From positions 1 to 41,558 of the forward strand of contig JAJCYQ010000067.1 of NCBI GenBank assembly GCA_029262835.1: DNA of 41,558 nt, read 5' to 3'. This DNA comes from Bacteroidota bacterium. GTDB lineage: Bacteria; Bacteroidota; Rhodothermia; Rhodothermales; UBA10348. The position numbers and the translations under genes are program-made. The notes below the pieces were generated by a model. That model made no database searches. It was not told where the DNA came from and saw only the letters and a list, made by a program, of their open reading frames with translations. Of the stretch, positions 1 to 41,558 are shown in pieces (within the stretch, counting starts at the first letter, position 1; the number at the start of each line of letters is the position of its first letter).

Positions 1-1
1 C

Positions 2-1210
2 TACGTGTCCATCCGCCACACGGGTATCAATATCGGCGAGTCGGACGGCAATGAGATCCAGGGCCTTACGCTTGGCGGTGTTGGCCGCGGCACGACGCTC
101 GAGTTCATCGAGTCCTATGCTTCGGGTGACGACGGCGTCGAGTTCTTCGGCGGCACAGTCGACCTGAAGTACTTCGCATCGGTCTTCAACTCGGACGATG
201 CCATTGACTGGGATCAGGGATGGCGCGGACGAGGCCAGTTCTGGTTCGTTCTGCAGGGCCTCGATGCATCGGGTGCCGCGGCCGAAATGGACGGCGCCGG
301 TGGCGACGAGTTCACCGAGCCTTTTGCCAAGCCGAACATTTTCAACGCAACCTACATCGGAGCAGGCGTTGGCAACCAGCCTGCTGGCGACCGCGCTGAA
401 ATGCTCATGTTCCGTGACAACACGGGCGGCTTCTATACGAACTCGATCTTCACTGACTATCAGTCGGATCAGGGTGGTCTTGCCCTTACGATCGAAGACA
501 TCGACAACACGGGCAGCAAGCCGCAGGACAGCCGCATCCGGTTCGAGAGCGGCGACCTCGCGCTGAGCAACAACGTGTGGTGGGGCTTTGGCGCCGGAAA
601 CGATCCGGCCCAGTTTGTGAACCCGGGCCTTGCCAACCAGCAGGCCATCATTGATCACCTGTTGGCTAATGGCAACGTGGTCGCCGATCCGCAGATTGCG
701 GGTGTTGACCGGGCCACGAACCCGACAGGTGGCCTTGACCCGCGTCCGACTGGTAACAGTCCGGCGTACACGTCGGCTCGCGCGGCCTATCCGAATGAAG
801 CCTTCTTCACGCCTGTTGAGTTCATTGGGGCCTTTGGCCGCGAAAACTGGCTCAAGGGCTGGACAGCACTCGATGCACAGGGCTACCTCGGAGACATTGC
901 CACCGGCATCACGGTAGCGACCGAAGACCTTGGCGGTGAGCTCCCGACGACGCTCGTGCTCGATCAGAACTTCCCGAACCCGTTCTCGGGTCGTACCGCC
1001 ATCGAGTTCCGTCTGGCCGAGACGCAGCAGGTCCGCCTCGCGGTCTACGACGTGCTGGGCCGCGAAGTCACGGTGCTGGTCGATGGCGTCCAGGCTGCGG
1101 GCAACTACCGCACGGAGTTTGACGCGTCCAGCATGGCACCCGGCATGTACCTCTACCGCATTACGACCGAGCGCGGTACGGAGTCCAAGTCGATGATGCT
1201 CATCAAGTAA
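2..1210 (+). CDS. Secreted T9SS-sorted protein, 5' end outside the window
   Basis: The reading frame is open from base 2, so the N-terminus and signal peptide lie upstream. The visible 402 residues begin with Gly/Asp-rich segments (GLTLGGVGRGTTLEFIES, DDGVEFFGGTVDLKYF) of the kind found in right-handed beta-helix-like secreted proteins of Bacteroidota. The last ~80 residues are a classical type A sorting domain for the type IX secretion system: LDQNFPNPFSGRTAIEF, a beta-rich middle with YDVLGREV, then GMYLYRITTERG and a basic end. Such domains direct proteins across the outer membrane and are cleaved or anchored at the surface. The catalytic or binding role of the main domain is not recognisable. 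A strong terminator follows the stop. Confidence 0.85.
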   Translation, partial: YVSIRHTGINIGESDGNEIQGLTLGGVGRGTTLEFIESYASGDDGVEFFGGTVDLKYFASVFNSDDAIDWDQGWRGRGQFWFVLQGLDASGAAAEMDGAGGDEFTEPFAKPNIFNATYIGAGVGNQPAGDRAEMLMFRDNTGGFYTNSIFTDYQSDQGGLALTIEDIDNTGSKPQDSRIRFESGDLALSNNVWWGFGAGNDPAQFVNPGLANQQAIIDHLLANGNVVADPQIAGVDRATNPTGGLDPRPTGNSPAYTSARAAYPNEAFFTPVEFIGAFGRENWLKGWTALDAQGYLGDIATGITVATEDLGGELPTTLVLDQNFPNPFSGRTAIEFRLAETQQVRLAVYDVLGREVTVLVDGVQAAGNYRTEFDASSMAPGMYLYRITTERGTESKSMMLIK

Positions 1211-1278
1211 CAGGCCATTTCCGTTCGCCGCAGCCTCGCAGGCGCCTGGCGAATGGATCTACCTGATGAATGAATGAA

Positions 1279-1310
1279 GGGCGGGGCTTCCCACATGGGA
1301 AGCCCCGCCC
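1279..1310 (+). terminator. Perfect 15-bp stem-loop terminator after the T9SS gene
   Basis: Left arm 1279-1293 (GGGCGGGGCTTCCCA) and right arm 1296-1310 are exact reverse complements with only two bases between, giving a very stable GC-rich hairpin 69 bases after the stop at 1210. Only a short TT follows, so it is not a textbook U-tract terminator, but position and stability fit transcription termination or 3' end protection. It also argues that the MFS gene starts downstream of it. Confidence 0.8.
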
Positions 1311-1404
1311 TTCTGCGTTGGGGCCGGCGCGTCTCGGTTGCATGACGAGGGCCGACGCAATTGGCCCAGATTCGCCGTATTATCCGGCTGCAAAACCTTT
1401 CCCG

Positions 1405-2640
1405 ATGACTGCACCTCCGGCTCCAAAACGGCGCGACGCCTCGCACGAATACCTGATTCTGTTCGCGCTCTGGCTCATGGTATTCTCCGCGAGCAGCCAG
1501 GTCATCATCATCGCCCCTATCCTGCCGCGGATTGGTGAGGCGCTCGGCATTGCGGAAGCCCTGCAGGGCTGGCTCATCACATCCTACGCCGTCTTCCTGT
1601 CTATTTTTGCGCTCATCGTAGGCCCCATATCCGACAAAATGGGGCGCCGGGTGGTGCTTATTGTGGGGAGCGGCGCCATGGCCGTCGCGCTGTGGCTACA
1701 CGGCGTGGCCGACAGCTTTATTTCTCTGCTTGTCGTGCGCGCCGCCGCGGGCGCCGCGGGCGGCATGCTGAGCGGCGCCGCCGTGTCCTATGTGGGCGAC
1801 TACTTCCCATACAACCGGCGGGGCTGGGCCAACGGCTGGGTCATGAGCGGCGTGGCCTTCGGGCAGATCATCGGCATTCCCATTGGCACGGTACTCGCCG
1901 ATCAGTTCGGTTTTCGAGCGGCATTTCTCATGTTTGCCGGCTCCATGACGCTCACGACCATGCTGATCTGGCTCTTCGTGCCACAGCCGAAGGTGGAGCG
2001 CGACAAAGCGCCGCTGACCATCCGCCGGGCTACGGCCACCTACATCGAGCTCATCCGTCGTCCTGCCGTGGCCGCCGCATCGGCCACCTATTTCCTGATG
2101 TTCTTTTCCATCGGGCTCTACGTGATCTACCTGCCGACGTGGCTGGAAAGCCACCTGGGCGTGTCGGGGACCATCATTGCCACGCTCTTTTTCGTGGGAG
2201 GCCTGGCGACGGTCGTGACGGGACCGATGGCCGGCAAAATCTCTGACACCACGGGACGCAAGCCGCTCATTGTCTGGTCCTGTCTCGGACTCAGCGTTGT
2301 CATGGTGCTCACCACGTGGGTCGTGAACAATATGTTCACCGCCTACGTCTTTTTCGGCCTCACGATGGTCATGATTGCCATGCGCATCAGCCCGCTGCAG
2401 AGCCTCATGACCGCACTCGTCGAGGACAAGCGCCGCGGGGCGCTATTGAGCCTTGCCGTCGCCATCGGCCAGGTGGGTATCGGCATAGGCGGCGCCGTGG
2501 CAGGTATTGCTTACACGCAGTACGGCTACGTCTCGAGCACGGTCGTAGGCGCCGTCGCCATTCTCGCGATGGCCGCCATCGTGCATTTCCGCCTGCCAGA
2601 ACCGGGCGAGAACGATTTCGACGAACTGAATATCGTGTGA
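1405..2640 (+). CDS. MFS transporter (12 TM)
   Basis: 411-residue integral membrane protein of the major facilitator superfamily, probably a proton-driven exporter. About twelve hydrophobic segments are visible. The loop 2-3 signature occurs in the N-half (GPISDKMGRRVVL) and its degenerate repeat in the C-half (GPMAGKISDTTGRKPL), as expected of the two-fold MFS repeat. The frame is open further upstream to 1270, but that would put the start inside the terminator stem, so the ATG at 1405 (MTAPPAPKRRD) just before TM1 is chosen. The substrate cannot be read; the layout resembles DHA1 drug exporters. Confidence 0.85.
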   Translation: MTAPPAPKRRDASHEYLILFALWLMVFSASSQVIIIAPILPRIGEALGIAEALQGWLITSYAVFLSIFALIVGPISDKMGRRVVLIVGSGAMAVALWLHGVADSFISLLVVRAAAGAAGGMLSGAAVSYVGDYFPYNRRGWANGWVMSGVAFGQIIGIPIGTVLADQFGFRAAFLMFAGSMTLTTMLIWLFVPQPKVERDKAPLTIRRATATYIELIRRPAVAAASATYFLMFFSIGLYVIYLPTWLESHLGVSGTIIATLFFVGGLATVVTGPMAGKISDTTGRKPLIVWSCLGLSVVMVLTTWVVNNMFTAYVFFGLTMVMIAMRISPLQSLMTALVEDKRRGALLSLAVAIGQVGIGIGGAVAGIAYTQYGYVSSTVVGAVAILAMAAIVHFRLPEPGENDFDELNIV

Positions 2641-2665
2641 AAGCCCCTGTTTTGGGGTAACAGGA

Positions 2666-2720
2666 CCGGTTTCGATGTCTCCGAAAAGCAAGAAAAGAGC
2701 AATGACATCGAAATAACCGG
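2666..2720. promoter_or_regulatory. Imperfect inverted repeat upstream of the secreted protein gene
   Basis: CCGGTTTCGATGTC (2666-2679) pairs with GACATCGAAATAACCGG (2704-2720) with one 3-base bulge. It lies between the MFS stop and the start at 2733. It could be a weak terminator/attenuator for the MFS gene or an operator. A second tiny hairpin (CCCC 2644-2647 / GGGG 2654-2657) precedes it. Function is inferred from position only. Confidence 0.35.
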
Positions 2721-2732
2721 CTTGAAGTCCGT

Positions 2733-3689
2733 ATGCTGACACGCAACCAGATTGCATCTCGAACGACAATGATCACCGTGCCATTTCTGGCACTTGTACT
2801 GTGGCTGCTGCCGCCCGCCCAGGCTGCTCCACAGGCGGCTGGCAACGCCCCGCCTCCTGCCGCGGGATACCTTGATGCCCACAAAAACGTGGATAAACCA
2901 CTTGAAATCCTGGGTGGCCCCATCTCCATAAACATTGAACAGGCCAGCGGCGGGGTCTTCGTCTCGCTCCCGGACCAGCGCGAGCTCGATGAGCACGTGT
3001 TCGGAACGCCGAGTGCGCCTCGCGCTTTCGCTGGCACACCTGGCGTAAATGGCGTCCCCATGATGGCCAGGAACAGCGAAAACGGTACGTTTACCAACAT
3101 GAAGTCCATGTCTCCATTCGGAGACAAGCACGTGGTCATGGGTAACGGGAAACTGAACATCAGTGCGCTCGATGCTACGGCAACGGATGCCGCCACGACC
3201 AACGACGAAGTGCGGCTCATGGCCTCCTGGGAAGACGGGCAGGGTAACACCTACGAGGTGCGCTGCTGCGAAATGCTGGCCACCCACGGCATGGAGTTTC
3301 CGACGTTTGGAGGCGTGGTCACGAACCACATCCTGCACGGATTTACCCGCATAGGTACGGCCCTCATGCCCTCCGAGTACACCTATTTCGCCTTCTGGGG
3401 CATGGGCGCTGTGCTCAAGAACGGAGAGGTAGTCGACAAGCCCCGCCTCATCCACGGCATGCTGACCGAGTATGTTCGCACCGAGGGCTACCAGTTGGCG
3501 GCCGATGACGAGGTCACTCCAACCCGGCGGCATTTCCACCTGATGGTGGCACCGTTCATGCCCGACATGCAGAACAGCTCATTCCAGCAGAAACCTGTCG
3601 CAACCGGATTTGAGCTTCCAAATGGTATGGAGCTCCCGTTCTGGCACGTGATGTTCGAGAACCTGGACATTACCAGTGCACGAAATTGA
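2733..3689 (+). CDS. Secreted protein of unknown function, coupled to a cupredoxin
   Basis: 318 residues. Basic N-terminus, hydrophobic core (ITVPFLALVLWLLPP) and an AQA-type cleavage site give a clear signal peptide, so the protein is periplasmic or exported. An ATG at 2769 would give a more compact signal peptide and is a plausible alternative start. The mature part has a vicinal CysCys (EVRCCEML) and several His/Met-rich stretches (FPTFGGVVTNHILHGF, RRHFHLMVAPFMPDM), which might bind metal. I do not recognise the family. Its stop falls just ahead of the next start, with the ribosome site of the cupredoxin overlapping the stop, so the two are probably made together. Confidence 0.65.
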   Translation: MLTRNQIASRTTMITVPFLALVLWLLPPAQAAPQAAGNAPPPAAGYLDAHKNVDKPLEILGGPISINIEQASGGVFVSLPDQRELDEHVFGTPSAPRAFAGTPGVNGVPMMARNSENGTFTNMKSMSPFGDKHVVMGNGKLNISALDATATDAATTNDEVRLMASWEDGQGNTYEVRCCEMLATHGMEFPTFGGVVTNHILHGFTRIGTALMPSEYTYFAFWGMGAVLKNGEVVDKPRLIHGMLTEYVRTEGYQLAADDEVTPTRRHFHLMVAPFMPDMQNSSFQQKPVATGFELPNGMELPFWHVMFENLDITSARN

Positions 3690-3699
3690 GAGGCATCCA

Positions 3700-4098
3700 G
3701 TGAAAACACGCAAGCCGCACGCTGCGCTTTTTGTCGCCCTGCCACTGCTTGTTGCAGCGTGGTGGGGCGGCGTCGAGTGGGCGGACAATCCGCCTGCGAC
3801 AGCCACGGTCACCATGACCAACATGCTGAAGTTCGCCCCGGATACGCTCTACATTGAGCCAGGGACGGAGGTCACATGGGAAAACACTTCTCTGCTTGCG
3901 CACACCGTCACGGCCGATCCCGAATTGGCGAGCGTCGAGGGTAGCGTCATGCTACCCGATGGCGCCGCACCCTTTGATTCGGGCACCATGGATCCGGAAG
4001 AGACCTTCACACACGTGTTCAACGAACCAGGCACATGGCGCTACTTCTGCATCCCGCACGAAGGCGCCAAGATGGTCGGCACCGTTATCGTCGAGTAA
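3700..4098 (+). CDS. Plastocyanin-like cupredoxin, exported
   Basis: 132-residue protein with an N-terminal membrane/signal segment (AALFVALPLLVAAWW) and one cupredoxin domain. Type 1 copper ligands are visible: His in LLAHTVTADP, then Cys, His and Met in YFCIPHEGAKMVG near the C-terminus. The fold would carry electrons or store copper outside the cytoplasm. A GAGAGG at 3688-3693 lies six bases before the GTG at 3700, which decides this start over the in-frame GTG at 3676 inside the upstream gene. It is convergent with rho, whose stop lies eight bases beyond its own. Confidence 0.85.
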   Translation: MKTRKPHAALFVALPLLVAAWWGGVEWADNPPATATVTMTNMLKFAPDTLYIEPGTEVTWENTSLLAHTVTADPELASVEGSVMLPDGAAPFDSGTMDPEETFTHVFNEPGTWRYFCIPHEGAKMVGTVIVE

Positions 4099-4106
4099 GC
4101 GGGCGG

Positions 4107-6053
4107 TCACGAGTTCATGACAACCAGGAACTCGTCGTTCTTCTTCGTGCCGCGCATTTTGTCGAGCAGCCAGTTCATGGCATCGCCCGGCGCCATGTCG
4201 GCCAGCATTTTGCGCAGGATCCAGATCCGCTGAAGCTTGGCTTCGGGAATGAGCAGCTCCTCGCGCCGCGTGCCCGATTTGACAACATGCATGGCTGGGT
4301 AGATGCGCCGGTTGGCGAGATCGCGATCGAGCACGATTTCGGAATTACCCGTGCCTTTGAACTCCTCGAAAATCACTTCATCCATCCGGCTGCCGGTATC
4401 GATGAGCGCCGTTCCGATGATGGTCAGTGAGCCGCCTTCCTCCACGTTCCGGGCCGCGCCGAAAAAGCGCTTGGGCCCTTTGAGCGCGCCCGCTTCCATA
4501 CCACCGGACATGGTTTTGCCCGTGTTCGGTGCGCAGGCGTTCGCCGCGCGCGCAAGTCGCGTGATGGAGTCAAGCAGAATGACCACATCCTGACCGGCTT
4601 CGACGAGGCGTTTCGCCTTGTTTAGCACGACCTCGGCCACTTCAATGTGCTTTTCGGGCTCCTGGTCAAAGGTGGATGCGACGACCTCCGCATCTACATG
4701 CCGCCGCATGTCGGTGACCTCCTCGGGACGCTCGTCAACCAGCAGGATGAGGAGCGTGACCTCCGGATGATTGGTCGTAATGGCGTTGGCAATTTTCTGC
4801 AGGATGATGGTCTTACCCGTCTTCGGCTGCGCCACAATCAGCGCCCGCTGCCCCTTGCCAATGGGCGAGAAGAGGTCCATGACGCGCGTCGTGTATTCGC
4901 CCGGCAGCGTTTCGAGCGTCAGCTGCTCGGTCGGGTAGTAGGGCGTCAGGTAATCGAAACTCGGACGCTCCTCCAGTTCCCCGGGAGGGCGGCCGTTGAT
5001 GGTATTGACCTGGATGAGGGCGAAATACCGCTCCCCTTCCTTGGGCGGGCGGACCTGGCCATCGACCGTGTCGCCAATTTTAAGGCCGAACCGCTTGATC
5101 TGCGACGGAGATACGTAAATGTCGTCCGGGCTCGGCAGGTAGTTGTATTCGGCGGAGCGCATGAATCCGTACCCGTCGGGCAGGACTTCGAGCGTACCGA
5201 CCTTGTCGACCATGCCCTCGAGATCCATGTCTTTCGGATCGTACTCCTGCATGTAGGGGGGCGCCTCGGCATACACGCGCTGGCGGCGCTCCTCGCGGCT
5301 TTCGCGATTCTTGTCCCGGCCCTGATTGCGACCACCGCGGTCGCGGTCCCGGCTACGGCCACCGCTGTCGCGATTCTGGTTCTGGTCCTGGTTCTGATCG
5401 CGATCGTTGCCGCGCCCACGCCCGCGACCTCTGCCTCGTCCACGCCCACGTCCGCGCCCTCCGCGGTCGTCGCGGTTGTCATTTCGATCGTCGTCTTTTC
5501 GGCTGTCTTTGCCGGAGTCGCCGTCCGCGTTCTGGTTCTCGTTTCGGCTGTCCTTGCGGTCGTCGTTTCGGCTGTCGCTGTCCGTGCTGCGATCGTCACG
5601 GCGATCGTCGGCACCCTTTGCTTCCGGGCGGTCTCCGCGTCCTCGTCCACGCCCGCGGCCACGACCTCGTCCACGACCGTCGTCATCCCGCGTTTTGTCA
5701 TCCTGGCTCCGGTCGCCACTCTTGCTGTCGTCGCCACTCTTGCTATCGGCGCTCTTGTTGTCACGACCTTTGTTGTCCCCGCCTTTGCTGTCGCCGCCCT
5801 TCTTGCGGCCGTCTGCCGGTGCGCTTTTCTTGTCGTCCCGGCCAGAGCGTGGCTTTCCTACGGGGTCGCGGCGCGTGTCGCCGCCTCCGGAGCCACCAGA
5901 GCGGGCTTTCTCGGCCAGCGCTTCGGCCTGGGCTTCCAGAATGAGGTAAATCAGGTCCTGTTTGCGCAGGTGGGAGAACCCGCCAAGCTTCATATTCTTG
6001 GCAATGTCCTTCAGTTCAGGAAGCTTTTTGTCCTGGAGATCGGAAATATTCAT
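4107..6053 (-). CDS. rho: Transcription termination factor Rho with long disordered insert
   Basis: 648 residues against about 420 for the enterobacterial protein. Order: N-terminal Rho_N helical domain ([20 protein letters not shown]), then a ~220-residue low-complexity insert of Arg/Asp/Gly/Asn/Lys (residues ~50-270) with two alternating Arg-Gly blocks, then the cold-shock-like RNA-binding domain ([20 protein letters not shown]), then the RecA-type ATPase with Walker A PKTGKT (~410-415), Walker [15 protein letters not shown] and conserved C-terminal helices. Rho is a hexameric RNA translocase that ends transcription. The start is the ATG at 6053, where homologous N-termini begin; an in-frame ATG at 6086 adds 11 unlike residues. 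Such inserts are common in Bacteroidota Rho. Confidence 0.97.
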
Positions 6054-6527
6054 GTCGATTGGGATGGAAAGGGGCCGCGGGCACACACTTCTCGGCTATA
6101 CCGGGGTGCCTCGACTGGCCAAAGGACCCATTGGGTCAGAGGTACAAATCAGGGTGCAAAAGGCGTACGAATGGTGTACAGACCGTGCAGATTGGCTTTC
6201 ATGGCGCTTCCGGACAGGGTGTCCGGGCGCAGGGGAGGGCCTGGGAATAGATGCAGACCCGACCGGAGTCAGAAGTATCGACCCGATCTACCCGCAATAT
6301 AGCCACTTCGGCAGGTAAAACCACCATCTTGGCTCATGCTTCAAAAATATTGCATTCCAACCGGCCTGTAACTGCAATTACATGTAATCACGATTACAGG
6401 TGAAAAAGCACGGCCAAACTCGCTGTTGACCGCGAGCCGGACATACCTCCCGATGCGTACCGAATGCGTGCCGACCATCCAGTCACAACATGGACGCTCG
6501 AGGACCTCTATGCCGAGTGAGACGGTT
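6054..6527. other. Gene-free region upstream of rho
   Basis: 474 bases between the rho start and the stop of the next minus-strand gene. No convincing coding frame is seen. It should hold the rho promoter and leader; the only structured element I see is the tandem palindrome at 6367-6398. Confidence 0.6.
6367..6398. promoter_or_regulatory. Two abutting 16-bp palindromic operator-like sites
   Basis: TGTAACTGCAATTACA (6367-6382) is followed without a gap by TGTAATCACGATTACA (6383-6398). Both fit TGTAAY-N4-ATTACA, and together they form a 34-bp imperfect palindrome with the perfect core ATTACATGTAAT (6377-6388). This is the pattern of two adjacent dimer-binding sites. The nearest downstream gene on the minus strand is rho, ~310 bases away. 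The binding protein is unknown. Confidence 0.5.
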
Positions 6528-7367
6528 CTACTCCCGGTCGATGTCAAAAATCTTGTTCACGATCTTCCATTCGCCGTCAATCTTGAGTAGCTGCATGTAG
6601 TCGTAGAACGTCGTTCCAGGGTAGTCCAGCGTGATCTTCGCGACGGCCGCGCTGCCAGATATGTCGACCCAGTCAATCCAGCGGTGACGCTCGGCCTCGT
6701 CGGGCGCGCTCCGCCCGGGCGCGCCGGCAATGAACGCTTCGCTCGTTCGGGTCTGGAGGCCCTCACCCGTCACCCAGTAGAGGTTGGCAATTTCGTGGAA
6801 GGCCTGTTCGTGGTGGCTGCCAAGCCCCGTGGCGTGTCCCTGGAGGTAGTGGCGAAGCGCCGCGCGGACAAGCGTTTCTTCGGCGTTGTCGGGGTCGATG
6901 TCGCATCCTGTCATGACGCGCGTATCGGCGAGCGCAATGGTGCGCCAGGCGCCATCCGCGTGTCGCGCGAGCTGGAACGTATTTGATCCACAGTGGGAAA
7001 ACCGTTCGCCCGCATAGAAGGCGTAATCCATCCAGGCTGTTGCCAGGTTGTCCTTGACGTCAATACGGACATTCCAGATGCGCTCATCCCACGCCGGGCC
7101 GCCCGCGCCCTGGCGCAGGGCCTCGACGAAGCCCGACATCGGAGTCGAGCGAACAAACGGTGCGCCGTTCTGGCTGCCGCTGGAGTTGAGGACAGCGCCA
7201 TCGGCAAACGTGGACGCCACTTTGTCGGCATCGAGCGCGCGCATGCCGTCGAACATGGTCTCAATGACCTCCATGACTTCGTATTCGGCCGCATCTACAG
7301 CGGCGTGCTGCGCCCGCGCGGCGGGAACGAGAAAAAGAACAATCAGCAGGAAAAACGGAAAACGCAT
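6528..7367 (-). CDS. Exported protein with two NTF2-like domains
   Basis: 279 residues. The start is the ATG at 7367, which yields a clean signal peptide (MRFPFFLLIVLFLVPAARAQ); a longer frame upstream looks non-coding. Residues ~25-150 form a SnoaL/DUF4440-type NTF2 fold (VIETMFDGMRALDADKVASTFADGA). Residues ~155-279 resemble the lumazine-binding-like NTF2 family (ALRHYLQGHATG ... FYDYMQLLKIDGEWKIVNKIF). These domains bind small molecules or act as scaffolds; no catalytic residues can be assigned. The two-domain fusion is uncommon but seen in Bacteroidota. It follows the SRPBCC gene on the same strand with an 80-base gap. Confidence 0.75.
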   Translation of the reverse strand: MRFPFFLLIVLFLVPAARAQHAAVDAAEYEVMEVIETMFDGMRALDADKVASTFADGAVLNSSGSQNGAPFVRSTPMSGFVEALRQGAGGPAWDERIWNVRIDVKDNLATAWMDYAFYAGERFSHCGSNTFQLARHADGAWRTIALADTRVMTGCDIDPDNAEETLVRAALRHYLQGHATGLGSHHEQAFHEIANLYWVTGEGLQTRTSEAFIAGAPGRSAPDEAERHRWIDWVDISGSAAVAKITLDYPGTTFYDYMQLLKIDGEWKIVNKIFDIDRE

Positions 7368-7447
7368 GGCGACTCGGATGGATTTGATAATGGGATCACG
7401 ACTGCCAAGACGGACCGGGCCGCGAATTGTTGCTTTTCGCGGGCCAG

Positions 7448-8191
7448 CTACGGCATGGCTGCATCCAGCCACTCCTGCCACGCGGCAGCCAGCCGATTGG
7501 CCACTTCCTGCTCCACGTCATAACACGACGCCCAGATATTTACGTCGCCTCCGACGGCCTCTGTCAGAACCTGCAAGCGAAGAAGGGCATCGCCGAGTGC
7601 GCTGTCCGGAGCCGTTCGAAGGACCATCTGGAACGGTGGTGCTGCGTCGAGGGTCGTGACGCCATGGTCAAGGCCCGATGTGGGAAGGAATCCGCCGGGA
7701 TCTGTCAGTCGGGTCCACGCGTCGCGGAGGTCTCCGGCGTGACGGCGGGATGCACGAACGACGGTGCGCCGTTTTCCCGGATGCACTTCCAGCCAGTATT
7801 TGAGGCCTTCCAGCTCAAAGTTCCAGCCCAATTGGAAGCTCTCCAGAATATCCTGCCAGCGATCGTCGGCACCAAACCCCGACGATACGACCCGCAGAAT
7901 GGTAGCGTCCCCGTCCGCTTCCAGAAGATAGTCTGTGGCTACGCCCGGGTAGGCGGCGTTGTCGTCGGTGGTTCGAAGGTGCTTTTCCGGCTCCCAGATT
8001 TCTATGCGTTCGTCAAAACCGTTTTTTTCGTCCCAGTACATGCGCATGGAGCCGCCCTCGCCAGGCGCTACTTCGGCCTTCACTGGAAACCAGCTGGCAA
8101 GGGCATCGGGATCGGTCAGCGCACGCCAGACATCGGCTGTCGATGCCTCTATGCGGACGGTTTTCTCGGCGGTTCTCTTCGGCTTGTTCAT
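7448..8191 (-). CDS. SRPBCC / AHSA1-like domain protein
   Basis: 247 residues, cytoplasmic. The N-terminal half is a START-like SRPBCC fold typical of the AHSA1 group: RIEASTADVWRALTDPDALASWFP at the beginning and a C-terminal helix ending in LEGLKYWLEVH. A second region (residues ~150-247) looks like a degenerate repeat, ending NRLAAAWQEWLDAA. Such proteins have a hydrophobic ligand pocket. The start lies four bases after the ArsR stop, so the two form one transcription unit. ArsR plus SRPBCC is a recurrent pair in bacteria, often the regulator and an effector of unknown ligand. Confidence 0.8.
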   Translation of the reverse strand: MNKPKRTAEKTVRIEASTADVWRALTDPDALASWFPVKAEVAPGEGGSMRMYWDEKNGFDERIEIWEPEKHLRTTDDNAAYPGVATDYLLEADGDATILRVVSSGFGADDRWQDILESFQLGWNFELEGLKYWLEVHPGKRRTVVRASRRHAGDLRDAWTRLTDPGGFLPTSGLDHGVTTLDAAPPFQMVLRTAPDSALGDALLRLQVLTEAVGGDVNIWASCYDVEQEVANRLAAAWQEWLDAAMP

Positions 8192-8195
8192 GGAA

Positions 8196-8780
8196 TTAAT
8201 CAGTCTTGGGAGGATTCGGATACACGCCAGCCATCAGTTTGAACTCGCGTCCTGTATCCGAATGGTATTCCTGGATGAGGTCGGAAACGGCCACCGTCAG
8301 CCTTTCGGCGAAGGCGTGCTGGTCTTTCATGCTTCTGAATCGGATGGTCGATGCGAGGGACAGCGTTGCCAGGCGCTTCTGTTTACGCTCGGCCTCCGGA
8401 CGAAGCGCTGCCAGATCCTGGATGACTTCGCCGGCAAGTGCCGCCAGATACATGCTTGACACCTGGTCCTCGACGTCCTTCCGATCGGCCGCCATGCCGC
8501 CCAGTACCGATGGTGCAATCAGAAAACGCCGGGCAACTGTCTGCATGAGGACCTCCGTAAAACCCCGGGCCTGGCGCTCGCCGACTCTGCGTACGAGCCC
8601 TGCGTCTTCGAGCTGCCGAACGTGGTAGTTGATCTTCTGGCGCGGCAGTCCAAGAACGGCGGCCAGCCCAGAGGCCGAGTTCGGCTCACGCAGGGCACCC
8701 AGGATGGAAATACGCAGCTCCGCGAGGGCGGCCGACGCCGCACGGGGCGCGCTGATGAGTTGGAGTTCACTTTGCATCAT
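8196..8780 (-). CDS. ArsR-type winged-helix regulator
   Basis: 194 residues. Residues ~10-80 form a winged helix-turn-helix (RISILGALREPNSASGLAAVLGLPRQKINYHVRQLEDAGLV), followed by a dimerisation/effector part. No metal-binding Cys pair is seen, so it is not a classical metal sensor. Two ATG codons in a row (8780, 8777) are possible starts; the upstream frame runs through the AT-rich promoter and is rejected. It is transcribed with the SRPBCC gene. A consensus-like promoter with an inverted repeat overlaps directly upstream, suggesting autorepression, which is common in this family. Confidence 0.85.
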   Translation of the reverse strand: MMQSELQLISAPRAASAALAELRISILGALREPNSASGLAAVLGLPRQKINYHVRQLEDAGLVRRVGERQARGFTEVLMQTVARRFLIAPSVLGGMAADRKDVEDQVSSMYLAALAGEVIQDLAALRPEAERKQKRLATLSLASTIRFRSMKDQHAFAERLTVAVSDLIQEYHSDTGREFKLMAGVYPNPPKTD

Positions 8781-8817
8781 GGGTCTATAATACAATTGAA
8801 AAATAAATTTGTCAATT
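8781..8817 (-). promoter_or_regulatory. Near-consensus promoter with overlapping operator for the ArsR operon
   Basis: On the minus strand TTGACA (8810-8815) and TATTAT (8787-8792) are separated by 17 bases. Only six bases lie between the -10 box and the ATG at 8780, so transcription would start at or next to the start codon and give a leaderless mRNA. AATTGA (8794-8799) and TCAATT (8812-8817) form an inverted repeat covering the spacer and -35, a likely operator for the adjacent ArsR protein. Confidence 0.65.
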
Positions 8818-8854
8818 ACAACAAAACATACTACCAGAGTGATCTGTCTCTGTT

Positions 8855-9190
8855 CTAATCCCCTCGCAGGCGGTCTATCTGCTCTGCCAGTGCAGGTAGG
8901 TCTTTCTGGACCATTTCCCAGGCCAGCGTAATATCCACTCGGAAATACTCGTGGATCAGGATGTCTCGCGCACCTGCAATCTGGCGCCATGGTATGTGCG
9001 GATGCCTGCTACGAATCTCAACAGGCAGATTTTTGACCGCCTCTCCAATAATTTCCAGACGCCGAAGAACAGCGTCCTGTTTTTCGGTGTCGTGCGCGAA
9101 CGAATCAAACGATATGCCCGCCGTGTATTTCTGAATCAGGTCGATCGCATCTTTGATTTCGACCAGCAAGATGTCAGCGGACCTCGTCAT
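8855..9190 (-). CDS. hepT: HepT-like ribonuclease toxin (DUF86)
   Basis: 111-residue helical HEPN-type protein. The HEPN signature Arg-X4-His is visible as RDILIHEY, preceded by HPHIPWRQIAGA, matching the DUF86/HepT family. Such toxins cleave RNA, or are tRNA-directed, and are silenced by the partner nucleotidyltransferase, which can AMPylate a Tyr next to the HEPN motif (here the Y of HEYF). Its ATG overlaps the antitoxin stop by four bases (ATGA), the usual translationally coupled layout. Confidence 0.88.
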   Translation of the reverse strand: MTRSADILLVEIKDAIDLIQKYTAGISFDSFAHDTEKQDAVLRRLEIIGEAVKNLPVEIRSRHPHIPWRQIAGARDILIHEYFRVDITLAWEMVQKDLPALAEQIDRLRGD

Positions 9191-9474
9191 ATGAGATGGA
9201 TTCGCTCGGACAGAACGCTGTCACGGAAGCCTGGATGCAGCGACCGTGGCGTGACAACATCGACCTTCCGTTCGAGCCTGTCCGACAGGTCTTGCCGAAG
9301 ACCAATCAGGTCCAGCAGGCTCCTGCCGGTCTCAAACTCGACGAGGAAGTCTATATCACTTTGATCTGAAGCCTCACCTCTTGCAACGGAGCCGAAAATG
9401 CTCGCTTCGACAACACCATGCTTACGCATGATGTCGAGTACCCTGGGCCTGATATTGTCGGCAGTTGGACTCAT
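9187..9474 (-). CDS. mntA: MntA-like minimal nucleotidyltransferase antitoxin
   Basis: 95 residues with the nucleotidyltransferase signature GSVARGEASDQSDIDFLVEF, that is GSX10DXD with both metal-binding aspartates. It is the antitoxin of the MntA/HepT type II/VII system and is known in other bacteria to modify HepT with AMP. It overlaps hepT by four bases and lies 39 bases after the MBL hydrolase stop, so it may be read from the operon upstream as well as from its own promoter. Confidence 0.88.
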   Translation of the reverse strand: MSPTADNIRPRVLDIMRKHGVVEASIFGSVARGEASDQSDIDFLVEFETGRSLLDLIGLRQDLSDRLERKVDVVTPRSLHPGFRDSVLSERIHLI

Positions 9475-9513
9475 GATGCCATTGAACGCACTCGTTATGG
9501 TGGGGTTCAGGCC

Positions 9514-10494
9514 CTACCGCCCGCCTCCGCCGTCGGCTGTGCGTTCCTCCGCAATGGTGCGGATCCAGACGTCCTCCGGCACGAGGTCGCTCGCCCACGT
9601 TGACCAGGCGGCGGGCAGGCCCTCTTTCACGATGGCGTCGAGCCGCGCACCGTCCGCGAGCCGGGCACGCACGTGTTGGATGGTCGACGCAAGCATGTTG
9701 TGGTACGCCTGCAGGCCCGCCTGATCCAGAACCCGTCCATGACCCGTTACGAAGCGCGCATGGGCAGGCATGGTATCGAGAAGCGTTTTGACCGCGGCTG
9801 CCAGCCCCGTTGCTGTGCCTCCGTTGTCCACGTCGATGGACGGATACTCTCCTGGCCATATCAAATCGCCCACGGCCACAATGCCGGCCTGCTCGAATAC
9901 CACGACGGCGTCGCCATCTGTATGGGCATGCGGCAGGTGCACAACGCGCACGTGCTCGCCGCCCACGTCCAGGGCCCATGCGTCTCGAAACGTCGTGTCA
10001 GGAAGGCCATCCGCCGAGCGCGCCGGAAAATCAATCCGCTCGCCCGGGCGAACCAGCCCGGTAGCCGACGTCCCGTCGGCGAGCGTTCGCCGCACGTTTT
10101 CGTGGGCGAGAACCGACGTATCTCCCGAAAAATGACCAATTCCACCCGTGTGATCTGGATGGTAATGCGTTGCCACCACCTGCCGCAGCGGAGCTCCGGC
10201 CAGCAGCTTCGACACGCCGCCCGTCAGGATCTGCCCGATGTACGGATGGGCAAAGTGCGTGTCCACGAGCACGCCGCCGCCCGCGGTGGCAAGAAGTAGG
10301 AGGTTCGGACCGAGTTGCGCGCCGCTTGATTCAATCCACAACCGGTAGGCCGATGGACCGGGACCTGCCGGCTCCACGAGCTGCTCCGATTTGAAGACCG
10401 GCGCCGCCTGCTGGGCCAGCGAGGAGGCGGGAACGAACAGCGAAAGAGTCGCCATCAGGCACAGGGCGCCTGCCAAGACTGTATTGCGTTTCAT
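9514..10494 (-). CDS. Exported MBL-fold metallohydrolase
   Basis: 326 residues. Signal peptide (VLAGALCLMATLSLFVPASSLAQ), then a metallo-beta-lactamase fold with the metal motif THYHPDHTGG (His110, His112, Asp114, His115), a later His in HLPHAHTDGD, Asp in VAVGDLIWPG and a terminal His in VTGHGRV. It is therefore a periplasmic Zn hydrolase. The layout resembles quinoprotein-relay or lactamase-like hydrolases; the substrate is unknown. The ATG overlaps the stop of the LytTR regulator by four bases, so it belongs to the two-component operon. Confidence 0.85.
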   Translation of the reverse strand: MKRNTVLAGALCLMATLSLFVPASSLAQQAAPVFKSEQLVEPAGPGPSAYRLWIESSGAQLGPNLLLLATAGGGVLVDTHFAHPYIGQILTGGVSKLLAGAPLRQVVATHYHPDHTGGIGHFSGDTSVLAHENVRRTLADGTSATGLVRPGERIDFPARSADGLPDTTFRDAWALDVGGEHVRVVHLPHAHTDGDAVVVFEQAGIVAVGDLIWPGEYPSIDVDNGGTATGLAAAVKTLLDTMPAHARFVTGHGRVLDQAGLQAYHNMLASTIQHVRARLADGARLDAIVKEGLPAAWSTWASDLVPEDVWIRTIAEERTADGGGGR

Positions 10495-11270
10495 AGGTCG
10501 ATATTTTTGAGGATGGGCCGAACGGCCGCCATGCCCGATCGGCTGACAGGAATGGTGGTGCCGTCCTTCATTGTGAGCTCTCCGCGCCCGCTTCCGACGG
10601 GAACGAGCGTACGGGCAAAGCGCAGATTGACGAGGTGCGACCGGTGCACGCGGATGAACACAGCTTCAGGCAGGCGCTCCTCGAGCTCGTGCATGCGAAC
10701 GGATATCAGATACGATGATCCGGCGGCGTGGACGCGGGCATAATCATCGGCGGCCTCGAAGCGCTCCACGTCCGCGACGCGCAACATCTGGTACCCGCGA
10801 CGCGAGCGTACCGTAAGGGTCGTCATCACCTTCTCTGCATTGAGCGCGCGCTCAATCTGATCCGGCTGTGCGGCAGACTCCTGCTCCAAAATCCGATCCA
10901 CAGCATGCTGGAATCTTGATCGCGTGAATGGTTTGAGCAGGTAGTCGACGGCCTGCAGCTCGAACGCCGTCACGGCGTAGTCCTCGAACGCGGTCGTAAA
11001 GACGACGTGTGCCCGCTGGGCTACGGCGCGCGCGACGTCGACGCCCGACGCACCTGGCATGCGTATGTCTAGAAACAGGATGTCCGGTTCCAGCTCCCGG
11101 AAAAGGTCCAGGGCCCGTCGCCCGTCTTCGGCTTCCCCGACCAGTTCCAGACGGCCATCTTCCCCGACGAGCGTCCGCAACAGGTCCCGCGCGAGCGGCT
11201 CGTCGTCCACAACCAGGCATCGTAATCGTCTGCCGGCCATGTTATTGCCTGGCATCTCGTTGCTGGACAT
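10491..11270 (-). CDS. LytTR-family response regulator
   Basis: 259 residues from the ATG at 11270. Receiver domain (~15-125): acidic pair VVDDEP, phosphoacceptor Asp68 in DILFLDIRMPG, Thr in FTTAFEDYA and Lys113 in YLLKPF. LytTR DNA-binding domain (~155-257): RRGYQMLRVADVERFEAADDY and FIRVHRSHLVNL. It should bind DNA repeats after phosphorylation by the adjacent kinase. The start is placed one base after the kinase stop; in-frame ATG codons at 11255 and 11240 are also possible. It overlaps the MBL gene by four bases. Confidence 0.92.
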   Translation of the reverse strand: MSSNEMPGNNMAGRRLRCLVVDDEPLARDLLRTLVGEDGRLELVGEAEDGRRALDLFRELEPDILFLDIRMPGASGVDVARAVAQRAHVVFTTAFEDYAVTAFELQAVDYLLKPFTRSRFQHAVDRILEQESAAQPDQIERALNAEKVMTTLTVRSRRGYQMLRVADVERFEAADDYARVHAAGSSYLISVRMHELEERLPEAVFIRVHRSHLVNLRFARTLVPVGSGRGELTMKDGTTIPVSRSGMAAVRPILKNIDL

Positions 11271-11271
11271 A

Positions 11272-12342
11272 TCATTGCACGGGTATTTCCATGGATGCGC
11301 ACGTCCCGCCATCGGGGCACTCTGCGATCGAAAACATGGCTTCTCCCTTGTAGAGCACGTCGAGCCGATCGGCCAGGGTGCGAAGCCCCGTACCCGAGGA
11401 TCGCCCATGCTGCTGGGAACGCCGGGACGGTCCGGGGCCGTCGTCAAACACCTCGAGCCGGAGCCGCGTCTCGGCGTCATCGACAAACCACGCTGCAAGT
11501 CGAATGGAACCGCTTCCAGTACCTGATTCAAGGGCATGCACGACCGCGTTCTCGACGAGTGGCTGCAGGGAAAATACCGGCACGTCACACGTCAGGAGAT
11601 CTGATGGCAAAGGGGCCTCAACGATGAGGCGCTCCCCAAACCGGATCTGCTGCATATCGAGATAGCCCAGTGCGAAATCCCATTCCTCCCCGAGCGATAC
11701 GAAGTCGGACGATCGCGTCCTGACACTGTACCTGAGCAGCTCGGCAAGGCGCTCCGTAGCGTGCTGAGCGGCGACGGGCGAGGTTTCGATGAGCATATTG
11801 ATGCTGTGCAGGGCGTTGAACAGAAAATGCGGTCGCAGCTGGGATCGTAGTGCCTCCAGTCGACTCTCCGCGGCGAGGGCCTCGGCGCGCACGGCGCGCT
11901 GCGCTTCTTCCTGGATACGCTCGTTGTTGCGCACAGCGTAGGAGAGGCCGGCCACGATCAGATAAAGCCACACGCCACCCAAAATTCGCCAGCCCGTGAT
12001 GGGAACGAGCCACTCGATTCCGAGGGGCGATGCGCCGTCGAGGAGCATTTCCAGCACCGGATTGAGAACGGTCCAATACGCCGTAAACGGCACCGCCGCT
12101 GCCGCGTGTCGAAGCACGAAGCGGCCGCCAAGCCTTCGAGGCCAGGGGTTCTTGCCCGTAAATCGCCAGATGAAGAGGCTAGCGCCGGCGGCCAGACTCG
12201 TTGCAATGGCGCTCGACTTCATGGCGACGACGATGTTGCCCTCGGCGTAGGCCAGGATAAAGAGCGTCCACAGCACGAAAAACGCGGTCCAGGCCAGCCC
12301 AACGGCCGTCACGGATCGAAATTGATGTTCACTCTTGGACAT
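11272..12342 (-). CDS. LytS/YehU-type sensor histidine kinase
   Basis: 356 residues. Four hydrophobic segments in residues ~12-135 form a membrane sensor without a large external domain. A coiled linker leads to the His_kinase family motif LRSQLRPHFLFNALHSIN with phosphoacceptor His172. The HATPase_c lobe has the N box LQPLVENAVVHAL and G boxes DDGPG and GTGLRTLADRL. The ATG at 12342 is chosen because upstream residues are Arg-rich and overlap the preceding gene out of frame. It forms a kinase-regulator pair with the LytTR gene, one base away. Confidence 0.92.
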   Translation of the reverse strand: MSKSEHQFRSVTAVGLAWTAFFVLWTLFILAYAEGNIVVAMKSSAIATSLAAGASLFIWRFTGKNPWPRRLGGRFVLRHAAAAVPFTAYWTVLNPVLEMLLDGASPLGIEWLVPITGWRILGGVWLYLIVAGLSYAVRNNERIQEEAQRAVRAEALAAESRLEALRSQLRPHFLFNALHSINMLIETSPVAAQHATERLAELLRYSVRTRSSDFVSLGEEWDFALGYLDMQQIRFGERLIVEAPLPSDLLTCDVPVFSLQPLVENAVVHALESGTGSGSIRLAAWFVDDAETRLRLEVFDDGPGPSRRSQQHGRSSGTGLRTLADRLDVLYKGEAMFSIAECPDGGTCASMEIPVQ

Positions 12343-12367
12343 GGAGCAAGATAATGATCGGCAGCGC

Positions 12368-13732
12368 CTACCCGTCACCCAGTTCGGAAAGCTTCTGCCG
12401 CGCGTTCCCGTTGCCCGGATTGATCTGCAGCGACCGGCGGAAGTTGTCGGCGGCCTCGCGCGTTCGGCCCGCCTGCATGTACGCCTCAGCGAGCGAGTCA
12501 AACACGTTGAACGAGTTCGGGTAATCGACCGTATTCAGCTCGAAAACAGCGATGGCGGCATCTGTGCGGCCGTCCTGAAGCAACCGGTACCCGAGGCCGT
12601 TGAGCAGCCACTCCGTATTGAGGGCTGCCGTTTCCGGGTCGGACTTGTAGGCAGCGTGGACGCGGCGCAGTTCTTCTATGCCGCCGCTCTTGAGCGCATC
12701 GGCCATCAGGTCGTCGAGGCCCGATATCATGAGCTGGCGAATGGTGTGGTAGGGCACGGGTGGCCGTTCGACCGTTGGAGGAAATCGGTTCACAAAGTCG
12801 TTCACGTAGAGCCGGTCACCAAGCGGGCCGAGGCCGATTCCATTCGGAAAGGCAAACATGGCATCTCTCGCGGGGCCGTCCTGTTCCCGGATGGCACCGG
12901 TTCCCGATTCGTGCCGCACCTGCCCATCCATCGACACACTGTAAATCTGATTGGCCTGGTAGGCCGTCACGTAAAACCTGCCGCGGGTGTAGACAATATG
13001 TCCGGCATTGCCACCAGGAATGGTGGCAAATGGTTCTACCGAGCCGTCCATGCGGATGCGCAGCATGGCGCCGTCGCCAAAGTTGACGACATACAGACTG
13101 CTGTCCGGCCCCACCGTAATCCCGTTCGGACACCGGAACAGGTCGCTCTGTGCAAACGACCGCACGGCGCCGCTGCCATCGATCTCGGCGACTGAATTCG
13201 AGCGGCAGTTGTTTACATAAATCTGTCCATTCGGGTGCTCCACGACGCCGACCGGGCCAGCAAGCCCTTCGGCGGCTACTCGCTCCTTGTTACCGTCCCG
13301 GTCAATGCGCGTCAGGTAGTTACCGTAGAAATTCGACTGCAACAGGCGGCCAAACCGGTCCATGGCGTTCCCCGATGCGCCATAGAGCCCCGTCGCAAAC
13401 AATTCTGTCCGGCCATCTGGATGGATTTTCCAGACGCGAGACCCAAAATCGGCCGAATAAATAACTCCGGACGCGTCGACCGCCACACCGCCGACCGAGC
13501 CCGTGAGTGAATCGGCCAGGGTGAACACCGATTTGACCTGGCCATGACTGGTCTGGGGAGATACCGTGGCTGCGGCAAGAATGGCGACGAGGGCGAGGAG
13601 GGCAATGGGGGTGATGGAGGCGACGGCACCGGCGCCGAGCGCACGGTAGTGCCTGGGGTGTGCAGTAGAAGTAGACAGGAACACGATAAATAAGGCCGTG
13701 TGCGGCCGTTGTGTGAAACGTATTACGAACAC
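12368..13732 (-). CDS. Exported NHL/SMP-30-like beta-propeller with TPR tail
   Basis: 454 residues from a GTG; no ATG lies in the N-terminal part, so the start is uncertain, and a GTG 17 codons in is also possible. A hydrophobic stretch (SITPIALLALVAILAAATV) acts as signal or anchor. Residues ~70-330 carry propeller repeats of the type GVAVDASGVIYSAD, GPVGVVEHPNGQIYVNN, CPNGITVGPDSSLYVVN. The C-terminal ~90 residues are TPR-like (SLAEAYMQAGRTREAADNFRRSLQINP). The next gene, the sensor kinase, begins 25 bases on, so this may supply an extracytoplasmic binding component to that pathway; that is inference. Confidence 0.75.
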   Translation of the reverse strand: MFVIRFTQRPHTALFIVFLSTSTAHPRHYRALGAGAVASITPIALLALVAILAAATVSPQTSHGQVKSVFTLADSLTGSVGGVAVDASGVIYSADFGSRVWKIHPDGRTELFATGLYGASGNAMDRFGRLLQSNFYGNYLTRIDRDGNKERVAAEGLAGPVGVVEHPNGQIYVNNCRSNSVAEIDGSGAVRSFAQSDLFRCPNGITVGPDSSLYVVNFGDGAMLRIRMDGSVEPFATIPGGNAGHIVYTRGRFYVTAYQANQIYSVSMDGQVRHESGTGAIREQDGPARDAMFAFPNGIGLGPLGDRLYVNDFVNRFPPTVERPPVPYHTIRQLMISGLDDLMADALKSGGIEELRRVHAAYKSDPETAALNTEWLLNGLGYRLLQDGRTDAAIAVFELNTVDYPNSFNVFDSLAEAYMQAGRTREAADNFRRSLQINPGNGNARQKLSELGDG

Positions 13733-13887
13733 AACAACTTAGCCTTTGCACGATGTTACCGCCGGTCGCTTACCGACTGGGCGTGCCTGTTCGCCGGTCA
13801 GTTCCCACGTTTCGTTTAAGCCGAAATCCAGCTTAACTACACATAACTGTTAATAACTCTACCCAAATTACGTCCGGATCGCGCCCC

Positions 13888-16575
13888 TCATTGACTCTCC
13901 AACAGGGCCGGGAAATTCGAGATCATCTCGAGGTGGGTGATGCGCGGGACGTCCTCTTCGCTTCGGAACAACAGAATCCGATTGTCCGGTGCGATATCAA
14001 TCGAATATCCGCCGACGTTCTCGAATGTGCCATTGAAGACGACTTCGGGCTGGGAAAATGACGGCTCGCCCGCCGTATCCGAGAAGCGGACGCGCAGAAG
14101 TTGGTCGCCATAGCGCCAGTAGATGTATTCATCGCCGGATGACCACAGCGGCTCCTCGCCTCCTGTGACGGACACCTGCCACTCCCGATCTGAAGGCGGA
14201 ATGGTCTGCACGAAAACCTGGTAGTCACCAGTCTGATTGGACGTGTAGGCCACATAGCGGCCGTCGTTCGAAATCCTGCTCAATACTTCTCCTGCTTCCG
14301 GGCGCGTCGCAATCGGAAAGAAGGTGTCCGGGGCTTCCAGGTCAATCATCCCCAGATCCCCCCGGTTCTGAGCGGTTCTACGGACCACACCCAGGTAGCG
14401 ACCGTCGGGCGTGACCCACTCCGGCGACGTGTTGCGTCGCACCAGTGTATCTGGATGCGCCGCGCCGCCGACCGGGCTGTGTACAACCATCCACCTACGA
14501 TCAACTATGGCACCCCAGTACAGGTGTTCACCGTCCGCGGACCACGTCGGCATCATGTTGAAGCCTGATTTCGAGACATTCGTCCGCGTACCGCGCTCCA
14601 GGTCATGAATCCAGATGTTCGTCGCGCCAACCTCGCGCACGGTGATGGCTATCTGTTTTCCATCGGGGGACAGACTGAAATCTCCATACAGAGCTGCGTT
14701 GAAGTTGGGGAGGGGGGCGGTTTCTGCGCCCTGCAACCAGTGCAATCGGGTGCGCGACAGGTTGGGACCGTCCACGTACACGAGCGTGCCTTGTGCGTCG
14801 GTCGTAAAATGGGCGCCACCAACTTCCGTTCGCTGGTACAGGCGCTCGACGGCCGTGACCGTGGCATTCGAATATTCAAATTGGTCTCCTTTCCAGCTGC
14901 GAATGGAGATACCCTCTCCTTCCACATTGAGCAGATATTCGTCTGGTGACACCCATGCGCGGTTGAGCCGCTGATTGATGGTGCGACCGGTCAGGGTATT
15001 CATATCGAGCGCGTAGGTCCCGAAATTTCCAATGGCCAGGACTTCTCCCGTCGGCAGCACCGAGCGTGGACGAAGCACGTCGTCCAGCGAAAGATCTACG
15101 GACGTTGTCTCTTGTGGATCTTCCAGGTCGAAATAGAGCGTTTCCAACGGTCCGCCGGACGAAGGCACCCGGACGAGCGAGCCTCCTTCATCATTACTGA
15201 AAACAATGGTCCCGTCCTCGAGCCACACCTTGTCGTACGGCAGCGAAACAGAGGCCAGCTCCCGAGGCGAACCTCCGCTGAGCGCAACCACCTTCAACAG
15301 GTCATCGGCGAAAAACGAAGCGGCACTTCCGTCAGGCGACAGGGTGACGCCATATGCCCCTTCGGTCCCCGGAATGCGCTCGAAGCTGTTCGTTGCCATG
15401 TCCCGGTGGTAGAGCGCCGTGGTTTCTCCATAGGAACCTACCAGAACGAGCGATCTTCCGTCAGGCGACAAGGCAATGGCGGTCCGGTCAATGGCCAGCG
15501 GTGCCGCCTTGCCCGGTTCGAGCGTCATTCCAAGGGGCAGATTGATCTGGGACCGGACAACCCGTGTGTCCTTTTCTACGGAGCTGCCAGAAATCCACCA
15601 GGAAATGCCCATGACCACGAGGCCAATCAGCACGCCGGCAGCGGCCGTGCGCCAGTTCACCTGTTCTCGGGGACGCTCGTCGGGCTCGGCTCGGCGAACG
15701 CTCGTGCGCGACGCCGTGGACCGGAGCACCGACGCATTGGATAGATCGACCGTTCGAAGGTCGACCAGCAGATCGCCCGCCGTCTGGTAACGGTCGCCCG
15801 CGGATTTGGCCAGGCACTTCGATACGATCCACTCGAGCGACATGGGTACGCCCGTGCGCAGCGCGGTGAGCGGCTCCACCTCTTCGTTCAGGATGGAGTA
15901 GACCACGGCCTGTTCGTAGTCGCCGCCGAACGGGTTGCGGCCCGCGATCATCTCATAGAGCACCACGCCGAGCGCCCAGAGGTCTGTCCGGTTGTCGACC
16001 TCCTCGCCGCGCGCCTGCTCGGGGCTCATGTAGGCGACGGTGCCGAGCGTCGAGCCCATGCGCGTAAGTTTTGTTGATGCGGCGGTCAGCGCCAGCCCGA
16101 AATCCAGGATCTTGACCCGGTCTTTCTCATCGAGCATGATGTTGGCGCTTTTCACATCCCGGTGCACGATTCCTTTCTCATGCGCCATATTGAGGGCGTC
16201 GGTCGCTTCGGTAGCTATGCGCACGGCGTCTTCCAGCTTTACCGGCCCTTTTTTGATGCGGGCATCGAGCGTCTCCCCATCGATATACTCCATGGCAATG
16301 AACGGCGAGGGCGGCGTCCCGTGGGGGGCACCCGACGGTACCGCCTCGTCGATCTCGTAGATCTGCGCGATGTTCGGATGGTTCAGCGCGGCGGCGGCCT
16401 TGGCCTCGCGGTAGAAGCGCGCGCGGTCATCGTCCGATGTGAGTGCGCTCGGCGGCAGCACCTTGATGGCCACCGTGCGGTCCAGCTTTGTGTCTTCGGC
16501 GCGGTACACTATGCCCATGCCGCCGCGACCGAGCTCTTCTACGATGTGGTAGTGGGAGAGGTGGTTTCCAATCAT
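13888..16575 (-). CDS. Transmembrane Ser/Thr kinase with PD40-like propeller (second of tandem pair)
   Basis: 895 residues. Hanks-type kinase domain at 8-270: Gly loop GRGGMG, Lys38 in AIKVL, catalytic loop IVHRDVKSANIML, DFG as ILDFGLA, and APE-like MSPEQARGEE. One TM helix follows at ~312-332 (AAAGVLIGLVVMGISWWI). The external half has WD40/PD40-type blades (LSPDGRSLVLVGSYGET, LSPDGKQIAITVREVG, ISNDGRYVAYTSNQTG). It would sense an extracytoplasmic ligand and phosphorylate cytoplasmic targets. It lies 13 bases after its paralogue, so the pair is cotranscribed. Confidence 0.93.
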   Translation of the reverse strand: MIGNHLSHYHIVEELGRGGMGIVYRAEDTKLDRTVAIKVLPPSALTSDDDRARFYREAKAAAALNHPNIAQIYEIDEAVPSGAPHGTPPSPFIAMEYIDGETLDARIKKGPVKLEDAVRIATEATDALNMAHEKGIVHRDVKSANIMLDEKDRVKILDFGLALTAASTKLTRMGSTLGTVAYMSPEQARGEEVDNRTDLWALGVVLYEMIAGRNPFGGDYEQAVVYSILNEEVEPLTALRTGVPMSLEWIVSKCLAKSAGDRYQTAGDLLVDLRTVDLSNASVLRSTASRTSVRRAEPDERPREQVNWRTAAAGVLIGLVVMGISWWISGSSVEKDTRVVRSQINLPLGMTLEPGKAAPLAIDRTAIALSPDGRSLVLVGSYGETTALYHRDMATNSFERIPGTEGAYGVTLSPDGSAASFFADDLLKVVALSGGSPRELASVSLPYDKVWLEDGTIVFSNDEGGSLVRVPSSGGPLETLYFDLEDPQETTSVDLSLDDVLRPRSVLPTGEVLAIGNFGTYALDMNTLTGRTINQRLNRAWVSPDEYLLNVEGEGISIRSWKGDQFEYSNATVTAVERLYQRTEVGGAHFTTDAQGTLVYVDGPNLSRTRLHWLQGAETAPLPNFNAALYGDFSLSPDGKQIAITVREVGATNIWIHDLERGTRTNVSKSGFNMMPTWSADGEHLYWGAIVDRRWMVVHSPVGGAAHPDTLVRRNTSPEWVTPDGRYLGVVRRTAQNRGDLGMIDLEAPDTFFPIATRPEAGEVLSRISNDGRYVAYTSNQTGDYQVFVQTIPPSDREWQVSVTGGEEPLWSSGDEYIYWRYGDQLLRVRFSDTAGEPSFSQPEVVFNGTFENVGGYSIDIAPDNRILLFRSEEDVPRITHLEMISNFPALLESQ

Positions 16576-16588
16576 GGCCGCGCGCCTG

Positions 16589-19258
16589 TCATTTCATTGT
16601 TTCCGGCCAGTTCTGGACGATTTCAATGACCAGGGTGGGGTTGCCCAGCCACTTTGCAATGGCAATGCGGCCCTGGTCGGAGACATCAAAATAAAAGCCT
16701 GCGCCGACCTCAAAAACGGACCGGGGCTGACCTGTCACGCGGAACCCGTCTGATGTGGCAACATCCACCGCCATCAAACGCACACCTGTCGAATAGTAGA
16801 GGACGGAATTGTCCGGGCCCCAGGCCGGCCGAAATCCGCCCGACGGGCTGACGCGTGTCTTTGCGCCAGTCTTCAGATCCATGACCCACACTTCGGTATT
16901 ACGGGTCTGGTTGGACTGATAGGCCACGTAGCGGCTGCCATGCGATACCCGCGGGTACATCTGAGCGCCGGGTTCTTCAACAAGTGGTTTTTCCGCCTTG
17001 TCCTCGAACGAGTACATCCATATATCATAATCGGACGCATTGGAACTTCGGTCAAACACAATGAAATTGCCGGAAGGCGCCCAGTCCGGATCTCCAGAAA
17101 TGAATTCAGAGGACGTAATCCACTCTGTCTCCCCCGTACCGTCGACACGGCGGATGCCGATATCCTGACCCGAGTTGCGCGGTGAGCCAAAAGCCACCCG
17201 GTCTCCTTCGGGCGAGAGTGTTGGCTCGAAAAAGGGATCCGAATACGTGACCTGCCGGGAAAGGCCGGTTTGCAGATCGAACAGGAGCAGCTGGTCCGCG
17301 CCGTTTTCGTACCCATTGATTTCCGCAATCAGGTGGCTCCCGGATGGAGAAAACTGAAACTCCTCGTAGTTGAGGACCGGATCGAGCAGCCTCTGGGCCC
17401 TACCTTCCTCATCCAGCGTCAGCATCTCGAGCGACGCGGCCGCGGAGTTCGAGATCGTCGCCAGGTACCCCGAACGGGTCACGAACCATTCGCTGAACGT
17501 GGTCTCGTTCAGAAAGGGCTGCGCCAGGCCGACTATCTCATCGTCCGCTTTCGAATACGGATAGGCTGACACCTGGCCGGTAGCGGCCGACTGGACGACC
17601 AGATACCCCGCGTCCACGTATCGAAGGTAGAAGGCCCTGTTATCCAGGATTTTCCTGATCTCGCCCGTCTTCAGGCTCATGGACCAGCCGGAGACCTTTC
17701 CCGGGCGCTCGTTTTTCGAGAGCAGAATGCGGTCCCCAAATACCGCGTTGGGGAAGAAGTTCTGCACGAGCGTATCGGCCGGCATCACCTTCTCCACCCG
17801 TCCACTGGGCAATACCCGAGACAGTTCGAGCGCCGGGGAGGCGAAATACAGCGAGCCATCATCTCCCCATTGCACCATTTCCCGGGCAGCACTGGCCACC
17901 TCGACCGGTTCGTCGCCATTTAGACCGGCAATCTTCAGCTTGCCCGATGAGATGAAGGCCACCCGGCGACTATCGGGTGAGAAAACGGGCCACTCCGGGA
18001 AACCGGAATTTGGAATGCTCCGCCGCTCGTTCGTTCGAAGGTCCCAAATATGGAGCAAGGGCTCGTTTTCGAGGGTGTCCCGCGCTCCGATGGCCAGGAA
18101 TTGCCCGTCTTCGGAGATGGCTGGCCACGCCGTATCTGACAGCCCTGGGAGGTACTGCGTGTAATGTCTGAGGGGAAGCGGCTCGTCCTCCGGTTGCACC
18201 GAGAATGCGATGGCCCAGCCCAGCAGGAGTCCCACAACCAGGAGCGAAGCCGGAAGAAGCCGCGCCGAGCGCTTCCGGTCCGCAGCAGCCCCCGCAGGCG
18301 CAGCCGGCATGGCGCGCGTTGATGTTCTCGGCTCCGCAGCGGCCTCAGCAGTCGCAAACATGGCCGAACTCGCAGCCGCGATGGACCGTCGGGACTGGCC
18401 GCTCGCGTTCATTTCCAACGCCTTGAGATCGGCCGTGAGGTCCGCCGCCGTCTGGTAGCGGTACGCGGCGTCCTTCGCGAGAAGTTTGTTCGTTATACGC
18501 TCGAGCTCCATCGGGACGCCCGTGCGAAGCGCCGTCAGCGGCTCGGGGTCGGCGTTCAGAATGCTGTAGACAACCGCCTGCTCGTACTCGCCGCCAAAGG
18601 GCAGCCGCCCGGCGATCATTTCGTAGAGGACCGTGCCGAGCGAATAGAGGTCTGTTCGCCCGTCGACCTCCTCTCCGCGCGCCTGCTCGGGGCTCATGTA
18701 GGCCACCGTGCCGAGCGTCGAGCCCATGCGCGTAAGTTTTGTGGATGCGCTCGTCTGCGCCAGCCCAAAATCGAGCACCTTGGCCTCACCCTCCCTCGTC
18801 AGCATGATGTTGGCGCTCTTGATGTCGCGGTGCACGATGTCCTTCGCGTGGGCCGCCCTCAGCGCCTCGGCCACCTGCGTGGCAATTTTTACGGCCTCTG
18901 CCAGCTTCAGCGGCCCGGCCTTGATGCGGCGCTCGAGCGTTCCCCCCTCGATGAACTCCATCGCAATGAAGGGCCGAGGGCCGTCGGAGGCTTCAATTTG
19001 CGCGCCATCCTCGTTCGTGGCAACAGCCTCATCAATCTGATGGATGGCCGCAATGTTCGGATGGTTCAGCGCGGCGGCCGCCTTGGCTTCCCGGTAAAAA
19101 CGCCCCCGGTCTTCCTCGCTCGCCAAGGCCGCCGCTGGCAGCACCTTGATGGCCACCGTGCGGTCCAGCTTGGTGTCCTCGGCCTTGTAGACAATGCCCA
19201 TGCCGCCGCGGCCGAGCTCTTCTACAATGCGGTAATGGGAGAGGGTGGAGCCGGTCAT
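16589..19258 (-). CDS. Transmembrane Ser/Thr kinase with PD40-like propeller (first of tandem pair)
   Basis: 889 residues from the ATG at 19258; this start aligns with that of the paralogue (TGSTLSHYRIVEELG against IGNHLSHYHIVEELG). An ATG at 19264 or a TTG at 19282 are alternatives. The kinase domain has GRGGMG, AIKVL, IVHRDIKSANIML and DFG (VLDFGLAQ). A Ser/Ala/Pro linker and one TM helix (LLPASLLVVGLLLGWAIAF) come next, then a propeller with FSPSGSHLIAEI, LSPEGDRVAFGSP and SHGSRYVAYQSNQTRNTEV. The kinase half is close to the downstream copy, while the sensor half has diverged, so the two probably answer different signals. Confidence 0.92.
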   Translation of the reverse strand: MTGSTLSHYRIVEELGRGGMGIVYKAEDTKLDRTVAIKVLPAAALASEEDRGRFYREAKAAAALNHPNIAAIHQIDEAVATNEDGAQIEASDGPRPFIAMEFIEGGTLERRIKAGPLKLAEAVKIATQVAEALRAAHAKDIVHRDIKSANIMLTREGEAKVLDFGLAQTSASTKLTRMGSTLGTVAYMSPEQARGEEVDGRTDLYSLGTVLYEMIAGRLPFGGEYEQAVVYSILNADPEPLTALRTGVPMELERITNKLLAKDAAYRYQTAADLTADLKALEMNASGQSRRSIAAASSAMFATAEAAAEPRTSTRAMPAAPAGAAADRKRSARLLPASLLVVGLLLGWAIAFSVQPEDEPLPLRHYTQYLPGLSDTAWPAISEDGQFLAIGARDTLENEPLLHIWDLRTNERRSIPNSGFPEWPVFSPDSRRVAFISSGKLKIAGLNGDEPVEVASAAREMVQWGDDGSLYFASPALELSRVLPSGRVEKVMPADTLVQNFFPNAVFGDRILLSKNERPGKVSGWSMSLKTGEIRKILDNRAFYLRYVDAGYLVVQSAATGQVSAYPYSKADDEIVGLAQPFLNETTFSEWFVTRSGYLATISNSAAASLEMLTLDEEGRAQRLLDPVLNYEEFQFSPSGSHLIAEINGYENGADQLLLFDLQTGLSRQVTYSDPFFEPTLSPEGDRVAFGSPRNSGQDIGIRRVDGTGETEWITSSEFISGDPDWAPSGNFIVFDRSSNASDYDIWMYSFEDKAEKPLVEEPGAQMYPRVSHGSRYVAYQSNQTRNTEVWVMDLKTGAKTRVSPSGGFRPAWGPDNSVLYYSTGVRLMAVDVATSDGFRVTGQPRSVFEVGAGFYFDVSDQGRIAIAKWLGNPTLVIEIVQNWPETMK

Positions 19259-19358
19259 GGTCATGGCAGTGGGTGTCCGCAAAGAAACGAAGAACCACCG
19301 TTAAACACAATTGGCTGGCTGTTCCACGCCGTTCAACCACTGAGAAACTGGTCAACCG

Positions 19359-19520
19359 TCAGATCAATATCAGACGCAACATGCTGAGTACTTCAACCAG
19401 ATTCGTTCTGAGCTCCTCCAGCGTAGCGCCTTGCGAATGTGCGCCAGGAAAGCCAGGAATGTAACCGACGTACAATCCGGTCTCTCTATCCTTTTCAACG
19501 ACAGCAGTGTAAGTCTTCAT
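19359..19520 (-). CDS. Short HicB-like antitoxin, truncated
   Basis: 53 codons starting at the ATG at 19520. The product begins MKTYTAVVEKDRETGLYVGY and continues IPGFPGAHSQGATLEELRTN, a textbook HicB N-terminal domain (partial RNase H-like fold). It stops early after SMLRLILI where normal members run on ~15-20 residues, so it is either a shortened functional antitoxin or a decaying copy. No HicA toxin frame is found on either side. Confidence 0.6.
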   Translation of the reverse strand: MKTYTAVVEKDRETGLYVGYIPGFPGAHSQGATLEELRTNLVEVLSMLRLILI

Positions 19521-19587
19521 GATCTGTTAGCTTCCTTTGGTTTAGACACTGGCAGCGTTACAGGGTTTCAGGTCCTGCCCCAGTGGC

Positions 19588-19723
19588 GTGCTACGCCGCC
19601 GATTCTCTCGTCACATCCCAGCCAGGAAACACCAGCACAGACGGGTGAACCCTGAGCGCTCGAGCAATAACCTTTGCCCGTTCAACACCCAGATTGATTC
19701 GTTCATTCTCAATGGCTGAGATC
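19588..19723. repeat. 136-bp direct repeat, copy A
   Basis: Matches 21828-21963 with four substitutions and no gaps (97% identity), same orientation. It covers the C-terminal ~43 codons of an XRE-type antitoxin and ends just past its stop. Outside the 136 bases the two loci are unrelated. Confidence 0.9.
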
Positions 19724-19773
19724 ACAGATACGGAGACCGATTTCCTGGCTTTGTTGAACCGACTCATGTCCAT
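19591..19773 (-). pseudogene. Truncated XRE-family antitoxin, copy A
   Basis: 60 codons. The C-terminal part is a well-formed helix-turn-helix half: VISAIENERINLGVERAKVI and ARALRVHPSVLVFPGW, typical of XRE antitoxins. The first helices are shortened (MDMSRFNKARKSVSVSVISA), apparently by an internal deletion. A GGAGG eight bases before the ATG at 19773 shows it could still be translated. The same C-terminal block recurs at 21831-21986. No intact toxin is next to it; the frame just upstream ends with LFVLVMEVTPHDYRRK, perhaps a toxin tail, but this is weak. Confidence 0.5.
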
Positions 19774-19860
19774 GGCTACTTCCTCCGATAATCGTGTGGG
19801 GTGACCTCCATGACGAGGACAAACAGCTTGTCAGACTCTACATCCGGTACAGGAACGACG

Positions 19861-20499
19861 TTATGTGGCGATTTCGTCTCTGGATGTGCTACCGGGTTTC
19901 GACCGGTGGTAGTACCGAAGTGCTTTGTCGCGGCTTCCACAGTCTGCCATGTCACACCATCGCCGGCTACGATTCCGGGTTGTGTCATAGAACAGCCAAT
20001 TGCACGAAGGACAATGACCAAGGCGCGTATGATCAGAATTCGTGACAATGCGCACGGTATTCCAGATGATCGGGGCCAGAATGCCGGATAATGTAACCGG
20101 AGCTTCCCATGTCCACTCGAGCGTCGCGTGATCGATATGGCGGGATGGCAGGATCTCGCGAACCAGAAGATTCAGGGTATCAATGGCTGAGCTGGATGGC
20201 GGCTCTCCGGATGCGAGTGGGGCGAGCACACGCCGAAGGTCTTCCCGGACCTGCCGTACGTGATTGATCTCGGCTTCAAGCTCAGTCGGCGGTCGTGCGT
20301 CGAGTTCATTGCGACACTCTTCGGTCAGGATACCAGCGGCCACCGCCCATACCGTGAAATTGCCAGGCCTATCCAGCCAGTCGTGTGCATGCTCGGTACC
20401 GGGCCACGATACGGTGTTCACAAAATCGAGGCTGACTTCACCTCCGATCAGCTTGTACGAGCCGCCATAACCGCCAGATTCCAATGATACAGGGTCCAT
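19861..20499 (-). CDS. CGNR zinc-finger regulator (ABATE domain)
   Basis: 212 residues. The N-terminal ABATE-type domain begins GGEVSLDFVNTVSWPGTE. The C-terminal treble-clef finger shows Cys pairs CPSCNWLFYD and RRWCDMADCGSRDKALRYYHR. The family hallmark CGNR is CGSR here. Members are transcription regulators, commonly next to a transporter or stress gene they control. It is divergent from the EamA exporter, and the space between holds a perfect inverted repeat over a promoter-like element, fitting a local regulator. Confidence 0.85.
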   Translation of the reverse strand: MDPVSLESGGYGGSYKLIGGEVSLDFVNTVSWPGTEHAHDWLDRPGNFTVWAVAAGILTEECRNELDARPPTELEAEINHVRQVREDLRRVLAPLASGEPPSSSAIDTLNLLVREILPSRHIDHATLEWTWEAPVTLSGILAPIIWNTVRIVTNSDHTRLGHCPSCNWLFYDTTRNRSRRWCDMADCGSRDKALRYYHRSKPGSTSRDEIAT

Positions 20500-20545
20500 G
20501 TTGTACGGGGCGTTTTATTCAATGAGCTTCACTTGCTATTACGAT

Positions 20546-20578
20546 TTGAACGGTAAAGCATAACATCATATCTTTACC
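20546..20578 (+). promoter_or_regulatory. Bacteroidota-type promoter with overlapping palindromic operator
   Basis: TTTG (20546-20549) and TATCTTTA (20569-20576) are 19 bases apart and match the TTTG-N19-TAnnTTTG promoter pattern known from Bacteroidota in all but the final base. The perfect inverted repeat GGTAAAG (20552-20558) / CTTTACC (20572-20578) spans it. The predicted start would leave a leader of ~30 bases before the EamA ATG at 20612. The likely binder is the divergent CGNR protein. Confidence 0.5.
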
Positions 20579-20611
20579 TTCATTTTGATTATAGAACGTA
20601 AAGCGCTTGCC

Positions 20612-21481
20612 ATGGGTTTCATTCATACAACGCGGCCGGTTCGCATCCCTCCACACCTGTATTTCGTCGGCTCCGCGATCTTCCACTACCTCGGACCTTC
20701 GTTCGCCGTACTCCTGTTTGCACGTGTGCCCGTCGCCGGTGTGGCGTGGCTTCGCATTGTTTCGGCTGGACTCATATTTGCGGCCTGGCGCAGGCCATGG
20801 CGTGTTTTCTTCAGTACAACCACAGAAACGCGCTGGCTCATTGCGGGCCTGGGTACCATCTTCGCCGTAATGAATTACTCCTTCTACATTGCTATTGACC
20901 GTCTCCCGCTTGGAACGGTCGCCGCCATCGAATTCGTTGGACCGATCGCCCTGGCGCTGGTCGGGACCCACACCTGGCGAAATCTGTCAGCATTGGGACT
21001 CGCCGTGGTAGGCGTATATCTGCTGACCGACATTCGTCTGGCTGGCGAGCCCGTCGGATTCGTTTGGGCCTTCGCCAACGCCGCCCTCTTTACGCTGTAC
21101 ATCATTCTGGCGCACCGAGTTTCTCGATCCGACCGCCATTCCAAGCCAGTTGATAGGCTCGGCGCCGCCATGCTGGTCGCAGCCCTTGTCATCACACCCA
21201 TCGGATTTGCGAGCGCCCTTCCGGCCATGACCGATCTCGTGGCGCTTGCTGCGGGCATTGGCGTAGGGCTGTCCTCCTCTGTTATCCCGTACGTTTTCGA
21301 TCAACTCGCGATGGCCAGGCTCTCCCGGTCGACGTATGCATTATTTGTGGCTCTACTTCCCGCGACGGCCGTTATCGTCGGCATCATTGTTCTCCAACAG
21401 GTTCCAACCTGGCTGGAGACTGCAGCGATTGGCCTTGTCATCGGGGGCGTACTCATTCACCAGGAGTCCCCGGGCGGGTAG
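20612..21481 (+). CDS. EamA/RhtA-like small-molecule exporter (10 TM)
   Basis: 289 residues with about ten hydrophobic helices in two EamA repeats, resembling inner-membrane threonine/homoserine exporters (RhtA). Visible cues are FVGSAIFHYLGPSFAVLLFARV at the start, AIEFVGPIALALVGT after TM4, and LSRSTYALFVALLPATAVIVG in the second repeat. The ATG at 20612 is chosen over a TTG at 20585. Amino-acid or metabolite efflux is the family role; the exact substrate is unknown. Convergent with a small membrane protein downstream. Confidence 0.88.
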   Translation: MGFIHTTRPVRIPPHLYFVGSAIFHYLGPSFAVLLFARVPVAGVAWLRIVSAGLIFAAWRRPWRVFFSTTTETRWLIAGLGTIFAVMNYSFYIAIDRLPLGTVAAIEFVGPIALALVGTHTWRNLSALGLAVVGVYLLTDIRLAGEPVGFVWAFANAALFTLYIILAHRVSRSDRHSKPVDRLGAAMLVAALVITPIGFASALPAMTDLVALAAGIGVGLSSSVIPYVFDQLAMARLSRSTYALFVALLPATAVIVGIIVLQQVPTWLETAAIGLVIGGVLIHQESPGG

Positions 21482-21551
21482 TCTCTCCTACGCCCAGCCC
21501 ACGTGGCGCATGGCAAAGCCATTGTTTCATATATCTCGTCCGTACCGCGTA

Positions 21552-21788
21552 TCAGAATACGTACCGGCGCCAGAGCCTGAAAAGAGACTGCCCCGGCCAG
21601 TACACGCCCCTGTAGATCAGATACGCCGCCCCTACAATCGCAAGCAGCACAGCCACCGACAAGTCGATCCACCGCTCAGAGGGGATGTAAATAAAGGCCA
21701 TTACAAATCCATTCAGGACCGCGAGATCGGCAACAAGGAGCGCGGCGGGATTGGCCTTGATGTTGGGATTTTTCGACTCCGGGTCCAT
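21552..21788 (-). CDS. Small two-TM membrane protein
   Basis: 78 residues from the ATG at 21788; an ATG at 21827 adds 13 polar residues. Two hydrophobic segments (AALLVADLAVLNGFVMAFIY and LSVAVLLAIVGAAYLIY) with a basic tail FRLWRRYVF. Family not recognised. It directly abuts the 136-bp repeat copy B. Confidence 0.55.
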   Translation of the reverse strand: MDPESKNPNIKANPAALLVADLAVLNGFVMAFIYIPSERWIDLSVAVLLAIVGAAYLIYRGVYWPGQSLFRLWRRYVF

Positions 21789-21827
21789 GTGATTCTCGCG
21801 TTCGTGAAATGCATTATACGGAAGCAT

Positions 21828-21963
21828 GTGCTACGCCGCCGAATCTCTCGTTACATCCCAGCCAGGAAACACCAGCACAGACGGGTGAACCCTGAGCGCT
21901 CGAGCAATCACCTTTGCCCGTTCAACACCCAGATTGATTCGTTCATTTTCAATGGCTGAGATC
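21828..21963. repeat. 136-bp direct repeat, copy B
   Basis: 97% identical to 19588-19723 in the same orientation; the pair brackets the CGNR regulator, the EamA exporter and the small membrane gene (~2.1 kb between copies). Confidence 0.9.
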
Positions 21964-22046
21964 GTTGACTGCGGAATGCCCGTCATGTCTGCCCGACTTG
22001 ACTCACGTCAGTAGAGCTCTATCGCTTCACGGATAAGCTCCACGAA
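21831..22046 (-). pseudogene. HicB tail fused to XRE antitoxin relic, copy B
   Basis: Read on the minus strand, the first part (22046-22011) gives FVELIREAIELY, the end of a HicB helix with 21 identical bases to the HicB gene at 23347-23562. A TGA (22008-22010) follows, and after it the same frame continues RESSRAD then MTGIPQSTISAIENERINLG to the repeat copy B end. A start at 21986 could still give 51 residues. This looks like a deletion-fused remnant of a HicB-XRE locus. Confidence 0.55.
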
Positions 22047-22171
22047 TGTTATCCGGCCTTCTGGGGAGAATGATCCGGCGCCCGATCAGCACGAAACGTG
22101 ACGTGCTTGTCCAAATACGCCCGTTTGCGCATGAATTTGACCGCATCAAATTCCCGGTCAAGGACCCGCAC

Positions 22172-23299
22172 CTATCTGTCCGGAACCGCAAACACACGCG
22201 TTCGCCAGAGCCCGTCGTCGTCCAGGACCTGGGCGACGGCGCGGCCCGCGCGGATGTCATACAGGCGCGCATCCCCACGGAGCGTCACGCTGCGACTTGT
22301 GTTCGCCTCCGGATCCAGAATCCAGAATTCGGTAGTGTCGCCGCCTGACGTGCGCTGGAGCCATATTCTCCCCGCATTATCCACGACCGGCGCAGGATAG
22401 AACATGGGATGGCTCTCCGCCACAACCAGCTGCGCCCGTAAGGCCTCAGACGGAATACGCTCGAGTGCGGCCTCCCGCTCCTGTGCCGTTACCGCTCTCG
22501 GCTCCGTGGGCACGGTCACAGCGAAAAGCGAATCGCCCCGAGCGGAGAATACATGTATTCGGAGGGATGCTGTATGGCCGCAGTATCCCCTGTCGCCGAG
22601 AAACGTACACATGGATCGCTTCCCATACGGCTTGACGCGGTACCCCTGGAACCCGTTCATTTCGTACGGAACCCACTCGACGCCCGGCGTGCGCCAGATC
22701 ACCTCGGACCGCGCCGCGCCGCCCGCGCCGAACGGAACCATCCGGATTTCGTCGTCATCAACGACGCCATCCGTCGCCAGGTTCGGGCTATGGCTGTACG
22801 ACACGGCGAAGCCCCCAGGTCCCACGCCGAGGAGTTGATTCGCGAGCACGCCATCGATTGTGACACCCTGCGAACGCTGAAACGTGCCCGTCGCCTGATC
22901 AAACACGGAGACGCGAAAGGATCGATTGTCGTACACGTACAGTGAATCTGCAACCGCGTAAAGCATGACTGGCGCCAGAAATTCGCCGGGCGCCTCCCCT
23001 GGCGCCCCGATCGATCGGACAAACCCGCCACCAGCCGCAAACTCATGTACCTGTTTGGCCTGGAAATCGGTAACATAGATCTGGCCGCCATTTCCCAGCG
23101 CATGCCAGCCACGGCTGCCGAGAAGCGGACCATCCTCACTTTCCTCGATCACAAGGAGCTCCACGAGCGGCTCCCCGTCGCCGGGCGCCGGAAGGACGAT
23201 ATCGGACCCGCTGCCGGGCGGCACTTCAGGAGGTGACGACGAGCACGCCGGAAGCGTCGCCGCCGCCAGCACAAGCGCGAGCAGGCGCCGCCCACTCAT
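22172..23299 (-). CDS. Six-bladed-propeller lipoprotein
   Basis: 375 residues. The ATG at 23299 gives a lipoprotein signal (SGRRLLALVLAAATLPACSS) with lipobox LPAC, so the mature protein is lipid-anchored. A GTG start at 23347 would overlap the HicB stop and is less likely. The body carries propeller blades of the NHL/6-bladed type (ALGNGGQIYVTDFQAKQVHE, AVADSLYVYDNRSFRVSVFD, VDNAGRIWLQRTSGG). Many Bacteroidota encode such '6-bladed beta-propeller' lipoproteins of unknown ligand. A collapsed second copy lies 300 bases upstream (23600-23735). Confidence 0.8.
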   Translation of the reverse strand: MSGRRLLALVLAAATLPACSSSPPEVPPGSGSDIVLPAPGDGEPLVELLVIEESEDGPLLGSRGWHALGNGGQIYVTDFQAKQVHEFAAGGGFVRSIGAPGEAPGEFLAPVMLYAVADSLYVYDNRSFRVSVFDQATGTFQRSQGVTIDGVLANQLLGVGPGGFAVSYSHSPNLATDGVVDDDEIRMVPFGAGGAARSEVIWRTPGVEWVPYEMNGFQGYRVKPYGKRSMCTFLGDRGYCGHTASLRIHVFSARGDSLFAVTVPTEPRAVTAQEREAALERIPSEALRAQLVVAESHPMFYPAPVVDNAGRIWLQRTSGGDTTEFWILDPEANTSRSVTLRGDARLYDIRAGRAVAQVLDDDGLWRTRVFAVPDR

Positions 23300-23346
23300 T
23301 TTCCGGGAGATTCGACGCGCTACGGCTTTTTTTTGGGTTGTAATCA

Positions 23347-23562
23347 CTACACCGCCAGACGCACTTTTTGCACGCCCATGTAATCCAGCTCAACGTTATC
23401 ATCCTGCATTACGTCCAGGTACAGCTCTATCGCTTCACGGATACGCTCCATGAGCGTGTCAAGAGACCTGGCCTGGGTGTGACATCCAGGCAGACTGGGG
23501 ACCGAGGCAACGTAGTATCCGTCGCTGTCACGTTCGATAAATACGTTATAGTCTTTACTCAT
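23347..23562 (-). CDS. HicB-like antitoxin, orphan
   Basis: 71 residues: MSKDYNVFIERDSDGYYVAS, then VPSLPGCHTQARSLDTLMER, then REAIELYLDV and a C-terminal beta strand MGVQKVRLAV. This is a complete short HicB domain. HicB binds and blocks the HicA RNase, but no HicA-like frame is found within a few hundred bases. It may be an orphan antitoxin or a regulator. Confidence 0.8.
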   Translation of the reverse strand: MSKDYNVFIERDSDGYYVASVPSLPGCHTQARSLDTLMERIREAIELYLDVMQDDNVELDYMGVQKVRLAV

Positions 23563-23599
23563 TGGAAGTTTTCCCGGTGGTCAACAAGGGCTTTCGGAT

Positions 23600-23735
23600 A
23601 TCAAACGACGATATGAACCACTGGTTGCCCCGCACCGCAAACACATGCGTTCGCCAGAGCCCGTAGTCGTGGACAAGCTGGGCGGCGCCGCGAGCGTGAC
23701 GCTACGGCTGTTTTCTGAACTGTAATCATATGAAC
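23600..23735 (-). pseudogene. Collapsed copy of the propeller lipoprotein gene
   Basis: Bases ~23630-23690 match the 3' end of the lipoprotein gene (near 22183-22245, including the shared CGTTCGCCAGAGCCCGT), and ~23695-23730 match its extreme 5' region (near 23305-23345, GACG-CTACGGCT...TGTAATCA). The ends are thus joined with nearly the whole gene missing. It is a relic left after duplication and a ~1 kb internal deletion. Confidence 0.5.
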
Positions 23736-23740
23736 ACGCC

Positions 23741-24043
23741 TTATTTCATCGCCGGATAGTACCAGATTCGCACAATGTGGCCGTCCGCAATCTCATACAC
23801 CGCGAGTGCGCTCTGGGACGCGGGCTCGCCGCCACGTTCCCAGTGCGCCCGCTCCCAGACCGTGACGAAACGGACAGCCTCCAGCATGGCCGGGATGTCG
23901 TGCGCATTGTAAGCCGACATGAACTGCTCGACAACGATGGATGCGCCAGTTGGCGATGGCTCCAACGCTTCCTGCGCCCGCGCGGGAAGCGCGGTTCCGG
24001 CGATCAAGAACAGAATGACCCAAAGCACTTGGTAAGGCATCAT
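23741..24043 (-). CDS. NTF2-like exported protein with a 49-codon internal deletion
   Basis: 100 residues: signal peptide (QVLWVILFLIAGTALPARAQ) then an NTF2/DUF4440-like start (IVVEQFMSAYNAHDIPAML) joined directly to the end (RFVTVWERAHWERGGEPASQ ... IVRIWYYPAMK). Against the paralogue at 30221-30670 it lacks exactly 49 codons of the domain core, in frame. It may be translated but cannot form the full fold. The nucleotide match outside the gap is very high. Confidence 0.7.
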   Translation of the reverse strand: MMPYQVLWVILFLIAGTALPARAQEALEPSPTGASIVVEQFMSAYNAHDIPAMLEAVRFVTVWERAHWERGGEPASQSALAVYEIADGHIVRIWYYPAMK

Positions 24044-24284
24044 GGTTTTCTCCCGGGCTCATTGCGGGCCGCACCATACTATTAGTCTTTATGGCTGGAC
24101 AGAAGGACGGGGCCCCGACCCACCATGAATATCGTCTCCGTACAGCCCGGCGTCAATGCCTCGGGCAAAATCGTCCTTTCGGGCGATGTCAACAAACAGT
24201 TCCCGGATTGCTACGTCTGGCTCATGGATTTCTTTCAACAAGAAAACTCGTCTCGAGAAGCTACCATCGTCAACAACGGGGTGG
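24044..24284. other. Region without a supported gene
   Basis: Two overlapping open frames exist on opposite strands (plus from 24125, minus from 24292). Both look coding-like in composition but neither has a recognisable domain, so no gene is called. Confidence 0.4.
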
Positions 24285-24728
24285 TTAGGCAAAAAGCAAT
24301 GGCTGGAGGGACTTCAATTCTGAGGCGTACCCGTCCTGCCACGGAAACTTGCCGGAAGGGTCGGGCCAAAATACTTGCTGGACGGGGAATGAGTCATTAC
24401 TGTAAAAAACCAGTGCACGCCCGAGGTATGAGTCGAAGTACGAACGGTCCACGCTTCGGAATACGACGCTCAGGTCATGAAGTACTGTATCGGTTGACTG
24501 GCCCGAGATGAAAGAGATACCCTCCGAGACGGTGTCGCCAACGACGTTGATGATTTCGTGCATTACATCGAGATCGAGACCAAAAATCAGAGCCTCCGGA
24601 TGACCGAAACGCTGGTAGAGACCGACAGAATAGGCGAATGCAGGAGAGGCCTCTTCACCAATTACCCTTACGACATGCCAGCCATACTCCTTAATGTCTC
24701 GGACTATGTTGCGGTCAATATGATGCAT
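24285..24728 (-). CDS. DUF4262-family protein
   Basis: 147 residues. The conserved DUF4262 pattern is clear: GWHVVRVIGEEASPAFAYSV, then GLYQRFGHPEALIFGL, MHEIINVVGD, and FPVQQVFWPDPSGKFPW near the end. Members are soluble and of unknown biochemical role, often in accessory regions. Start at the ATG at 24728, directly at the conserved N-terminal helix (DRNIVRDIKEYGWHVV). Confidence 0.8.
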   Translation of the reverse strand: MHHIDRNIVRDIKEYGWHVVRVIGEEASPAFAYSVGLYQRFGHPEALIFGLDLDVMHEIINVVGDTVSEGISFISGQSTDTVLHDLSVVFRSVDRSYFDSYLGRALVFYSNDSFPVQQVFWPDPSGKFPWQDGYASELKSLQPLLFA

Positions 24729-25076
24729 TGAGTTTGCGGTCTGATTCTAGCCATCCTGCCCCGACCTACGAGGCATACGAGGCCGCGTATCGGAGTATAC
24801 GGATCGCTGATCTCACTGGCCGCCGCCGCTCGTTGTCGACATGAGTGGTTCATGTCGATACAGAAAAACGCGCTTGACAACTCCCGCCAACCATATCGAC
24901 AGGCGTATTCAGGTGCGGGCATTCGTTCGTATTCCGTCATCATGGAAATAACGGCCGCTGAATGTAGAGGATATCGGCTGGCGAACGACTGTAACCAACG
25001 CGGACACGCATCGGAGACTGCGAGCGGCCGGCCTCCCATGGTAGAAACACGGCATTCTGAGGCTGTTGCACCATAG
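24729..25076. other. Intergenic stretch, nothing recognised
   Basis: About 350 bases between two minus-strand genes. An open frame at 24704-25087 has a Cys/Arg-rich product with no motif and is not believed. No repeat, RNA or clear promoter was seen. Confidence 0.4.
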
Positions 25077-25628
25077 TTAATTGTCATCCAGATTGCGGTG
25101 ACCGCCTAAGAAGGCACGGCAGGCTAATAGCACGCCTGGTCGATAGTGATCGGCAAGCTGGCTCCGACGTTCCTGCTTCTGTCGCCAGCTCTTGTCATCC
25201 CAATTCCGGCGCTGATCCTCCAAGGGTAAATCGTCGGTTGCAGAGTCCAAGGCAACAAATATACTCAGTTCGTCCGGAATAGTCCCGTTGGGATAGGCTC
25301 GCCGCAGGTCACCAGACATCCGTCTGCTTCCTTCGATAACTTCGACTTCGTACTGAAGAAGCTGGAACGCCGTGAACCTGAGGCGAACGTTGGCGAGGAC
25401 GACATCGTCGCGTGGGGCTGGTGAGACGTCACGCAGAAGCCAACGCCCGAGACGAAACTGCAACGAAGCCACATCAGTGGAATCGGAGAAGGACGTGCCT
25501 ATTACGTCGGTGTACAACTCCTCACCAAGCACAGACGCCAGATCGCGAAAATTGTAGGACCACGCCTCGAAATCCTTGGGGCTCATCTCGCTGGCCCCAA
25601 ATCGCCATAATGGTAGATTGTCAAACAC
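25077..25628 (-). CDS. Hypothetical protein
   Basis: 183 residues, soluble, no signal peptide. Balanced charged composition (WRFGASEMSPKDFEAWSYNF, RRSQLADHYRPGVLLACRAF) argues for a real gene. Family not recognised. It is the last of three closely spaced minus-strand genes (gap of 9 to the one before). Confidence 0.5.
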   Translation of the reverse strand: MFDNLPLWRFGASEMSPKDFEAWSYNFRDLASVLGEELYTDVIGTSFSDSTDVASLQFRLGRWLLRDVSPAPRDDVVLANVRLRFTAFQLLQYEVEVIEGSRRMSGDLRRAYPNGTIPDELSIFVALDSATDDLPLEDQRRNWDDKSWRQKQERRSQLADHYRPGVLLACRAFLGGHRNLDDN

Positions 25629-25637
25629 GCGGAATAT

Positions 25638-26201
25638 CTATTCGATTCGCTTGATTCGTATCCCCTCGACGGAAATCCAAACTTCGAAGCGCTGGCATTG
25701 CTGACCAGATGCAAGTGCTGGATTGGACTCCAATGCCCAGCGGGGATACCGAAATGCAGTGAACTGAAGATGGGCTTCGGTCCGTTGATCCGAATTGAGC
25801 CATACAAAATCCCCTAACTCTCCGACGTAGCCCAATGAATAGACGACACTTCGTTGAGGAAGCTCGTAACTCGCCAAGGCTAAATAGTAGTGCCTCCGGC
25901 ACGATCCATGAGCCTCCGGAATACAGCTCGGTTCGGCCTCATCACCGAGTACGTATAAAAAGGCCGATAGAGAAATCCGGTTGCGAACAGAATCAGAAGG
26001 GAATGACTCTTTGAGGTCGATTCGTTCGGCTAGAGCTAACAGATTAGCGAGCAGCGTATTGTTGATTAGTACGGGCTGCAGTTCCGATAATTCAGGATTC
26101 TCAAAGTAATCAACTCCAGGTTCCAAATCCTGCGCCATACAAGTATGGCTGGCGATCAGTACTGATGTGATGATAAATATGCATGCGCCCAAATGTCTCA
26201 T
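25638..26201 (-). CDS. Exported hypothetical protein
   Basis: 187 residues. N-terminal signal peptide (HLGACIFIITSVLIASHTCMAQ) and a mature part with two Cys (EPSCIPEAHGSCRRHYYLAL) that may form a disulfide. No domain recognised. It lies 19 bases after the membrane-protein gene and 9 bases before the next gene, suggesting one operon. Confidence 0.55.
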   Translation of the reverse strand: MRHLGACIFIITSVLIASHTCMAQDLEPGVDYFENPELSELQPVLINNTLLANLLALAERIDLKESFPSDSVRNRISLSAFLYVLGDEAEPSCIPEAHGSCRRHYYLALASYELPQRSVVYSLGYVGELGDFVWLNSDQRTEAHLQFTAFRYPRWALESNPALASGQQCQRFEVWISVEGIRIKRIE

Positions 26202-26220
26202 AAATTAACCGCTTGAGGAG

Positions 26221-26622
26221 TTAACCTCCCATGGCTGCAATCAACGCTGCCTTTTCTTCGTCTGGACCATTGAATTTCTCAGAGATCAGGGCGAGTTCTT
26301 GGTTCCTGTGATGTTTGGACTTGATCTCGGTCAATTGGAAGAAGTGTCCGGGAGGCCACATCAAGCGAACCGAAACCGCTTCAGAGAACAAATCGGCAAC
26401 ATCATCGACCTGACGAAGAGCCCACAGCCTCCACCTGGGAAGAAGCAGTGACCACCACAACCAGGGGCCTGCGATAGTCGACACAAGCAGAAGAATGAGC
26501 TCAGAACCACGTGGATTGTCGCTTATTATAAAAAGGTATCCGGTAAAAATTACCAACCCCAAGAGTGAGCTCGGAAGTGTGACCACGTGCTGCCCTCTTT
26601 GAATTGCCTTGTCAACGGTCAT
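26221..26622 (-). CDS. Small membrane protein, hypothetical
   Basis: 133 residues. Two hydrophobic helices in the first half (LLGLVIFTGYLFIIS and LILLLVSTIAGPWLWWSLLL) and a cytoplasmic charged C-terminal half (TEIKSKHHRNQELALISEKF). First gene of a likely three-gene operon with the two downstream genes. No family recognised. Confidence 0.5.
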   Translation of the reverse strand: MTVDKAIQRGQHVVTLPSSLLGLVIFTGYLFIISDNPRGSELILLLVSTIAGPWLWWSLLLPRWRLWALRQVDDVADLFSEAVSVRLMWPPGHFFQLTEIKSKHHRNQELALISEKFNGPDEEKAALIAAMGG

Positions 26623-26747
26623 GAGATAAAACGGTGTCGTTAAGGTAGTCGTACAAACCTCGGAAGAATCGCGGCATACTTCTCGCCCAGTATCCGTGAC
26701 CTAAACGTAGTCAGGCTCTTCGAGTCTTCGATTCCATCTTGTACGAT

Positions 26748-27269
26748 TCACACATCATAATCAAACCTGAATTCATGGAATCGCCGTTCTCTAACATCGT
26801 ACTCAACTCCGAACGACCTGAGTCCGTTATGGCACCCAAAAAAAGGTCGTTCGTGATTAAAACGTGGCTCATATGCTTCGTGCAAATCTTCTGGAGGCAC
26901 CAAATAGGCATTAATATACACAAATTGTTTATCGCCTCTCATGAAGCCGTAATACTGTCTTTTGAATAGATGTAAACTTTTTGGATTACCGAATAAATGA
27001 TATTTTTGATCGTATTTTATTGCGGCTCTATTGTAAAAACCCAAGAGTCTCCTTTCCAAATCTATGACATTTTCAGTGGTTGGAGTCCAAACGCCGTCCC
27101 ACTTGCCTACGTTAAGACGAGAGCAAGAATAGCGCAAGAAATCGTAGTCTTCCGAAGTGAAGTCGAGATGCGGAATTACGACACCGTCAAACTGGGGGGT
27201 GTTTACAGCAATTGGTGCCGGCGTTGAACACGACACTATTACAAATGATAGAATCAAATAAGACGGCAT
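26748..27269 (-). CDS. Lipoprotein, hypothetical
   Basis: 173 residues from the ATG at 27269, which gives a short lipoprotein signal MPSYLILSFVIVSCSTPAP with a VIVSC lipobox. The frame extends upstream to 27446, but those residues look unlike a protein start. The mature part is Tyr/Phe-rich (NRAAIKYDQKYHLFGNPKSL, HLFKRQYYGFMRGDKQFVYI). Base composition is visibly lower in GC than the flanking chromosome. Family not recognised. Confidence 0.5.
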   Translation of the reverse strand: MPSYLILSFVIVSCSTPAPIAVNTPQFDGVVIPHLDFTSEDYDFLRYSCSRLNVGKWDGVWTPTTENVIDLERRLLGFYNRAAIKYDQKYHLFGNPKSLHLFKRQYYGFMRGDKQFVYINAYLVPPEDLHEAYEPRFNHERPFFGCHNGLRSFGVEYDVRERRFHEFRFDYDV

Positions 27270-27423
27270 GCATATCGGAAATTGGACGAAATTGATTCTC
27301 GTATCCATATAACGATCCGGTACTTTGCGGCCAGCCTCGCGCCCACTCTCCATGGCATGGGGATACACCGGGTTCTGTTTAGGCCTAATAGATGCGAAGT
27401 TCTCCAGTACTTGAGTTGCTCTC

Positions 27424-27720
27424 CTATATATTCTTTCCGATTCCATATCTTGTGCTGAGATAGAAGTTTCGTTCCTCTTCTGAATCGAAATGCATCATGT
27501 AGTTGACGGAGTATGCTTCATCAGCCGGATACTCAGCGTCTACTTCCCAATACCTTTCCGACGGCTGGAAGTCGGCTAGATACTTTACCTTGACCCGCAC
27601 GGGCCCCTTCAGATGATTGCCGCGGATCTCAATACGCACTCCAAGACGAAGAATGCCGTCCTGGTTAAGTTGTTTGTCGTAGACTGCCAACTCCGTTTTA
27701 TTTGTTACGAAAGTGTTCAT
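27424..27720 (-). CDS. Hypothetical small protein
   Basis: 98 residues, beta-rich and acidic (LRLGVRIEIRGNHLKGPVRV, KYLADFQPSERYWEVDAEYP). No signal peptide or motif recognised. Alone between the lipoprotein and the folC relic. Confidence 0.45.
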   Translation of the reverse strand: MNTFVTNKTELAVYDKQLNQDGILRLGVRIEIRGNHLKGPVRVKVKYLADFQPSERYWEVDAEYPADEAYSVNYMMHFDSEEERNFYLSTRYGIGKNI

Positions 27721-27841
27721 CTATGTATTTCTACAACGCATTAATAATCAACCATGTAGTGATCCAGTTTGGATGAATCGTTTCCGTGGAGGAAAGTCTG
27801 CCTGGAAGTATACGTGCGATCGTGGCTTGGTGCAAGCAATC

Positions 27842-28060
27842 TCACGTCGGACCCGTTTGTTTGTCGACCAATGCCGTCATTGCAGAGTAAATACGCGTAA
27901 GGCGCGGACTGATGGAGAAGGGCCGCTCGGCCAGTTTCAAGAGGGTTTCTTTGGCGATGTAATTGGAGGCCACGGATGGAGCACCGGAAGCATGATTGCC
28001 CTGGTTGAGGAGAGTATTGAGAGTATCAGAGTCGGAATCAAACTGCAGATAAAGTAGCAT
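27842..28060 (-). pseudogene. Relic of a folC 3' end
   Basis: Frame from 28060 reads MLLYLQFDSDSDTLNTLLNQ and on to ASNYIAKETLLKLAER. It parallels the end of FolC in this window (QFDSASDALRALL ... SHHIAAEVIQTL). At the DNA level the ~102 bases ending near 28046 align without gaps to 40715-40816 at about 69% identity, including GGAATCAAACTG. Upstream sequence does not extend the homology clearly, so only the tail of a folC homologue remains. Confidence 0.6.
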
Positions 28061-28286
28061 CTTGTTGGTGGGCCACCTCTCCGGTAAACGGACAGCGAGT
28101 ATATGGGTCAACACGGACCTCTCCTGGAGTGCCAGTCTTGGCTGTCCAGGCGATGCGCTGATGCAGTGACTTGGTCCAACCGTCTTTTCCCTTATTGATG
28201 TTTGTGTATGGGAATAGGTGAGGAGCCGCTGTCGAGCATCGCCCTGCCGACAACCGGTCACAATACGTCGATGGCGGGTAAGAGAG

Positions 28287-28652
28287 TTACACAGCGACCG
28301 GCAGCACCACGCTACGATACAGCGCCCAGACCTTTTTGCCAGCGCTGAACTGCGCCACGCCGGTGACAGCTGTCAAGACCGAGGCTGCGCCAATGCCCTG
28401 AGAGAGTAGCAGGTAAGCCGCGAGGATCAGCCAAAGCGCTCCAGGCAACATGTTGACTTTTGCGATTTTGATGGACCTGATTACATCGTTGACCAGTTTG
28501 CCGGTCTTCAACTTCGATCCACCCGTTTCCTCCATCAATTGATCTCTAATCTCAAGGGGCGTTTGCCCAGTCTTCAATCGGGCGGCGATCAACGAGAAGC
28601 CGACGGTTTCAGGGATGAGATATTTTTCAACGAGGTCCTGGTAGAAATTCAT
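28287..28652 (-). CDS. Small membrane protein, hypothetical
   Basis: 121 residues: a helical N-terminal part (YQDLVEKYLIPETVGFSLIA) followed by two hydrophobic segments (VNMLPGALWLILAAYLLLS and AASVLTAVTGVAQFSAG). Its ATG is three bases beyond the next gene's stop on the same strand order, so it is probably cotranscribed behind 28656-29462. Family unknown. Confidence 0.5.
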   Translation of the reverse strand: MNFYQDLVEKYLIPETVGFSLIAARLKTGQTPLEIRDQLMEETGGSKLKTGKLVNDVIRSIKIAKVNMLPGALWLILAAYLLLSQGIGAASVLTAVTGVAQFSAGKKVWALYRSVVLPVAV

Positions 28653-28655
28653 ATC

Positions 28656-29462
28656 CTACTTCAGAAGCTTGATGGTGCTCTCGTACGTACGCTTTTGAGT
28701 CATCACAATAGGCTGCGCCGCACCCACATATTCAAATTCTCCGTTGAGTTCCGCCCTGCGGTCGCGACCAACAAAGATACCGGGCTCCGGCGCAAAATAG
28801 AAACGGCCGGTTTCGACGCCTTCGCTCGAAAATATGACTGTGATCCCGGGCGAAGGCCCCTCTCCTTCCGACGCATAGGAAAGATTGGAGCGGTAATTGA
28901 TCACCAGCGCTTCGTGACCGTAGAGTGTCGTATCTCCTACAACCTCGAATGTGCTGTTCGTCTCGACGCGCATGTCGTCGATTGACCCGGACACATCAGC
29001 GTCAGACCAGGTCGTGCCAATCACCAACACGTCGTCTGGAAGCTTCACAAAGAAGTCCTCGAACTGAAACGAAAGATTGGTCACTTGTTCGAACGACGAT
29101 GGGAATGACGGCGTGGAAAGGGTTTCCACTTGACCATCGTTCGGGAAATAGAGCACGAACGGCTCACCAATCACGGGTGACGTGTCCGGTTCAGTGACAC
29201 CTTCAGCGCTGGCGTCTCGAATCAGCAGCGACTCATTCGACGCATGTGCCGTATCTGGCGCAACAAACGAGATTGCGATGGTTGCGTCGTGGAGGCCAGA
29301 TTGCTCGAACGTTTCCTGCCGAGCCGTGATACGGAGAAAACTGTCCGTTCGCTCGTGATAGCGCAGACGAAGTCCCTTGTCCGTTGAATACGAAATTGAC
29401 TGCGCAGGGACGGGTTGGGCCGCGGCTACTGTCAGCACCAGCGCCAGGAAGGATTTGTACAT
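28656..29462 (-). CDS. Exported protein, DUF6263-like
   Basis: 268 residues with a signal peptide (YKSFLALVLTVAAAQPVPAQ). The beta-rich body has features of DUF6263-type Bacteroidota proteins: an early RYHERTDSFLRITARQETFE, a middle GEPFVLYFPNDGQVETLS and a late GRFYFAPEPGIFVGRDRRAE. The assignment to that family is tentative. A TAnnTTTG-type element within a palindrome lies ~20 bases upstream. Confidence 0.6.
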   Translation of the reverse strand: MYKSFLALVLTVAAAQPVPAQSISYSTDKGLRLRYHERTDSFLRITARQETFEQSGLHDATIAISFVAPDTAHASNESLLIRDASAEGVTEPDTSPVIGEPFVLYFPNDGQVETLSTPSFPSSFEQVTNLSFQFEDFFVKLPDDVLVIGTTWSDADVSGSIDDMRVETNSTFEVVGDTTLYGHEALVINYRSNLSYASEGEGPSPGITVIFSSEGVETGRFYFAPEPGIFVGRDRRAELNGEFEYVGAAQPIVMTQKRTYESTIKLLK

Positions 29463-29482
29463 GGTCCTGATCGGGTTATTCC

Positions 29483-29506
29483 CAAATGTAACAATAAAAG
29501 TTACAT
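29483..29506 (-). promoter_or_regulatory. Palindrome with TAnnTTTG element upstream of the DUF6263-like gene
   Basis: ATGTAAC (29486-29492) and GTTACAT (29500-29506) form a perfect inverted repeat with a 7-base A/T spacer. On the minus strand TACATTTG (29490-29483) matches TAnnTTTG exactly and sits ~20 bases before the start at 29462. No TTG is found at the expected -33 position, so promoter function is uncertain; an operator is equally possible. Confidence 0.4.
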
Positions 29507-29526
29507 ATCTGCCGAGCCCCTACCCC

Positions 29527-29689
29527 AGAAGCCCGTTGAAGCACCAGCGTGCGCCAGGATGCGAGCGCCGGAATGCCAGATGCAAGGCGTCCCGACGCCG
29601 AATAGCAGCGCTATTCGAAGGAGGGACAACGCAGCAGATGGTGTTTCGCCGCCGCAGTAGGGTGTGCGATGGTGCTTCAACGGGCTTCT
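29527..29689. repeat. 163-bp MITE-like palindromic element
   Basis: Perfect 20-bp terminal inverted repeats (AGAAGCCCGTTGAAGCACCA at 29527-29546, complement at 29670-29689). Two inner pairs share the same centre at 29608: GTCCC/GGGAC (29589-29593, 29623-29627) and CGAATAGC/GCTATTCG (29599-29606, 29610-29617). The whole unit can fold into one long interrupted hairpin. No coding frame inside and no clear target duplication outside. Confidence 0.7.
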
Positions 29690-29735
29690 ATCGCCGCCTC
29701 AAAGTGCGATTCCACGGAAGGTAGGAAATCGAGGG

Positions 29736-30176
29736 CTACGCGGCTTCGTGGGCGCTCTCGTCGTGATTCAAATCGTAGGTAATCATCTGCCATGAGATGT
29801 AATAGACTGCCACCCAGGCCATGGAAAATGCGAGTAGGGAGTTGATCTCGGGTTTCCAGCCGGTGAAGGTGGCTACGAAAATGACGATCACGTAGGCCTT
29901 GAGAAACCGCTTGAATGGAAAGTAGACACCTCTGAAGTAAAATTCTCCGTCGGCTGCAGTATCTACTGGGCGCCCCGATTTATACAGACTCTCCAACGTT
30001 TTCCACCTGGCGAAGGAGGGAGGAAAGAGACAGATGAAGGCGCCAATATGGAGAATCCAGACGATGCGTGGGGGCTCTACCGGGTTGGCAATAAACAGGT
30101 ACATAACCAGCGAGTAGGCGTGAATCAGGAGACTGATTCCAAAAAGAATGGCGCTTATCTGTCCGAGTCGTTTCAT
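29736..30176 (-). CDS. Four-TM membrane protein, hypothetical
   Basis: 146 residues with four hydrophobic segments (ISAILFGISLLIHAYSLVMYLF, IVWILHIGAFICLFP, LKAYVIVIFVATFTG, LLAFSMAWVAVYYISW). No domain recognised. Sits between the MITE-like element and the full NTF2-like paralogue. Confidence 0.55.
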   Translation of the reverse strand: MKRLGQISAILFGISLLIHAYSLVMYLFIANPVEPPRIVWILHIGAFICLFPPSFARWKTLESLYKSGRPVDTAADGEFYFRGVYFPFKRFLKAYVIVIFVATFTGWKPEINSLLAFSMAWVAVYYISWQMITYDLNHDESAHEAA

Positions 30177-30220
30177 CAGAGGCAGTGCAGCGACTGTCAG
30201 GTAGTCTGCAGTAAAGTGAG

Positions 30221-30670
30221 TTATTTCATCGCCGGATAGTACCAGATTCGCACAATGCGGCCGTCCGCGATCTCATACACCGCGAGGGAGCTCTGGGACG
30301 CGGGCTCGCCGCCACGTTCCCAGTGCGCCCGCTCCCAGACCGTGACGAAACGGCCCGCCTCCATCATGGATTCAACCGTGGAGCGACTCGAAGGGACGGA
30401 CCGGAAATACCCTTCAAGCGATTGCGCAAGTGCTTCTGCGCCACTCGTCTGCACGGAAACAGAGTCGCCGTCTACCGACAGCCACTGCACGTCCGGATGA
30501 ACGAGTGCGAGCATGGCCGGGATGTCGTGCGCATTGTAGGCCGACATGAACTGCTCGACAATAATGGATGCGCCGGAGGGCGATGGCTCCAAAGATTCCT
30601 GCGCCCGCGCGGGGAGCGCGACGGCGGCCATCACGAGCAGAAAGACCCGGAGTAGTTGATCAGGTGTCAT
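30221..30670 (-). CDS. Exported NTF2-like protein (full-length paralogue)
   Basis: 149 residues. Signal peptide (LLRVFLLVMAAVALPARAQ) then one SnoaL/DUF4440-type NTF2 fold: VEQFMSAYNAHDIPAMLALV, HPDVQWLSVDGDSVSVQTSG, RFVTVWERAHWERGGEP, ending RIVRIWYYPAMK. The family includes small-molecule binders and isomerases; no specific activity is evident. Its shortened twin is at 23741-24043. The toxin gene lies nine bases upstream on the same strand. Confidence 0.8.
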   Translation of the reverse strand: MTPDQLLRVFLLVMAAVALPARAQESLEPSPSGASIIVEQFMSAYNAHDIPAMLALVHPDVQWLSVDGDSVSVQTSGAEALAQSLEGYFRSVPSSRSTVESMMEAGRFVTVWERAHWERGGEPASQSSLAVYEIADGRIVRIWYYPAMK

Positions 30671-30679
30671 GGTTTTCCC

Positions 30680-31045
30680 TCAAGAGCGATAGTCGTCAGC
30701 GTGACTGGTCGGGGGAGGCACCAGCCCCGAAACCCTTACAACCTGGCCTGGCTCCAATGCCTCAAGAGCTTCCAGAATGGAGGGAATCACTGGTGTCAGC
30801 GACTTGTACGCATTGGACCGCGTGCGGATAACCAATACAGAAATTGACTTCCCGCTTACGTCCTGCTGGTATTCCAAATTGGAATCAAAAGTAACGAGAA
30901 CGTCGAAATGACCATCAGCCGCGGCGAGAAGAGCTCCGTTTTGAATCGACGTCCAGCCTTCGTCTTGCACGGTGCTTACTTCATGCGTCGGCTTGAGACG
31001 ATGCCGCAGACGGTGCGGCACATTTTCGTCAAGCAGAACGCGCAT
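30680..31045 (-). CDS. DUF5615 PIN-like toxin
   Basis: 121 residues with MRVLLDENVPHRLRHRL at the start and VLVTFDSNLEYQQ in the middle, the acidic residues typical of the PIN-like DUF5615 family (Asp6, Glu7, Asp in TFDSN). Such proteins are presumed RNases. Start and the antitoxin stop overlap by one base (TAATG). Confidence 0.85.
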   Translation of the reverse strand: MRVLLDENVPHRLRHRLKPTHEVSTVQDEGWTSIQNGALLAAADGHFDVLVTFDSNLEYQQDVSGKSISVLVIRTRSNAYKSLTPVIPSILEALEALEPGQVVRVSGLVPPPTSHADDYRS

Positions 31046-31278
31046 TAAGCGGCCTCAGCATCTTCAGGCGTCTGAATTAACGCGTCATTCAGGGCGAGCA
31101 AAAGGAAAGCTTCTGCTTGCTCTCGCTTCACTGTCGGGAAGTCTTCCAGAAATTCAGTGAGGCTGATGCCATCTCGAAGGTGCGAAACCAAGGAGTCGAC
31201 CGGCACACGTGTCCCGGTGAAGACGGGAGTGCCACCCAGCACTTTTGGGTCCGAATGATATATAGCCGCCCGATCCAT
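31045..31278 (-). CDS. DUF433 antitoxin
   Basis: 77 residues with the DUF433 signature: SDPKVLGGTPVFTGTRVPVD followed by LVSHLRDGISLTEFLEDFP. DUF433 and DUF5615 form a common type II toxin-antitoxin pair, with DUF433 the DNA-binding antitoxin. Order and overlap are as expected. Confidence 0.88.
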   Translation of the reverse strand: MDRAAIYHSDPKVLGGTPVFTGTRVPVDSLVSHLRDGISLTEFLEDFPTVKREQAEAFLLLALNDALIQTPEDAEAA

Positions 31279-31358
31279 GATTCAAGGAATAGTGTTTTCT
31301 CGATATACGAACATGTTTTGAACTCGATCCCTCGGGGTCAGGTGCACGTTTGCAGCCC

Positions 31359-33875
31359 CTACCCCAGCGCCGTCTCAATCCGGACGAGCGCATCTTCCAG
31401 GTGGATGCGCGTCATGCGGTCGGAAATGCCAGCGGCGAGGGCGGCTTCGAGTTCGCCCTGGAGCAGGTGGAGCTGGTCACGGATGAGTGGGCGGATGTCG
31501 GACTGGCCGATGTGGAGGGCGGCATTCAGCGGCGGGTCGTCGTTGCTTCCGACGCGCAGGTTGCCGGACCTCGGCGCGTTCCAGTGCTCGGACTCGGCTT
31601 CGTTCAGGAGGTAATGGGCCTGCTCGAGGTAGGCGCGCTGGAGATTCCGCCGGTAGGTGTCGATGGCTGAGCGCGAGGTGACCTCGCGCCAGACCATACC
31701 CCGCGCATCGTCGAGCATGTCGGCCGGGCGGTAGGTTTCGTTGCCCAGGAAGGCTTCGTGCTCGATCATCCGGGCAAGCCGCGCGTGGTTCAGCAGGCGC
31801 TGGACGGCGAGCTCCTGGTAGGCGCGAATGCGCTCTACGACGCCCGCGTGCTCAATGCGGCGAAGCTGATCAAGCTGAAGCGCCCAATCCGGCGTCTGGA
31901 GGACGTGTTCGTCCAGGAAACGCATGGCCTTGCGCTGGTAATCGGGCTCGACGGGGGTATAGACCCAGCCTTCCTCGCCGTATCGCTTGAAGTGGGTCCA
32001 GGAGCCGCCCACGGCCGCCGCCGCGTGCTCGGCGTAGCGGTTCCACTGCGTGAGCAGCTGGAGGTGATGCGTTTCCAGCTCGTAGTAGTCATCGCCGGGC
32101 GCGAGCACCCAGTCCATGAGGTTTTCGGCGGCGTAGCGCAGGTTTTTCATGCCCCACTCGGCGGCCTGAACCGGATCGTCCGAAATGCCCTCGGTCATGC
32201 GCCGCGGGTCCCACTCTACGTCCATCCCGAAAAGCGCACCGGCCGAGCGGAACCACGGCAAATGCGCCCGCTCCACAATCCACTCGTTCAGCGTCTCGAA
32301 CTCTTCGTCGGGAGAGGTGGCGCCCGGAATGGGGCGGTACCCCCACATGACGGCGAACTTGTCCCAGAGGCCAATGCGCCGCTCCGGGGGCACGTTGTCG
32401 CCCGGCTGCGCGACATAGTTGTAGCGCGTGCGGCCGACCGATGAGCCCGAGTGCCCCATCCGCTCCACAAACTCCCGGCTCCGCAGCGAATCGACAGGGA
32501 AGACGAAGTTGGCCATCTGGTTGTGCGGCAACCCGACGGAGTGGGCCGTTTCGTGCGATACCACGTAGCGGATGGCTTCGCCCATGTCCTCCTCCGAGAG
32601 CTCGCTTGTCTGAAATGCTGGATTCGCGGCGCCCACCTGCGAGAGCAGCCACCACCTGAGGCGCTCATCGAGTCCGTGGTACATGTTCGTGTGCGCGCGG
32701 ATGACTTCGCCCGAGCGCGGATCGACCACGTCCCCGCCAGAGTTCGCCGACCGCACGGTGGTCGGGACGTACCGGATGACGGAGTAGCGCGCATCCAGAA
32801 GAGAAAATTCAGGGTCCTCTTCGGGCGTCGGGGCCCGTCGCGCCTGGATGGCGTTCTTGAAGCCGGCGAGTTCGAAGGCTTCCTGCCACTCCTCGACGCC
32901 CGCGATGTAGTAGGGAATCCACTCTTCGGGCGTCGCGGGGTCTATGTACCAGATCCAGGGGCGGACGGGCTCGACGAGTTCGCCGCGCGCCCACGCTTCG
33001 GGGTCGGAGGGCTCCATGCGGTAGCGGCGGATGTAGCGCTCCGGGCGCACGCCCTGGAAACTGCTCGAAAAGTCGGTGCGCTCAATGCCGATGTAGGTCA
33101 CGCGCTCATCCTGGAGCCGCGGCATCATGGGCTCCTCGGGGAGGAGGATCATCGAGTGGTTGACTTCGAAGGAGACGGCCCCGCCGCGGCTTGCGGACGG
33201 TGGGGAATCGGCGGCGTACGTGCGCACGACGCGGACTTCGACGTTGATGGGGAAGCTCCGCGTGAATTCGAGCCAGCTCCGGTCGCGGTCAAACGACTTG
33301 ACGCCGAGCTGGCTGCGCTGCCTGCGGGGCATGGAAAAGGCCGGGTGATCGCCCAGGTAGAGGTCTGTCACGTCGACGACCGACGTGCCGTCGCCCTGCG
33401 TCAGGACAGGGAAGGCTTCGATGACGCTCGGAAACGAGGAGTTTTCGACCGCGAGGCTCACCCGGTCGTCGGGGCTCGCCGTCTTGGCGTGCGATACCCC
33501 GCGCAGCAGAATCCGGCCCTCCCGGCGCTCCCACCGCACGAGCAGGTTGCCCGCCATCATGCCCCCTACACTCGCATACCCGTCCTGCGTCTTGTCATAG
33601 CGGCTCATGATGAGCATATCCCGGCCGAGCATGGCGTCCGGAATCTCAAACAGGATCTTCCCGTCGACCCGGTGCACGAGGAAGAGCCCCGTGTCTGTTT
33701 CGGCAGATGCCGGCACCACGGAGCGGTATTCGGCTTGCTCGTCGGCTGTCTGGTCGGCTTGTTGCGCGGCGGCGTGTTGGGTCGCGCCCGCGGATGCGCC
33801 GAGCACGGTCAGAAGTGTCGCGATGAGGAGGCCAGCGGCGAGGCGGAAGGTTCGGTAGGGTATATCTGGATTCAC
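31359..33875 (-). CDS. Exported zinc metalloprotease (DUF5117/DUF4953 type)
   Basis: 838 residues. Signal peptide (LAAGLLIATLLTVLGASAGA). DUF5117-like beta domain at ~60-260 and a zincin domain with HETAHSVGLPHN at residues 441-452 (HExxHxxGxxH metzincin-like). Downstream are a conserved RTRYNYVAQPGDN and a helical C-terminal domain. The family is widespread in Bacteroidota and probably degrades peptides outside the cytoplasm. Chromosomal in composition; marks the left edge of the cassette array. Confidence 0.9.
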   Translation of the reverse strand: MNPDIPYRTFRLAAGLLIATLLTVLGASAGATQHAAAQQADQTADEQAEYRSVVPASAETDTGLFLVHRVDGKILFEIPDAMLGRDMLIMSRYDKTQDGYASVGGMMAGNLLVRWERREGRILLRGVSHAKTASPDDRVSLAVENSSFPSVIEAFPVLTQGDGTSVVDVTDLYLGDHPAFSMPRRQRSQLGVKSFDRDRSWLEFTRSFPINVEVRVVRTYAADSPPSASRGGAVSFEVNHSMILLPEEPMMPRLQDERVTYIGIERTDFSSSFQGVRPERYIRRYRMEPSDPEAWARGELVEPVRPWIWYIDPATPEEWIPYYIAGVEEWQEAFELAGFKNAIQARRAPTPEEDPEFSLLDARYSVIRYVPTTVRSANSGGDVVDPRSGEVIRAHTNMYHGLDERLRWWLLSQVGAANPAFQTSELSEEDMGEAIRYVVSHETAHSVGLPHNQMANFVFPVDSLRSREFVERMGHSGSSVGRTRYNYVAQPGDNVPPERRIGLWDKFAVMWGYRPIPGATSPDEEFETLNEWIVERAHLPWFRSAGALFGMDVEWDPRRMTEGISDDPVQAAEWGMKNLRYAAENLMDWVLAPGDDYYELETHHLQLLTQWNRYAEHAAAAVGGSWTHFKRYGEEGWVYTPVEPDYQRKAMRFLDEHVLQTPDWALQLDQLRRIEHAGVVERIRAYQELAVQRLLNHARLARMIEHEAFLGNETYRPADMLDDARGMVWREVTSRSAIDTYRRNLQRAYLEQAHYLLNEAESEHWNAPRSGNLRVGSNDDPPLNAALHIGQSDIRPLIRDQLHLLQGELEAALAAGISDRMTRIHLEDALVRIETALG

Positions 33876-34081
33876 GGGCGGAGGTCTTTTGTTGATAGCG
33901 AGCGCCGCGGGGTGCGGGGGGCTGGGCTGGGGAGATGCGACGCGTGTGCTCTGGTAAAGTAGGGCGCGCCGGGGTGGGGTGGCAATGCAGAGACCGCGTC
34001 ATTGGGGCGGGGACAACTCGACACGCTGTTGAAATCGCCACTGAAGTAAACCGGTCTCCGGGATTCCGGGAGGGGTTCAGT

Positions 34082-34130
34082 ACCTAACTGCGGCATCAAG
34101 CTGCGCTTGAGCCGAAGGCGCAAAATGCAT
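34082..34130 (-). repeat. attC-like end with consensus R box, left edge of array
   Basis: On the minus strand the segment ends in GTTAGGT (34088-34082), a perfect GTTRRRY core, preceded by CAAG/CTTG and CGGC/GCCG nested pairs (34093-34114). It follows the Phd-type gene stop. No matching upstream R'' box was found, so it may be truncated. Confidence 0.4.
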
Positions 34131-34132
34131 TC

Positions 34133-34372
34133 TCACTTCGTGCTGGCCAGATTGGCATCGATCCTGTCGAAGACGCCATCCAGGTCCTCTCCAATCGCCA
34201 AGGCAGCGTCTGCTTCACCCTTGGCGATAGCACGTAGCAGACCAATTTCATACTGTGTCTTTTCGTACGCCTCCATACTTACCAGGACCGCCGTCACCCT
34301 ACCCCGCTGCGTGATGAAAACGGGCTCTTTCGACGCACTCGATGACGAACTGCGTCCTGTGGTCTGTTTCAA
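34133..34372 (-). CDS. Phd/YefM-type antitoxin, N-terminus shortened
   Basis: 79 residues from a TTG. The core EPVFITQRGRVTAVLVSMEA is the Phd/YefM antitoxin beta strand region; the C-terminal half is helical and acidic (GEADAALAIGEDLDGVFDRI). About 15 N-terminal residues of the usual domain seem replaced by a Ser-rich stretch (RSSSSSASK), so DNA binding may be impaired. No toxin frame is next to it, unlike normal operons; it appears to be a stand-alone cassette. Confidence 0.65.
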   Translation of the reverse strand: MKQTTGRSSSSSASKEPVFITQRGRVTAVLVSMEAYEKTQYEIGLLRAIAKGEADAALAIGEDLDGVFDRIDANLASTK

Positions 34373-34401
34373 TAGTATTCTTTTAGGTTGCTTTGTGCGA
34401 C

Positions 34402-34428
34402 ATAACGGTCAGGCGATTTGCGGCGAGC
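34402..34428 (-). repeat. attC-like conserved end, site A
   Basis: 27 bases sharing ATAACGG, GATTTGCGGCGAGC and spacing with sites at 35349 and 38428. On the minus strand it ends CCGTTATGTCGCAC just before the Phd cassette. A partner R box (GTTAT at 34831) is 430 bases away, so the site is either interrupted or belongs to a compound cassette. Confidence 0.5.
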
Positions 34429-35025
34429 CTCCGCCCACCTACCAGAAATGTAGGAGATCCGGCTGTCACATGCTTGGACCTGCCCTGTCAGGCGGCTGAA
34501 CCACCTCGGATTCCGGTGCGATGCGGACCAGCACGATGACGCCACCCTCTCCAGCCGGATCGACGACACCACCTCCTCGAAGACGCTTTCGTTACAGGCG
34601 AGCCCACAAGATCGCCAGGTTCAGTAGTGTCACAACGTTTCTGCAAACTCAACGTTGACCCATAGGACGGAGCCATCATCGGCCATATCATGGCTTCTAT
34701 GCAGGGTCTTAGCCGGCTCGCCAATCTGAGGACGGCTGAAATATAGACCGCCCTCATATTCTCCTATATCACTGTCTACCGTCATGTTACAGACTCGACT
34801 AGATCAAACGTTGGGACAGCAGTACGCCAGGTTATATAGACACCCTATCAGGCGTGCCTCATCTTCCGATGGTCAACCCCTTGTATCCAACTGTTATATA
34901 TGGTGGTGTCGAATTCAGCCTGTCGCGTCAATATCGGAGAGGCCGAGCGCTAAAAGGTATATAGAACATCGTTTCCAGCACTAATCACGCCCTTTGCTCC
35001 GTCAGAAGCGATTGGCCGTGATATG
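34429..35025. other. Cassette interior with little coding content
   Basis: Apart from a possible 51-codon gene at 34630-34785, no coding frame is convincing. It contains GTTATATAGACAC (34831-34843), an inverted copy of the start of the adjacent cassette (35341-35353), and several AACCTGGCG-like motifs on the minus strand, which may be remains of attC arms. Confidence 0.4.
34630..34785 (-). CDS. Possible small acidic protein
   Basis: 51 codons from the ATG at 34785: MTVDSDIGEYEGGLYFSRPQ ... MADDGSVLWVNVEFAETL. Composition is protein-like (acidic with aromatic residues), but no family, ribosome site or homologue is seen, so it may be a chance frame. Confidence 0.3.
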   Translation of the reverse strand: MTVDSDIGEYEGGLYFSRPQIGEPAKTLHRSHDMADDGSVLWVNVEFAETL

Positions 35026-35340
35026 CTATATAAGTGAGACTAGAACGTACAGCGCGATCAGTAACGTCAGGAATGTTATCGCAATGTTGGCCTTGACCCA
35101 AAATCTGACAACTTCAGTGGAGGCATCACCAAGGTCGTGAGCTGCAAGACCCGGATTCTCCGCAATGAGAGGGTTTGCCTTTGCGGCATCTTGGACGGTA
35201 AGCTTGACAGTACCGGTTGTCCAAAACATAAGCACGGCAAGCACTAATAAAGGCCACCAGATCCAATTCGGCGATGAACTCCAGCCTTGCCAGAGCGCAG
35301 TAATAGCGGCAACGTAGATGAGGAGTCGGAGTATCTGCAT
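35026..35340 (-). CDS. Small three-TM membrane protein (cassette gene)
   Basis: 104 residues with three hydrophobic segments (LLIYVAAITALWQGW, WIWWPLLVLAVLMFWTTG, ITFLTLLIALYVLVSLI). Family not recognised; such short membrane proteins are common in integron cassettes. Its ATG lies seven bases after the GTTATA end of the attC-like site B, the placement expected of a cassette gene. Confidence 0.6.
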   Translation of the reverse strand: MQILRLLIYVAAITALWQGWSSSPNWIWWPLLVLAVLMFWTTGTVKLTVQDAAKANPLIAENPGLAAHDLGDASTEVVRFWVKANIAITFLTLLIALYVLVSLI

Positions 35341-35348
35341 GTGTCTAT

Positions 35349-35450
35349 ATAACGGCTGGGGGATTTACGGCGAGCGCGCACCCACCTTATAGAAGGTAAC
35401 TGTTTCCAATCAACTTAGCCAGTCTTGCGCGTCCGTAACACCCTTGTTAT
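35349..35450 (-). repeat. attC-like imperfect palindrome, site B
   Basis: Three nested complementary pairs: ATAAC/GTTAT (35349-35353, 35446-35450), TTACGG/CCGTAA (35365-35370, 35433-35438) and CGCGCA/TGCGCG (35375-35380, 35426-35431), ~100 bases in all. This size and architecture fit an integron attC site between the ATPase cassette and the membrane-protein cassette. The R boxes deviate from GTTRRRY at one position, as in Vibrio-type repeats. Confidence 0.6.
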
Positions 35451-35460
35451 GCAGCACAGT

Positions 35461-37191
35461 TTAGACACGATTAATCATACCGAAGACAAACTGTCGAGCC
35501 TCTTCGAGATCAGGGTCATTCACCATATCCTCCGCCAAAACTTTATTCACCCATTTCGGGCCATGTCCACTATGCTTTTTATAAAAACCTTCCACTTCGC
35601 CAACTGGGACGACAAATATTCCAAGATTCTTGAGTTTCATAAATAGACGCTTCAACGCCTGTGTTGGTCCACCACTGGGAACCCACGAAGAACCGACCGT
35701 CTTTGCAATCGACCATGGTGTGGAACGCTTCATAATCCCCCTGATACGGTTTCTTGCCTCGTCTGGAAATGCTCCTTCCCCAACTTGTTCTATTACCTTA
35801 CAAATCTGTTCTGAGACTTCCACAGAATCCAATTCAGGTTTCTTACTGTCTACCGCATTTTTCACGATGAGATAATCCTGCTCGAGCGAAGACCAATCAC
35901 CGCCAACTGACTCTACGATCCGACGCAGCGGGTACTCGCTTCTCAAGACATCAAAATCTAAAACCATGCGGATCGGCACACCAACCTTGTCCAGCGCGCC
36001 TGAAACGACATGCATTCTGTCCTTCCCTCCACAATGGGTAAACATAACAGCAGGACGAACGCTCTCCCCTTCGGCTTGAACTACTGCATCAAGGATAGCA
36101 GAATAAAACCTGCAGTCTCCATCGCTTTCGCACACCACGACCATCTCATGAAAGAGACCATCCAGCACGTTCGAGTACCTGAGAAGAGGATCCGACCAGA
36201 GCTCACTGATACTGGCTGCGTCCAACAGTGACGCTTTGTTGACGTCACCGTCACGGGACAAGCGCAACACTTCTACCTTGGAACTGTCGGCATCTAGAAT
36301 TCCTCGAAGCACATCCCCACTGTGAGTTGCGATAAACAGTTGCCGAAACCCTGGCTTTCCTGATACCAGGAGATTGCCCATAAGGCGCGCCTGCGGAGGA
36401 TGCAAAAATGCCTCTGGTTCATCGACAAGCAACACTGACTCGGGTCCGACCGAAGTATGAAGCACGACACCAGCAAAACTTCGCATTCCGTCTCCCTGCT
36501 CTTGTATTGGAGAGAGCTTCTCAAGTCTTTTAAGATAACTGATACTTACCCTATCCTCTTCCTCGGTAGGAGTAGGTTTGTCCCCGACAAGAGCCGGTAC
36601 TTGGCTTCCTGCATTTCGATGTATGACAAAGTCCTTATTAAACGCTTTTCTGAAGATGTCACTTATTGTTTTCTCGAGAGCATCGTCCTTTTGAAGAAAA
36701 TGAAGGGGATGCACAGGAGGATCAGTGGTCAGCCGAATCTGATTGGCTGGATTTGCAGCAGAAAGGCGCTCTTCTGTTGTCAGGAGATGAACAAAAAACC
36801 TGGAGGCATTCCCGAACATTTGACCTTCATCCCATGCACTTTCAAAGTCAGTCTGGTGTGCCGTGACTCCAAGGGTCCTGTACCGATGGTTGGTTGGTGG
36901 ATTCGGCGATCTTATTGCCACGGTCTCAAGCCACGCCATCAAGTCTTCTTTTGATCCTTGCCGATCGACTCCAACAAATTTAATAACCGGATTTTCCGCG
37001 TCGGCTGATTCTGCCCGCGCTCGAATTCCTCTTAGCGCCTCGCTTTTGCCGCAATTGTTCGGCCCCACAATAACCAAAATGGAACCGGGATCGAACTCCA
37101 ACAATGTTTCGTCGGAAATCATCAGTTTTCGAATACTGACAACTGGCCTCTCAAACCTGGCCTCTTCTGTAAGATCTTGTTCTTGTTCCAT
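35461..37191 (-). CDS. OLD-like ATPase with TOPRIM domain (defence candidate)
   Basis: 576 residues. ABC-type ATPase: Walker A GPNNCGKS (43-50), signature EQGDGMRSF (231-239), Walker B VLLVDEPEAFLHPPQ (253-267), H-loop IATHS (288-291). The C-terminal part looks like TOPRIM: VVVCESDGDCRFY with Glu355 and LDFDVLR (411-417). OLD-family proteins are nucleases acting in phage defence (for example OLD of P2, GajA of Gabija). No helicase partner (GajB) is adjacent. The start is eight bases beyond the attC end once the IS is removed. Confidence 0.85.
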   Translation of the reverse strand: MEQEQDLTEEARFERPVVSIRKLMISDETLLEFDPGSILVIVGPNNCGKSEALRGIRARAESADAENPVIKFVGVDRQGSKEDLMAWLETVAIRSPNPPTNHRYRTLGVTAHQTDFESAWDEGQMFGNASRFFVHLLTTEERLSAANPANQIRLTTDPPVHPLHFLQKDDALEKTISDIFRKAFNKDFVIHRNAGSQVPALVGDKPTPTEEEDRVSISYLKRLEKLSPIQEQGDGMRSFAGVVLHTSVGPESVLLVDEPEAFLHPPQARLMGNLLVSGKPGFRQLFIATHSGDVLRGILDADSSKVEVLRLSRDGDVNKASLLDAASISELWSDPLLRYSNVLDGLFHEMVVVCESDGDCRFYSAILDAVVQAEGESVRPAVMFTHCGGKDRMHVVSGALDKVGVPIRMVLDFDVLRSEYPLRRIVESVGGDWSSLEQDYLIVKNAVDSKKPELDSVEVSEQICKVIEQVGEGAFPDEARNRIRGIMKRSTPWSIAKTVGSSWVPSGGPTQALKRLFMKLKNLGIFVVPVGEVEGFYKKHSGHGPKWVNKVLAEDMVNDPDLEEARQFVFGMINRV

Positions 37192-37202
37192 GGCTATTGT
37201 AT

Positions 37203-37493
37203 TGCCCTGTGCTGCATTGTATCTCTGAATCAGCCGGTTTCCCGCTCCTGATTATGTTGGAGTATTCGGGGAAGGCTGAAACCGCATGAGGCCCCACATC
37301 TAAAGCGTTGGTGAGCCTGTCCGTTATATCAGCCCCCGCCCGGCCGGACCAGAGGGCTGAGGAGTGTATGAGGCCCGGAGATGAGATCGGAAGCCTGCAT
37401 TCCGGGCGATATACCATCGCCTCTGTCCGCCGGTCTGGCCGGGACGGGAAACCGGATTCGATTTCTTGTCCCACTTTACAATCGAATGAGCAA
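37203..37493 (+). ncRNA. Candidate IS110 bridge RNA region
   Basis: In IS110-group elements a structured bridge RNA is transcribed from the left end. This region holds several stems: CGGTTTC/GAAACCG (37235-37241, 37278-37284), GGCTGA/TCAGCC (37274-37279, 37329-37334; alternative to the first) and GCCCGGA/TCCGGGC (37373-37379, 37401-37407). CCGTTATA (37321-37328), directly beside the TCAGCC strand, is complementary to TATAACGG at 38427-38434, the insertion target, as a right target guide should be. Exact RNA ends unknown. Confidence 0.6.
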
Positions 37494-38414
37494 ATGTACA
37501 AGGAGATATGCGTAGGATGTGACGTAAGCAAGGCCACCGTTGATGTATGCGTGCAAGCCGAAGGCCGGGTCCTCGAACGGCGGTCTACCAACGACGAAGC
37601 CGGACATACACGGTTTATCAACTGGCTGGTCTCCTTCGACCGCCCGGCTCGTGTCGTCATTGAGGCCACCGGCAACTACAGCCTGGATCTCTCTTTGTCA
37701 CTGCACGATGCAGAGCACGTGGAGCTCATGGTCGCCAACCCCTCTTCTACAAGGCAGTTTGCCCGAGCACAGATGCGGCGATCGAAAACAGATCGTGTCG
37801 ACGCTGAGGTGCTCGCCGACTTCGCCCGGAGAATGGAGTTTGTGACCTGGGAGCCGCCCTCAGCGGCCATTCTGACACTACGCGGAATGGCTCGCCGTAT
37901 GCACGCGTTAACGGTAGAACGTACCCGGGAACGCGCCCGGCGACACCAGGCTGCAGCGACACGGACAATGCCCGACATCGTCGTCAACGACATCGAAGTG
38001 AACATCGTCTTCCAGCTACTCACGAGCGTGAGAGGCATTGCCGCAAAAAGCGCTGTGATGATCCTGCCGGAAATCCTCGTCCTTCCTCGCGGCATGTCTG
38101 TCCGGCAATGGGTGGCGCATGCAGGGCTTGATCCGCGCAAACATACCTCAGGAGATTCCGTCGAGAAGCGCGAGAGAATATCAAAAATGGGTAACGTCAG
38201 GCTTCGGCACGCCCTTTACATGCCAGCACTGGTCGCCATCAAATGGGAGCCGAACGTGGGAGCGTTCTACGACCAACTGATTGCACGTGGAAAGAAGCCG
38301 ATTGTAGCGGTCGTCGCCGTCATGCGCAAATTGCTCCATGCCATCTATGGCATGGTCAAGAACAGGGCCGACTTCGACGGCGAAAAGTTCTATCAGCTGC
38401 CCCAAGCGGCTTGA
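37494..38414 (+). CDS. IS110-family transposase, shortened
   Basis: 306 residues from the ATG at 37494; the upstream open frame is the bridge RNA region. N-terminal DEDD domain: Asp10 (VGCDVSKATVD), Glu57 (VVIEATGNY), Asp100 and Asp103 (KTDRVDAEVL). C-terminal Transposase_20 domain: LLTSVRGIAAKSAVMI, WVAHAGLDPRKHTSGDS with the catalytic Ser region, ISKMGNVRLR. Between them typical members have a ~45-residue coiled coil; here DIVVNDIEVNI runs almost directly into VFQLLTSVRGI, about 28 residues short, so the enzyme is probably inactive. Confidence 0.88.
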   Translation: MYKEICVGCDVSKATVDVCVQAEGRVLERRSTNDEAGHTRFINWLVSFDRPARVVIEATGNYSLDLSLSLHDAEHVELMVANPSSTRQFARAQMRRSKTDRVDAEVLADFARRMEFVTWEPPSAAILTLRGMARRMHALTVERTRERARRHQAAATRTMPDIVVNDIEVNIVFQLLTSVRGIAAKSAVMILPEILVLPRGMSVRQWVAHAGLDPRKHTSGDSVEKRERISKMGNVRLRHALYMPALVAIKWEPNVGAFYDQLIARGKKPIVAVVAVMRKLLHAIYGMVKNRADFDGEKFYQLPQAA

Positions 38415-38427
38415 CTTTCAAGAGAGT

Positions 38428-38528
38428 ATAACGGCTGGCGGATTTGCGGCGAGCTAATGACCATTTCCCAGAAAGTAACTGGTCTCAGACCGGCACGCCA
38501 GAACTGCGAGCCCGGAAAACTTTGTTAT
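38428..38528 (-). repeat. attC-like imperfect palindrome, site C
   Basis: Nested pairs ATAAC/GTTAT (38428-38432, 38524-38528), CTGGCG/CGCCAG (38435-38440, 38496-38501) and GACCA/TGGTC (38459-38463, 38480-38484). Bases 38428-38454 match site B at 25 of 27 positions. It ends the nuclease cassette; the IS110 element abuts its outer end. Confidence 0.6.
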
Positions 38529-38541
38529 GTCGCAGACATGA

Positions 38542-39462
38542 TTAATGGCCGCTACGAATACTCCGCGCAGGATAGTTAATTACACCATCGTCAACGATTG
38601 CGTCAATTTTCGCTTTCATCACATCCTGCATGGTCAATGTGCCATTCAGGACCAGTGCAAGATCCTCTCCTGTCATCAAAAGTATCCGTGGCTTATCGCC
38701 GCTGAATTTCGCTACTGCATTCTCATCGAATCCATTCGCGGCAAGAAACAATCCGCGTGTACTCTGAGCTTTACCACGAATTTTACCGTCAAATATTGAC
38801 AGATCTTCCTGTTTTGCTGTACTGGAAGTCCACTTCACTTCTACAAGGTAGTCGAATTTTTCAAATTTAAAACGGCCGTCGATCTGTTCACGACCGGGAT
38901 TACGAAATGGCTTTCTGCATTCAAATTCCTCCAAATGAAGTAGATCGATGAACAAAGACTCCAATGCAAAACCCCTCTGCTGCGGCGTCATATCACCTCC
39001 GGCCGACAATTCAAGAAATTGCGTGTTGAGTGCATCCAAGCGTTGCTGTTTCGACATGGTGCCCTCAACCGATTGCCTGTAGTCCCGACGTCGTTTCTCA
39101 GTCTCACGCCTCCTGATTTCTGACTCAATTGGGTCGTTTCCTACGGCTGCTCGAAAATCATTTAGGAGTTGCTTCGCACGTTCATTATCGAGGTTGTCTC
39201 GATCGACGGCACCTTTGAGTTGATAGAAATTTGAAACCAATCGATTCATAGTGTCGAAGCGATCGGTTTCCTCAAGTACAGTCAGAACGTTCCGCATCAC
39301 GTCGTACTTATTGAACGCTTCCTTTGGATATCGCAAAATGAGAGACCTCGGAACTCCACTACTCTCCATGAAACTGTGAAAGCTATTCCAGTACCAAAAA
39401 CACGCTCCAGAGAGCTGAACCATCCTCGCCTTGATGTCATAGCTAAGGCGCTTCTTCGCCAT
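38542..39462 (-). CDS. PD-(D/E)xK restriction-type nuclease (cassette gene)
   Basis: 306 residues. The N-terminal ~150 residues are helical and charged with no known fold. The C-terminal part is an Mrr-like nuclease core: Glu168 in GFALESLFIDLL, Asp195 in REQIDGRF, and Glu208-x-Lys210 in DYLVEVKW, followed by GLFLAANGF. No methylase or helicase is next to it, so it may be a stand-alone modification-dependent or abortive nuclease. The family is common among defence genes. It sits between attC-like sites C and D. Confidence 0.75.
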   Translation of the reverse strand: MAKKRLSYDIKARMVQLSGACFWYWNSFHSFMESSGVPRSLILRYPKEAFNKYDVMRNVLTVLEETDRFDTMNRLVSNFYQLKGAVDRDNLDNERAKQLLNDFRAAVGNDPIESEIRRRETEKRRRDYRQSVEGTMSKQQRLDALNTQFLELSAGGDMTPQQRGFALESLFIDLLHLEEFECRKPFRNPGREQIDGRFKFEKFDYLVEVKWTSSTAKQEDLSIFDGKIRGKAQSTRGLFLAANGFDENAVAKFSGDKPRILLMTGEDLALVLNGTLTMQDVMKAKIDAIVDDGVINYPARSIRSGH

Positions 39463-39487
39463 GGATCTACTTGTCTAATTCTGCGAC

Positions 39488-39600
39488 ATAACGGTGGGCA
39501 ATCGGCTGCGACCGACGCAGCCGCCGATCAAAGTATACGAATCACTGACATCTCTGGCTGGCACGCCTGGTTGTGGGCTTCAGACGTATTGCATGATTAT
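39488..39600 (-). repeat. attC-like site D
   Basis: CATAACGG at 39487-39494 on the outer side and GATTAT at 39595-39600 on the inner side are near-complementary R boxes. A strong hairpin CGGCTGCG/CGCAGCCG (39503-39510, 39516-39523) lies between. It diverges from sites A-C in the interior but occupies the same kind of position, between two minus-strand genes. Confidence 0.45.
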
Positions 39601-40487
39601 GTGTCACGCTTTTCTGTGCACGCGTTAACAAACAACTCACCGAGCTCAGTCAATACATGGTGACTGTCTGTCACCAGGTCAAGTTCAAGATCAATTTGAG
39701 AGAATCCATGTTCGTGATCAGGTAGATCTACAGCTTGATATGGTGCGTACGTCTCAAGCACTTGTTTGATGAGCCCGAGTCGAGTTGTATTTGATAGCTC
39801 ATACGGTTGCAGGCTCTCATCCGGTAACACCTCCTCAGCTTCCAACTCTCGCAACAGTATTCTTTCCTTGCGTCGCACCTCTAGCAAATCTGACTTCTTT
39901 GCTCTCAGATCACTTCTCAACCGCCACATCGGAGGCTCATACTCTTTCAATCCCTCAGAACGTCGCTCCTTAATGTTCTTCTCAAGTTCCTCAATCTGAA
40001 TAAGAACTGCCTCTTCTCGCTCGGGAAGCCCCTGTCGCTCTTCGCTAAGTTTTTCCCGGACTCGGGCACGACGAAACAACGACTGTTCATACGCTGCCTC
40101 AAGTGTCATGAACTCCGTCGAACTGATTTGCCCTAAGATGTACGGAAACACATGGTTTTGAATATTTTGTTCCGAGTCTACCAGGTTAGACAATAGAATT
40201 GCCCACTTATCCTGTAGCAACTCGTCGTCCTCTATAGACGCACCCTCAAGGAGTGGAAGCAGCAGTTTCGGAGAGACCTGACTGGGCTCAATTCCGTTTT
40301 CTTCGCAATACCCTTTCGCACTCATCAGAACGCGTACTTGGTTTTTCATCCGCCACAACGAAACGCTGTCCTTTAGTAGCAGGCCAACTTCCTCCGTCGC
40401 TGGCATGATCAGCTTGTCTACGAACTCCTTTGCTACTTCTAATCCCTTGTCAAGGGTTGAGGATGAAATATCAATCTTGTTGCTCAT
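39597..40487 (-). CDS. Abi-alpha/DUF4393-like abortive infection protein (cassette gene)
   Basis: 296 residues from the ATG at 40487; an ATG at 40514 overlaps the cassette end. The conserved core of the Abi-alpha/DUF4393 family is visible: GLLLKDSVSLWRMKNQVRVL, then GIEPSQVSPKLLLPLLEGAS and IEDDELLQDKWAILLSN. A coiled-coil region (EELEKNIKERRSEGLKEYEP) follows. Members are linked to abortive phage exclusion; the mechanism is unknown. The gene is bounded by 13-bp inverted repeats (39597-39609, 40504-40516). Confidence 0.7.
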   Translation of the reverse strand: MSNKIDISSSTLDKGLEVAKEFVDKLIMPATEEVGLLLKDSVSLWRMKNQVRVLMSAKGYCEENGIEPSQVSPKLLLPLLEGASIEDDELLQDKWAILLSNLVDSEQNIQNHVFPYILGQISSTEFMTLEAAYEQSLFRRARVREKLSEERQGLPEREEAVLIQIEELEKNIKERRSEGLKEYEPPMWRLRSDLRAKKSDLLEVRRKERILLRELEAEEVLPDESLQPYELSNTTRLGLIKQVLETYAPYQAVDLPDHEHGFSQIDLELDLVTDSHHVLTELGELFVNACTEKRDT

Positions 40488-40516
40488 CTCATGGTTCTTT
40501 TCGGCGTGACACATAA

Positions 40517-40695
40517 CATGTCACTATGGAACGGCCCGGGTCAGACAGTTCTGCGGTAATCTGGGCTTCCTTAGCCCAAGTATAATTGAGCCATAGGCTT
40601 GGCGCAAGGCGTTCTGCATGGCATCTTGCTGTTTCTCGTGCTGAACGTGTCCATATGGGGCGCTTCAGCGTAGGACGCTGGGAAATAGTGCCCGG
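40517..40695. other. Junction between cassette array and folC
   Basis: No gene. TGGGCT/AGCCCA (40562-40567, 40573-40578) is a small hairpin that could terminate folC transcription, though no U tract follows. An attI site or integrase would be expected near here in a complete integron; none is seen. Confidence 0.4.
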
Positions 40696-41558
40696 TCAGC
40701 ATTCCAGAGTTTGGATAACTTCTGCGGCGATGTGATGAGAGCCCATGAACAGGGCACCGGGAGCGTGAGTGTCCTCAGTCAGGAGGGCTCGCAAGGCATC
40801 AGAGGCGGAATCAAACTGTGTTTCCACCGGGCAACCAGCCGCGTCCAGCCGCGCAGCGAGCTGAGCGGCCGATTGGCCTCGAGCGTGAGTGGCGGAACCA
40901 GCTTCGTCGGGCGAAAGTGTTCCAACCGCCCAAACCCTCGGCCACCCATCGCCTTCCTTACGAACATCCTTCTGAAACCGCGCCACGACCCGCCCCACGG
41001 CATCGGCGTCTTTGTCGCGGAGCATGCCGAGGACGAGGATGGAGACGGGGCGCGAGGCGGGGGCGCTGGAGGGTTCGTTGGGGCCGTGGCTGGGGGACTC
41101 GGTGGGGAGGTGGTGGTTTGGCCCGCCGAGCGCCCGTACGGCCTCAAGGGCGGCCTCGACGGCGTCGGGGTTGTGGCCGACGTCGACGATGATGCGGGGG
41201 GAGGTGCGGAGGGTTTCGAGGCGGCCGCGGAGGCCGGTGCGCGTAATGGTTTCTTCGAGGGCGCGGCGCACGAGGGCGGGCGCGGGGAGTTGGCCGAGGA
41301 GCTCCTGGCAGGCGGCGAGGGCAACAACGGCGTTTCCGCGCATGTGGCGGCCGGGAAAGGGGAGCGCGCAGGTGTCGAGGAACGGCGCGGCGGGCGATTG
41401 GCCGTCCGGGCGGGCGTCGTGCCCGGCGGCGGGTAGACCGTGGCTGTCCGGAGAAAGACCATAGCCGTCGGGAAGCGCCGAATCGGCGAGAACGAGGGGG
41501 GCGCGCGCCCGGCGCGGGGCCAGGCCCCCCCCCGGGGGGGCGCCCCGCGCGGCGCCGC
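40696..41558 (-). CDS. folC: FolC, folylpolyglutamate/dihydrofolate synthase, C-terminal part
   Basis: The frame is open to the window end; the N-terminal ATP-binding half lies outside. Visible features of the Mur-ligase-like C-terminal domain are LPFPGRHMRGNAVVALAAC, GRLETLRTSPRIIVDVGHNP and ILVLGMLRDKDADAV, ending GSHHIAAEVIQTL. The enzyme adds glutamate to folates. The outermost ~40 bases are runs of C and G and may contain errors, so the most upstream residues are unreliable. Confidence 0.88.
   Translation of the reverse strand, partial: GAARGAPPGGGLAPRRARAPLVLADSALPDGYGLSPDSHGLPAAGHDARPDGQSPAAPFLDTCALPFPGRHMRGNAVVALAACQELLGQLPAPALVRRALEETITRTGLRGRLETLRTSPRIIVDVGHNPDAVEAALEAVRALGGPNHHLPTESPSHGPNEPSSAPASRPVSILVLGMLRDKDADAVGRVVARFQKDVRKEGDGWPRVWAVGTLSPDEAGSATHARGQSAAQLAARLDAAGCPVETQFDSASDALRALLTEDTHAPGALFMGSHHIAAEVIQTLEC

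What the first reader, a model, noticed from the sequence alone, without database searches (positions are those of the whole stretch)
37203..38434. IS110 leader carries an 8-mer guide complementary to the attC end it inserted into
CCGTTATA at 37321-37328 is the exact complement of TATAACGG at 38427-38434, the bases next to the IS right end. The 8-mer lies directly beside a stem (GGCTGA/TCAGCC) that would close a loop, as right target guides do in known bridge RNAs, which pair with the target top strand. TATAACGG is also the conserved end of site B and matches sites A and D at 7 of 8. This suggests an IS110 lineage whose bridge RNA is programmed for integron attC ends.
Basis: partly seen in the sequence, partly recalled or inferred. 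Interest (0 to 1): 0.82.

Follow-up and report, generated by a model that had tools for sequence, protein, structure and literature searches.

The report
RNA-guided IS110 aimed at integrons
A small jumping gene carries a predicted guide RNA whose two target-matching stretches fit the ends of integron gene cassettes, and several relatives in other bacteria sit at the same kind of site, so a second branch of RNA-guided jumping genes appears to have specialised on integrons.

Summary
In detail: CCGTTATA (37321-37328) is the exact reverse complement of TATAACGG (38427-38434). The reading is largely supported. A covariance model built from 12 relatives, none from the window's order or Salinibacter, has one significant match in the window, 37274-37448(+), and lays TCCGTTAT in the target loop. 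I add the left target guide, AACCGCAT (37280-37287). Over related IS110 copies both guides track each copy's own flanks (p about 1e-5), also where targets are not attC. Fourteen elements (13 genomes, one plasmid) have attC-type guides read in their own leaders; of 11 with enough right flank 7 sit on a foldable attC, against 0 of 7 with other guides. Corrections: the element starts near 37218, not 37203; the real pairing is 7 nt (CCGTTAT/ATAACGG). L015 keeps CCGTTATA but sits at a one-mismatch site without attC, so sequence rather than hairpin seems to be read. attC-targeting RNA-guided IS are known in the IS1111 group; my six searches showed none in the IS110 group. This copy may be impaired.

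The parts
37218..38427 (+). IS110-group insertion sequence, about 1.2 kb
   Evidence: Left end (core AT)TGTATCT and right end TTGACTTTCAAGAGAGTAT shared with L015, L021, L020, L022; no second near copy in its genome. Right boundary uncertain by 2 nt
37216..37217 (+). Core dinucleotide AT at the left junction; left target is 37210-37217 (TGCTGCAT)
   Evidence: Comparison of left ends
37274..37448 (+). Predicted bridge RNA: target loop plus donor loop
   Evidence: Covariance model R1, built without this clade, 31.7 bits, E about 1e-4 (rough), only significant match in the window
37274..37277 (+). Stem closing the target loop, 5' arm (GGCT), pairs with 37331-37334
   Evidence: 3 of 4 pairs show two-sided changes across 16 distinct sequences
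37280..37287 (+). Left target guide AACCGCAT (last two letters = core)
   Evidence: Rule-based position; left guide versus own left flank over 27 rows, p about 1e-5; this copy only 3 of 6 non-core, plus the core
37289..37291 (+). Inner stem of the target loop, 5' arm (AGG), pairs with 37316-37318
   Evidence: 1 of 3 pairs with two-sided change, AU/GC 8:8; 2 never vary
37320..37327 (+). Right target guide TCCGTTAT; CCGTTAT pairs with ATAACGG
   Evidence: Laid in the target loop by R1; right guide versus own right flank over 24 rows, p about 1e-5
37331..37334 (+). Stem closing the target loop, 3' arm (AGCC)
37361..37369 (+). Left donor guide candidate GGAGTGTAT, resembling the IS right end AGAGTAT
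   Evidence: Same place in relatives resembles their right end, including the variant GAGCGT in L063; no chance control was run
37494..38414 (+). DEDD transposase/recombinase, 306 aa
   Evidence: Pfam DEDD_Tnp_IS110 and Transposase_20; NCBIfam transpos_IS110 over cut-off; D10, E57, D100, D103, S219 invariant in A1
38428..38530 (-). attC site carrying the target (end ATAACGG at 38428-38434)
   Evidence: Arms pair and GTTATGT lies at the far end, shuffle p 0.016 with a test designed after a first one failed; similar sequence at other cassette ends in the genome
35461..37191 (-). Cassette ORF starting 27 nt from the left junction
38542..39462 (-). Cassette ORF ending 8 nt beyond the attC
35349..35355 (+). 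Unoccupied attC end ATAACGG (site B); others at 34402 and 39488

Best explanation
This is an insertion sequence of the IS110 group. Its leader most likely makes a bridge RNA with a target loop (left guide AACCGCAT, right guide TCCGTTAT) and a donor loop. The recombinase loaded with this RNA would recognise double-stranded DNA reading roughly CCGC-AT-AACGG, the end of the host's attC sites together with the first bases of the next cassette, and recombine at the core dinucleotide, splitting the R' box. A sister lineage does the same at GCCGC-CT-AACGG. The IS then lies between attC and the next cassette's gene. Shown by sequence: anatomy, guide-flank agreement across copies, attC at the junction. 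Inferred: RNA expression, RNA-guided recombination, the double-stranded substrate, and activity of this copy.
For: Covariance model from relatives fits 37274-37448 and puts TCCGTTAT in the target loop. Stems: 111 of 112 cells paired, 17 cells with both sides changed versus 5.3 in shuffles and 0 in the slid controls. Rule-based guides match own flanks better than others' flanks: right guide, 24 rows, 4.46 versus 2.27 of 6 non-core letters; left guide, 27 rows, 4.19 versus 2.49; p about 1e-5 each (the floor of 100000 permutations), also with near-copies dropped (15 rows, 4.33 versus 2.83; 18 rows, 4.33 versus 2.56). Core letters of the right guide agree with the right flank in 23 of 24 rows. Foldable attC in 7 of 11 elements whose own leader has an attC-type guide versus 0 of 7 with another guide, p 0.013. 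The host has an integron integrase over the family cut-off. Guide order (bottom-strand match first) is that reported for IS110 (PMC11187229 passages; PMC11208160 passages).
Against: By the strict right-end rule the window copy scores 0 of 6, because its right end is two bases short; aligned on the attC it scores 5 of 6. Its left guide matches only 3 of 6 non-core letters. Within the attC-guided group alone the right guides match own flanks no better than others' (4.92 versus 4.94, p 0.70), as expected if all share one target. L015, L020, L047 and L049 carry the guide but showed no full attC. In the stem test 43 of 500 shuffles reached the number of pairs with two-sided change, and the stems were chosen from these sequences. 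The transposase lacks about 26 residues that seven aligned relatives have. No expression data.
Confidence: 0.9

Rival explanations
1. The 8-mer match is a chance coincidence in a structured leader.
Against: Relatives hold the same loop with guides matching their own, different, flanks; the loop was placed by a model built without this clade.
Confidence: 0.02
2. The IS reads the folded single-stranded attC hairpin rather than a short double-stranded sequence; the guide match is secondary.
For: 7 of 11 attC-guided copies with flank sit on a foldable attC; class C-attC group II introns also use attC sites (cited in PMC9229058, passage).
Against: L015 and L020 lie at guide-like sequence without a recognised attC; left guides track the cassette-side flank outside the hairpin (L063 matches 8 of 8); IS621 RNP was bound to double-stranded target and donor oligos (PMC11208160 passage).
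Confidence: 0.06
3. Compatible with the main explanation in part: the guide is simply specific for a short TAACGG-type sequence, and the concentration at attC comes only from selection against insertions that disrupt genes elsewhere.
For: A 7-mer is expected by chance a few hundred times per genome (own estimate, no call); L015 sits at a non-attC near-match.
Against: Left guides also fit the cassette boundary (for example GCCGCCT with GCCGCCT in L047 and L061), and in one class 9 of 9 leaders that could be read keep an attC-type guide.
Confidence: 0.25

Closest known systems
IS1111-attC group (ISKpn4, ISPst6, ISPa25; ISPa21 at attC sites)
   Same: RNA-guided DEDD elements that insert at one end of attC sites, with RNA matches to both target strands (PMC11187229 passages; ISPa21 from PMC11616780 passages)
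   Different: IS1111 group: RNA encoded downstream of tnp and top-strand match first; here the RNA lies upstream and the bottom-strand match comes first. Tetu and Holmes 2008 is not held and Post and Hall 2009 was not looked up; both are known here only from citations and recall.
IS621 and ISEc21 (IS110 group, bridge RNA / seekRNA)
   Same: Leader-encoded RNA with left target guide before right target guide, core included in both guides, donor loop after target loop (PMC11208160 passages; PMC11187229 passages); nearest solved chains to the alignment are ISCro4 and IS621
   Different: Their reported targets are not attC; the right guide here pairs over 7 nt against 4 in IS621 (PMC11208158 passage); core AT or CT against CT in IS621
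Salinibacter ruber pSR118 IS110 element (DRG95_RS16300)
   Same: Same leader layout, right guide GCCGTTAT, right flank ATAACGGG
   Different: No attC recognised at its flank

Membership tests
IS110 family transposase | DEDD RuvC domain plus Tnp domain with catalytic serine | tested here: met
   PF01548 and PF02371; NF033542 191 bits, cut-off 140; D10/E57/D100/D103/S219 invariant, taken as counterparts of the IS621 residues named in PMC11208158 passages
IS110 group (as against IS1111 group) | Long noncoding left end holding the RNA, short right end | tested here: met
   Left end about 276 nt, right end about 13 nt after the stop codon; criterion from PMC11208160 passages
Bridge RNA | Target loop with left guide 5' of right guide, both containing the core, matching left and right flanks | tested here: met
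   met across the set, weak for the window's own left guide (3 of 6 non-core)
Bridge RNA | Donor loop with guides for the IS ends | tested here: inconclusive
   Left donor guide resembles the right end; right donor guide 7 of 8 in L021, L046, L062 but 6 of 8 in the window and 5-6 in the other 9 of 13 leaders; no chance control
Bridge RNA | RNA made and bound by the recombinase | not testable with these tools
   no expression data
IS1111-attC group | RNA-coding region downstream of tnp | tested here: not met
   The model match lies upstream of tnp
IS1111-attC group | Insertion at an attC end | tested here: met
IS1111-attC group | Subterminal inverted repeats of 7-17 bp | not tested
   criterion seen in PMC11208160 passages
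Integron attC site (38428-38530) | Paired arms, TAAC and GTT ends, cassette ORF adjacent, integron integrase in the genome | tested here: met
   end motif GTTATGT is looser than the consensus GTTRRRY (consensus recalled)

The most novel reading that the evidence does not exclude
A whole IS110-group lineage has specialised on integrons, convergently with IS1111-attC, and rides gene cassettes. In the CT-core branch the IS right end plus the core rebuild a consensus box (ATCTAAC or GTCTAAC, fitting RYYYAAC, consensus recalled) at 9 of 9 CT-core junctions checked, so the integrase may still cut there and carry the IS as the first part of the next cassette. The 3 AT-core junctions checked do not fit the strict box.
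Probability: 0.35. Interest if true: 0.68.

Novelty: new variant of a known kind. Interest (0 to 1): 0.56.

Why it matters
In what I could search (six searches of open-licence PMC papers), RNA-guided IS elements that hunt integron cassette ends are described from the IS1111 group only. The same niche in IS110-group elements of other bacteria would mean that guide RNAs have converged on attC more than once. It gives natural guide-target pairs with long right guides and two core types, and links bridge-RNA recombination to integron evolution. It also gives a testable idea: such insertions may leave the cassette recombination site usable.

Tried and rejected
Rfam: 0 matches at gathering scores. 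Single-sequence folding of the leader: -120.3 kcal/mol, z -3.0, 2 of 200 shuffles as low. A viral-contig protein scan found no relative; the one viral-contig hit to a leader pattern, L041, has no transposase and is taken as chance.

attC test: a first version with any GTT end was too weak (window p 0.18); the second, with motif GTT[AG][AGT][AG][CT], was designed, so its p values are lenient. There L054 counted as attC-type by its target alone (no leader held): 8 of 12 versus 0 of 10 with it and with three others whose guide is not held; 7 of 11 versus 0 of 7 when only elements with a readable guide count (L013 and L014 are copies of one IS, and without L014 p is 0.035). L046 was dropped for a 21-nt flank; L045 and L048 have too little flank.

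Integron integrase: 11 of 14 versus 4 of 13 genomes (p 0.02), but 10 of 13 versus 3 of 9 (p 0.08) when only genomes whose guide was read count; suggestive only.

Tree: attC-guided elements need 3 changes and form one side of a branch in 0% of 200 bootstrap trees; the strongly supported branches force only 1, so a single origin is neither shown nor excluded; long branches are present.

Guide test: pieces were picked partly by eye; one search repeats it with fixed patterns, which were adjusted after so that they would find the anchors. Of 45 rows, 24 (right) and 27 (left) were usable; L014 and L069 are the same place, so the distinct numbers are 23 and 26. The pattern took a wrong left guide for L022. 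L051's loop could not be read. The stem alignment A3 held 17 elements; L012, L043, L050, L051 and L052, among others, were not in it.

Rejected: membership in IS1111-attC (RNA on the other side of tnp).

Full report
OBSERVATION. Alone the match is unlikely but not decisive: 0.26% of 5000 shuffled leaders hold that 8-mer, 2.4% hold some 8-mer complementary to the right junction within about 4 nt.

ELEMENT. The transposase is 37494-38414 (306 aa), IS110 type by Pfam and NCBIfam. No second near copy is in its 3.45-Mb genome; the only other match is a distant IS110 protein at 29% identity. Relatives L015, L021, L020 and L022 share the left end (core)TGTATCT and the right end TTGACnTTnAAnAGAGTAT, which sets the left boundary at about 37218. 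In the window the right end is two bases shorter than in these four (AGAGTAT-AACGG against AGAGTAT-ATAACGG, -ATAAAGG or -CTAACGG), so the right boundary is uncertain by 2 nt.

GUIDE RNA. Rfam gives no family. Aligned leaders show a first loop closed by GGCT/AGCC-type pairs with an inner AGG/CCT-type stem. Over 16 distinct rows 111 of 112 cells pair, with 17 two-sided changes against 5.3 in shuffles and none in slid versions; against this, 43 of 500 shuffles reach the 4 pairs with two-sided change, and the stems were chosen from these sequences. A model built from 12 relatives, none from the window's order or Salinibacter (8 of the 12 carry attC-type guides), matches 12 of 15 sources at E below 0.001, L043 weakly (E 0.26), and not L024 or L025. 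In the window it has one significant match, 37274-37448, the next being at E 4.7; it lays UCCGUUAU in the 3' strand of the first loop. A second loop holds a stretch like the IS right end, including L063, where both read GAGCGT. This is the expected place of a donor guide; no chance control was run for it.

GUIDES TRACK TARGETS. Fixed patterns (eight letters after GA.C[CT]T[GT]; eight letters before the inner stem) were applied to 45 rows. Right guides could be compared with right flanks in 24: 4.46 of 6 non-core letters match the own flank, 2.27 after permutation. Left guides in 27: 4.19 against 2.49. Both reach p about 1e-5, the floor of the test, also without near-copies (15 and 18 rows). 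Elements with other targets follow the rule: L011 has guide TCCCGAAG and flank CTTCGGGA, every letter; L065, L067 and L068, fetched after the rule was noticed, match at 5 of 6 each. The core letters of the right guide agree with the flank in 23 of 24 rows, over two core types (CT 20, AT 3); the exception is the window. Inside the attC-guided group alone the right guides do not discriminate (4.92 against 4.94, p 0.70), since all share one target; the left guides do (4.50 against 3.51, p 0.00025, pieces partly chosen by eye).

TARGET IS THE attC END. Fourteen elements, in 13 genomes and on the Salinibacter plasmid, carry a guide for TAAC(GG) in their own leaders: W, L015, L020, L021, L022, L044-L049, L061-L063. 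Of 11 with enough right flank, 7 (window, L021, L022, L044, L061, L062, L063) show a foldable attC; L015, L020, L047 and L049 do not. Of 7 with other guides none does. The window's host has an integron integrase over the family cut-off. Thirteen attC-like ends were listed from loci of its genome by a pattern that required TAACGG, so other kinds would be missed; 12 read ATAACGG and one CTAACGG (a 14th row, 15787, has no attC context).

POSITION. ORFs were listed mechanically. Of 10 attC-guided elements with left flank examined there (L015 and L020 apart), 6 have an antisense ORF starting within 30 nt of the junction (window 27, L062 18, L063 21, L022 0 or 13, L047 10, L048 11); L045 has a 66-codon one at 15, L061 ones at 45 and 91, and L021 and L046 only beyond 120. 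Of the 7 with a foldable attC, 6 have an antisense ORF ending 7-55 nt beyond it; L021 has none. So the IS usually sits between attC and the next cassette's gene, read in the opposite direction.

EXCEPTIONS. L015 (73% identical protein) keeps CCGTTATA yet lies at ATAAAGG, one mismatch from the guide, with no attC found. L020 lies at ATAACGG on a plasmid with no attC recognised. I read this as guide-directed insertion at equal or near sequence, the hairpin not being required (inference).

BREADTH. Transposase searches covered 394 genomes of the phylum (3 matches at 1e-60), all 114 held of the order (8 at 1e-40), and around relatives 346 (2), 282 (11), 297 (6), 90 (10) and 64 (5) genomes, some counted twice. 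In the class around G970, 9 of 10 matches have a readable leader and all 9 carry an attC-type guide; the tenth, L054, has only its attC target. Around G467's phylum, four matches (L050-L053) are not of this type. In the window's order the window, G290, G460 and G384 are of this type; the four others (L024-L027) have visibly different leaders, and R1 did not match the two tried. The tree neither shows nor excludes a single origin: 3 changes, 0% of 200 bootstrap trees with one.

COMPARISON. The seekRNA paper (passages) reports that ISKpn4 and ISPst6, IS1111 group, target attC ends with RNA downstream of tnp and the top-strand match first; here the RNA is upstream and the bottom-strand match first, as reported for IS110. 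Six searches of an open-licence library showed no IS110-group attC element in listings and in the papers opened by passage (PMC11208160, PMC11187229, PMC11208158, PMC9229058, PMC11616780, PMC12444791); most listed papers were not opened. Where 'IS110' was said to disrupt attC it was ISPa21 of the IS1111 group; a Shewanella survey reported no IS interrupting attC. Most subscription papers and ISfinder were not searched.

MECHANISM AND LIMITS. Most likely: bridge-RNA-guided recombination at the R' box of double-stranded attC ends. At 9 of 9 CT-core junctions checked, the IS right end plus core rebuild RYYYAAC; the 3 AT-core ones (window, L021, L020) do not fit strictly. Whether integrase still acts there is untested. 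The window copy lacks about 26 coiled-coil residues, has a hairpin in its second loop and a short right end, so it may be a decaying member.

Noticed in passing
window about 38004-38009 (after protein residue 171): Transposase lacks about 26 residues, in frame, that all seven aligned relatives have, in the region of the coiled coil.
   Followed up: partly
window 38423-38434: Right end is two bases shorter than in the four closest relatives (AGAGTAT-AACGG).
   Followed up: partly
window 37405-37421 and L015: The second (donor) loop holds a GGCGAT...ATCGCC hairpin that L021 lacks; the right donor guide is clear in L021 but not in the window or L015.
   Followed up: no
window 37196-37202 and 37216-37222: ATTGTAT occurs twice at the left end, 20 nt apart; relatives show that the second marks the IS end.
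   Followed up: partly
L022, L044, L048: Left guide and left flank carry core AT while the right guide (and the right flank in L022 and L044) carries CT: each guide agrees with its own junction but the two cores differ.
   Followed up: no
L065, L070-L075 (one genome, G1459): Seven related IS110 copies (one partial) in one genome, targets mostly CTTTTCT-like, with a guide change between copies (GAGGAAAG in L070, TAGAAAAG in five others).
   Followed up: no
L013 and L014: Two IS copies of one genome, alike in the stretches read, inserted next to similar repeat-like flanks ending GCATCT.
   Followed up: no
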